Of a stretch of DNA of 40,711 nucleotides, positions 1 to 40,711 are shown piece by piece. Under the pieces are notes generated by a model. The model worked only from the letters and a program-made list of their open reading frames with translations, was not told the DNA's origin and ran no database searches. Every line of letters begins with the position of its first letter. Position 1 is the stretch's first letter. Source of the DNA: a virus. Where the stretch lies: IMG/VR virus record IMGVR_UViG_3300020472_000005, positions 1 through 40,711 of that record; one strand, given 5' to 3'. Made by a program: the position numbers and the translations under genes.

Positions 1-68
1 TTTTTTTCATTGTGTATATCTCTGTTACACATTTTTATTGAGAAAGATATTGAATTTCGCTATTACAA
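1..68. repeat. Left copy of 68-bp terminal direct repeat
   Basis: Bases 1-68 are identical to 40644-40711. The simplest reading is the overlap left when a circular or circularly permuted phage genome is assembled, giving a unit of 40,643 bp. A true physical terminal repeat of this size cannot be excluded. The repeat lies in the control region upstream of the terminase genes and holds a weak sigma70-like promoter (TTGAGA at 38-43, 17-bp spacer, TATTAC at 61-66). Confidence 0.95.
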
Positions 69-76
69 AAATTAAT

Positions 77-105
77 TTGAAAGTATATTGAATCCTATAT
101 ATATT
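77..105 (+). promoter_or_regulatory. Predicted sigma70-type promoter for the rightward block
   Basis: TTGAAA at 77-82 and TATATT at 100-105 are separated by exactly 17 bp, a near-consensus bacterial promoter. Transcription would be expected to start about seven bases after the -10 box, near base 112, which is the ATG of the terminase small subunit. The message could therefore be leaderless, in keeping with the absence of a Shine-Dalgarno sequence there. The region is very AT-rich, so chance matches are common. Confidence 0.5.
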
Positions 106-111
106 ATATCT

Positions 112-834
112 ATGGGAAAAAATGAGAATAACACAAACATAACAGTAAAAAACAACTCTAAATTAGTAGCTATAGAATTAGTAGCTCAATGTCCTAGTAT
201 TACTATGAAAGAGGTCGCTGAAAAAACAGGAGTTTCAAAAAAAATTGTTGATAAGTGGTTTACAGATCCTCTGTTTATTGATGCTTGGTATAAAAGATAT
301 ATGGAAGTTGCTGGTTCAGAATTACCACTTGTAATTGGAGCTATGATTAGGGAAGCTAAGGGTGGGAATGTTCAAGCAGGTAGATTGATTCTAGAGCATT
401 TTGGTAAATTAGATACTAGAGTTAAGATACAGGTAGAAAGCCCTTTTGAAAAGTTCTTAAGCTCTACAGCAGAGGAGGCTGAATTTGAATTTGTTGAAGA
501 TGAAGATGTTACTAACGGAGCTGTTTCAGTTGCTTCTCAAGCTAGTGATTTGCTTGGTAGTATGGATGAGCTTCCTGCTCGTGATTCTAGTAATGACAAG
601 CCTAGATTTCGTGAAAGAGTTGAGAAATCAAGACTAGATTTAGCTACATATTCTGCAAAAAAGAAGGCAGTAGAGCAGGATAATCAGAGAGAAATGTATA
701 AAAGGAGGAAAAGAGCTAAGGCTGTCGGTTTAGAGCTTTTAGGAAGAGGTAGGAAAACTAAAAGTCAGAGAGATAAATGGTGGAAGAAGCTAGAGGAATT
801 AGAAATTAAAAAATTTGGTAAAATACAGGAGTAA
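112..834 (+). CDS. terS: Terminase small subunit
   Basis: Predicted DNA-recognition subunit of the packaging motor, binding the pac or cos site and delivering DNA to the large subunit. A helix-turn-helix-like segment occupies residues about 30-50 (TMKEVAEKTGVSKKIVDKW), followed by a helical stretch with the pattern IREAKGGNVQAGRLILEHFGK (78-98) seen in small terminases that start with an HTH. The C-terminal third is highly charged, rich in Lys and Arg. ATG 112 is chosen over an in-frame TTG at 88; neither has a Shine-Dalgarno, but 112 matches the predicted transcription start. It is the first gene of the rightward block and lies one tiny ORF upstream of the large subunit, the usual order. Small terminases are poorly conserved, so the call rests on motif pattern plus position. 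Confidence 0.72.
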   Translation: MGKNENNTNITVKNNSKLVAIELVAQCPSITMKEVAEKTGVSKKIVDKWFTDPLFIDAWYKRYMEVAGSELPLVIGAMIREAKGGNVQAGRLILEHFGKLDTRVKIQVESPFEKFLSSTAEEAEFEFVEDEDVTNGAVSVASQASDLLGSMDELPARDSSNDKPRFRERVEKSRLDLATYSAKKKAVEQDNQREMYKRRKRAKAVGLELLGRGRKTKSQRDKWWKKLEELEIKKFGKIQE

Positions 835-835
835 T

Positions 836-922
836 ATGAGAAAAGTTAGAAGGAAGGTTAGCTATATTGAGTACATTTACGGAAAAAGGAGATTTAAAAT
901 GAGATGGGTTTCAAGTTGGTAG
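836..922 (+). CDS. Possible 28-aa basic peptide
   Basis: A short ORF starts one base after the terminase small subunit stop codon. It encodes a 28-residue peptide rich in Arg and Lys and in aromatic residues (starts MRKVRRKVSY, ends RWVSSW). A CAGGAG sequence at 826-831 sits five bases before the ATG and could serve as a ribosome binding site, which is the main support. Its stop codon directly abuts the pyrimidine/AT element at 923-1017. No family is recognised and it may be chance. Confidence 0.3.
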   Translation: MRKVRRKVSYIEYIYGKRRFKMRWVSSW

Positions 923-1017
<95 letters not shown>

Positions 1018-1056
1018 AAATAAACCAATCAACCCACATATGCAAGTATTATTTTA

Positions 1057-2412
1057 ATGGATAAAAAATTTTCGACTTACAAGAAGAAGTATTTTAAGTT
1101 CACTAACTACATTCCTCACGAAGGGCAGTTAAAATTGCATTTTCCTGTCAAAGATGCTCGTTTTACAGTCGCTGTTTGTGGAAGGAGATGGGGCAAATCT
1201 ATATCTGCATCAAAAGAGATAGAGGCTATCATCACTCAACCTAACAAAAGAGCTTGGGTTGTTGCTCCTAGCTATCAATTAGCAGAAAAAGTGTTCCGTG
1301 AAGTCTGGCACGAGCTAATAACTAAGCAGGGAATCCCTACAAGAAGAGCTTCATACAGAGATATGTTCATTGAAACTGAATGGGGTTCAGTATTTGAAGG
1401 TAAATCAGCAGATAATCCACCATCTTTAGTTGGTGAAGGTCTTGATTACCTAGTCCTAGACGAAGCGGCTAAACAAAAAGCTACAGTTTGGGATATGTAT
1501 TTACGACCAACTCTCTCAGACAGGAAGGGAAAGGCACTTTTCATCACAACTCCAGAAGGTTATAACTGGGTTTATGAAAAATTCCTATTAGGCAAGACTG
1601 ATAAGGACTGGGCTTCAATTACTAGCCCGTCTTGGGAGAATCAGTATGCTTATCCGAAAGGATTGGAGGATGAAGATCTTATAGAGGCTAAGAGGAATAT
1701 GTCTCAAGAGGTTTTTGAGCAGGAATATGGAGCTATGTTCACCTCTTTTGCTGGAAGAGTCTATCCTTTTGACAGAATGAAGGATCTTGGCGATTTTCCT
1801 TACCAATCTAACCTCCCAACCTATGCGTGTATTGATTTTGGCTACAGAATGCCGGCAGTAGCTTGGTTTCAGACTTGTATTATTGATGGAATAGAGCATG
1901 TCAATGTGATAGATGAATTTATACATCAAGAAAGGATTTCAACTGATGAACTTATAAAAGTTTGTAAGGAAAAGTTCTTAAGGTATAGAGTTGTAGCTAC
2001 TTTTGGTGATCCTGCAGGAATCAATGTCCAATCTAGCTCTGGAATGGGAGATATTGAAAAATTTCGTAGAAATGCTATGAATGTTCGCTTTGTTCGTGAT
2101 AAAATTAGTCGTAAATTAGAAACGGGTATTTCCCATGTTAGAAGCTTCATTGAGAATGCAGATGGACTTAGGAGGCTTCATTTAAATAAAAATTGCATGG
2201 GTCTGGCAGAGGATCTTGAAAACTATCGCTACCCAGAGCATAAAGAGGGGTCTGATCTTAAGGAGACTCCAGTTAAAGATGGTTATCACGATCACGGATG
2301 TGATATGTTGAGATATTTCTTCTTAAACAGATTCCCAATCAAACAACAAGGCATAAAATTTGTAGATAGAAATAAAAAGGATAATAAATGGCACAATACG
2401 CTAAAGATTTAA
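1057..2412 (+). CDS. terL: Terminase large subunit
   Basis: ATP-driven DNA translocase and headful or cos nuclease that packages DNA into the prohead. The 451 residues have the expected two-domain layout. The ATPase domain has Walker A CGRRWGKS at 41-48 and Walker B YLVLDEAA at 131-138, followed by the coupling-motif region ALFITTPEG around 160-168. The RNase H-like nuclease domain shows acidic residues in ACIDFG (Asp260), FGDPAG (Asp318) and the C-terminal HDHGCDMLRY (around 411-420). Length is normal for the family. There is no clear Shine-Dalgarno before ATG 1057, and the leader is the AT-rich tract. The 3' end overlaps the portal gene by 25 bp. Confidence 0.96.
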   Translation: MDKKFSTYKKKYFKFTNYIPHEGQLKLHFPVKDARFTVAVCGRRWGKSISASKEIEAIITQPNKRAWVVAPSYQLAEKVFREVWHELITKQGIPTRRASYRDMFIETEWGSVFEGKSADNPPSLVGEGLDYLVLDEAAKQKATVWDMYLRPTLSDRKGKALFITTPEGYNWVYEKFLLGKTDKDWASITSPSWENQYAYPKGLEDEDLIEAKRNMSQEVFEQEYGAMFTSFAGRVYPFDRMKDLGDFPYQSNLPTYACIDFGYRMPAVAWFQTCIIDGIEHVNVIDEFIHQERISTDELIKVCKEKFLRYRVVATFGDPAGINVQSSSGMGDIEKFRRNAMNVRFVRDKISRKLETGISHVRSFIENADGLRRLHLNKNCMGLAEDLENYRYPEHKEGSDLKETPVKDGYHDHGCDMLRYFFLNRFPIKQQGIKFVDRNKKDNKWHNTLKI

Positions 2413-3728
2413 TAGAACAATCAATACAAGATATAAAATACAGTAGGCTTAATGCAAAGAGAAAAGAAATTGAAGTTTTTTTAAATTACTATACAGGAAC
2501 ATCTATTTCTCAATATATTAGCCCTTACTTCGATTCCGCTCCTTTTCAAGAAGTACCTCCTTATGAGATGAATATCACTAAGAAGTTTATTAATAAAATG
2601 TCTAAAATTTATACTCTTGGTGCTCTTAGGAATGTTAATAAAAAATATTCAAATTATACTAGAAAGAAAAATGTTTCATTTAAGCATATAGAAAGAATGA
2701 CTAGGCTTCTTGGAACTATAGCCACTCAAGTAACATATTCTGAAGATAAATTTTTATATCATCCTATTTATTTTTTCATACCTCACTTCGATACAAAAGA
2801 TCCATTTAATCCTATAGCAATTTCATATCCTTTAGCAGTTTCAGTTGATGATCCTCAAAATGTAAATGGAGAAGAATATTTTGGCTATATAGATGATGAA
2901 TATTATATAGAATATAGCTCTGATGGTAAGATTTTAAAAGAAGAATATCATGGATTGGAAAAGCTTCCTGTAGTATTTACCCACAGAGAACATCAAGTAG
3001 ATTCTTTTTTTGTTGAAGGAGCTACAGATATTATAAATTGTAATACCCATGTAAATATTACTCTAACTGAGCTTCAATTAGGATTAAGGTATCAAATGTT
3101 TGGACAACCTTATGCAACTGGTGTTCCAGAAGCAGAAATGACAGCAAGAGCTGGTAGTGATATGATTATATCTCTTCCAGAGGGTTCAACTTTTGGAATA
3201 GCATCTCCCGGTGGGAATCTGCAATCAGTCATAGAAGCTATTAAGTTTCAAATAGAGCTTGTAGCTCAATCTAATCATATGTTTGTTCAGTTTGCTCAAG
3301 ATGGTGGCGAAACACCTTCGGGAATAGCTTTGCAAATTAAAGATTTAGAAAATTTTGAAGATTTTAAAGATGATATAGAATTATGGAGACAATACGAAAA
3401 TGATTTTTATGAGGTTGAAAAACTTGTAGGAGCTCCTTATGGTATTAATTTACCTAACAAATTTGGAATAGATTTCATAGAACCAGAATACCCAAAGTCA
3501 GAAGCTGAAAAAGTACTTAGAGATGATTGGGATTTAAAGAATGGTCAGATAACATTGGCAGAAATTATGGTTCGTGATAATAAAGATATAACTATACAGG
3601 AAGCAGAGAAAAAGATTGAGCAGAATCTTGAAAAAAATGTGAGACAGCTCACTACTTTTTCGCCTCCACAGTTGCAAAATAGTATAGGAGAGGAAAGCGA
3701 GAATAATCAAGATGTTGGAAATAGATGA
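2388..3728 (+). CDS. Portal protein
   Basis: Predicted dodecameric ring at the head vertex through which DNA enters and to which the tail attaches. The 446-residue protein follows the large terminase with a 25-bp overlap, the canonical position. Internal features agree with SPP1/HK97-type portals: an N-terminal alpha/beta region, a beta-rich wing segment (IDDEYYIEYSSDGKI), a long central helix (VIEAIKFQIELVAQSNHMFV) and a segment with ETPSGIALQIKDLENFE in the crown/clip-proximal region. The C-terminus is polar and low-complexity. The assignment is from position and overall pattern; no catalytic motif exists for this family. Confidence 0.85.
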   Translation: MAQYAKDLIEQSIQDIKYSRLNAKRKEIEVFLNYYTGTSISQYISPYFDSAPFQEVPPYEMNITKKFINKMSKIYTLGALRNVNKKYSNYTRKKNVSFKHIERMTRLLGTIATQVTYSEDKFLYHPIYFFIPHFDTKDPFNPIAISYPLAVSVDDPQNVNGEEYFGYIDDEYYIEYSSDGKILKEEYHGLEKLPVVFTHREHQVDSFFVEGATDIINCNTHVNITLTELQLGLRYQMFGQPYATGVPEAEMTARAGSDMIISLPEGSTFGIASPGGNLQSVIEAIKFQIELVAQSNHMFVQFAQDGGETPSGIALQIKDLENFEDFKDDIELWRQYENDFYEVEKLVGAPYGINLPNKFGIDFIEPEYPKSEAEKVLRDDWDLKNGQITLAEIMVRDNKDITIQEAEKKIEQNLEKNVRQLTTFSPPQLQNSIGEESENNQDVGNR

Positions 3729-3873
3729 GTTAAGAAGTTCTATAGCAAACCTCCAAATAGACTCATATCAATTAAGTCAAAAGTTTTCTATGCTTGAGGA
3801 GAAGTTAGAAATTTTAGAATTAAAAATGAATGAGATATTAGAAGTGATAGGAGGCTCTTATGTCGATTCGTAA
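3712..3873 (+). CDS. Small coiled-coil protein
   Basis: A 53-residue ORF starts inside the 3' end of the portal gene and ends inside the next gene, so it is tightly coupled to both. The middle (about residues 14-46) has hydrophobic residues at heptad spacing (LSQKFSMLEEKLEILELKMNEIL), predicting a two-stranded coiled coil. It was found by reading the sequence between the portal and the gp10-like gene. No family is recognised; a head-assembly or scaffold helper would fit its position. Confidence 0.55.
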   Translation: MLEIDELRSSIANLQIDSYQLSQKFSMLEEKLEILELKMNEILEVIGGSYVDS

Positions 3874-4408
3874 AGTTATAAAACTTATGGATGGTATCAG
3901 AGCTTATGCAGATAAAGATATATTAGACGATTCCAGTCTTAGAGAAACTACAAAAGAATATGCTGATGAAATTCAAGAGAGATTAGTTGATGGTCTCTGG
4001 AATGGATATGATATAGATGGGAGACCTTTTGCAAAATTAGCAGATTCTACAAAAGCCATAAGGAAGAAAAGGGGAAATCCTAGTTCAAAGCCTCTTATTG
4101 ATGATGGCAATATTTTAGATTTTTTAGAGTCAGATAATTTGATGGAGTCTGGAAAAGTTCAAGTCAGAATGAAAGATCCCCCTAGAGAATATATGGAAGT
4201 TCAAAACACAGCTCACACCATTCCATATAGTGGTTTTGCAAAAAAATATAATACTATAGGTAAAGATGTATCTTATAAAGGTACTGCTAGAAAATGGTAT
4301 GGAGTTCCAAAAACTTTTAAAGAAGGAGGAACTAAATATAATGAGTTTGCTAGAAAAATTATTAAAAATATTGAAAAAGAACTTAAAAGATCAACAGGAG
4401 GAAAGTGA
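3860..4408 (+). CDS. Phage head-tail joining / virion morphogenesis protein (gp10- or Mu gpG-like)
   Basis: This 182-residue protein resembles tail-completion/minor-head proteins of the phage virion morphogenesis type. It has an N-terminal helical segment, a region around residues 45-65 with WNGYDIDGRPFAKLADSTKAIR (the 'GxPFxxLxxxT' pattern), a central LIDDGNILDFLESD segment with the loss-of-charge pattern of 'L.dtG.L..s', and a C-terminal PRKWYG-like stretch (ARKWYGVPKTF). It is preceded by GGAGG at 3850-3854. It lies between portal and scaffold. The family call is from pattern recognition and is moderately sure. Confidence 0.6.
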   Translation: MSIRKVIKLMDGIRAYADKDILDDSSLRETTKEYADEIQERLVDGLWNGYDIDGRPFAKLADSTKAIRKKRGNPSSKPLIDDGNILDFLESDNLMESGKVQVRMKDPPREYMEVQNTAHTIPYSGFAKKYNTIGKDVSYKGTARKWYGVPKTFKEGGTKYNEFARKIIKNIEKELKRSTGGK

Positions 4409-4409
4409 A

Positions 4410-4631
4410 ATGGCTAATAAAAAAGATGAAAGAGATATAGAGAAAGACCTAATTGATATTCAGAATGATATTGATTTTTTATACGATTTGCTTCAGCCTC
4501 AAGTTCCTTCATTTGGAAGAGCTGATTTTGAATTAGATTATAAGGTAACTGTAGAGATGACAGATGAAATCTATAAAGAAATATTTAAGTACTCAGAGAA
4601 TAAAAAATTTATTTTTATAGGGGTAGCTTAA
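4410..4631 (+). CDS. Hypothetical 73-aa acidic protein
   Basis: The ATG at 4410 sits directly after the stop codon of the gp10-like gene and has a GGAGG Shine-Dalgarno about eight bases upstream, so this start is preferred over a longer frame beginning inside the previous gene. The product has an acidic helical N-terminal half (DERDIEKDLIDIQNDIDFLYDLL) and a beta-like C-terminal half. No family recognised. Its place just before the scaffold gene suggests a head-assembly role. Confidence 0.6.
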   Translation: MANKKDERDIEKDLIDIQNDIDFLYDLLQPQVPSFGRADFELDYKVTVEMTDEIYKEIFKYSENKKFIFIGVA

Positions 4632-4694
4632 AAACAGTTTGGTAATTTAAATTAATTAATATTAATTTTCCTACTAAATAATAGGAGATTTATA

Positions 4695-5240
4695 ATGGAA
4701 ACAGAAGTAACCAATACAAATCAAGAACAACAAGGACAGGAGTCCACACCAGAGAATCAGAGTGATTCTACTGTAGATTATAAAGCACTCTATCTTGATG
4801 AAGTGCAGAACGCAAAAAAACTTCGCAAGAGATCGCAAGACGCAGAGTCCTCGCTTCAAGAATTTACGAAAAAGCAGGAAACTAATAAGGTTAAGCAGAT
4901 GCAGGAAAAGGAACAGTATAAGGAATTATACGAATCCGTTGCCCCATTTAAAGATAAGTGGGAATCTTATGAAAACAATCGTAGAGAAGCCTTGCTCGCA
5001 AAGTTGCCAGAGGAAGATAAAGAGTCTATGTCTAGTAAGGACTTAGATGTTCTAGAATATGTAGTCAAAGTAAGAGAAGAAGCTAAACCAGTTAGTTTAA
5101 AGCATACTTCACAAGCATCTAGAAATGTTAATGATGGTATGCCTGCTGGAAATGTATTTGATAAAATGGATTCAGATTCTATAAAATCAAATTGGGATAA
5201 TGTTGTATCCTCTTATAAAGACAAGCATTCTAAAAGATAA
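4695..5240 (+). CDS. Capsid scaffolding protein
   Basis: A 181-residue, highly charged and Gln/Glu-rich protein placed directly before the major capsid gene, where tailed phages keep the scaffold. The N-terminus is low-complexity (EVTNTNQEQQGQ), the centre (about 30-75) is a long Lys/Glu-rich coiled-coil stretch, and residues 75-115 contain the YKELYESVAPFKDKWESYE and RREALLAKLPEEDKE patterns common in small phage scaffolds. No protease motif is seen. The start has a TAGGAG ribosome site eight bases upstream. Confidence 0.78.
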   Translation: METEVTNTNQEQQGQESTPENQSDSTVDYKALYLDEVQNAKKLRKRSQDAESSLQEFTKKQETNKVKQMQEKEQYKELYESVAPFKDKWESYENNRREALLAKLPEEDKESMSSKDLDVLEYVVKVREEAKPVSLKHTSQASRNVNDGMPAGNVFDKMDSDSIKSNWDNVVSSYKDKHSKR

Positions 5241-5312
5241 TAATAATAATAATTTACTCTACTTGAAGGCATTAATTGCAGTTGATAGAGGGTTAAAATT
5301 TAGGAGTTAAAA

Positions 5313-6272
5313 ATGTCAACAACAGCAACAGTGCCTGCGGCAGATATTATGTTAAAAACATCCGAGCTGGATGTATTTATACCAGAAATGTGGGCAGATT
5401 CAATAAGAGCAAGTTTTAAAAAACATTTAAAGTTAGCATCACTATCTACTGATTACAGTTCAATACTAGCAGGTGGTGGAGATAAAATTTATATTCCTAC
5501 CTATCAAGATGTAGCAGATGCTGCTACTAAAGCCGAAGGAACGCCTGTAAACTATGCGGCAAGAGATGAAGTCGCATTGAATATAGAAATCAATAGACAT
5601 AAATACACTTCTTGCATGATAGATGACTTAGCTGTAGTTCAATCTTCTAACGAATTGTTTACAGGATATGCAGATTCAATGGCTTATAAGTTAGCATTGG
5701 CATTTGATGCAAACCTAGAAGCTGAATTGCAAAGTACTGATAACGGTATTCTTATAGGTTCAACAGCTTCAGCAACTGATGGAGCAGAAAAGCTAGGGTT
5801 AAATAGTATCTCAGATATTTGGAGTGCATTAACTGCTAACAATGTTAATCCTGCAGAATGTGTGATGGTTTTAGGTAGTAAATTATATAGCTCATTATTT
5901 TTGCTAGATGATTTTATTCATATTTCTAAGACAGGAGTTTCTGACTTAGGAGCAGGAGTAGTTGGAACACTAATGGATATGCCTGTAATACATACTACTG
6001 CTGTAGCAGGAAATGTAGCAGTAGCGGCATCCTTAACTAATGCGGCTGGTGGAGCAGTAGATAATGATGAAGTTATTGGTGGATATGTAGTTCATAGGTC
6101 TGCTTTAGGTCATGCTTTTAGCAAAAGACCTACAGTAAAAGCTGATTATGATATGGATTATATTGCTCATAAAATGGTATCTGATTCAATATATGGAGCT
6201 AGATTATTACAAAATAGCACATATCAGAAGAAGTGTTGGGCATTAATTGAAACAGGTGTAGCAGCGTTTTAA
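5313..6272 (+). CDS. Major capsid protein (HK97-fold)
   Basis: Forms the icosahedral shell. The 319-residue protein sits after the scaffold with a strong TAGGAG site and before a strong terminator, as expected for the most highly expressed gene. It begins with a short N-arm and a conserved-looking region (ELDVFIPEMWADSIRASFKKHL), then DKIYIPTYQDV and a DEVALNIEINRHKY segment typical of the E-loop/P-domain region of HK97-like coats. The late segment VIGGYVVHRSALGHAFSKRPTV resembles the A-domain end. No cleavage site or decoration domain is evident. Confidence 0.88.
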   Translation: MSTTATVPAADIMLKTSELDVFIPEMWADSIRASFKKHLKLASLSTDYSSILAGGGDKIYIPTYQDVADAATKAEGTPVNYAARDEVALNIEINRHKYTSCMIDDLAVVQSSNELFTGYADSMAYKLALAFDANLEAELQSTDNGILIGSTASATDGAEKLGLNSISDIWSALTANNVNPAECVMVLGSKLYSSLFLLDDFIHISKTGVSDLGAGVVGTLMDMPVIHTTAVAGNVAVAASLTNAAGGAVDNDEVIGGYVVHRSALGHAFSKRPTVKADYDMDYIAHKMVSDSIYGARLLQNSTYQKKCWALIETGVAAF

Positions 6273-6297
6273 TTAACTAGATAATGTAGATTAATTA

Positions 6298-6325
6298 GGG
6301 GGGATTTAATTATCCCCCCTTTTTT
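6298..6325 (+). terminator. Rho-independent terminator after the capsid gene
   Basis: A perfect 8-bp stem (GGGGGGAT at 6298-6305 with ATCCCCCC at 6312-6319) encloses the loop TTAATT and is followed by six T residues. It stands out sharply in this AT-rich genome. It would end or reduce transcripts after the capsid gene, letting head genes be expressed more than downstream genes. No clear promoter is visible just after it, so some read-through is likely. Confidence 0.9.
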
Positions 6326-6338
6326 ATAAGGAGATATA

Positions 6339-6581
6339 ATGGAACAGTATTGGTATAAACCAGAAAAAAGAATTAAAAGAATTTCCGAGTATGATAATGA
6401 TGTAGATATTGCTAAGAAGGTTGCAGAATTAAAGGCTAATGGCTATGTGCAGGTTTTAGATAGAAAAAATCCAGAGAGTTCTATTGTAGAAAACTCTAAA
6501 TCTAATGATAAACCTAAAATAGAAGCAAAACCTAAAAAAAATACAAAATCATCTAAAAAATCTAAATCTAAAAAAAAGTAG
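6339..6581 (+). CDS. Hypothetical small Lys-rich protein
   Basis: An 80-residue ORF with an AAGGAG site right after the capsid terminator. The N-terminal half is folded-looking (MEQYWYKPEKRIKRISEYDND, KKVAELKANGYVQV), and the last 35 residues are an extended Lys/Ser-rich tail ending in a run of lysines. The basic tail suggests nucleic-acid or capsid-interior contact. Similar small proteins with a 'YxKPexRI' start occur behind capsid genes in marine phages, but no function is known to me. Confidence 0.6.
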   Translation: MEQYWYKPEKRIKRISEYDNDVDIAKKVAELKANGYVQVLDRKNPESSIVENSKSNDKPKIEAKPKKNTKSSKKSKSKKK

Positions 6582-6582
6582 A

Positions 6583-6726
6583 TTGTTTATTAAAGCATTA
6601 ACTATTTCACTATTATTAAATGGCTCTGTAGAATTTATAGAGCCTCAACCTATTAAGGTGGAATATCGAAGGAAAAGAGGGAAGCAGAATAAGGGAAGGC
6701 GAAGAGGTGGAAGTGGACTTAGATAA
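6583..6726 (+). CDS. Small protein with hydrophobic N-terminus and basic tail
   Basis: A 47-residue frame opens with TTG immediately after the preceding stop codon. The first about 14 residues are hydrophobic (LFIKALTISLLL), followed by a strongly basic Gly/Arg-rich tail (RRKRGKQNKGRRRGGSGLR). The composition is non-random and the frame is tightly coupled to its neighbour, which supports a real gene, although the TTG start has no independent ribosome site. The function is unknown. Confidence 0.5.
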   Translation: MFIKALTISLLLNGSVEFIEPQPIKVEYRRKRGKQNKGRRRGGSGLR

Positions 6727-6781
6727 TAATTTTATAGACATTATCCTTTTCTAATTACTTTAAAATCCTTAAATTAATTAT

Positions 6782-7249
6782 ATGATTAAAGAGATAAAAG
6801 AGATAGTAGAGTATGCACTCTATAAGATAGATTCTTATAGTGATGATGCTCTCGCCATGGTAGTTCGGACAGGAATGGCTGAGTCTGGTTACAGAGCTTT
6901 AAAGGGATATGGAGATGGGAATCCTGCTATTGGATTTTTTCAAATAGAACCTGCTACTTTACATGATATGATAGATAATTATATCAAATATCGTTCACAC
7001 TATGAAATAGCTTTAATAGATCTAGGAATGAAACTCAATAAGGAAGATTTATTGATATCTGTTAAATCTAACATAGCAGTTCAAGCCGCCCTTTGTAGGC
7101 TTCACTACAGGAGAGACAGACACGCTATTCCATCTTGGGATGACTTAGAGTCTCAAGGAAAATATTGGAAAAGGGTATACAATACCAATGAAGGTAGGGG
7201 AACTGTTAAACATTTTATAGAGGTGAATGAAAAAATTGAGTTCGATTAA
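6782..7249 (+). CDS. Lytic transglycosylase / lysozyme-like endolysin
   Basis: Predicted peptidoglycan-cleaving enzyme for lysis. In its 155 residues an active-site-like glutamate lies in VRTGMAESGYRALKGYG (about 28-44), followed by the substrate-groove motif NPAIGFFQIEPAT (about 46-58), the arrangement of SLT/goose-lysozyme-like enzymes. The second half, with AVQAALCRLHYRRD, is the helical region. No signal peptide is seen, so export would depend on a holin. The next gene encodes a membrane protein and overlaps it by 23 bp, forming a lysis cassette. The start ATG 6782 has no good Shine-Dalgarno. Confidence 0.8.
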   Translation: MIKEIKEIVEYALYKIDSYSDDALAMVVRTGMAESGYRALKGYGDGNPAIGFFQIEPATLHDMIDNYIKYRSHYEIALIDLGMKLNKEDLLISVKSNIAVQAALCRLHYRRDRHAIPSWDDLESQGKYWKRVYNTNEGRGTVKHFIEVNEKIEFD

Positions 7250-7469
7250 GACTTTTTTAAGTAACAACCCATTTGGAGGAGTAGGAACATCAATAGGAGG
7301 ATATTTTATATCCTTATCAGATGCACTTTCTCCATTTTTAAGATTTTTAATATTATTTTTTAGTACTATCACGGCTATCTCTGTTGCTTATATTCAGTAT
7401 AACAAAGCATGGAGAATAAAAGATGCCAAAGAAAACGCCAGTAAGAAGGATCGTAGTAACTCCAGATAA
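7227..7469 (+). CDS. Holin-like membrane protein
   Basis: An 80-residue protein with one clear hydrophobic segment at about residues 37-56 (LRFLILFFSTITAISVAYI), a moderately hydrophobic N-terminal half and a highly charged C-terminal tail (KDAKENASKKDRSNSR). It overlaps the endolysin-like gene upstream and the metallophosphoesterase gene downstream. Size, topology and position suit a holin, but holins share no diagnostic motif. Confidence 0.55.
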   Translation: MKKLSSIKTFLSNNPFGGVGTSIGGYFISLSDALSPFLRFLILFFSTITAISVAYIQYNKAWRIKDAKENASKKDRSNSR

Positions 7470-8199
7470 ACATTTTCCTCTGGCTGATATGCCAGCAATA
7501 AAAGTTCTTTGTAAGACTATAGAGATCATTCAACCAGATTCTTATATAGATTTGGGAGATGTGGGAGAATGGGAATCTTGTTCTCATTGGAAGTGGAAGA
7601 AGAAAAGACGACCTCCTCTAGAATTTCAATTACCAGATATAGAAAAAGATATTACAGCAGTTAATAAGGGTATGGATATTATTGATGAATCCTTAGATAA
7701 AGCTGGATGTAGCAATAAGCATTTTTGTGAGGGTAATCACGAAGCTTGGTTAAATAGTTTTAATGACGAACATCCTTACTTAGGTTATTCTGTAAAAGGA
7801 GCTCTTGAGCTTGAGCAGAGAGGATATAGTTATCACCCTATGGGTAAGTACTTAAAAATAGGTAAGTTACACTTCTATCACGGACATCATTACGCCAGTG
7901 TTAATCACGCTAGAAATCATCTTATGAAATTAGGAGTTAATATTATGTATGGACATCATCATGATGTGCAACAAGCTTCAGTAACTCATATGGATGGTCA
8001 AAAGTCTGCTTGGAGTATAGGATGCTTAAAAGATATGTCAGACGAAGAAAACTCTTGGCTTGGTTATAGAAAAACTAATTGGAGTCATGCTTTTTCTATT
8101 GTAGATTTCTTTGAGAATGGGTATTTTACAGTACATGTAATACAGATAATTAAGGGTAAAACCTCCCTTTGGGGCGAGATTATAGACGGGAATAAGTAA
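7423..8199 (+). CDS. Calcineurin-like metallophosphoesterase
   Basis: Predicted two-metal phosphoesterase of 258 residues. The ordered metal-binding motifs of the superfamily are visible: DKH (15-17), GDVGEW (45-50), GNHE (104-107), GHH (154-156) and GHHHD (177-181). The substrate cannot be inferred; nucleic acids, cyclic nucleotides or phosphoproteins are all possible in this superfamily. It is embedded between two membrane-protein genes, overlapping both, within the lysis region. Phage proteins of this type are known near lysis or DNA genes, but their role is unsettled. Confidence 0.88.
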   Translation: MPKKTPVRRIVVTPDKHFPLADMPAIKVLCKTIEIIQPDSYIDLGDVGEWESCSHWKWKKKRRPPLEFQLPDIEKDITAVNKGMDIIDESLDKAGCSNKHFCEGNHEAWLNSFNDEHPYLGYSVKGALELEQRGYSYHPMGKYLKIGKLHFYHGHHYASVNHARNHLMKLGVNIMYGHHHDVQQASVTHMDGQKSAWSIGCLKDMSDEENSWLGYRKTNWSHAFSIVDFFENGYFTVHVIQIIKGKTSLWGEIIDGNK

Positions 8200-8456
8200 T
8201 GGATGTGCTTCAAATAATAGAAACATTGGGAGTTCCTATCGCAGTCTCTCTGGGGCTTGGATATGCTCTTATGTATTTAATAAAGTTTATAACTAAAGAT
8301 ATTAAATCTGATATTAAAAACTTATATGATATTACTGTTAAATTAATAGATAGTAATAGGCAGGCAAAAGATGATACTAAAAAAACTCTTACTGCTACCA
8401 ACACAATGAAAGATATGTTTATAAAAATAATTACTAAACTAATGGGAGAAAAATAA
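8199..8456 (+). CDS. Small membrane protein, holin- or spanin-like
   Basis: The 85-residue product has one N-terminal transmembrane segment (about 10-31, LGVPIAVSLGLGYALMYLIKFI) followed by an amphipathic helical region of about 50 residues with heptad-like spacing (IKSDIKNLYDITVKLIDS). This layout matches many phage single-span holin-associated proteins. The ATG overlaps the stop of the metallophosphoesterase gene by one base, and the next gene overlaps in the same manner, so the three are translationally coupled. Confidence 0.6.
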   Translation: MDVLQIIETLGVPIAVSLGLGYALMYLIKFITKDIKSDIKNLYDITVKLIDSNRQAKDDTKKTLTATNTMKDMFIKIITKLMGEK

Positions 8457-8614
8457 TGTTTGCACCAATTATGGGATTTATAACAAAAACACTTTTAACT
8501 GAAGTTATGCTTAAAAAAGTATTAGTTGTTTTAGGTGATTATGTTGTTGCTAGTTCTAAAAATAAACTTGATGACAAGTTATGGTCGCAAGTTAAAAAGG
8601 TTTTAAATAAATAA
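8456..8614 (+). CDS. Hypothetical 52-aa amphipathic protein
   Basis: A 52-residue frame whose ATG and stop codon each overlap the neighbouring genes by one or a few bases (ATAATG junctions). The first 33 residues are moderately hydrophobic (MFAPIMGFITKTLLTEVMLKK, VLVVLGDYVV), and the tail is polar and basic. It could be a membrane-associated partner in the lysis cassette. It has no recognised family; tight coupling is the main support. Confidence 0.55.
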   Translation: MFAPIMGFITKTLLTEVMLKKVLVVLGDYVVASSKNKLDDKLWSQVKKVLNK

Positions 8615-9051
8615 TGGGTTTCAATGTTAAAATAGATGAGAGTATAACTTTAGATGGAGCTAAGTTTGAAAACAGCGTTACATATTTCAGTAATCTTGCG
8701 AGCCATTATGAAAAGAAAGTTATCCCTGTAACTACTGTAGATGGAGGGCAAACTTTATATACTTGCTCATCTGATGGGTCTGGGGGGCTTGGCGACTATG
8801 ATTATGATAATGTAAAATATGCTAGGATATCAAACCTGCATTATTCATATACACTTTTTTTAGAAGTTATAAGTGGGGGTCAATATTTTTATTTTAGTGT
8901 TGGCAGTGGTGGCTCTTTTATTATTAATAATCACAAGTCTTTCTTAGATGGTGGTTCTAATCCTTTTGCTAATGGATTTGTTACCTCTGTAAAAGGTGAA
9001 GCTTCTGGCTCTGGTGTTAATGTAGAACTATTTATAGCATATGATGGATAA
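8614..9051 (+). CDS. Paralogous beta-rich structural protein 1 of 4
   Basis: A 145-residue protein, first in a tandem set of four related genes. It shares the set's core pattern: an opening beta segment with a conserved 'mkI.E' style start (NVKIDESITLDGAKFENS), a central 'Y.RI.NL' motif (KYARISNLHYSYTLFLEVI), a 'F.i..gesFI' segment (YFSVGSGGSFIINNHKSF) and a final strand (VNVELFIAYDG). Composition is rich in Gly, Ser, Thr and aromatic residues, as in virion surface or tail-spike proteins. Probably a structural protein; exact role unknown. Confidence 0.6.
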   Translation: MGFNVKIDESITLDGAKFENSVTYFSNLASHYEKKVIPVTTVDGGQTLYTCSSDGSGGLGDYDYDNVKYARISNLHYSYTLFLEVISGGQYFYFSVGSGGSFIINNHKSFLDGGSNPFANGFVTSVKGEASGSGVNVELFIAYDG

Positions 9052-9066
9052 AAAAAGGATTAATTA

Positions 9067-9624
9067 ATGGCAGATTTAACTGTAACTATAACTGAAACTG
9101 CAACAGCTTTTGGAGCTGTAGCTGATGGAACTGGTGGCGAAGATGTTTCGGATGTTCAAACTGTTTCTTTAACAGGAATAACTAGTATATTGCATTATAA
9201 GGGAATAATTACTGAGACTGGAAGCACTTTTCCTTTCTTAAATCACACATTCACTACAGACAAGATGACTGGAACAGGTGGTAGGGCTGGTTTAGATGCG
9301 GCAAAATATATTAGAATTACAAATCTTACTACAACTACAGTTGACGAGCCTTATATTATATTTACAATTAAAGGAATTGACACTTCTGGTTTAGCTACAA
9401 CTAGCTATTTATGTTTACATGAAAATGAGTCTTTTATTATGATGAAAAAATCTAGTGGCGTTAATGCTATGTTTTTAGCTACTACATCTGGTCGATCACC
9501 TCTTACAATGAGTAGTAGTGCTGGTAATTGCTATATATCAGATATATATATGCAAGGTGCTAGTTATGATAATAATTATATTGAGGTTTTTGTTGCCTGT
9601 ACAACAGGGAATACAGCTAATTAA
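9067..9624 (+). CDS. Paralogous beta-rich structural protein 2 of 4
   Basis: A 185-residue Thr/Ser/Gly-rich protein. It opens with LTVTITETATAFG, has the central motif AAKYIRITNLTTTTVDEPYI, then a 'LCLHENESFIMMKKSSG' segment and ends with YIEVFVACTTG. These three landmarks align in the same order with its three neighbours, showing divergence from a common ancestor. Its stop codon overlaps the next ATG. Likely a virion surface or fibre-associated protein, by composition and place before the fibre gene. Confidence 0.6.
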   Translation: MADLTVTITETATAFGAVADGTGGEDVSDVQTVSLTGITSILHYKGIITETGSTFPFLNHTFTTDKMTGTGGRAGLDAAKYIRITNLTTTTVDEPYIIFTIKGIDTSGLATTSYLCLHENESFIMMKKSSGVNAMFLATTSGRSPLTMSSSAGNCYISDIYMQGASYDNNYIEVFVACTTGNTAN

Positions 9625-10307
9625 TGTCAACTCTTACTGTAAATATTAACGAATCTTTAGATCATCCTTCATACTATTGGGATCCGACTCTTGAAACACC
9701 TTCTGCGACAAAGACAATGGAGGTAAAAAAGACTCATACTTTTGAAAATATTGGAACTATTTATCATTATAAAGGTAAATTGCATTTTGATGAAGGTGAT
9801 GGAGGTGATGCTACTACCAATGCTTATGGAGCTGGGTATACAGATTTTAATTTACTTTCTATGGGCTGGCATAATTCTACTGAATCTAGTGGTGATGGTC
9901 AGACTCCTCAAGTTGGAACAGGTGGAACTCCTATGTTAATGGGTTTGAGGTATTTAAGGGTAACTAATAGGACTAGACCGTGGGGGCTTCCATCATCTAA
10001 TCCAGATTTAGTATTAAAAATATTAGATAATGACTATGTAAATAGTTCTTTAGAAACTTATGTATCTTTGTCTGAAAGTGAATCTATTATATTTATGCCA
10101 CATCAAGAAAACGCTATTATTGATCATGCAATTCCTACAACTCAAAAATATTATAGACAAGCTTCTAGTTCGCAAACTGGAGATGCTTTTAATTTATCAA
10201 GTAGCAATCTTCACTCATTAAAAAGCATAACTGCTGTTAATAACTATAAAAATTATTATATTGAAATTTTTGGAGCAAGTACTAAATGGAAAGGAATTGC
10301 AGGTTAA
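9624..10307 (+). CDS. Paralogous beta-rich structural protein 3 of 4
   Basis: The longest of the set at 227 residues. It opens LTVNINESLDHPS, has an extended Gly/Ser-rich loop region, then the shared motif GLRYLRVTNRTRP, a 'YVSLSESESIIFMP' segment and the ending YYIEIFGAST. The extra length lies in loops between shared strands, which would be consistent with surface variation. Overlaps its upstream paralogue by one base. Confidence 0.6.
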   Translation: MSTLTVNINESLDHPSYYWDPTLETPSATKTMEVKKTHTFENIGTIYHYKGKLHFDEGDGGDATTNAYGAGYTDFNLLSMGWHNSTESSGDGQTPQVGTGGTPMLMGLRYLRVTNRTRPWGLPSSNPDLVLKILDNDYVNSSLETYVSLSESESIIFMPHQENAIIDHAIPTTQKYYRQASSSQTGDAFNLSSSNLHSLKSITAVNNYKNYYIEIFGASTKWKGIAG

Positions 10308-10322
10308 TTATGAGGAACAAAT

Positions 10323-10787
10323 ATGCCAACTAAAAATTATTCAAATTCAGAGGTAACTATATCTTCTACAGATGATTTTGCAACTTTTGAAAAAACATAT
10401 GAATTTGCATCAGTATACAGAAGGGTTCTAGGAAATGGAACTCTTGGAACAACTCTTAGAGGTATTATTGCTACAGCTGATATTGGAGGGGTAGCAGATG
10501 GCCATGTTGATACTGTTCATTGTATGCCTTTAAAAAATATAACCTATGTTAGAATTAAAAACATTAGCTCTAGCAGTTCTACTGATATTCATGTTCATGG
10601 ATATTCTACTGGAGTGGATGGTGGAAATAAATTTTCATTTGAAATAGAGTCTGGAGAAGCTATTCAATTTCATTCTAAGTTAAAAATGGGCGATCATGAC
10701 ACTGCGGAAGTAGACTGGCTTTATTTAGCCTTAGAAGCCAGTACTAGCTCGGCTGGTGCAGACATTTTTATAGGATGTTCATCATAA
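10323..10787 (+). CDS. Paralogous beta-rich structural protein 4 of 4
   Basis: A 154-residue member of the tandem set, with the landmarks NITYVRIKNISSSSS, FSFEIESGEAIQF and ADIFIGCSS in the same order as in the other three. Begins with an AGGAA ribosome site ten bases upstream. Its stop overlaps the next ATG (TAATG at 10785-10789), coupling it to the fibre-like gene. Function beyond a likely structural role is unknown. Confidence 0.58.
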   Translation: MPTKNYSNSEVTISSTDDFATFEKTYEFASVYRRVLGNGTLGTTLRGIIATADIGGVADGHVDTVHCMPLKNITYVRIKNISSSSSTDIHVHGYSTGVDGGNKFSFEIESGEAIQFHSKLKMGDHDTAEVDWLYLALEASTSSAGADIFIGCSS

Positions 10788-11764
10788 TGCCTAACGATTT
10801 AAAATTACAAGAGAACCATCCTTTAGACGAATATCTAAGACCTATTAAAGTTGATGATGAAGTCTCTGCTCTTGAAATTTCTAAAAGCAAAGTTAAGGTA
10901 AAAGATTTAGAAGTAACAGGATCTACCGAGGGAGTTTCTGCTAGTGATCCTACAAAACTTCCACTTACTGGTGGAGCTTTAACTGGAGCATTAACTACTA
11001 ATAGCACTATTGATGGAGTAGATATAGCGACCAGAGATGGCGTTTTAACATCTACAACTACTACTGCAAATGCGGCTCTACCAAAGGCAGGTGGAACTAT
11101 GACTGGTAGTGTTGATTTTGGTGATAATGATATTACAAATGTAGATTCATTGGATACTGATAAGCTAAGTATAGCAGGTGGAACTGAAATGACAGCTGTA
11201 AATGATGAAGATGATATGTCTAGTGATAGTGCAACTGCTTTAGCTACACAGCAATCTATAAAAGCATATGCAGATGGTTTAGCAGGTCAAGTAATAGGAT
11301 ATACATACCTACACCCATCCTCAACTACTTCTCATGAAATACAGAATAGTATGACTGTGGAAGATTCAACTCATCAAATTACATTCAATACACCATCTAG
11401 TGAAAAAGTAGAAATAGAGCTTAATTGTTTTATAAATGTAGGCTCTACAGATACAAATATAGATGTAGGATTGAGTGATAGTAGCACTTATAATTCTGTT
11501 GGAATGGCTTTTGAATATGATTTAGGGGGTGTATATTTTTCAGATGATGAGGCTGATGATGATATGATTACTATTAAATGGGTTTTAGGTGCATCTGAAT
11601 TAGCTAGTGTAGGTGCTAGTAATACATTTTATATAGGTTTTTCAACAGCTGGTAGTACTAAAACAGCTTATGTAAACTATGGAACAAGAGCTACACACGG
11701 ATTTTCCAATCCACCATTTATTATAAAAGCAACAAGTTTACCATCATCAATTTATACAGGATAA
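10787..11764 (+). CDS. Tail fibre-like protein with GGxxTG repeats
   Basis: This 325-residue protein carries the repeat signature of phage tail fibres, LTGGALTGALTTNSTIDGVDI at about residues 60-80 and AGGTMTGSVDFGDNDITNVD at about 103-122, which form shaft segments in many fibres. Just after it, DEDDMSSDSATALATQQSIKAYAD (about 143-166) is another frequent fibre/collar element in marine phages. The C-terminal about 150 residues form a beta-rich globular region (IELNCFINVGSTDTNIDVGLSD) likely to be the tip. ATG 10787 overlaps the previous stop and is chosen over an in-frame upstream ATG at 10775. Host-receptor binding is inferred. Confidence 0.72.
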   Translation: MPNDLKLQENHPLDEYLRPIKVDDEVSALEISKSKVKVKDLEVTGSTEGVSASDPTKLPLTGGALTGALTTNSTIDGVDIATRDGVLTSTTTTANAALPKAGGTMTGSVDFGDNDITNVDSLDTDKLSIAGGTEMTAVNDEDDMSSDSATALATQQSIKAYADGLAGQVIGYTYLHPSSTTSHEIQNSMTVEDSTHQITFNTPSSEKVEIELNCFINVGSTDTNIDVGLSDSSTYNSVGMAFEYDLGGVYFSDDEADDDMITIKWVLGASELASVGASNTFYIGFSTAGSTKTAYVNYGTRATHGFSNPPFIIKATSLPSSIYTG

Positions 11765-11768
11765 TAAT

Positions 11769-12560
11769 ATGCCAACTTTTTTAAATAAAGCATTTAATAC
11801 ATTTTATAAGAGAATATTGCAAGTAAATCAATCTTCCAATGTTGGTGTAGATGCTACTACAAGATCAATTCAAACAGGAGATGGTGCTAATACTTCTGTC
11901 TCATTGTCTGACGATCAATTAACAGTTAAGCCTAATAATGACGATACTACTACTACATTCAATGTTTCTTCTAAAGGTGGAACAAATATACTAGAAGTAG
12001 ATACAACAAATTCATTAGTAAAAGCAGGTGCATCTCAAACCAATGTTCTTACCTTATATAAAGAAATGGGATTATATGAGTTCTCTCCCGGTGGAGGAAC
12101 AGATTATCATAATCCTGTAATAGCTAATAATGTTGGTATGCAGGGAGCTGAAAGTATAACATATGATACTATTTGGGGTAATGGAACTGATCCTGCAACA
12201 ACTTTAGACTTAAGTGCTATGACTGATCCAGAAAATGCAGTTGCTATATATTGGATTTTAGATAGTAATATAACTTTAGATCAAATTACTTATTCAGCTA
12301 GATGTGATAATTCTAGCACAATTAATATGCACTTGTTTGCATATGATCTTGATACTAGCTCTAATCATGGAGATTTATCAAATGGTACTGTTCACGCTAA
12401 TGCTTCATGTTCAGCTACTAACACAACTTTAAAAAAGGGAACTTTTACACTAGATACTGCTAATATAGATGTAAATAAGGTAGTTATAGGTTTTGCACAA
12501 AACGAAACAGACACAGCAGATTATAGTGTACACTTTAATATTAAATATCATATTAGATAG
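11769..12560 (+). CDS. Virion structural protein, fibre-associated
   Basis: A 263-residue Thr/Asn/Asp-rich protein. Residues 1-70 contain LQVNQSSNVGVDATTRSIQTGDG and SLSDDQLTVKPNNDDTTTTF, resembling trimerising fibre stems. The C-terminal half (AVAIYWILDSNITLDQITYSA to IKYHIR) is a beta-rich domain with alternating hydrophobic residues. It follows the fibre gene by four bases. The specific role is unknown; a partner or branch of the receptor-binding apparatus is inferred from composition and position. Confidence 0.55.
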   Translation: MPTFLNKAFNTFYKRILQVNQSSNVGVDATTRSIQTGDGANTSVSLSDDQLTVKPNNDDTTTTFNVSSKGGTNILEVDTTNSLVKAGASQTNVLTLYKEMGLYEFSPGGGTDYHNPVIANNVGMQGAESITYDTIWGNGTDPATTLDLSAMTDPENAVAIYWILDSNITLDQITYSARCDNSSTINMHLFAYDLDTSSNHGDLSNGTVHANASCSATNTTLKKGTFTLDTANIDVNKVVIGFAQNETDTADYSVHFNIKYHIR

Positions 12561-12572
12561 GGAGATAGAATT

Positions 12573-14159
12573 ATGGCAGGATATAGTCCAGATACAAATT
12601 TAACAGCAACTAGAGGTGGTTCAGCTAGATCTGCAACATCAAATGCAGTAGCTGTTTTAGAAAAAACAAAAGGAGTAAGTTACAATGGAACTACCTCTGA
12701 TCAAATCTTTTCAATAAGTGAGGCTTCAGAAACTAGCTCTACCATGGGAATCCCTCAAAGAGTTGTAGCCCATAATACTGGAAGTGTTCCTGTTTTCTTG
12801 ATGACCGGATATGAAACATATGCAACAAGTGATGGTGCTGACGGAGCTACAGAATATCTACATTCTATTGTCCTCCCCGGTGATAGTGTAGAGCTTCCAG
12901 TAAGAGCTCTTATCAGTGCAGACAAAACTATTATTGATGGAACTATTGAAAATAATACTAAAATGTCTTCGGTAAATAGCGGTCTTTTATGGTGGGATAG
13001 TACAGCAAATTTAGCGGCTCATGTTAGACCTGCTGGAACTAACCCAATCACAGTTACAGTTGGGAGTAATGAAACTAATTCTTTTAGAGTTGGCGATCTT
13101 ATTCAAATTGGAAGAGGTACTAGCCAAACTGATATAACAGAAGCAAATTATCATAGAGAAATATTAAGAGTTGAGAGTATAACTGATGGAGCAAATATGG
13201 TTTGCGAAAGAGCATTATACGGAACTGATGCAGGTGATTATGATCAGACTAATTGGAACGCAGGTCATGGTATCGGTCAACCTGTATACCTACCATTCTT
13301 TAATGCCTATCACGATACAGATAGATATAGTGTTGCCCAAACAGATAATGATGGAAAATTTAAATCATTTAACTTTTTTGGAAAAGGCAGAGGTTCTGGA
13401 GATTTTTTTGGTATAACTCCCGGATCTGTATGTTTAAAGTTTTACAATCCCGGATATCAAAATTTAGGTCTTTCTGGAATTACAAGTTCTACAGAGTCTG
13501 GACTTACTGCAAGTCAGCAATATAAAATAGACCTTACAGTTGACGGTGGAAGCTTATTTCAAGATCTAGCATTTACTGTAGATGGTAGCAATACTAAGTT
13601 TGGAGGATCTAATGGAGTTCTACAAAAAATTCAAGATGCTCTTGATGCTCAATATTATACTGCTGGAAATTTATTTGAAAAAGGTGTTAGTGTTGCTATA
13701 GTCAATGGAGATATAAGATTTACATCTAAGTCTAGACTTTCTACTTCTGCTATATTGTTAGCAGATACTGGAGATGCCTACTCTCTATTTGATGCTTCTG
13801 CTGTAGGGAGAATACCTGCATTAGGCGACTTGATGAGTCCTGTAGGTGCTAAGCTTCCAGAGGATGTTACCTATGATAATCTTACTTTCAGTCAAATTCC
13901 AATGAATAATAGTGTTTATGATGATGGCTTAGGTAATCTTGGAGGAATGGCTAGAGGTACTATAAATTATGAAACTGGAGCAATAGATTTTACTGGAGCT
14001 CCAGCAAATGCTGAATTTGTATTCTCAGCTATTGTAAATGGTGCTTTTTCTGGAAAAGTTAACCCTTCTGTAGATGGTAGAGCAAATACAATGGTAGAGA
14101 TATGTGCCAATACTTCTTCTATAAAAAGGAATGGTCAAATTAAATTAGAGGTATTTTAA
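12573..14159 (+). CDS. Large virion structural protein
   Basis: A 528-residue protein of unknown family, rich in Gly, Ser, Thr and Asn with few charged helices, as in phage structural proteins. Recognisable features are an N-terminal region with VAHNTGSVPVFLMTGYETY and SIVLPGDSVELPVRALIS, which looks like a small beta-barrel, a mid-region with VGDLIQIGRGTSQT and a 'REILRVESITDG' hairpin, and a C-terminal PEDVTYDNLTFSQIPMNNSVYDDGLG segment. It starts with a GGGAGA ribosome site. It may be a fibre, spike or decoration protein; sequence alone does not decide. Confidence 0.58.
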   Translation: MAGYSPDTNLTATRGGSARSATSNAVAVLEKTKGVSYNGTTSDQIFSISEASETSSTMGIPQRVVAHNTGSVPVFLMTGYETYATSDGADGATEYLHSIVLPGDSVELPVRALISADKTIIDGTIENNTKMSSVNSGLLWWDSTANLAAHVRPAGTNPITVTVGSNETNSFRVGDLIQIGRGTSQTDITEANYHREILRVESITDGANMVCERALYGTDAGDYDQTNWNAGHGIGQPVYLPFFNAYHDTDRYSVAQTDNDGKFKSFNFFGKGRGSGDFFGITPGSVCLKFYNPGYQNLGLSGITSSTESGLTASQQYKIDLTVDGGSLFQDLAFTVDGSNTKFGGSNGVLQKIQDALDAQYYTAGNLFEKGVSVAIVNGDIRFTSKSRLSTSAILLADTGDAYSLFDASAVGRIPALGDLMSPVGAKLPEDVTYDNLTFSQIPMNNSVYDDGLGNLGGMARGTINYETGAIDFTGAPANAEFVFSAIVNGAFSGKVNPSVDGRANTMVEICANTSSIKRNGQIKLEVF

Positions 14160-14220
14160 AATCTATATGTTATATAATAAAAAAAAGAAGAAAAAGATTA
14201 AAAAGAAAAGGAGAAGATAG

Positions 14221-15483
14221 ATGGCTAGTTTTCCAGTATATTGCACAGCCTCACAGTTAAGAGATGTTTACCCACATATAGATTCTTTTGATTCTAAGAC
14301 TCCTATCTATGGATTTTCATTAGGATATAGTGATTGGTTTGATAGTTCTGTTGATATTTATTATGCTCACAATGTTGGTAATATTACTAATCTTTATTGG
14401 GATGGAGCTAAAATGAATAAAGTAACATATAACACAACTGCTACAACTACTCTTGGAGAAGCTTTAACTTCTGCAGATGTCAGTACTATTAATGTAGGTG
14501 CTTCTGGGAATATAGCTCCCGGAGATATTATAAAAATAGATAATGAATATATGAATACTACTGCCAGTGCTGGTATAGGGGGAACTACAATAACTATAGC
14601 TACTCCAGCAACTAATAGAGGATTATTTGGAACTTCTGTTTCCTCACATGCACACAGTCAAAGTATCTATAAAGTTTTTGAAGGATCCGATATAGGAGCC
14701 GCTGATTCTGCAAGTGATGCAGGAGTTTTTATGTATGATTCAGATTTAGATTTATTAATAATTGGAGTAGATTCAAAAGATCCTAATGATTATTTAATTG
14801 AATCTGGAGAAGATTATTCCACTTTAATTACAAGAGTTTTAAGTAATGCTTCTAGATATTTTGACAGTAGGGTAGATTCTACATTACCAAGAAATCAATG
14901 GAAAGATAAAGATGGTAATTTTGATTATATTGTAATTAGAACCACTGCACTTATAGCCGCTACATTTCTATTAAAAGCTCAAGATCCTACTAATGAAATG
15001 ATTTCTGTTTTTGAGGAAGAGTATAATATGAATCTTGGACTTATAAATGGAGGTCAAGCAAAGCTTTCAAATCAGAATACTGCAGATTCATCTAAAGGTA
15101 TTATTCGTGATGTAACTTACACAGGATCTATAAGACCTGTAGATACTAGAGGAAGATGGCGAGGAACTTATGATGTGTTGAAGGTTGAAATAACTGCTTC
15201 CGGTGCCTATGGAGTTGCAACTTATTCTGTATGGGCTAAGGGAAATGATAAGCTTGGCTCTTTAGAGGGTAATAAAGTTGTTGATGAGCAGAAAATTACT
15301 GGAGACTACCAAACTCTTGCAGGTGGATTACAAATTAGATTTGAGGGAGCTGGTTCTGGATCTCTTGCAGTAGATGGAGATAAGTGGGAGATTGAAGTTT
15401 TTGGAGATGGTGAAGAGGTAGATAACCCTGTAGTTAGGTCTGTTAAAATGACTAGAGGTTGGAACCCTAATAGATACAGATAA
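14221..15483 (+). CDS. Head-tail connector-like protein with inserted beta domain
   Basis: In this 420-residue protein, a helical stretch at about 205-285 (YSTLITRVLSNASRYFDSRVDS, then FDYIVIRTTALIAATFLL and MISVFEEEYNMNLGLINGGQAKLS) strongly resembles head-tail adaptor proteins of the gp6/DUF1320-like type. The N-terminal about 170 residues hold a beta-rich segment with GDIIKIDNEYMNTT, and the C-terminal about 120 residues form another beta domain. The adaptor would bridge portal and tail. It is preceded by an AAGGAG site within an A-rich leader. The family match is by motif pattern, so a different structural role is possible. Confidence 0.55.
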   Translation: MASFPVYCTASQLRDVYPHIDSFDSKTPIYGFSLGYSDWFDSSVDIYYAHNVGNITNLYWDGAKMNKVTYNTTATTTLGEALTSADVSTINVGASGNIAPGDIIKIDNEYMNTTASAGIGGTTITIATPATNRGLFGTSVSSHAHSQSIYKVFEGSDIGAADSASDAGVFMYDSDLDLLIIGVDSKDPNDYLIESGEDYSTLITRVLSNASRYFDSRVDSTLPRNQWKDKDGNFDYIVIRTTALIAATFLLKAQDPTNEMISVFEEEYNMNLGLINGGQAKLSNQNTADSSKGIIRDVTYTGSIRPVDTRGRWRGTYDVLKVEITASGAYGVATYSVWAKGNDKLGSLEGNKVVDEQKITGDYQTLAGGLQIRFEGAGSGSLAVDGDKWEIEVFGDGEEVDNPVVRSVKMTRGWNPNRYR

Positions 15484-15516
15484 CCCTTGCAAAATAAATT
15501 AAATACTACATAAATT

Positions 15517-15960
15517 ATGCCTACAAGTTTTACAAATAATTGGAAGAATATCTTAGATAAGCTAGAGAGTGTTTTTAAGACGGAATTTAAAGGTGCTTTA
15601 AAGGTTATGATAGGAGCTTCATCAGATATTGGCGGTCAATATTTAAGTCTTGAGCCTTTAAGCTCTGACCTAATATCATTGACTAAGCACTCTGAAGAAA
15701 GGGAATTTTCTATAGAAATCTCTTATCACTTTAAAGATGTTAATATTAAGTCTAAGGCACTTGATCACATTCTAAGATATGTTTCTAGAATAGAAGCTTT
15801 AATTCAAAATAATGTTGTTATGACATATACTAATGAGAGTTCGGTAACTGAAAAGATTTATAATTGTAGGATAGAATCTACAAATTTAGGTGAAGGGTCT
15901 GATGGAGAGTATATAGTTGTATTTGATTTAAAGTGCTTACACTTAGGTAATCTTTCATAA
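15517..15960 (+). CDS. Tail terminator / tail completion-like protein
   Basis: A 147-residue alpha/beta protein between the connector-like gene and the tail tube, the usual location of the tail terminator that caps the tube and joins it to the head. An N-terminal helix (WKNILDKLESVFKTEF) is followed by strands such as EFSIEISYHF and a final EYIVVFDLKCLHLG, a pattern shared by terminators of the lambda gpU/HK97 gp10 type. No ribosome site is obvious. Assignment depends mainly on position and length. Confidence 0.52.
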   Translation: MPTSFTNNWKNILDKLESVFKTEFKGALKVMIGASSDIGGQYLSLEPLSSDLISLTKHSEEREFSIEISYHFKDVNIKSKALDHILRYVSRIEALIQNNVVMTYTNESSVTEKIYNCRIESTNLGEGSDGEYIVVFDLKCLHLGNLS

Positions 15961-15969
15961 AGGAGAAGT

Positions 15970-16221
15970 ATGGCAAAATATAAAGCAAAAGATAGTTATT
16001 TAACTTTGGATGATATGAGTAATTTTAACAAATTTTCTAGTCCTGCAAAACACAATGTTTTAATGGATGGTAGGATTATAGAATTATCACAAGTTCCAGA
16101 TAAATTAAAAAAACATTTAGAATTAGTAGAGGAAGTTAAGCCCGTTTCAAAAACAGTAGTAGCTGAAAAAAGCGTTTCTCCTCAAAAACAAGAAAAGTCA
16201 ATAAAAAAGGAGACTAAATAA
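15970..16221 (+). CDS. Hypothetical protein upstream of tail tube
   Basis: An 83-residue Lys-rich protein preceded by a GGAGAA site. The first about 50 residues look folded (YKAKDSYLTLDDMSNFNKF, VLMDGRIIELSQVPDKLKKHL), and the rest is a polar Lys/Val/Ser tail (SVSPQKQEKSIKKETK). Similar layout occurs in the protein at 6339-6581 (short domain plus basic tail). Its stop overlaps the tail-tube start codon. Unknown function. Confidence 0.55.
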   Translation: MAKYKAKDSYLTLDDMSNFNKFSSPAKHNVLMDGRIIELSQVPDKLKKHLELVEEVKPVSKTVVAEKSVSPQKQEKSIKKETK

Positions 16222-17213
16222 TGGCTGAAACAAATTTTCAAGCAAAAAGTGATGTTCAACTACTGATAGGAAGTACCTCTATAGCCCTTGGAACCATACA
16301 TGCACAAGACGATAGCTGGATTGCTGTTCAATGTACAGACTATTCATTTTCAGTTTTGGGAGCAGAATTAGAAACAGCTCCTCATAGAGCTGGAACTTTT
16401 GGACATGTTGAGGGAATGGGTCATCATAGATCTGATACTCAAATGTATGAAGCTAGTGTAACCTGTAGAGGAACTTCAAAAGCTGTGCAACTTGCATATT
16501 TAGCTCTTATGGGTGATGGTGCTAGTCCTATGCCACTTGTACCTACATCAAACACAGGAGTGATGAAAGATGCTACAGCAAGTGCAAGTGCTGTTTCTTT
16601 ACTTTTCAAAGGTGCAGGTTCTGATGCTACTAAGGTAGACCTTGCTATGGTTGGATGTTTTGCTACATCAGTAACTTTAAAGCAAGATGTCGGAAGTAAT
16701 GGTGGAGAAACTGTTCTTGAAGCTACATTTACAACTGCATATAGACCAGAAGATATTGCGGCTCCAACAATAGATGCAATTACTGCAGACAGTGGAATTG
16801 TTAGTAATATTTTTGGGTTAGCAACTTCAACTCTTGCGGCTCAACCATTAGCTTTGAATAGTTGGGAAATAACAGCTTCACGATCTTTAGAAAGAATTGG
16901 CTATAAAGATACTACTAATTACAAGCCATATGGTTATGCACAAACAAGTCCTTATGAAGTTACTGGAAGCCTTGTATGTAAAAGAGATGATAGTATTGAA
17001 GATCTTTTAGCAAATTTTAAAGGAGATAGTACAGGAATAGCTTTATCCTTAATAGATACTACAGGAGCTAATTTAACCATTTCAGCTCCAGATGTTATGA
17101 TAAATGGAAGTAGTGTAGATTCTGGTGGAGGTTATTTATTACAAACTATAAACTTTACTGCTTTTGCTGAGACTGAATCTGATGACATTGTTCGTGTAAC
17201 GATAGCTAATTAA
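16221..17213 (+). CDS. Major tail tube protein
   Basis: Predicted subunit of the tail tube. The 330 residues are rich in small and beta-forming residues (GSTSIALGTIHAQDDSWIAVQCTDYSF) and include two copies of a strand pattern, one near 80-100 (YEASVTCRGTSKAVQLAYLALMGDG) and one near 250-270 (YEVTGSLVCKRDDSIEDLL), suggesting a duplicated tube domain. The position directly before the chaperone pair and the tape measure gene is diagnostic in siphoviruses. No sheath gene is present, arguing against a contractile tail. Confidence 0.75.
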   Translation: MAETNFQAKSDVQLLIGSTSIALGTIHAQDDSWIAVQCTDYSFSVLGAELETAPHRAGTFGHVEGMGHHRSDTQMYEASVTCRGTSKAVQLAYLALMGDGASPMPLVPTSNTGVMKDATASASAVSLLFKGAGSDATKVDLAMVGCFATSVTLKQDVGSNGGETVLEATFTTAYRPEDIAAPTIDAITADSGIVSNIFGLATSTLAAQPLALNSWEITASRSLERIGYKDTTNYKPYGYAQTSPYEVTGSLVCKRDDSIEDLLANFKGDSTGIALSLIDTTGANLTISAPDVMINGSSVDSGGGYLLQTINFTAFAETESDDIVRVTIAN

Positions 17214-17241
17214 ATTATTTTTTTAAATAATAGGAGAGAAA

Positions 17242-17553
17242 ATGGCTAAAAAGAATGTAGAACTTGCCTCTGGTAGGAAGGTTCAATTAAAAGAAATGTC
17301 TGTTGATGAGATTGATTTTTGCAGTGATATTGCAGAAGTTATATATAATCAAGAGGGCGAGGTAACAACTGTTAGAGGCACTTCTAAATCAAGGACTGCT
17401 TGGATTAGAAGAGGTCTTGATGGTGGAGACTTTAAAGATTTTTCTTTAGACAATAAGGGATTTGCTAGTGATTCTGTTATCAGAGAACTTACTGAGGTAG
17501 AGAAAAATGAGCTTATGATGCTTATTCAAGGATATCAAAGCTTGGGGGAATAG
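17242..17553 (+). CDS. Tail assembly chaperone, short form (gpG-like)
   Basis: A 103-residue acidic protein between the tail tube and the tape measure, the standard place for the G chaperone that coats the tape measure during assembly. It begins MAKKNVELASGRKVQLKEMSVDEID, which resembles other phage chaperones that open with an 'G..v.l..m...d' strand-turn-helix pattern. The stop codon at 17551-17553 follows a run of five G at 17544-17548, and the -1 frame is open from 17511 through 18014, so a fraction of ribosomes should continue into a longer form. Confidence 0.72.
   Translation: MAKKNVELASGRKVQLKEMSVDEIDFCSDIAEVIYNQEGEVTTVRGTSKSRTAWIRRGLDGGDFKDFSLDNKGFASDSVIRELTEVEKNELMMLIQGYQSLGE
17541..17550 (+). 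promoter_or_regulatory. Predicted -1 programmed ribosomal frameshift site
   Basis: The reading frame passes TTG GGG GAA TAG. Slipping back one base on the GGG codon keeps perfect pairing (GGG at 17545-17547 to 17544-17546) and moves the ribosome into a frame that reads GGA ATA GAA and stays open to 18014. Frameshifting between the two genes before the tape measure is a conserved feature of tailed phages. The heptamer is not the classical lambda type, so the efficiency is uncertain. Confidence 0.65.
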
Positions 17554-17582
17554 AATCCCTTGCACTTGAAATAAATATCCAT

Positions 17583-18014
17583 TTGGATAATTGGTGTGAG
17601 GGTTGTAGATTCCACGACTTTCCCTATAAAGCAAAACCTCCAATCAAGATTGATGGAAAATATTCTTTTAAAAACTTTACCTGCAAGGAAGATGTTTATG
17701 ATGTTGTAGAAATGCTTTCAAAAGAGATTAAGGATCATAATAAAAATAAAGGGGGTAAAGGTTTGGATATCGCTATGGCTTTGTCAAAACAATTACCCCA
17801 TTTTTGTTGTCCTAATTTATTTTACGACTTAAGGCATCAAAAGGATATTGAAAAATATTTATACTGCAAGGAATTTGGAGTCTCTCCGTATGAAGGCTCT
17901 TATAATAATCAGCCTAAGAAATGGATTTCTAAATCATTTTTTATAAAAAAGGCTTTTGCTAAAAAAGAACAAGCTTTAATAGAAGCGAATAATAAAGAGG
18001 TGGAAAATGGCTAG
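17583..18014 (+). CDS. Tail assembly chaperone, frameshift extension (gpT-like)
   Basis: The reading frame from 17583 has only a TTG start, at its first codon, and no ribosome site, whereas the frame is open back to 17511. It is best read as the C-terminal extension of the upstream chaperone made by -1 frameshifting, giving a product of about 257 residues. The domain is notable for cysteines (CEGCRF, NFTCKED, HFCCPNLF, YLYCKEF) and aromatics, and it ends in a Lys/Glu-rich tail. The final codons overlap the tape measure start. Confidence 0.68.
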   Translation: MDNWCEGCRFHDFPYKAKPPIKIDGKYSFKNFTCKEDVYDVVEMLSKEIKDHNKNKGGKGLDIAMALSKQLPHFCCPNLFYDLRHQKDIEKYLYCKEFGVSPYEGSYNNQPKKWISKSFFIKKAFAKKEQALIEANNKEVENG

Positions 18015-21000
18015 TGTAGTTGTTGATTTAAAAAAGAATATTCTAGAACTTGCAAAAGCTAATCAGACATTAGGTACTAAGGTAAAAGTTGCTCAGAAGG
18101 ATATGGAGAACTTTGCTTTAGCTAATAAAAAGGTTAGAGATAGCTTTGATCAAGCCGCTAATAAATTGGCTAAGGGTAAGGTGGAAGTTGACGACTTAAT
18201 GGAAGCCTTTAAGTCCTATTCTAAAGTTTTAAATGCAAATGAAAAAGCTGTATTAAAAGCACAAGAGGCAGAGAAAAAAGCTCAAGCTATTGCTGATAAA
18301 AGAATTGCTCAAATGCGTAAGAACATGGAGCAATCTGAGGCAGTTAGAAAAAACAATCTACTAAAAAAGAAACTTGATGCTGATCTTCTATCTCAACAAA
18401 AACAAGCAATAAAAATATCAAATTCACACTCCCAAGCTCTAATTGAAGATAAAAAAAGGACAGAACAGGCAAATGTAGCTAACCAGAGAAGAGTTACTCA
18501 GATTAGGAAGTTAATTCTTAATATGAAAGATGCTGGTAAGGACACTAGAGCATTTGCTCTTGAAAATAAAAGATTAATTCAATCTGCTAAAAAATCTCAA
18601 GCTGGATTAGAGAAATTAACTAGAGCAACAAAAAATTATAATACTCAGCTTAAATTAGGTTGGTTCAATGTAAGAAACTTTAGGAACGCTAGTGGGAAAA
18701 TGGCTCCCACTTTATCTGTATTAAGGTCAAAACTTTTATTAGTATCTTTTGGACTTCAAGTACTTACAGGGAACATCCTTGTTAAAGCTATAAAAAATAC
18801 CATTCAAGCAGCCTCTACATTTGAAAATTTAAAAGTTAGGCTAACATCTTTATATGGATCTGTTCAAAGAGGGTCTAAAGCTTTTGAAGTATTTAACAAG
18901 GTAGCCGCTACTACACCATTCCAATTACAAAATGTTGTAGATGCTGGTGCAAAGCTAAAAGCTTTTGGAGTTAATGCAGAAGAAATGATAAAGCCTGTAT
19001 CTGACTTAGCCGCTTTTATGGGAGTAGATGTAGTTGAAGCCGCAGGTGCTATGGGTAGAGCTTTTGCAGGAGGAGCAGGAGCGGCTGATGTACTTAGAGA
19101 AAGAGGTATTTTACAGTTAATTAAGACTACTCAAGGTATTGATGACCTAACTAAATTAACTCTTCCACAATTTAGACAAGCTTTACAAGCTACATTGGTA
19201 GATCCTGTAGCTGGTATTGAAGGCTCTACAACAAAATTAGCAAAAACTTATACAGGTGCTGTATCTAATATGCAAGATTCAGTTTCAAGAGCTTCTGCAC
19301 AAATAGGCACTCATTTTAATGATTTGGCTATTAGAGTTACAAACAGCATAGGTAGAATGGCTAATAGGATGGAAGATTGGGCTAGATCAGATCTTCAAAG
19401 GCTTATTGAGATAGCTAAAGAAACTAATGATATTGAATTACTAGCACAGCTTCGAAAGGATCTTGAAGATAAAAAAGTAGAAAATAATTTAAAGCACCTT
19501 AGAAAAGAATTTCTTAGTCTATTGGGAGATTTACAAAAAGGAGATGGAGGTAAATTTGTTAATAGTTTGACAGAGTCTGAGGGTAAGCTTGGAGGCGTCT
19601 GGGATCTTATTAGAAATATTAATACAAGTCTTAATATTCGATCTAGTGCTAGTCAATTTATAAATATAGAAAATGCAGAACAGGCTGTAAATCTTCAAGA
19701 AGCTCTTAGAACCTCACTGGTAAAAACACTAGATGCAAGAAATAATTTAATGTCAGAAACTAGCAGTCTATGGGGAACTGAAAAAAAATCCAATATGGAA
19801 AAAATTGTAGCTTATGATGATCAAGTTAAGCTACTTAGATTACTTTCTATTCAAATGGAAAAAATAACTGGAAAAACCTTAGATCTTGCATCTGCAAGAA
19901 CAAGGGCATTTGGAGTTTCTGAAGCTAGATCTATAGATAAAGTAATTGAGTTAATAGATTATGAAGGTGAAAGTGTTGAGAAGGTTGTTCCTGCTTATGT
20001 AACTTTAAATGAATTATATAAAAATACTAATCAAGCTCAATTAGCTGTTATTCAATCTAATATTAATTTAATTGAAGGAATAGAGAAGGAGTACGGATCT
20101 ACCGAAGAATCTGTAAGGGTTTTAGCTATGCTTAACAAGCAGTATAATGATTTAGATCCTGTTGAGCGAGAAAGGGTAAAAAGAGCAAAAGAGCAGGCAG
20201 ACGAAACAGATAGGCTTAAGGAATTAAATAAAGAAGAGATTAAAAGCCAAAAACTTCGACTAGACATTTTAAAAGTTAGTAATCCACAGATGGATATTGA
20301 AACTCAGCTTAAAATAGAAGGGATTAAAGCTAGGGCTAAAGGAATAGATACAGATAAAGCTTGGATTGCTGATAGGAGAGAAGAATTAATTCTAATTAAG
20401 AAATTACAAACTGCTACTGAAAAATGGAATGATGCAAATAGCAATGCTGATGCTATAAAAGAAGCAAATAAGCAAGAAGCAACAACTTTATCACAGCGTA
20501 TTGAAATCTTAAAAGCTACAAAAAATAATGCAACTTTAGAAGATGAGCTTAATTTAGCTAAGATAGTAGCTAAACAAAATGATATAGAAATAACTACTGA
20601 GTGGATAAAATCTAAAACTGAAGAGTTAAAATTAATAAGGAAAATAGCACAGGCTAAAAAAGATGATGCTCTTGCTGAGGCTAATAAAAACGAAATAGAG
20701 AGTATGAGGCTCCGTATAAAGCTTTTAAAAGCAACAGTTCCTAATATGACTTTAGAGCAGGAAGTAGAATTAGAGGCAATAAAAGCTAGGGAAAAAGGTA
20801 TAAAAACAGGGATTTTCTGGAGAACTCAAAAGGCAACTGAAATACTGCTTACGAGACAGCTTACTAAAGATACTAAAGAATATAATGATGAAGTATCTAA
20901 AGATGCGTCTAAAAAAAATATAATAGAAAACCTTAAACAAGAAAATAAGTTGATGGGTTATAAATTGAAGCAAGGATTAGTTAATAATAAAAATTTAACT

Positions 21001-22143
21001 AAAGAGCAAATGCTTAAAATTGAAAAAATAAAGGCTAATGATGAAGAGCTTACATCTGATAAGGATTGGATTTTTTTTACGGAGCAAAAAATACTGCTTA
21101 AAATAAGACTTAATGAGCTAAGTGAAGAGACAAAAAATAATACAAAAGAAGCTATTGCATTAAGAATAAAAGAAAATATAGCTAATGAAGAGGGAAATAG
21201 AATTTTATCAGCTAGGGATAGTATAATAGGAACTTCTGTTAGAAGCTTAGGCTCTGTGGCTGGAGGTGCTTTAAGTGCTATTGGAGGGGGAATGTCTGGT
21301 AATTTCAAAACTGATGCTTTTAGTAACTTAGCTGATGCACAACAAGCTTCGTCAACTGTTGTAGGTTCAGACGGTGAACTAGATACTAAAATCAATAATG
21401 ATTTTATCAAAACTTTTAGGATTAACAATAATGCCAAGCATGAAAATGCAGAGCTATCAGCAGAGCTTAGACAAGCAGAAATAGATGCAACTCAAGCCTA
21501 TTATACACAATTAGGAGATATGGCTACAACTTTTATACAGCAAGAAGCACAAAAGCATAAAGCTGGTATAATGAATGAACATAAAGCAGAAATGAGCAGA
21601 CTTAAAGACTCTCTAAAATATAAGAGATCATCTGATGCTCAGAAGGCAAAATTAGAAGATGAAGTAAATGCTAAAACTAATAAAAAACTTAAAAAACAAT
21701 TTCGAATAGAACAACTTGCTTCTATAGCTTCTGTATGGATGGATGCTATTAAAGCTCAATTTAAAATGGTTGGTAAATCTCCTGTTAGCTTAGGTATGCC
21801 TTGGACTGCTCTTATAAACGGAATGGCTATTGCACAAACAGGATTAATAATGGCTCAAAAACCTCCTACTGCTGAAAAAGGTGGTTTAGTTTTAGGTAAT
21901 AGGCACTCTCAAGGAGGAACAATTATTGAAGCTGAGAGAGGTGAGTTTATTATGAGTAGAAATGCAGTTCAAAGTGCTGGAATAGAGACTATGAATAAAA
22001 TAAATCAAGGAGGTGCTGGAGGAGGATCTAATTTAACCTTTAATATCTCTGGAAATGTTATGAGTTCTGATTTTGTAGAAGGAGAATTAGCTGATAAAAT
22101 TAAAACAGCTATAAGAAGAGGTGCAGATTTTGGAATTAATTAA
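18007..22143 (+). CDS. Tape measure protein
   Basis: Sets the length of the tail tube and is ejected with DNA. At 1378 residues it predicts a tail of roughly 190-200 nm if the usual relation of about 0.15 nm per residue holds (inference). Residues 1-210 are Lys/Glu/Ala-rich coiled coil. A hydrophobic segment is at about 237-262 (VLRSKLLLVSFGLQVLTGNI). The conserved tape-measure domain spans about 270-400, with FENLKVRLTSLYGS and AMGRAFAGGAGAADVLRERG. Residues 739-1045 hold four tandem repeats of 70-80 residues. The C-terminal part has GLVLGNRHSQGGTIIEAERGEF, commonly seen at tape measure ends. ATG 18007 has GAGGTGG upstream and overlaps the preceding gene. Confidence 0.93.
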   Translation: MASVVVDLKKNILELAKANQTLGTKVKVAQKDMENFALANKKVRDSFDQAANKLAKGKVEVDDLMEAFKSYSKVLNANEKAVLKAQEAEKKAQAIADKRIAQMRKNMEQSEAVRKNNLLKKKLDADLLSQQKQAIKISNSHSQALIEDKKRTEQANVANQRRVTQIRKLILNMKDAGKDTRAFALENKRLIQSAKKSQAGLEKLTRATKNYNTQLKLGWFNVRNFRNASGKMAPTLSVLRSKLLLVSFGLQVLTGNILVKAIKNTIQAASTFENLKVRLTSLYGSVQRGSKAFEVFNKVAATTPFQLQNVVDAGAKLKAFGVNAEEMIKPVSDLAAFMGVDVVEAAGAMGRAFAGGAGAADVLRERGILQLIKTTQGIDDLTKLTLPQFRQALQATLVDPVAGIEGSTTKLAKTYTGAVSNMQDSVSRASAQIGTHFNDLAIRVTNSIGRMANRMEDWARSDLQRLIEIAKETNDIELLAQLRKDLEDKKVENNLKHLRKEFLSLLGDLQKGDGGKFVNSLTESEGKLGGVWDLIRNINTSLNIRSSASQFINIENAEQAVNLQEALRTSLVKTLDARNNLMSETSSLWGTEKKSNMEKIVAYDDQVKLLRLLSIQMEKITGKTLDLASARTRAFGVSEARSIDKVIELIDYEGESVEKVVPAYVTLNELYKNTNQAQLAVIQSNINLIEGIEKEYGSTEESVRVLAMLNKQYNDLDPVERERVKRAKEQADETDRLKELNKEEIKSQKLRLDILKVSNPQMDIETQLKIEGIKARAKGIDTDKAWIADRREELILIKKLQTATEKWNDANSNADAIKEANKQEATTLSQRIEILKATKNNATLEDELNLAKIVAKQNDIEITTEWIKSKTEELKLIRKIAQAKKDDALAEANKNEIESMRLRIKLLKATVPNMTLEQEVELEAIKAREKGIKTGIFWRTQKATEILLTRQLTKDTKEYNDEVSKDASKKNIIENLKQENKLMGYKLKQGLVNNKNLTKEQMLKIEKIKANDEELTSDKDWIFFTEQKILLKIRLNELSEETKNNTKEAIALRIKENIANEEGNRILSARDSIIGTSVRSLGSVAGGALSAIGGGMSGNFKTDAFSNLADAQQASSTVVGSDGELDTKINNDFIKTFRINNNAKHENAELSAELRQAEIDATQAYYTQLGDMATTFIQQEAQKHKAGIMNEHKAEMSRLKDSLKYKRSSDAQKAKLEDEVNAKTNKKLKKQFRIEQLASIASVWMDAIKAQFKMVGKSPVSLGMPWTALINGMAIAQTGLIMAQKPPTAEKGGLVLGNRHSQGGTIIEAERGEFIMSRNAVQSAGIETMNKINQGGAGGGSNLTFNISGNVMSSDFVEGELADKIKTAIRRGADFGIN

Positions 22144-22513
22144 AAGGAAATTGATAGATTTCTTGTTAAATTTAAATATAAGCATTGGTAAAAAATTAGT
22201 ATTTTATAAAGCTAAGTACTCTGAAGATGAAGTTCTTGAAAAGGAGATTAATAAACATTCTTCAGAGGGCAGTAAATTTGATCTTAGAGGCATGACTGAT
22301 AGATTGAAAAATGTATTAATTTACGATCAAGATGTGATAGATAAGAGATGGGATGAGTGTGCAAATTGTGAATTTTTAATAAAGCCTACAAATAATTGTA
22401 AAAAATGTGGATGCTTTATGAAAGCTAAAACAAGAGTTGCTACTGCTAGTTGCCCTATAGGTAAGTGGGATAAGGAATATGATTTTATAAAAGGAGCTCC
22501 AGTTGGCAAATAA
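22121..22513 (+). CDS. Cys-rich tail-associated protein
   Basis: The 130-residue product has a C-terminal metal-binding motif: CANCEF at about 80-85, NNCKKCGCFM at about 91-100 and ASCPIGKW at about 109-116. This CxxC...CxxCGC...CPxGKW arrangement is widespread in small phage proteins of unknown function. The predicted GTG start at 22121 overlaps the tape measure end by 23 bp; a TTG at 22151 is an alternative, with AAAAGG closely upstream. Position between tape measure and tail-tip genes suggests a tail tip or assembly role, perhaps binding Zn or Fe-S. Confidence 0.68.
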   Translation: MQILELIKRKLIDFLLNLNISIGKKLVFYKAKYSEDEVLEKEINKHSSEGSKFDLRGMTDRLKNVLIYDQDVIDKRWDECANCEFLIKPTNNCKKCGCFMKAKTRVATASCPIGKWDKEYDFIKGAPVGK

Positions 22514-25500
22514 TTACTACGAAAGTATAGCTAAAAGAGTACCAGACAAATTCTTTAGACATATATCTGAAGTAAATCATACTACCTTAATTCCTGTAAT
22601 TGCTATTGGTGATTGTGAAATGTGGGATCAATCTCTTATTACTAGCGATCCTTATGGAGCTAATCAAAAAGCTAGTGATTGGAGAACTAATGCTATTTGG
22701 GTTAGCACAGCTGGATTTAGCTGGACAGATTCTTTTCAAGTAAGCAGTGGTGGAAGTTGGCAAAAAGATTATATGGAAGTTCTTCCATTATTAACTAATA
22801 TACCAACTTTAAAAGAAAGTGTAAACTTAGAAAGTAGAAAATATTCAATAAATTCTGTTACTCTAGAATTTTCAAATTCTCTATTAACCACGGAGTATGC
22901 CGGCTCAACAATAAGTGAACTTTTAAATGATAAATTTGGTTCATTATACAATGTTGAATGTAGAATATTTTGGAAAGCTCCAGATAGTATAATTTTTTAT
23001 CCTGCAGGAACTGCAGATACTCCACCTTCAGAATCTGCCTATCAAGTTTACTTTGGATATATAAAAGATTTTAAAATATCTAAAAATTCTATTTCAATCG
23101 AATTAGAAGATAAAAGTCAAGATTTTTTAAATGTTGAGCTCCCTACAGAAAAAGTAAGCGATCAAGCTTTTGATAAATATAAAAATAAACCCTATCCCAT
23201 GGTCTATGGTCATGTTGATAGATCTCCTTGTGTTATAGAAAATTCTATAGATTTAGATGATTGGGGATTAGGAGCTGGAAATTTAAGTGTTATTGCTGAT
23301 AAAGATAGTAGCACTACAATAGAAGATTATGGATTTTTTGTAGGCTTTGATAATAAAAGCTTAAGAGTGCCAGAAAAATTAATTCCTGTAGATCCCAAGA
23401 TGCAAAATTTAAGTCCGGGCTATTTTGATTCTACTGGTTATGGAGAAGGGGTTGACCAGTGGGAAAAATCTGCATCTGGAGGCATTACTTTAATATCTCT
23501 TGCAACAGACGAAGAAAATACAAATCCAGTAGCTAACAACTCTATAGTAGTTGAAGAAGTTGCGACAATTGATGGTGATAAAGTTACATTTGAACCTGTT
23601 AGAAATAAATCTGTATATTGGTCTAATAAGCATCATACTAGTTTAAATAAGACTGTAAATTATGCATATTATGCAGGTATCTGGGATAAAGAGCATAATA
23701 CATTTACATCTACAGTTAGAACTGCACCTCATTCCGATTTTTTTGGAGTTCCAGCCGACTTTGATGATGATTGGTTTAACTCTTCTATACTTGATGATGG
23801 TATAGAATCTAATTTTATGGGTGTTAATTATGACAATGGTACTAATAATGATATTAATACTCCAGATGATTGGACAAGATCTGAAGATGGTCATGATATA
23901 ATTATGGGTGGTCTAGCTATAAAAACAAATCCTTCTTCTGATCAATTTTTATTAGGATATTTTACAGCAGATTTAGGAGTATATCTTGCAAGAATGCAGA
24001 AGTATTCTTCTGGAGGAGATTATGCTTCAAATACTGGTAGTATGGATATTGTTCTTAGAATTGGAGCATCTAGATCTACAAGTGCAGGTTATAAATTTAG
24101 AGAAATTAGATCTTTTAATCTTGATGGATTTGATGGACATGATTGGCAAAGTGCAGATGATAGTGATGATGATAATGTGCAATGGAATAATTACACTTTT
24201 GCACATCAAATTCAAGATGGTGATGGAGGTGGAGCTTCGGAAATACTTTGTTATTTACAATCACAAGATGGAGAGTTTTTAGGTCAAATTGAATTTAAAG
24301 ATTTCAAAGTTGTAACTCATACAGAGCTTAAAGATTTAACTAAACTTGATTTATTTGCAGATGTTTATGGAAGAAAGACAGGTGCTAATGATTATAATTC
24401 AATAATTAAAGATCTTTTACAAAATCAGCTTGGCTTTCCAACTGACAGAAGGATAATAAATGTTCAAGACACTTCTTTTGACTGGAGATATTCCTTCACT
24501 ATAGAAGATTTAATTACATCTAAAAAATTAATAGAAGAATTTAATTCTGCAACTCCTTATATTTCATATGTAACTTCTAATGGAGATTTTTTTACAAGAG
24601 ATATACCTGCAACACCTGCAACTGCTTTTGCAGAAATACATGAAAAAGATGTAATAGACTTCTCTTTTAAGAGAACAGATTTTAATAAAATTTATTCAAA
24701 AATAGAACTTCATTATAATTGGAATTATATTACTCAAGAATTTGATGGACTTGAAGAAATTAGTGTTGATTCTTTCAATGGTGATGGAGAAGCTCTTGGC
24801 TATAACTCAAATCCTTGGAGTCATGATTATTACAAAACCACAGAAAAATCAACAACATTAGTAATTGATGATCATAGAGGTAAATATATAAGAAGTACTC
24901 AAACTGCAGTTGATTTTTCTACTTTTATGCTAATGTATAATTGCAATCAACATTTAATAATGAAAGTTAAACTTCCTGTTAGTTTTATCTATTTAAACAT
25001 AGGTGATTTAATTAAATTTAACGACCTTTTAGGAGGCTTAAAGCCTTATGGAATAGATTACACTTCAGCTAGTCAATCTGTAAATGGTCAGTTAATATAT
25101 AATAGGTTTATGATTACCTCCATTAATAAAAAAATAGATTCTATAGAGGTGGAATTGACTCAGCTTCACAATCTTTCAGCTAGTATTGCAGTAGGTTGCA
25201 CAGACTCAAATGCGGCAACTTATAATTCAGATGCAGTTATAGATGATGGCAGTTGCTTATATACAGATCCATGCAACAATGTAGTTCCCTATGGAGAAAT
25301 ACATCCAGACTGTGGTGTTGATTGCACAGGTCTTGCAGGTGGAACTGCTGTAATAGATAGTTGTGGAGTTTGTGGAGGGCTAGGTGCAAGTTGTTCTGGC
25401 TGTGGGGATGCAAATGCTCTTAATTATGATGTTAGTGCATCTAGTTTTAGTTGGGATGCTTGTTTTTTTTGGAGAAAATTAAACACCGCCCTAAATGAAC

Positions 25501-26804
25501 CTGCATGTCCTTATACATCTGGAGAGTATAGTTGTGAGACAGGCACTTATATAAATAATACATTTTGTTTAGATCCAGCTTATAGCCATCAATGTTATAG
25601 TGGATCTCCTTCAAGATCAAGGGGTGTTTGGGTAGTGGGGGGAGTAGGAGCAGACTCATACGCTTCAGAAGATTTAATACCTTTAGAAGATGTTAAAAAC
25701 TATATAGATAATGGATGTTATGATGATGGGTCTGGATCAGATTGTGCTAGCTATCCTCCTACATTATTATATGAATCAGATTGTCAAGGCGATTGTATTA
25801 AGCCTCAATGGTATATATACAAATTTATATTTCGTATAAAGTTACCAGACGGCAGAGTAAAAAGCTTTATTGTAGAAAACGATTATATATCTGATCAATA
25901 CGGACAAGTGCCTTTTTTTGAAATATTTGGAGAAGATTTTTTAGAAGATATGGTTTATGGATTTGATGGATGGACTACATGGGATATTGTCTTACAATTA
26001 AGACTTACTGGAGACTATTATGAGGGTTCGCACTCAAGAGATGTTAAAGTTAAATGGAATGCAAAACATGAAAATATTACAGGAAATTCTGCAAATTCAC
26101 CTGCTTGGATTAATCCTCCTCAATGGAGTAACTCTGATTGCACTCCTGTTGAAGATGAAAATGGAAATCTTGTAGTTGATGAAGAATTATGTGGCTTTGT
26201 AGATTATTTTACTAATTTAAATAACGGACAAAATACTGTATATCTAACCGACCAAGGTTGGAATGGTGATCCAAATTACGGTGGAGCAAATTTTTTCCAA
26301 GATTATAGAAACAATGCATTTGTAGGAGATGGTGTTGGAGGTGTTTTAAAGGTTAAATTTAATTTTGCTGTTAGTCCTCTTGAGGGTAATGGGCTTCAAG
26401 AGCTTGAGCAAGAACTATGGATCAATTATTATCCTACAGATTGTTATCCTCCGGGATTTATTACCTATCCTACTCTTTTTGGTGAATATACTGCTGGGGA
26501 TATGAGACATGATAGCATAAATACAGATGATTATTATGAATTTTCAGATTGCATGACAGCTGGAACCTATCCTTGGTCAAATTTTAAGTGGAATGATTCA
26601 GATTGCTATTATCATCCTAGAGCATGTGCCATGGATATGAATCAAAGTGGAGGTTATCCAAGCTATATAGATCTTCTTTTATTAGCAGATCTTTTAAATT
26701 GCATATCATCTCCCTATGAACTAGATTATAACACGGATCGTTATGATAGTTGCATGGAAGAAATTGGGCTACCGAGAACTAATCTTGAATTTTGGGATGT
26801 TTAA
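22503..26804 (+). CDS. Tail-tip / central tail protein with DDGSC-type repeat domain
   Basis: A 1433-residue protein starting at TTG 22503, supported by an AAGGAG site six bases upstream. Residues about 75-250 (LESRKYSINSVTLEFSNSLL, KDFKISKNSISIELEDKSQDFL and the YPMVYGHVDRSPCVIENS segment) look like baseplate hub or central tail proteins. The middle to about 890 is beta-rich with a hub-like end (IGDLIKFNDLLGG). From residue 898 there is a Cys/Asp-rich module: GCTDSNAATYNSDAVIDDGSC, then DCGVDCTGLAGG, DSCGVCGG and GCGDANALNYD. Such repeats are known from secreted and surface proteins of marine bacteria and are likely calcium-stabilised. The C-terminal about 350 residues carry many paired cysteines. 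Probable receptor contact. Confidence 0.75.
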   Translation: MANNYYESIAKRVPDKFFRHISEVNHTTLIPVIAIGDCEMWDQSLITSDPYGANQKASDWRTNAIWVSTAGFSWTDSFQVSSGGSWQKDYMEVLPLLTNIPTLKESVNLESRKYSINSVTLEFSNSLLTTEYAGSTISELLNDKFGSLYNVECRIFWKAPDSIIFYPAGTADTPPSESAYQVYFGYIKDFKISKNSISIELEDKSQDFLNVELPTEKVSDQAFDKYKNKPYPMVYGHVDRSPCVIENSIDLDDWGLGAGNLSVIADKDSSTTIEDYGFFVGFDNKSLRVPEKLIPVDPKMQNLSPGYFDSTGYGEGVDQWEKSASGGITLISLATDEENTNPVANNSIVVEEVATIDGDKVTFEPVRNKSVYWSNKHHTSLNKTVNYAYYAGIWDKEHNTFTSTVRTAPHSDFFGVPADFDDDWFNSSILDDGIESNFMGVNYDNGTNNDINTPDDWTRSEDGHDIIMGGLAIKTNPSSDQFLLGYFTADLGVYLARMQKYSSGGDYASNTGSMDIVLRIGASRSTSAGYKFREIRSFNLDGFDGHDWQSADDSDDDNVQWNNYTFAHQIQDGDGGGASEILCYLQSQDGEFLGQIEFKDFKVVTHTELKDLTKLDLFADVYGRKTGANDYNSIIKDLLQNQLGFPTDRRIINVQDTSFDWRYSFTIEDLITSKKLIEEFNSATPYISYVTSNGDFFTRDIPATPATAFAEIHEKDVIDFSFKRTDFNKIYSKIELHYNWNYITQEFDGLEEISVDSFNGDGEALGYNSNPWSHDYYKTTEKSTTLVIDDHRGKYIRSTQTAVDFSTFMLMYNCNQHLIMKVKLPVSFIYLNIGDLIKFNDLLGGLKPYGIDYTSASQSVNGQLIYNRFMITSINKKIDSIEVELTQLHNLSASIAVGCTDSNAATYNSDAVIDDGSCLYTDPCNNVVPYGEIHPDCGVDCTGLAGGTAVIDSCGVCGGLGASCSGCGDANALNYDVSASSFSWDACFFWRKLNTALNEPACPYTSGEYSCETGTYINNTFCLDPAYSHQCYSGSPSRSRGVWVVGGVGADSYASEDLIPLEDVKNYIDNGCYDDGSGSDCASYPPTLLYESDCQGDCIKPQWYIYKFIFRIKLPDGRVKSFIVENDYISDQYGQVPFFEIFGEDFLEDMVYGFDGWTTWDIVLQLRLTGDYYEGSHSRDVKVKWNAKHENITGNSANSPAWINPPQWSNSDCTPVEDENGNLVVDEELCGFVDYFTNLNNGQNTVYLTDQGWNGDPNYGGANFFQDYRNNAFVGDGVGGVLKVKFNFAVSPLEGNGLQELEQELWINYYPTDCYPPGFITYPTLFGEYTAGDMRHDSINTDDYYEFSDCMTAGTYPWSNFKWNDSDCYYHPRACAMDMNQSGGYPSYIDLLLLADLLNCISSPYELDYNTDRYDSCMEEIGLPRTNLEFWDV

Positions 26805-27479
26805 ATGAAAATATATTATGGAAATAGTAGTTGTTTTATAGATGGAGAGCCTTCTCTTGTTAGTATTAGATATAAAGGTTTAGTAGAAATTACAGACAAA
26901 ACAGATAAACAATATTTTATAAAAGTGTCTGATAGTAAAATATTTATACTTCCAAATTCAAGGACTGATGTTAAATTAAAAGATTTATTTAGTTATGAAG
27001 GAGATTTTACTATTATTAATTGCAAGGCTATTGTAGATGGAAATACAAAATCTGTAATAATTAAAAAATTATCAAATTATAGTGATTTTATTACTTCAAA
27101 ATCTGAAGATATAGATACTCTTGCTCAAGATCTTGGGGATAAGGGCAATAGACCAAAATCTATTACCAAGAGTAGATTGATAAATCCATATATTTCTAAT
27201 CATACTAAAAGCCATACCCAAGAAAAAGAAGATTTATATATAGATAAAAATGTAAAATATGAAGGAGATTACAATATAAATATAGAAACTTTAGATATTA
27301 TGACTGGTTCTGAAATTACACCAGACTCTAAACCATTATTCTACAAGAATGGCAAGGGAATTAGAAGTTCATTTAAAGAAAGTTACGAAAAAAGTCCATT
27401 CTATAAAGCAAGTAAAATTAGAAAATCTAAGACATCTCTTCCATCTAAAAGATCTACACCTAGAAAAATAGGAAAATAA
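26805..27479 (+). CDS. Hypothetical tail-associated protein
   Basis: A 224-residue protein starting one base after the tail-tip gene stop. The first about 90 residues look folded (YGNSSCFIDGEPSLVSIRYKG, FILPNSRTDVKLKDLFSYEG), with strands that could form a small beta domain. The rest is polar, rich in Lys, Ser and Asn, ending in a basic Ser/Thr/Arg/Lys tail (KTSLPSKRSTPRKIGK). No family is recognised. Sits between tail-tip and distal-tail genes. Confidence 0.6.
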   Translation: MKIYYGNSSCFIDGEPSLVSIRYKGLVEITDKTDKQYFIKVSDSKIFILPNSRTDVKLKDLFSYEGDFTIINCKAIVDGNTKSVIIKKLSNYSDFITSKSEDIDTLAQDLGDKGNRPKSITKSRLINPYISNHTKSHTQEKEDLYIDKNVKYEGDYNINIETLDIMTGSEITPDSKPLFYKNGKGIRSSFKESYEKSPFYKASKIRKSKTSLPSKRSTPRKIGK

Positions 27480-28577
27480 ATGGCTATATCTACATATCAA
27501 TCGGTAGGAACTCCTAGATTTTGGGTATCAGCATTACAATGGCTATATGTTCAAAGGTTTTTAAACCCTATAGCCGGAAATGATGATGGCAGTTATTTAA
27601 CCGGCAAAAGTGTAAAGAAAATAGTTATGGTAAATCCCACATGTCCTACTGTTTTAACTTTCCCAGTTGGAGCTACTGGTGCCTATGTTATAACTTTTCA
27701 CGCTTCTCATTCTTTTAATTTTCATAATTTAATGCCTAGTAAAAATAATTTTTATATGCTTTTAGGACATAATTTTGGAAGTTTTAGTAGTGGAAATAAT
27801 TGTAGCCATAAGATTCAGCTAGGTGGAGGAGCTTACAACCAATTAGCAGGAAATCCATATGTCAATTTTAATTCATCCGGTTATTCTCCCTATGACGGAT
27901 TCAGTATAAGTATTGGCGATAATCATAACACTGCCAATGAGCCAAGAGTTAGATTTATAATACAGGATTATGACAATTCATATCCTTATGAAATTGGATC
28001 TATTTTATATGGAACATATTACGATATAGAACATGCTCCAAATATAGATCTATCTATGTCAAGAGAATATAATAAGCAAGTAGAGCATACAGGAACTACA
28101 GGTCAATCTATTACAAACTCTCTTGGAACTTCATCACCTAATTGGTCAAGGCTTCATCCGTGGCAATTAGCTGAAAATGATTTCTACAGTTATGCGGGTT
28201 ACAGACCGGGAATGTCTGCTACTCAATCTGGAAGAAGAGTTTGGGATTTAAAATTTCAATACCTAGATCATTCTTCAGTTATAGGAGCTAACACATCTTT
28301 AAATAATATAAGATATGACTCAACTGACAACATAAATTCTGAAGATGCTTATAGTGTTAATAGATTTCAAAACGGATTATTAAAAAATTATGATTTTTTT
28401 AGTGTAGTATGGCATAAGACTTTAGGAGGAACTCTTCCATTTGTTTTTCAACCAGACTCAAATAATAAAAGTCCAGATCAATTTGCTATATGTAAAATTA
28501 AATCTAATTCTTTAAAAATAAATCAAACTGCACCTAATCTTTACGATATAGGTCTTGTAATAGAGGAGGTCTGGTAA
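27480..28577 (+). CDS. Distal tail-like protein A
   Basis: A 365-residue aromatic-rich structural protein. It is paralogous to the next gene: both start with a 'YxSVGxPxFW/Y' segment, both have a central GRRVWDLKFQYL / GRRSWDLEFSYM motif, and both end with a 'WHKTLGGTLPFVFQPDS' / 'MHRTNGGQIPFLFQPDS' block, 'DQFAICKI' / 'DQFALCTI' and a final strand ending in EVW / ETW. The pattern of a C-terminal strand-rich domain suits distal tail or baseplate periphery proteins. The gene abuts the previous stop and overlaps the next start by one base. Confidence 0.62.
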   Translation: MAISTYQSVGTPRFWVSALQWLYVQRFLNPIAGNDDGSYLTGKSVKKIVMVNPTCPTVLTFPVGATGAYVITFHASHSFNFHNLMPSKNNFYMLLGHNFGSFSSGNNCSHKIQLGGGAYNQLAGNPYVNFNSSGYSPYDGFSISIGDNHNTANEPRVRFIIQDYDNSYPYEIGSILYGTYYDIEHAPNIDLSMSREYNKQVEHTGTTGQSITNSLGTSSPNWSRLHPWQLAENDFYSYAGYRPGMSATQSGRRVWDLKFQYLDHSSVIGANTSLNNIRYDSTDNINSEDAYSVNRFQNGLLKNYDFFSVVWHKTLGGTLPFVFQPDSNNKSPDQFAICKIKSNSLKINQTAPNLYDIGLVIEEVW

Positions 28578-29572
28578 TGGGTTACGGAAGTGTAGGAGCT
28601 CCAACTTTTTATATAAATATGCCAGAATTTTATAATTCAAGAGGAATAGATCCTATATATCATGATGATATTTATTCTTCGGCAGACTTAAGTATGATTA
28701 GAAAAATATTAAGTCCTACTGTAAATAAAATTTTATTATCTGAGGATATTTTTTTTAATGATATTTTAGGAAATGTTGCCACCGATTCCTCTGGAACTTT
28801 TACACATAGCCCATTTACAGGAAGTACTAAAAATTATATAGCAATATTTGATCACAGCCTAAAGACATCTAATGTCTACCTTGAGCCATATTCTCATGAT
28901 GCTGGTAGTTTTGGTAGTGTAATGGCATTTAGTGATGTAGTTAATTATGGAGCAGGAGCTCCAGAGTTTGATGGATTTAGCCTAACTAGATTTACATCTA
29001 CTACATACAATGGAATAAATAAAAGCTCTGGCTCTGTAAATATGGGTTCAATTATGACAGGCAATTACTATACAATGCCTCAAAATGCAGATTTAAATTT
29101 ATCTATAAATTATGAAATGGATGGAATAAAAAAAATAAGAACAAAGTCTGGAAATGATTTATTAAATTATAATTATGTACAATCCAGCATACATTATGAA
29201 GATGGCACTATGGCTAACCTGTATCGTCTTGGTAAAAGTGGTAGGAGGTCTTGGGATCTTGAATTTAGCTATATGAGTGCAGAAAATTTATTACCTGCAA
29301 CAGGATCATTTGAATACTATTCAACTTTTTATGATGACTATTCTACTGCTTGGACAACTAATGAAAATACCCTATTTCTTGGAGATAATTTTTTTAGTCA
29401 AGTTATGCATAGGACTAATGGTGGACAGATCCCATTCTTATTTCAGCCGGACTCCACCAATGATAATATAGATCAGTTTGCACTTTGCACAATAGATGGG
29501 TCTAGTATAGAATTTAAGCAAGTAGCTCCACAAGTTTACAATATAAGTCTTAAGATTCGTGAGACTTGGTAG
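28577..29572 (+). CDS. Distal tail-like protein B
   Basis: A 331-residue paralogue of the preceding protein, with the landmarks described there in the same order (GYGSVGAPTFYINMPEF start, SGRRSWDLEFSYM, GGQIPFLFQPDSTNDN, KIRETW end). Having two diverged copies side by side suggests a heteromeric ring or alternative tip proteins. It is the last gene of the rightward block, and its stop codon directly abuts the stop codon of the resolvase gene on the other strand. Confidence 0.62.
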   Translation: MGYGSVGAPTFYINMPEFYNSRGIDPIYHDDIYSSADLSMIRKILSPTVNKILLSEDIFFNDILGNVATDSSGTFTHSPFTGSTKNYIAIFDHSLKTSNVYLEPYSHDAGSFGSVMAFSDVVNYGAGAPEFDGFSLTRFTSTTYNGINKSSGSVNMGSIMTGNYYTMPQNADLNLSINYEMDGIKKIRTKSGNDLLNYNYVQSSIHYEDGTMANLYRLGKSGRRSWDLEFSYMSAENLLPATGSFEYYSTFYDDYSTAWTTNENTLFLGDNFFSQVMHRTNGGQIPFLFQPDSTNDNIDQFALCTIDGSSIEFKQVAPQVYNISLKIRETW

Positions 29573-29597
29573 TTACTGAATAACTCCCATCCCAAGT
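29564..29597. promoter_or_regulatory. Imperfect inverted repeat across the convergent gene ends
   Basis: ACTTGG at 29564-29569 pairs with CCAAGT at 29592-29597, with an inner GTTA (29572-29575) pairing TAAC (29581-29584). It spans the abutting stop codons of the two convergent blocks and is the only candidate there for a bidirectional transcription stop. It lacks T-runs, so its function is uncertain. Confidence 0.25.
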
Positions 29598-30109
29598 TCT
29601 GATTCCGGCATTTCTTCTCCATCCTCTATAGAGCTAATATAACAATCCTTAGCATAATTTGCTATTAAGATTGCATCACTAACATTAAAAGTAATTTTTA
29701 TATTAGGGTATAAAGTTTCAGCATATTCTTTTAACCACTTCTTCCTATCTCTTCCTTGTAAATTAGGAGCATCTAAGCTTCCCTGCCATTTTCTAGGAGA
29801 TATATTGTAAACATCTACCTTATTAGCACCTGCAATACCTTTCCATAAACCATAATTATATCCAAACCTAAATGCACCAACTCTACCATCTCCGGGAAAT
29901 GACCATACATGCTCTACAAATAAAACAACATTGTCCGGATTGTCTGCAAGTTTTACACCTACCTCAAACAACTCAGCCATTTCGTGGACAGTTTTTGGAC
30001 ATCTCATAGATTGAATAGAAAAGCTATCCATCTCCTGTTTTATAAATGCAATCCCTCCATTCATACCGGGATCTATCCCTATAAAAACTTTATCCTTATA
30101 ACTTTGCAT
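29573..30109 (-). CDS. RuvC-like Holliday junction resolvase
   Basis: Predicted RNase H-fold endonuclease that cuts branched DNA before packaging. In the 178-residue product an N-terminal strand KVFIGIDPGMNGGIAFI carries the first catalytic Asp (Asp13), VVLFVEHVWSFPGDG the second acidic residue, and the C-terminal VSDAILIANYAKD the last acidic positions, matching RuvC layout. Start 30109 is chosen because it gives the proper N-terminus of the family and a 14-bp overlap with the helicase gene; an upstream in-frame ATG at 30169 would add 20 unlike residues. It is the last gene in the leftward block. Confidence 0.82.
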   Translation of the reverse strand: MQSYKDKVFIGIDPGMNGGIAFIKQEMDSFSIQSMRCPKTVHEMAELFEVGVKLADNPDNVVLFVEHVWSFPGDGRVGAFRFGYNYGLWKGIAGANKVDVYNISPRKWQGSLDAPNLQGRDRKKWLKEYAETLYPNIKITFNVSDAILIANYAKDCYISSIEDGEEMPESELGMGVIQ

Positions 30110-31427
30110 TTGCCCTAGCCTCCTTAAATTCTTCCATTGTGTTGTATAGCTTAACTTTATCTCCATCAAAGCCTAGTTTTACTGCTCCAGAATTACCATA
30201 CCTAACCTTTGATCCTATTATTTCTATTCCATTTGCTCCAACTTTACTCTTAGCAAAATTTATCTTATAATCATAAAATACAAACCAAACATTTTCAGCT
30301 ACTTGTTCGATAGAACCACTCTCAGCAAGATCTGACAACATTGGTCTTTGATTTATCCTACTTTCTAAAGCTCTATTTAATTGAGAAACTAATATAGAAC
30401 AGCATCCAACCGACTTTGATAGCCATTTATAACTATTGACAATAGTTTCTAACTGCAATCTTCTCTGCTCTTGAGGATTCTCCGGCTTTATAAGTTGAAT
30501 ATAATCATCAATAACTACATCCGGCTTAAATTTTTTAACTTCTGAGGCACTTGAGCTAAAATCTTTAAGGTTGTCAAACATAACAAACCTATCCTCTGAA
30601 TATTTTTGTATTATATGCTCTTTAGTTTTACCAAGCTCTCCCATTGAATACATGTCAAAAACACCCTTACGGATCATACTATAAGAAAGGCTCTGACTCT
30701 CCAATGCTATTAATTTTTTAAGCATTTCAGTATTGGTCATCTCTCTATTTATAAGCATAACCTTCTTACCATCTTCTATGAACTTTTTTATTAAATTTAT
30801 AGTAAATGTAGTCTTACCATGTCCGGGTCTACCTCCAACTATAGTTATCTCACCTCTAGTCATACCACCTGCTAACTCATCTAATCCAGAGAATCCAGTT
30901 TCTATTAAGTTTGTTTCTCCCTGCTCTATGCTATCAATAACATCATTCATAGAGCTAGTTATATTAAACTTTTCTCCGGGCTTTGTTTGTATAAGCTCTC
31001 CAATAAGGGAGTGGGTTTCACTTAAAACTTGATATGTTTGAGAGTAATTATCTTTAGCTAAATCATTAATTTTCAAAGACTTAGCCATAATTAATCTCAT
31101 TATATGTTTTTCATATATAGCTTTAGCATAAACTATTGCTCTTTCTTTACCTGCATTATAATTATATAACTCTGCTATATAATGTGCACTTAAACCTACA
31201 CTTTTTTCTGATGCAGTTAAAGTTGTTGACAGAGTTACATGGTCAACAGAATTTCCTGCTTTTAAAATAGATCCTATTTTATTCCAAAGCATTCTGCTAG
31301 TTTTTTTGTATAGATAATCTTCATTTACATAACTAAGAACTGAATCATATATAGAATTGTCATCTAACACAGATCCTATAAGAGCATCTTCAGCTTCTTC
31401 AGCTTTAGGGATATTTACATCATTCAT
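30096..31427 (-). CDS. Replicative DNA helicase, DnaB-like
   Basis: Predicted hexameric ATP-driven helicase that opens the replication fork. The 443-residue protein has the DnaB N-terminal domain (EEAEDALIGSVLDDN at 10-24), Walker A GGRPGHGKTT at 198-207, the RecA-type Walker B VVIDDYIQLI at 304-313, an ILVSQLNR motif around 343-350 and the late DLAESGSIEQVAENVWFVFYD segment. Length agrees with DnaB/gp12-type helicases. No separate loader or primase gene is recognised in the window, so host primase and polymerase are probably recruited. Overlaps the resolvase gene by 14 bp. Confidence 0.92.
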   Translation of the reverse strand: MNDVNIPKAEEAEDALIGSVLDDNSIYDSVLSYVNEDYLYKKTSRMLWNKIGSILKAGNSVDHVTLSTTLTASEKSVGLSAHYIAELYNYNAGKERAIVYAKAIYEKHIMRLIMAKSLKINDLAKDNYSQTYQVLSETHSLIGELIQTKPGEKFNITSSMNDVIDSIEQGETNLIETGFSGLDELAGGMTRGEITIVGGRPGHGKTTFTINLIKKFIEDGKKVMLINREMTNTEMLKKLIALESQSLSYSMIRKGVFDMYSMGELGKTKEHIIQKYSEDRFVMFDNLKDFSSSASEVKKFKPDVVIDDYIQLIKPENPQEQRRLQLETIVNSYKWLSKSVGCCSILVSQLNRALESRINQRPMLSDLAESGSIEQVAENVWFVFYDYKINFAKSKVGANGIEIIGSKVRYGNSGAVKLGFDGDKVKLYNTMEEFKEARANAKL

Positions 31428-31451
31428 TTACATTTCCTTTATTTACATTAT

Positions 31452-31709
31452 TTAATCAAAGTAGCATTCCGGACAAATCTTCCTATTCAATTTATAACTA
31501 GGATAATCTTCATATTTATAAAGAGTTTTACCCTTCTTATAAGGGTGCGGCTCAAATGCAAGTTCCCAAGACTCCTTGCAAGAAGTACAATATGAAACTT
31601 TACCGTGCCTAACACCACTCTCTTGATTTGCTTTATTGTCCTGTGCTACAGAAACATTGTAAGTACACCACCATCCGTGTTCCTTACGCTCCCATTCCTT
31701 TATTTTCAC
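31452..31709 (-). CDS. Small Zn-ribbon protein
   Basis: An 85-residue protein with a GTG start at 31709, supported by a GAGGAAA site upstream. It contains CTSC in VSYCTSCKESWELAF and a C-terminal ICPECYFD, giving a probable four-cysteine zinc ribbon with a spacer of about 37 residues. It overlaps the MazG-like gene by 26 bp. No specific family is recognised; nucleic-acid binding is plausible. Confidence 0.65.
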   Translation of the reverse strand: MKIKEWERKEHGWWCTYNVSVAQDNKANQESGVRHGKVSYCTSCKESWELAFEPHPYKKGKTLYKYEDYPSYKLNRKICPECYFD

Positions 31710-31887
31710 TTTCCTCTTCCTCCTTTAATTCTATTATTTTACCACAAAGATATATACAACAATCTAATACTTCTTCTAAAGCCTCTTGGACAAAATCCCT
31801 ACCATCAGAAACCATATTAGGCTTACCATACTTAATTGCTCCTAGCTCAAGCCTCTCTTGAATGAGCTCTTTTATTTTATTATTCAT
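31684..31887 (-). CDS. MazG-like protein
   Basis: A 67-residue helical protein with GAIKYGKPNMVSDGRDFVQE and ALEEVLDCCIYLCGKII. The 'GxxKYG...DGRDfxqEAlEEvlD' pattern is typical of the short MazG-like proteins found in many phages, related to the all-alpha nucleotide pyrophosphohydrolases. The acidic positions E..EE..D could bind magnesium, although only one half of the full MazG motif is visible. It might tune nucleotide pools or (p)ppGpp-like signals, which is unproven for this short family. A Glu-rich tail ends the protein. Confidence 0.65.
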   Translation of the reverse strand: MNNKIKELIQERLELGAIKYGKPNMVSDGRDFVQEALEEVLDCCIYLCGKIIELKEEEESENKGMGA

Positions 31888-32005
31888 ATTTTTTTAAAAT
31901 TTTATTAACAGCGTTTAATGAAATCTTGAACCAATCAGCTATTTGTTTTTTAGTCCAAGTAAAATTCTTCCTCGCAGACAGTATTAGTCTATCTCTTTTA
32001 TTCAT
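31880..32005 (-). CDS. Small helix-turn-helix protein (41 aa)
   Basis: A 41-residue ORF read between neighbours. The sequence after an N-terminal helix, FTWTKKQIADWFKISLNAV, has the spacing of a helix-turn-helix (IADWF, turn, SLNAVNKIL). Its stop overlaps the start of the MazG-like gene by eight bases, so the two are coupled. No ribosome site is clear; the leader holds the hairpin at 32015-32059. A minimal DNA-binding regulator is inferred. Confidence 0.55.
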   Translation of the reverse strand: MNKRDRLILSARKNFTWTKKQIADWFKISLNAVNKILKKYE

Positions 32006-32014
32006 ATATAGAAA

Positions 32015-32059
32015 GGGGAAAGCCTAGGATAGGCACCCAAAAGCCTAATAACTCTCCCC
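32015..32059 (-). promoter_or_regulatory. Intergenic hairpin with alternative pairing
   Basis: In the transcribed strand, a central GCCTA can pair with TAGGC on either side: plus-strand 32030-32034 pairs with 32043-32047 (loop of eight) or 32022-32026 (loop of three). An outer GGGGA/TCCCC pairing encloses both. It lies between the 92-residue gene and the small helix-turn-helix gene. The two exclusive forms resemble an attenuator or switch, but the stems are short. Confidence 0.35.
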
Positions 32060-32083
32060 CTCCTCTCCAATAATTTTATAAAA

Positions 32084-32362
32084 TTAAGATACAATTTCAG
32101 ATGTATCAAAATTCTTGACAGGAATTATATATGTAGGTTTTTTAATTACCCTTAACTGCCCTTTACTAATAATCATATCAATGCTACCAGTATAAATTTT
32201 AGGATTTTTACCAATAGTAAATTTATGAACTTTCTCTCCATTTAATTTTCTCTCTAGGAGAATGTTTTGAGATATTCCTATGCATAAATCTTGCTCTCCC
32301 TTTGTAAACTGACCTTCCTTACATTGGAATGGCGACCTTACATTATGTATTTTTCTTTCCAT
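32084..32362 (-). CDS. Hypothetical 92-aa protein
   Basis: A beta-rich 92-residue product. Visible features are one cysteine pair separated by 14 residues (FQCKEG and DLCIG), a strand pair KVHKFTIGKNPKIYTGSI and a final IKKPTYIIPVKNF. A ribosome site AAGGAG lies six to seven bases before the ATG. No family is recognised. It is in the small-gene cluster between SSB and helicase. Confidence 0.6.
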   Translation of the reverse strand: MERKIHNVRSPFQCKEGQFTKGEQDLCIGISQNILLERKLNGEKVHKFTIGKNPKIYTGSIDMIISKGQLRVIKKPTYIIPVKNFDTSEIVS

Positions 32363-32376
32363 CTTACAACTCCTTA

Positions 32377-32556
32377 TTATTTAGGAACACACTCAGCCAT
32401 AGCTTCAAGTGTTTTACCTGCTATCCCAACAGGATCATTCGACTCTACTATTTTTGTGAAACCTTCAACTGCTATTCTATATTGAGACTCCCTAACACCA
32501 AGCTTTGCAACTAACATAGAATTTTCTCTAGTCAAATCTTCTACAATATCTTTCAT
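32377..32556 (-). CDS. Hypothetical 59-aa protein
   Basis: A 59-residue ORF whose ATG overlaps the stop of the upstream gene by one base (TAATG), indicating translational coupling. It is mainly helical and acidic (MKDIVEDLTRENSMLVAKLG), with a second helix near the C-terminus (AGKTLEAMAEC). The first 30 residues show coiled-coil-like spacing. No family is recognised. Confidence 0.58.
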   Translation of the reverse strand: MKDIVEDLTRENSMLVAKLGVRESQYRIAVEGFTKIVESNDPVGIAGKTLEAMAECVPK

Positions 32557-32747
32557 TATAATAGCCTTTCGTGTTCTTTTTTATTTTTACTGCCAAGCTC
32601 TCTCTTAGCACATTTTTTACATATCATATCTAATAGTAATCTACTATCAAACACACTATACCATTTATACCACATTGAATTTAAACTATAAGTATCACAG
32701 CTTTTACATTTACCTTCTCGCTTACCTATTTTCTGTATACAATCCAT
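32556..32747 (-). CDS. Small Zn-ribbon protein (63 aa)
   Basis: A 63-residue basic protein with CKSC at about 14-17 and CKKC at about 43-46, a likely four-cysteine zinc ribbon, and a Lys/Glu-rich end (KNKKEHERLL). Its probable ribosome site GGAAGGGAAT is inside the 3' arm of the long hairpin at 32754-32797, so translation could be gated by RNA structure. Function is unknown; DNA or RNA binding is plausible. Confidence 0.62.
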   Translation of the reverse strand: MDCIQKIGKREGKCKSCDTYSLNSMWYKWYSVFDSRLLLDMICKKCAKRELGSKNKKEHERLL

Positions 32748-32753
32748 ATTAAT

Positions 32754-32797
32754 ATTCCCTTCCTTGAAGAGACAGCACGATCTCCAAAGAAGGGAAT
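32754..32797 (-). promoter_or_regulatory. Hairpin covering the ribosome site of a Zn-ribbon gene
   Basis: The stem pairs ATTCCCTTC (plus-strand 32754-32762) perfectly with GAAGGGAAT (32789-32797), continues through TTG/CAA (32764-32766 with 32785-32787) and, after a two-base bulge, GAGA/TCTC (32769-32772 with 32781-32784), with an eight-base loop. In the message the 3' arm holds GGAAGGGAAT, seven bases from the downstream ATG. The structure would hide that ribosome site until melted or bound by a factor. Confidence 0.6.
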
Positions 32798-32843
32798 ACG
32801 CTAACCGTAAGGAGGAGAGTTACCTATACCGATAGAAAGTTGA

Positions 32844-32891
32844 CTTGGAAACCTTTAGTAAAGATAAAAGAGATTTTACTTTTATTCCAAG
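32844..32891 (-). promoter_or_regulatory. Second hairpin downstream of the SSB gene
   Basis: CTTGGAA (plus-strand 32844-32850) pairs with TTCCAAG (32885-32891), and an inner AGTAAA (32857-32862) pairs with TTTACT (32875-32880). It lies about 45 bases after the SSB-like stop codon in the transcript. The whole gene-free stretch 32748-32937 is folded-looking, with this element followed by the ribosome-site hairpin. It could be a transcript-stabilising or processing structure; there is no T-run to make it a terminator. Confidence 0.45.
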
Positions 32892-32937
32892 GACTTTGTG
32901 TAGGAAAAACCCCAACCTCAACTTAACTCTTAACCTT

Positions 32938-33555
32938 CTAGAACGGCAATTCGTCAGCTTCGACATCTATAGCAGTTCCTTCATTCCAAGCGTTAATTGA
33001 CTTTACTTCGTATGACTGTCTTTCTACTCCATCACTACCCTTCCAAGGTTTACCTAGTCCAACATTTGCTAGAACAGGTTTACCAAGAAAATCGCTAGTA
33101 GTTAGATCCGGCAAACTCTTAACCATCTTTGCCTCACTGCCTACATTGATAGAGATCTCTGGACAATCTACCCCCAGAGCTTCCACAGTTTCCATGTACT
33201 TTCTGTTATTTCCGGGATTTGCTTCAAAATCATCTCCTGCTTCTGGAGATAAGAAGAAGAAAACTCCTGCAGATCTTATTTCTCTACCAATATAATCACT
33301 AGCAGAAACATCTTTCATAGTGCCATCAATATCTTCGATCTGATAATGCCTATCGCTAACTGAATCATGAACTTTAACTACAAAATTATAGATTCTAGCT
33401 TTATACTTATTCATTACCTTCCTATCAACAGAGGTACACTTTATAATATTAGCAGGATAAACTCCTTGAGCTAATTTTGTATTTGTTTTTTCTTGAGATG
33501 GATCAAAATAATTTAAATTATTCGTTGTTTCCATCACATCACTTACATTAGACAT
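32938..33555 (-). CDS. Single-stranded DNA-binding protein-like
   Basis: A 205-residue protein ending in the acidic tail DVEADELPF, the hallmark of SSB-type proteins used to recruit partners. The body shows OB-fold-like strands (GVYPANIIKCTSVDRKV, ARIYNFVVKVHD, KPVLANVGLGKPW) and a 'DFLGKPVLANVG' segment seen in phage SSB-like proteins. It is larger than bacterial SSB and lacks an obvious canonical SSB signature, so it may be a phage SSB family of its own. It is followed by the structured non-coding region and preceded by the Rad52-like gene. Confidence 0.75.
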   Translation of the reverse strand: MSNVSDVMETTNNLNYFDPSQEKTNTKLAQGVYPANIIKCTSVDRKVMNKYKARIYNFVVKVHDSVSDRHYQIEDIDGTMKDVSASDYIGREIRSAGVFFFLSPEAGDDFEANPGNNRKYMETVEALGVDCPEISINVGSEAKMVKSLPDLTTSDFLGKPVLANVGLGKPWKGSDGVERQSYEVKSINAWNEGTAIDVEADELPF

Positions 33556-33576
33556 ATTTGTCTCCTTTTTATTTTA

Positions 33577-34185
33577 TTATTTATCTATTAAGGTTTCTAT
33601 TTTTCTCATTGTAGCTTCATAGTTAGTATTATTTATTGTCATTTTTTCAAGACCTTTCTCTATTTTCTCTACACTTTGCTTATTACTTATTTTATTGAGT
33701 TTAGCTTTGATATTTGATAACTGCTCAGTATCAAGACTAATATCCTCAATTCTTTTTCTATAGACATCATCTGCTATATTACACAACCTATTAACTGCAA
33801 CCTTAAAACAATCCGTATTAGCAGACTTTAGGTCATTACCTATATCAACATAACCTTTTTGATTTGACGCTATTCTATGGGCATCTATGGAATCGAAATG
33901 CCTTTCTATACCATTGTCTGATATAGTTAATCTTCCGTGAACTGCAATAGCTTCAGTTCCTACAAACTCATACTTTATAATTTCCCATTTCCATATAGGA
34001 TAATGCATATTAAGTAGATGTCTCATATAACCTTCATCAACATAATCAAAACCCTGTTGCTCTTTAATATAATACTTTGGAGTATCTAGGTTTGAAACAT
34101 CAGAATGCTTATTTATAACATTAGATTCCAATTCTACCAAAGCACTATTCTGCATCAATGAGCTACTATTCTTATCTATCTTCAT
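33577..34185 (-). CDS. Rad52-like single-strand annealing protein
   Basis: A 202-residue protein with a Rad52/Sak-type core: YVDEGYMRHLLNMHYPIWKWEI (about 50-70), a strand segment AIAVHGRLTISDNGIERHFDS and the signature helix region IGNDLKSANTDCFKVAVNRLCNIADDVYRK (about 115-145), corresponding to the 'K.A.TDa.K.A...lG' motif of Rad52 DNA-binding domains. The remainder is a Lys/Glu-rich helical tail. It would anneal complementary DNA during recombination. Adjacent SSB and nuclease genes form a typical two-component recombination set. Confidence 0.72.
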   Translation of the reverse strand: MKIDKNSSSLMQNSALVELESNVINKHSDVSNLDTPKYYIKEQQGFDYVDEGYMRHLLNMHYPIWKWEIIKYEFVGTEAIAVHGRLTISDNGIERHFDSIDAHRIASNQKGYVDIGNDLKSANTDCFKVAVNRLCNIADDVYRKRIEDISLDTEQLSNIKAKLNKISNKQSVEKIEKGLEKMTINNTNYEATMRKIETLIDK

Positions 34186-34357
34186 TAATACCTCCTAAGT
34201 AGCTAGAGTTAAATTCTATCCTAATTGCATCAGTTCTCCCACCTATAGGATAAATACCTACAGTTGAATTTATTTTTATTCTATTTGCTTTTAAAAACTT
34301 TAGAGGTAAAGTTATTCTCCCTCTATCATCTATTCTTGCTTCACATATCATTAGCAT
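34172..34357 (-). CDS. AbrB/SpoVT-like DNA-binding protein
   Basis: A 61-residue protein with the swapped-hairpin motif CEARIDDRGRITLPLKFLK (about 5-23), the core of AbrB/MazE-type regulators, followed by a second strand TVGIYPIG. It probably acts as a dimeric DNA-binding regulator. ATG 34357 is well placed behind AGGAG. Its 3' end overlaps the Rad52-like gene. No toxin partner is recognised beside it, so a toxin-antitoxin role is not suggested. Confidence 0.7.
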   Translation of the reverse strand: MLMICEARIDDRGRITLPLKFLKANRIKINSTVGIYPIGGRTDAIRIEFNSSYLGGINEDR

Positions 34358-34366
34358 ATTTATCTC

Positions 34367-34483
34367 CTAAAATATATATTTTATAATTAAAGTCCATAAT
34401 AAAAAACATCCACACATCATACCTATTAGGATTAATAATCTTGCAAAAAATCCAATAGCATTTAATATCTTATCCTCTAGCAT
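34367..34483 (-). CDS. Small membrane protein (38 aa)
   Basis: A 38-residue ORF beginning at ATG 34483 with AAGGAG at a good distance upstream. It has one strong transmembrane segment (NAIGFFARLLILIGMMCGCF and the following LLWTLIIKYIF). The longer in-frame reading to 34564 runs inside the nuclease C-half gene and is unlikely. The stop of that nuclease gene overlaps this start. Function unknown. Confidence 0.55.
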   Translation of the reverse strand: MLEDKILNAIGFFARLLILIGMMCGCFLLWTLIIKYIF

Positions 34484-34931
34484 CACAAAGCTCCTTATAA
34501 TTACAATATTTACACTCCCAATCCATAACAGGACATTCTCCATCTTGTAGCATAGGCATCCCATTCTTCTGCAGGTCTTGAACTCTAGTCCAAAAGTTAT
34601 AACTCTGATCTATAAAGTCTAAATCAACGCCAACCTCGTGCATATCTGAGGTATCTTTGTTATAACAAATAAGAGACAACCCATCACATCTACCAAACTC
34701 CTCTCTTATAGCGTACCCATAAGTGCCTAGCTGTAACTCTTGATGGATGGATGGATTGCCCTTACCTCTTCCGAACTTAAATCTCCAAGACCAACTGCCC
34801 ATAGTTTTAATATCATAAATAAAGATTTCTCCACTCTCCATAATAGCCACCACATCAATAAAACCTTTAACATTCATCTCCGGAATATCTATAGGATGTT
34901 CAATTAGTATATCTTTAACATCACTCATCAT
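34470..34931 (-). CDS. Cas4/RecB-like nuclease, C-terminal half (split gene)
   Basis: A 153-residue product with the catalytic core of a PD-(D/E)XK exonuclease: GFIDVV (Asp26), IFIYDIKT (Asp40-Ile-Lys42) and QLGTY (67-71, the QxxxY motif). It ends with cysteines 133, 140, 143 and 149, the last three as CX2CX5C, the Fe-S signature of Cas4/AddB-type nucleases. The N-terminal cysteine and HE motifs that belong to the same fold are encoded separately at 36054-36317. ATG 34931 (or the next codon) is chosen because GGAG lies upstream; a longer start at 34967 is inside the preceding gene. The nuclease would make 3' tails for the Rad52-like protein. Confidence 0.78.
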   Translation of the reverse strand: MMSDVKDILIEHPIDIPEMNVKGFIDVVAIMESGEIFIYDIKTMGSWSWRFKFGRGKGNPSIHQELQLGTYGYAIREEFGRCDGLSLICYNKDTSDMHEVGVDLDFIDQSYNFWTRVQDLQKNGMPMLQDGECPVMDWECKYCNYKELCDARG

Positions 34932-35097
34932 CAAACTCCGTAGGTAAATCTGCTCCACAATCTTCACAAGTTAAACTAGCACAAACATTTACATCCGGCT
35001 CTGCAGGTTGATAGTCTTTGTTTATATGTGAGCACATATCTTCTTCAGTACAACAATCTTCTTCTAGCTCTGACCATATTGATTTCATCTTACCCAT
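34921..35097 (-). CDS. Hypothetical Cys-rich acidic protein (58 aa)
   Basis: A 58-residue ORF overlapping its upstream neighbour by eight bases and the nuclease C-half by 11 bases, so it is embedded in a coupled chain. It is very acidic with a cluster of cysteines (EEDCCTEEDMC, NVCASLTCEDCGAD); CX3-4CX2C spacing near the end could bind a metal. The protein lies between the two nuclease halves on the genome. No family is recognised. Confidence 0.55.
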   Translation of the reverse strand: MGKMKSIWSELEEDCCTEEDMCSHINKDYQPAEPDVNVCASLTCEDCGADLPTEFDDE

Positions 35098-35596
35098 TTA
35101 CATTCTCCTTTACATTTTCTATTTTATGCTTATATCTATTCATAGGGAAATGAGCTACAAGCTCTCTATCTGCTATTGATTCCGGTCTGAAATTTTCCTT
35201 AGAAGTCCTACCACTATCTGCTATAAAATACATTTCAGATCTAATATCAATATATTTATATAAATATATATCTCCATTTAAAAATCTAAAACCTAGCCAA
35301 AACTCTAACCCTAAACACTCATACTGCCTACCTCTTCTTATTTTATCTGAAGATATAAAAAGTGTATCAAAGTCTCCAAAATTTATTTCTCTACATTTTA
35401 TCTCAATAACACCTTCACATCTTTTTTCTTCTAAATTATTAACTATTTGACAATCCATCACAGAATATAGTTTAGGATTTTTAATTATACCTTTTTGCAT
35501 ATACCTAGCAATTTTTCTTCTAGTATCTTCTTCTAAACTTATACTCTCTTCAGTTTCATACTGCTGAAACCCTCTATTATTATCTGTTATTTCCAT
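35090..35596 (-). CDS. Putative PD-(D/E)XK-like nuclease or resolvase
   Basis: A 168-residue protein whose centre has GVIEIKCREINFGDFDTLFISSDKIRRG, resembling the 'vEIKcR....y.ty.iS..K' core of small phage nucleases, with EIK as the catalytic strand and a following Lys as helper. The later FWLGFRFLNGDIYLYKYID is a strand pair typical after that core, and an upstream Asp (MDCQI) could be the first acidic ligand. The family is recognised only by pattern, and the role is open. It lies between the split nuclease halves. Confidence 0.5.
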   Translation of the reverse strand: MEITDNNRGFQQYETEESISLEEDTRRKIARYMQKGIIKNPKLYSVMDCQIVNNLEEKRCEGVIEIKCREINFGDFDTLFISSDKIRRGRQYECLGLEFWLGFRFLNGDIYLYKYIDIRSEMYFIADSGRTSKENFRPESIADRELVAHFPMNRYKHKIENVKENVNG

Positions 35597-35600
35597 TTAC

Positions 35601-35774
35601 TTAACTCCTTATTTTCATTTCATTAAAAACTTCTAAATCTGCACAATCTTGGTCTATGTTCCCATCTTCTAATAAATTTTGGTATTTTATAATTGCTTCC
35701 CATTCTGTATCTGCATCTATTGCTAATGTTTTATAATGCTCTATGATATATCCTTTTATAAAAAATGTAGCCAT
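35601..35774 (-). CDS. Hypothetical small protein (57 aa)
   Basis: A 57-residue ORF coupled at both ends: its ATG overlaps the upstream stop as TAATG, and an AAGGAG within its last codons serves the next gene. It opens with a beta segment (MATFFIKGYIIEHYKTLAID) followed by helices (ADTEWEAIIKYQNLL). It has a similar length and layout to the 55-residue product encoded just upstream, which also starts with a strand and then acidic helices. No family recognised. Confidence 0.58.
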   Translation of the reverse strand: MATFFIKGYIIEHYKTLAIDADTEWEAIIKYQNLLEDGNIDQDCADLEVFNEMKIRS

Positions 35775-35941
35775 TAATCTTTATTCTCCTCTATTTCTGA
35801 TATAATATAATCTTCTGCTATTGTTTTAGTGTCATTTATAAATCTAGTTCTATCTTCTAAGTTACTAAATTGAAAAATTTCATTTTCATAAATCTGCTTA
35901 TCATCATTAAAATATTTAACTGCAACTATATATTTTTTCAT
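35774..35941 (-). CDS. Hypothetical small protein (55 aa)
   Basis: A 55-residue ORF with GAGG eleven bases upstream, starting right after the AT-rich element. It begins with a strand (MKKYIVAVKYFNDDKQIYE) and ends with acidic helices (TKTIAEDYIISEIEENKD). It forms a coupled pair with the next gene (shared base at 35774). No family recognised. Confidence 0.58.
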   Translation of the reverse strand: MKKYIVAVKYFNDDKQIYENEIFQFSNLEDRTRFINDTKTIAEDYIISEIEENKD

Positions 35942-35956
35942 TTTTAAATCCTCGTT

Positions 35957-36055
35957 ACTTATATATATATATATATATTATTATATATTATATATATTAT
36001 TATTATTAATAGTTCTTAAAAGAAAAAGAAAAAAGAATAAAAAGAAAAAGAAATT
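35957..36055 (-). repeat. Pyrimidine tract plus alternating AT element, right-arm copy
   Basis: Read on the transcribed strand, an AATTTCTTTTTCTTTTTATT tract is followed by about 50 bases of A/T alternation, closely matching the left-arm element at 923-1017 by eye over most of its length. It follows the stop codon of the nuclease N-half and precedes the 55-residue gene, so it separates the split nuclease gene from the rest of its operon. Confidence 0.6.
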
Positions 36056-36317
36056 AATCTTTTTGTTTTTTATTAATAACTTTTACAATAGTTTTCTGTA
36101 CATCCTCGTGAACAACCTGCCCTAACCTCATTATTCTCATAGACTTTGAGTTAGGCTTATTAGTAGGCTCTGCTTTCTCGATAGATTCAAAATATATCTT
36201 CCTAGCACACATCCCACTACTACTTGCTCTGAACTTACTATCTGTTTTTGGATTTTTTTCTCTGTATTCGATTTGATCTTGCTCGATCATATCATTATAA
36301 GTTTCAATTAATTTCAT
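36054..36317 (-). CDS. Cas4/RecB-like nuclease, N-terminal half (split gene)
   Basis: An 87-residue product matching only the start of Cas4/RecB-like nucleases: FRASSSGMCARKIYFE (Cys37, the first Fe-S cysteine with its following Arg-Lys) and MRLGQVVHEDVQ (His70-Glu71). It stops exactly before the point where the family's Asp and DxK strands should begin; those are encoded at 34470-34931. No remnant of the missing half follows: the downstream DNA is the pyrimidine/AT element. The protein is intact at its start with an AAAGGG ribosome site. It is likely a subunit of a two-chain nuclease, although a decayed gene is possible. Confidence 0.7.
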   Translation of the reverse strand: MKLIETYNDMIEQDQIEYREKNPKTDSKFRASSSGMCARKIYFESIEKAEPTNKPNSKSMRIMRLGQVVHEDVQKTIVKVINKKQKD

Positions 36318-36325
36318 ATTTACCC

Positions 36326-36540
36326 TTTACAATAATTTTCAATTTTCCCAACCCTTAAATTTACGGCTATTTGAACTTTCACACAAACACTTTTAATAAT
36401 TTTTTTTACAATTCCCACTTTTTCTCGTCATATATTCCCAACCCTTTCCCACCGATTTATAAAAATTCCCACACCCTCATTTATAACTTATCCACTTCAA
36501 GATTTTTACAATTCTGTCCACATAAAGGGTAGATATTATT
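36326..36540. other. Candidate replication origin with iterons and DnaA-like boxes
   Basis: This gene-free stretch has repeated TTCCCA-containing units: TTCCCAACCCTT (36345-36356), TTTTACAATTCCCAC (36404-36418), ATTCCCAACCCTTTCCCACC (36434-36453) and AATTCCCACACCC (from 36464). DnaA-box-like sequences follow, TTATCCACT (36488-36496; one mismatch) and CTGTCCACA (36514-36522; two mismatches), next to TTTTTACAATT (36503-36513). Such clusters in AT-rich DNA are typical of origins, and the phage has its own DnaB-like helicase. No gene is seen between 36318 and 36633. Confidence 0.5.
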
Positions 36541-36542
36541 TT

Positions 36543-36571
36543 TTAGTAGATAAAAAATTAGTAGATAAAAA
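36543..36571. repeat. Tandem TTAGTAGATAAAAA repeat
   Basis: TTAGTAGATAAAAA occurs at 36543-36556 and 36558-36571, one base apart, beside the origin-like region. The second copy also forms the left arm of the hairpin at 36560-36626. It may be a protein-binding or melting element. Confidence 0.6.
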
Positions 36572-36626
36572 GCAAAAGAGAGAACGCCACCATAGGGGTC
36601 TTACATCTCTCTTCTACTTATCTACT
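36560..36626 (-). terminator. Long interrupted hairpin, possible terminator
   Basis: AGTAGATAA (36560-36568) pairs with TTATCTACT (36618-36626) and AGAGAGA (36577-36583) with TCTCTCT (36606-36612), closing a 22-base loop that contains the unusually GC-rich CGCCACCATAGGGGTC. In the leftward transcript the inner stem is followed by TTTGCTTTTT, which suits a terminator after the amidotransferase-membrane peptide operon. A structured RNA or cruciform at the origin is an alternative. Confidence 0.5.
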
Positions 36627-36633
36627 TAACTAC

Positions 36634-36738
36634 CTAGAACAAGAACTCTACTATTATGCTAATTAACAACAATCCTAAACATAGAAATATTATTTCTATA
36701 CTATCAAAGATGGATGCTACAATTACAATCTTCTCCAT
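36634..36738 (-). CDS. Tiny membrane peptide (34 aa)
   Basis: A 34-residue ORF starting just behind the amidotransferase stop codon, with GGAGG seven to eight bases upstream. Almost the whole peptide is hydrophobic (IVIVASIFDSIEIIFLCLGL, then LLISIIVEFLF), predicting one membrane span. It belongs to the amidoligase operon by spacing. Unknown function. Confidence 0.55.
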   Translation of the reverse strand: MEKIVIVASIFDSIEIIFLCLGLLLISIIVEFLF

Positions 36739-36739
36739 A

Positions 36740-37624
36740 TTACTTACCTCCATCTAATGTGAAAGACTTATTCCATTCTACTATTTCTTTAGTAGCTTCA
36801 GACCTTCCACTCTCTAGTTCTTCGTAGTCCTCCTCTATCTCTATACACTCATCACATAGCCACATATAGTGAGGATCTTCTCCCTCGTACCTATCTCCTA
36901 TATCAAAGTGGGTTAATCCATATACTAGATCAGAGCAGTAGTTACATTCCAGAGTAGGTGAATTAGAGTATTTGCTAGGTGGATCTGCTTTAGTAGATGA
37001 GGACTTCCAGAGGTCTGTAACACTAGAGGTATCATCCCAAGCAGCTATAGAATCGAAACCTCTATACATCCCATATACATTACAGCTTTGGTAGGATTTG
37101 TTAGAGTACCATATACCATCTAGCCAATGACCTAGAGATTCGTTAATTATATCATAGCTACCATCTTTATTTAAAAATGCTAACTTGGATGTTCCTATGT
37201 AGGAACTTATTAACTCTTTAACTCCATCACTCTTAAGAAAATTACTACTTAACTTTTGTAGCACATCTCTATTAAACACTTGAGTATCTGATAGTACCTT
37301 ATCATCATCTACTTTATTTATTATTCCATTGTGAGCAAATACTAATCCATTCATTACTTTAAACGGATGTACATTAATAGTACCTTTATGCTCTCCATGT
37401 GTAGCTAGTCTAAAGTGTAGTAGGAATGGAGACTTACTACTATAGTTCTTTATATCTTTGTTGTATGCTTTAACAAATTTATCATAGCTCCTATATTTCT
37501 TAGTAACTAACTTTCCACTATTTATGTAGGAATAACCTACACCATCTGGATTAGACTCAAATGAATTTAATAATTTATCTTCATCTACTCTAGTATTCTT
37601 CTCTTGCATTATTAATAAACACAT
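36740..37624 (-). CDS. Class II glutamine amidotransferase
   Basis: Predicted Ntn-hydrolase that releases ammonia from glutamine. In the 294 residues Cys2 is next to the initiator Met, as needed for the N-terminal nucleophile. The family motifs follow: NPDGVG (25-30), HFRLATHG (70-77), NVHPF (84-88) and FAHNGI (97-101). The C-terminal third has a probable zinc ribbon (LECNYCSD and MWLCDECIE) not found in the core enzyme, then an acidic helix. It lies 33 bases after the predicted amidoligase gene, and such enzymes commonly pair with ligases that use the ammonia or a transferred amide. Confidence 0.85.
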   Translation of the reverse strand: MCLLIMQEKNTRVDEDKLLNSFESNPDGVGYSYINSGKLVTKKYRSYDKFVKAYNKDIKNYSSKSPFLLHFRLATHGEHKGTINVHPFKVMNGLVFAHNGIINKVDDDKVLSDTQVFNRDVLQKLSSNFLKSDGVKELISSYIGTSKLAFLNKDGSYDIINESLGHWLDGIWYSNKSYQSCNVYGMYRGFDSIAAWDDTSSVTDLWKSSSTKADPPSKYSNSPTLECNYCSDLVYGLTHFDIGDRYEGEDPHYMWLCDECIEIEEDYEELESGRSEATKEIVEWNKSFTLDGGK

Positions 37625-37657
37625 AACTTATTTACCTTTCTGTTATTTACTTGTTGT

Positions 37658-39439
37658 TTAGTAGTTAAGACCTTCTGGAACCTCTAGAGGAAACTCCAAA
37701 ACTCTCTTAATTCTCTTGTTATTTTTACCTAGAAAGCTATTAAGATTCTTATATCTCTTAAAATCTTTCTCTATAAAACTTATGTAGTCTCTAACTGTTA
37801 GATCTTTCATAGCTGTAACTCTAGTAAAGTAATACAAGCTATCAATAAACTCTATGTTCTTACGGAACGATTCCTCTACTAAGTTACCTTTAAATATTCT
37901 AACTTCAATAGTATTAGAATGTTGCAGGTTAACAGGCACATACTTCTCTCCATATCTAGTAGTACTATGGTTTTGAGACTTATTTTTATACTCTTTATAT
38001 TCTCTCCTCTTATTCTTAATATTATCTACCATCTTTTTCTTAGCTCTATCTTTAAAGCTATTATTAAACTTGGAATACTGATTAAGCTCTCCAACCTCTT
38101 TCCGTTGGCTAATTAGATAAGCTAAACCTTTGTACTCGTGAATAAATGTAATAAACTTAAATAGATGGTGATCAGAGAACGCTTCTCTATTAATATGTAT
38201 ATGTATTCCACAAGTCCTAGTAGCATAAGATTGTAGAGCCTCTCTACCTCTGTACTTAAATATAGACTCCTCTAGATCTAGATGCTTAAGAGCATTAAAA
38301 GTCATAGGCATAAAACATATCTCGAAACCATCATTTAAGCTACCATCATTCTTGCAGTAGAAGAATTGTTCATTACCTTTATAGTTAGTAATGTTCTCTG
38401 CATAGCTATATTTATCACTATCTCTACATTCTACCTCTAACTCTATTCCGTAGAAAGGTACTTTATATTTCTTATTACTACGAAGCTGATCGTTAACAGA
38501 TCTAAACTTATTAGAGTAATCCCAGAATACTAGATAAGGTGTGTAGTCGTAGCTTCTAATAGCATTAGGTTCTTCGTAGCAATTCTCACAAAAATCCTCC
38601 TCTGTTCTTTCGTTCCAAATAAGGTTATCTCTATTGAAATACTCATCACAAGCTCGGCAGTAGCTATAATCATCTTGACAGTTATCACAGATGTAACCTC
38701 CTTCATCCTCGCAGTAGACCATATCATGCCTCTCTCCGTATTCTTTAAAGCTACAACATTCGCAGTACTTAGCATCTTCTTCAGAGTTTAGATTCATATA
38801 CTCTCCTTCTAAACTAATACCATCAAAGTAAGAATCGCTATCAGCTTTAAAGTAGAATGCAGTATAATCTGCTTGATAGGTTTCAAGTACCTTCCTACCA
38901 TTCTCTCCTAAATCTTTTAACCTCTGAGTTATTAATCCTATTTGCAAATACCACATAGCCCAAGCTCTACCTACATCATATACTAAGTCTACAGAACTTT
39001 CTTCGCTATCATAGTATGTATAGTTTAGAGAATCCATTAGCTGATAATGTAAGTTATATAGATCTTCTCTTAAGCCATTACCTGCACCCTGTGAAATAGA
39101 AAGTATAAGTACTTGATTTGTTTTGTAGTTATCAAAAGCTCCTCTCCTGTTATCATAACCTACTTTCCAATTTTTCTCTAACTGCTCTTGAGTAGCATCT
39201 TTACAGAACCTATCTACTTTATCAGTATCTCCTATTATAAGTCCTATTAACATAGACTCGTTATAGTGTGCAGTAGCTCTATAAGGTTTATAACTCCATT
39301 GATCTAGTAGAGTAATCTCTGGAACCTCCTCTCCGTAGATCCTATTTAGATCTTTTTGAGTCCTACGATATAACTTAACTACTTTACTATTTTTACCTAT
39401 GTTGCTAGTATTATCTACTTTAACTTTAATAATTTCCAT
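37658..39439 (-). CDS. Amidoligase (GS-like COOH-NH2 ligase)
   Basis: A 593-residue predicted ATP-dependent ligase forming amide bonds. The catalytic part is C-terminal: GIELEVE (331-337, the metal-binding ExE), KNDGSL with GFEI (363 onward), CGIHIHI (410-416, the HxH motif) and TIEVRIF (Arg514). This order matches the glutamine-synthetase-fold amidoligase family (Amidoligase_2). Residues 226-290 hold ten cysteines, among them CDNC and CRAC, predicting one or more zinc ribbons. The N-terminal about 220 residues are unrecognised, with YKPYRATAHYNESMLIGLI-type alpha/beta segments. A class II amidotransferase is encoded next. The substrate is unknown; proteins or cell-wall peptides are possible. 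Confidence 0.82.
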   Translation of the reverse strand: MEIIKVKVDNTSNIGKNSKVVKLYRRTQKDLNRIYGEEVPEITLLDQWSYKPYRATAHYNESMLIGLIIGDTDKVDRFCKDATQEQLEKNWKVGYDNRRGAFDNYKTNQVLILSISQGAGNGLREDLYNLHYQLMDSLNYTYYDSEESSVDLVYDVGRAWAMWYLQIGLITQRLKDLGENGRKVLETYQADYTAFYFKADSDSYFDGISLEGEYMNLNSEEDAKYCECCSFKEYGERHDMVYCEDEGGYICDNCQDDYSYCRACDEYFNRDNLIWNERTEEDFCENCYEEPNAIRSYDYTPYLVFWDYSNKFRSVNDQLRSNKKYKVPFYGIELEVECRDSDKYSYAENITNYKGNEQFFYCKNDGSLNDGFEICFMPMTFNALKHLDLEESIFKYRGREALQSYATRTCGIHIHINREAFSDHHLFKFITFIHEYKGLAYLISQRKEVGELNQYSKFNNSFKDRAKKKMVDNIKNKRREYKEYKNKSQNHSTTRYGEKYVPVNLQHSNTIEVRIFKGNLVEESFRKNIEFIDSLYYFTRVTAMKDLTVRDYISFIEKDFKRYKNLNSFLGKNNKRIKRVLEFPLEVPEGLNY

Positions 39440-39441
39440 GA

Positions 39442-39669
39442 TTATTTACTCCTATCTTTATTTACTATTATTGTTTTTCTAAATGGCTTAGGTTTATTAG
39501 CTAGTTCAAGATTATTATATACACATCTTAAACTCTTTATAATATCTTCTATTAAAATTTTGTTTGGCTCTGAGGACTGCTTTGTAGCTAAATCTCTTAA
39601 GTCTGTTATACTGCTTATTAGAGATTGTTTACTTGTACTAATTATAAGTTCATCTAGTTCTAATTTCAT
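39442..39669 (-). CDS. Hypothetical helical protein (75 aa)
   Basis: A 75-residue protein immediately upstream of the amidoligase gene (two bases between stop and start), so probably co-expressed. It is helical and Ser/Leu-rich (MKLELDELIISTSKQSLISS, then ITDLRDLATKQS) with a basic C-terminus. No motif or family recognised. Its ATG overlaps the stop of the 23-residue peptide gene. Confidence 0.6.
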   Translation of the reverse strand: MKLELDELIISTSKQSLISSITDLRDLATKQSSEPNKILIEDIIKSLRCVYNNLELANKPKPFRKTIIVNKDRSK

Positions 39670-39740
39670 TATGAGTATTCTCCTGTTAGTAGGTTTTTTA
39701 TTAATATAGCTGTTATCATTATTAGTAGAAATTCTCCCAT
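39669..39740 (-). CDS. Tiny hydrophobic peptide (23 aa)
   Basis: A 23-residue frame with a hydrophobic core (EFLLIMITAILIKNLL). Its stop overlaps the next ATG as TAATG, and AGGAG lies six bases before its own start, within the preceding ORF. Very short, but coupling and ribosome site support expression. Confidence 0.42.
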   Translation of the reverse strand: MGEFLLIMITAILIKNLLTGEYS

Positions 39741-39742
39741 CT

Positions 39743-39832
39743 CTAATCTCCTAACCTATCTAAAGCCTTATATACCCAAGCCCCTATTACTACGCATACT
39801 ACTATGTTTACTATGAATATTATAAATTCCAT
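39743..39832 (-). CDS. Tiny membrane peptide (29 aa)
   Basis: A 29-residue frame with one predicted membrane span (EFIIFIVNIVVCVVIGAWVY) and a charged end (KALDRLGD). AGGAG lies upstream at proper spacing, after the tandem 15-bp repeat. It opens the operon containing the amidoligase and amidotransferase genes. Confidence 0.48.
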   Translation of the reverse strand: MEFIIFIVNIVVCVVIGAWVYKALDRLGD

Positions 39833-39850
39833 TATAACTAACTCCTATTT

Positions 39851-39880
39851 TAACTATTTACGATTTAACTATTTACGATT
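39851..39880. repeat. Perfect tandem 15-bp repeat
   Basis: TAACTATTTACGATT occurs twice head to tail (39851-39865 and 39866-39880), followed by a partial match (TACTATTAGATATTAC). It lies in the leader between the terminator of the first leftward gene and the first ORF of the amidoligase operon, a natural place for an operator or activator site. Confidence 0.75.
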
Positions 39881-39904
39881 TACTATTAGATATTACTGGA
39901 AACT

Positions 39905-39930
39905 AAAAAGCCAACTAATTAAAGTTGGCT
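39905..39930 (-). terminator. Rho-independent terminator of the first leftward gene
   Basis: AGCCAACT (39909-39916) and AGTTGGCT (39923-39930) form a perfect 8-bp stem with a six-base loop; in the leftward transcript the stem is followed by TTTTT. It ends the transcript of the 122-residue gene at 39955-40323, so the genes beyond it need read-through or their own promoter. Confidence 0.88.
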
Positions 39931-39954
39931 CTCTAGTTATTTTTTACTATCTAC

Positions 39955-40323
39955 TTATTTTACTTTAACAGGTACAGCTTTAGCTATTAAGCTTACTGCA
40001 TAATCAATCCCATCTTTACTCCATGTATTGTTATCTGCTAGAACTTTAGTAGCTTCAGCATATGCAGTTTGTACATTATCCGGTGCATGGTTTATATGTC
40101 CGGCTCTTGTACCCTTAACTCTATATAGTTCTGATATTCTGCTCTTAGCTTCGGGTGTTAATTGTGCTTTTGTTTTATCCATGCTCGATAATCTCTTCGC
40201 TGTCTTGCTAGGGTCGGACATAACAAAATTTAACGCCATGCTGTCTACTTCTTTATTTACTAGATTGTTAAACTCTTCACTACTTACTGCGATTTTAGTT
40301 ACTTTATTTTCTGTAGTTTCCAT
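39955..40323 (-). CDS. Hypothetical first early protein (122 aa)
   Basis: A 122-residue protein, the first gene of the leftward block, with its own terminator, so likely highly or very early expressed. It is polar and helical (EEFNNLVNKEVDSMALNF), with a central TPEAKSRISELYRVKGTRAG segment that looks like a small helical DNA-binding unit and a hydrophobic end (AVSLIAKAVPVKVK). No family is recognised; host takeover or DNA-binding roles would fit its place but are guesses. AAGGAAAT lies before the ATG. Confidence 0.62.
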   Translation of the reverse strand: METTENKVTKIAVSSEEFNNLVNKEVDSMALNFVMSDPSKTAKRLSSMDKTKAQLTPEAKSRISELYRVKGTRAGHINHAPDNVQTAYAEATKVLADNNTWSKDGIDYAVSLIAKAVPVKVK

Positions 40324-40446
40324 GATTTTTATTTCCTTATTTACTTAGTTATTTATTTACATTTACTTAGCTTGTTTCTGCTAACCCTATAAAATACAAT
40401 AGCCATACCAATAAAACAAGCAATTAATTTATTTTTTTTAGTGCTG

Positions 40447-40471
40447 TAAGTCATTGAAATTTAACGACTTA
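40447..40471. promoter_or_regulatory. Operator-like inverted repeat
   Basis: TAAGTC at 40447-40452 and GACTTA at 40466-40471 are arranged around a near-symmetric centre containing TTGAAATTTAA. The 25-bp symmetric site lies about 125 bases upstream of the first leftward gene and could bind a dimeric regulator such as the AbrB-like or helix-turn-helix proteins encoded in the same block. Confidence 0.4.
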
Positions 40472-40610
40472 GCCGAACACCTAAAAATTTAATTTTTTTT
40501 AATTTGGTTTGGGTAGTTAATCCTATTCAATATGTTTTTCTACAACACTTTGACAAACTATGCAAGTCTTTTTTACAAACAAGCTTTTTTTTATTTATTT
40601 TTATTTTTTT

Positions 40611-40637
40611 CTCCTCGAGAAACGGGGGGTGGGAGGA
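40611..40637. other. G-rich island near terminase genes, possible packaging site
   Basis: CTCCTCGAGAAACGGGGGGT followed by GGGAGGA is by far the most GC-rich point of the intergenic DNA. TCCTC (40612-40616) can pair with GAGGA (40633-40637), and the CTCGAG palindrome is included. It lies about 110 bases upstream of the terminase small subunit on the circular map, where pac or cos sites commonly are. Confidence 0.35.
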
Positions 40638-40643
40638 TGAAAT

Positions 40644-40711
40644 TTTTTTTCATTGTGTATATCTCTGTTACACATTTTTATTGAGAAAGATATTGAATTT
40701 CGCTATTACAA
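40644..40711. repeat. Right copy of 68-bp terminal direct repeat
   Basis: Identical to bases 1-68, so the window covers slightly more than one full circle or carries a short terminal redundancy. Features at 1-68 therefore apply here as well. Confidence 0.95.

Follow-up and report, generated by a model that had tools for sequence, protein, structure and literature searches.

A phage-encoded amidoligase and class II amidotransferase gene pair, a candidate two-subunit amide synthase

Introduction

Class II amidotransferases use an N-terminal cysteine to free ammonia from glutamine. In GS-like ligases, ATP activates a carboxylate, and ammonia is then attached to it. EgtA, of ergothioneine synthesis, is a GS-like gamma-glutamyl ligase.

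Phages encode enzymes of both types side by side. An amidoligase and amidotransferase pair was reported in OM43 phages, with a proposed role in cell-wall modification (PMC10580990). LUZ24-like and RIO-1/phiEco32-like podoviruses carry the pair within larger cassettes (PMC3890496, PMC5498523), and cell-wall modification was proposed there too (PMC5498523). The idea that such modification acts against superinfection is credited to Iyer et al. 2009 by citing papers (PMC10580990). A precedent for two-protein peptidoglycan amidation is MurT-GatD (PMC3267633). We found no paper reporting the substrate of the phage pair or a tested function for it. The preliminary description of the DNA studied here took the pair for an undescribed system. 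Since OM43 phages already have the pair (PMC10580990) and cassettes of a related kind are known from other podoviruses (PMC5498523, PMC3890496), that claim is withdrawn.

Results

The window and its nearest relatives

The whole stretch of DNA analysed, hereafter the window, is a virus record of 40,711 bases with a GC content of 33%. Genes for the terminase (PHROG 2), the portal and the major head protein lie on the plus strand; the minus strand encodes a DnaB-like helicase. Its source is a virus of bacteria. None of the annotated phages compared by terminase or portal is closely related to it. The window is an additional carrier of the amidoligase-amidotransferase pair, in a lineage without a close annotated relative by these two markers.

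Two viral contigs, G001 and G002, have the backbone of the window (TerL 84% identical, helicase 70%, nuclease 67-69%). The pair is less similar. The amidoligases of G001 and G002 are 44% and 38% identical to that of the window, and the amidotransferases 43% and 41%. These values are among the lowest for the larger replication-side genes and comparable to those of tail genes. The cassette is more diverged than most other replication-side genes. This suggests fast divergence or replacement, and the data fit either.

The pair belongs to a gene run on the minus strand (36634-39832). In reading order, it consists of ORFs of 29, 23 and 75 amino acids, the proteins of 593 and 294 amino acids, and an ORF of 39 amino acids (Table 1). 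All of them were recovered on the minus strand at the positions given in the preliminary description, and the motifs that it had named were confirmed. The gap between the amidoligase and amidotransferase genes is 33 bp. No RNA element was matched in the region with Rfam, and a scan for promoters and terminators scored the region no better than shuffled sequence.

Table 1. Features of the gene run at the right-hand end of the window.
Feature	Position	Strand	Evidence
29-aa hydrophobic ORF, SD-like site	39743..39832	-	sequence
23-aa hydrophobic ORF, SD-like site	39669..39740	-	sequence
75-aa protein, predicted to be soluble, immediately upstream of amidoligase	39442..39669	-	ORF, no family match
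Amidoligase_2 (GS-like COOH-NH2 ligase), 593 aa	37658..39439	-	PF12224, PHROG 16683, AF2 model
Amidoligase Cys-rich region, LIM/double-zinc-ribbon-like	38579..38764	-	CxxC pairs, LIM/DZR matches in family
Amidoligase catalytic domain, ~residues 325-577	37709..38467	-	invariant residues, AF2 model
Class II (Ntn) glutamine amidotransferase, 294 aa, N-terminal Cys2	36740..37624	-	family profile, AF2 model
Amidotransferase C-terminal CxxC...CxxC zinc-ribbon-like tail	36845..36946	-	Cys conservation
39-aa single-TM peptide (34 aa from internal ATG)	36634..36753	-	positional counterparts in L011, L012

The amidoligase

Residues 401-534 of the 593-residue protein match PF12224 (Amidoligase_2) with an E-value of 4.2e-9 and 37.1 bits, above the gathering cut-off of 22. 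The protein also matches PHROG 16683 (E=1.2e-22). All 38 members of the aligned family match PF12224 at E<=0.001. The ExE, HxH and EVR motifs first noticed in this protein are genuine (E333/E335, H413/H415 and E512-R514). Together with D365, E373 and R446, these residues (E333, E335, H413, H415, E512 and R514) are invariant across the 38 aligned relatives. The window protein presents the ExE, DGS, GxE, HxH, R and ExR residues of Amidoligase_2.

We built an AF2 model from 38 sequences (the window and viral contigs). Its confidence is high for the greater part of residues 330-580, mostly with pLDDT of 90 or more, and lower around residues 460-500. In this predicted structure, residues 309-579 match YbdK, glutamine synthetases, GmaS and plant glutamate-cysteine ligase. 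The scores are Z 11.6-11.7 for YbdK and about 11 for GS, and Foldseek finds YbdK at E=4e-4. The predicted structure therefore supports a GS-like fold. From family and fold, the protein probably catalyses ATP-dependent amide-bond formation. The predicted fold would fit ammonia or a larger amine as acceptor alike.

Upstream of the catalytic domain there are four CxxC pairs (226/229, 251/254, 261/264 and 284/287). C226, C229, C251, C254 and C264 are kept in 33-37 of 38 relatives. LIM (PF00412) was matched in four of the 38 family members, and DZR (double zinc ribbon) in one. Residues 250-310 were modelled at pLDDT 79-89, and most of the N-terminal 225 residues have low model confidence.

The amidotransferase

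The core motifs that had been read in the 294-residue protein (Cys2, HFRLATHG, AHNG and D113) are all present. Its signature residues are C2, R72/T75/H76/G77, H98-N99-G100 and D113. Among the relatives, C2 was found in 36 of 38, the remaining two being gaps; R72, G77, N99, G100 and D113 are conserved in all 38. With the window protein alone, GATase_4 gives E=0.0026 and 17.2 bits, below the Pfam cut-off of 23. At E<=0.001, GATase_4 matches 25 of the 38 relatives and GATase_6 matches 10. The family profile finds the glutaminase domain of GlmS in the PDB (E=1.7e-9), and sequence profiles place GlmS and PurF first.

The AF2 model has pLDDT mostly above 90 across residues 1-180. It presents an Ntn fold, with Z scores of 14.6 for GlmS, 14.4 for EgtC and 13.3 for PurF. 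EgtC, a gamma-glutamyl hydrolase, fits the model as well as GlmS, so glutamine is no more than a probable substrate. Profiles, folds and intact active sites thus support both enzyme assignments of the preliminary description. All catalytic residues are present, so we rejected the idea of degenerate or broken enzymes.

The C-terminal tail has CxxC pairs at 227/230 and 257/260. C257 is kept in 34 and C260 in 33 of the 38 relatives, and a CxxC motif occurs in the tail in 70 of the 87 sources surveyed below. The Cys-rich regions noticed earlier in both enzymes are real. They are not special to this phage, since most family members have CxxC pairs, and a zinc-ribbon architecture unique to it was rejected.

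Linkage and distribution of the pair

We scanned viral contigs with the amidoligase alignment and obtained at least 575 relatives; 79 of these loci were retained. A single-sequence search of the viral contigs gave no result, nor did a search with the amidotransferase alignment. The 79 viral loci, seven annotated phage loci and the window make up 87 sources. The survey loci were selected by the amidoligase, and linkage is therefore measured from the amidoligase side only. One Clostridioides phage protein (L007), initially aligned as an amidotransferase, is not one and was left out.

In 82 of the 87 phage and viral sources, the amidotransferase gene comes directly or shortly after the amidoligase gene, in the same orientation. 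The two genes are nearly always adjacent, most within about 100 bp. In some of the exceptions, the contig ends soon after the amidoligase gene. The same adjacent order is present in 68 of 80 bacterial and archaeal genome loci, mostly from Clostridia. Linkage is thus conserved in both sets. Together with the predicted GS-like fold, this means that the refuting checks named in the preliminary description on fold and linkage went in favour of its reading. Moreover, the distances of the two catalytic domains correlate (r=0.79, against a best value of 0.26 in 5000 permutations). This correlated divergence is compatible with physical interaction or with shared inheritance alike.

The cassette was found in mycobacteriophages, Clostridia, phages of marine Proteobacteria and one contig of an archaeal bin. 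MEP401, MEP402 and ctgrD200 share essentially only the pair with the window (an 8.4-kb stretch was compared for ctgrD200). The compared remaining genes of MEP401 and MEP402 are unrelated to those of the window, so the pair behaves as one unit. It is widespread in uncultured phages and in bacterial genomes, particularly Clostridia, and it moves as a unit between unrelated phages.

A PHROGs scan of 83 neighbours gave no other recurring partner gene; WhiB-like regulators appeared in only three. No third gene family adjoins the pair in most of the loci surveyed, and no cell-wall gene recurs beside it there. The lack of a recurring third family fits a self-sufficient two-subunit enzyme. Individual loci show variants: tandem amidoligases occur in L018, L024 and L054 and are probable in L033. 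In L074, an ATP-grasp gene lies beside the pair.

The small ORFs around the pair

Shine-Dalgarno-like sequences precede the tiny hydrophobic ORFs of 29, 23 and 39 amino acids. The last one covers the stop codon of the amidotransferase gene, with an overlap of 14 nt. Only in the nearest phages (contigs G001 and G002, loci L011 and L012) is the 3' end of this gene likewise overlapped by a hydrophobic ORF, of about 40-60 amino acids. At the sequence level, neither the tiny ORFs nor the 75-residue protein has significant relatives among the 86 other sources. The 23- and 29-residue ORFs had no relatives in the surveyed loci. The 75-residue protein had no family match in Pfam or PHROG and no significant relative in these loci. 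Its membership of the system, as proposed in the preliminary description, is not supported.

The tiny peptides might be working parts, for example a membrane anchor for the complex. The single-TM ORF overlapping the amidotransferase gene in the window, L011 and L012 would agree with this, as would the raw density of small TM ORFs (0.25 per kb near the pair against 0.07 over all flanks). After dereplication, however, such ORFs accompany 7 of 38 pairs, compared with 1 of 30 control genes, and the enrichment is not significant (p=0.07). Most pairs are without one alongside. MEP402 has none beside its pair, and MEP401 only one small, weakly hydrophobic ORF. We consider a working role very unlikely. 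The consistent co-occurrence looked for in the preliminary description is not supported, nor, after dereplication, is the view that the system includes the peptides as a conserved component.

Discussion

Because of the tight gene pairing, the simplest reading is a two-subunit glutamine-dependent amide synthase acting on a carboxylate. We give this reading a probability of roughly 0.55. Taken separately, the glutamine-dependent chemistry seems quite probable. As substrate, a cell-wall peptide or its precursor, with a free carboxylate, is the leading guess. It is less likely than not, and it is put ahead of other substrates because of the published proposal and the same logic in MurT-GatD. The cassette spans very different hosts, and so a single common cell-wall target is not obvious.

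From the computed folds, intact active sites, tight linkage and correlated divergence, we infer the following reaction. The amidotransferase, with its Cys2 nucleophile exposed by removal of Met1, would hydrolyse glutamine to ammonia. The GS-like amidoligase, with ATP and Mg2+, would activate a carboxylate as an acyl phosphate. Coupling of the ammonia to the activated carboxylate would yield a carboxamide. The two proteins might form a physical complex with ammonia channelled between them, and the zinc ribbons could assemble this complex or hold the substrate. The target carboxylate might be that of D-Glu or diaminopimelate in a cell-wall peptide or its precursor. Such a modification during infection could block competing phages or their lysins.

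A rather doubtful alternative is a make-and-break gamma-glutamyl pathway, comparable with EgtA and EgtC. Here, the amidoligase would couple an amine to an acid such as glutamate. The amidotransferase-like protein would not supply ammonia but hydrolyse a gamma-glutamyl bond. It would explain why EgtC matches the amidotransferase model nearly as well as GlmS does, and the glutamine-binding motifs would also accept a gamma-glutamyl group. Gamma-glutamyl or amine ligases are among the amidoligase matches, namely YbdK, GmaS and gamma-glutamylcysteine synthetases, and the larger phage cassettes contain a gamma-glutamyl cyclotransferase (PMC5498523). Nevertheless, the strict one-to-one order and the correlated divergence are a better fit for the subunits of one enzyme than for two separate steps of a pathway. 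No further pathway enzyme recurs among the neighbours, and the top sequence profiles are GlmS and PurF.

The target could also be another one. As part of host takeover, the pair might amidate or conjugate a protein of the host or of the phage instead of the cell wall. Members of the family are predicted to act on peptides, and the fold is shared by two enzymes with protein targets, the Pup ligase PafA and Dop. The zinc-binding regions could help to recognise proteins, and the location beside replication genes suggests intracellular early expression. Nonetheless, no dedicated substrate protein recurs next to the pair, and the cassette occurs in very different hosts. We regard a protein target as improbable. 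A still more remote idea is a membrane-tethered amide synthase. In this phage clade, the overlapping peptide would tether the complex to the inner membrane, and the substrate would accordingly be a lipid-linked cell-wall precursor. The fast divergence would then come from an arms race at the envelope.

Among the described systems closest to the amide synthase proposed here is the pair of the Methylophilales (OM43) phages MEP401 and MEP402. These phages have both families in the same order and adjacent. The amidotransferase catalytic domains are 42-44% identical to that of the window, and the amidoligases only 23-24%. The remaining genome is unrelated, and the overlapping TM peptide is absent. 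The pair alone is held in common, so we rejected close kinship with the OM43 phages. In mycobacteriophage Marvin (gp105/gp106) and its relatives, the adjacent order is the same and both proteins have CxxC motifs. However, identity is 25-30% and the host group is another one.

The peptidoglycan-modification cassette of RIO-1/phiEco32/LUZ24-like phages includes an amidoligase and a class II amidotransferase, as the window does. It is larger, with a second COOH-NH2 ligase, an ATP-grasp enzyme and a gamma-glutamyl cyclotransferase, whereas the window has the two-gene core only (PMC5498523, PMC3890496). In the window, the neighbours that were tested include none of these three additional enzymes. 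EgtC of ergothioneine synthesis has the class II amidotransferase fold predicted for the window protein. It differs in hydrolysing a gamma-glutamyl bond, and no other ergothioneine-pathway enzyme was found beside the pair.

This analysis adds the linkage survey of the minimal two-gene form, the structures, the co-divergence, the overlapping peptide peculiar to the clade and the faster divergence of the cassette relative to most other genes of the replication side. The compact form lends itself to a first biochemical test. MurT-GatD resembles the proposed synthase as a two-protein amidation system with a glutamine amidotransferase (PMC3267633, PMC5871853). It differs in its Mur-ligase fold and class I amidotransferase, and it is not homologous. 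If the pair amidates cell-wall peptides, it would provide phages with a counterpart of MurT-GatD and with a means of excluding rival phages.

Divergence and surroundings of the cassette

The cassette (36740-39439) shows 38-44% identity with its counterparts in G001 and G002, the two viral contigs nearest to the window. In contrast, most of the larger replication-side genes reach 60-75%. The terminase is 84% identical among these same phages, whose cassettes differ strongly. The 122-aa ORF upstream has no significant family match in the Pfam and PHROG profiles, nor a significant relative among the surveyed loci.

Features of the window outside the amidoligase-amidotransferase pair
Feature	Position	Remark
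Metallo-phosphoesterase, PHROG 221	7423-8199	amid structural genes
Cas4-like exonuclease ORF, PHROG 1706 positions 115-244	34470-34967	PHROG profile match
PDDEXK_14 endonuclease	35090-35596	between both Cas4-like exonuclease ORFs
Cas4-like exonuclease ORF, PHROG 1706 positions 26-101	36054-36317	PHROG profile match
122-aa ORF	39955-40323	upstream of cassette

The two Cas4-like exonuclease ORFs match separate portions of a single family. They lie about 1.1 kb apart, and the interval holds small ORFs besides the endonuclease. This arrangement could mean that the enzyme is split in two or that its gene was invaded. The exonuclease is likewise split in G001 (locus L093), with a shorter gap than in the window.

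Comparison with other loci

Loci L018, L024, and L054 present two amidoligases in tandem, followed by the amidotransferase. The L033 cassette probably has tandem amidoligases too. Such an arrangement possibly serves two successive modifications. The pair is also present on a Candidatus Lokiarchaeota MAG contig (L100), binned as an Asgard archaeon. This contig may be viral, or it may have been wrongly binned.

Finally, besides the pair, the OM43 phage MEP401 has a gene for a calcineurin-like phosphoesterase; the window has the metallo-phosphoesterase listed above.
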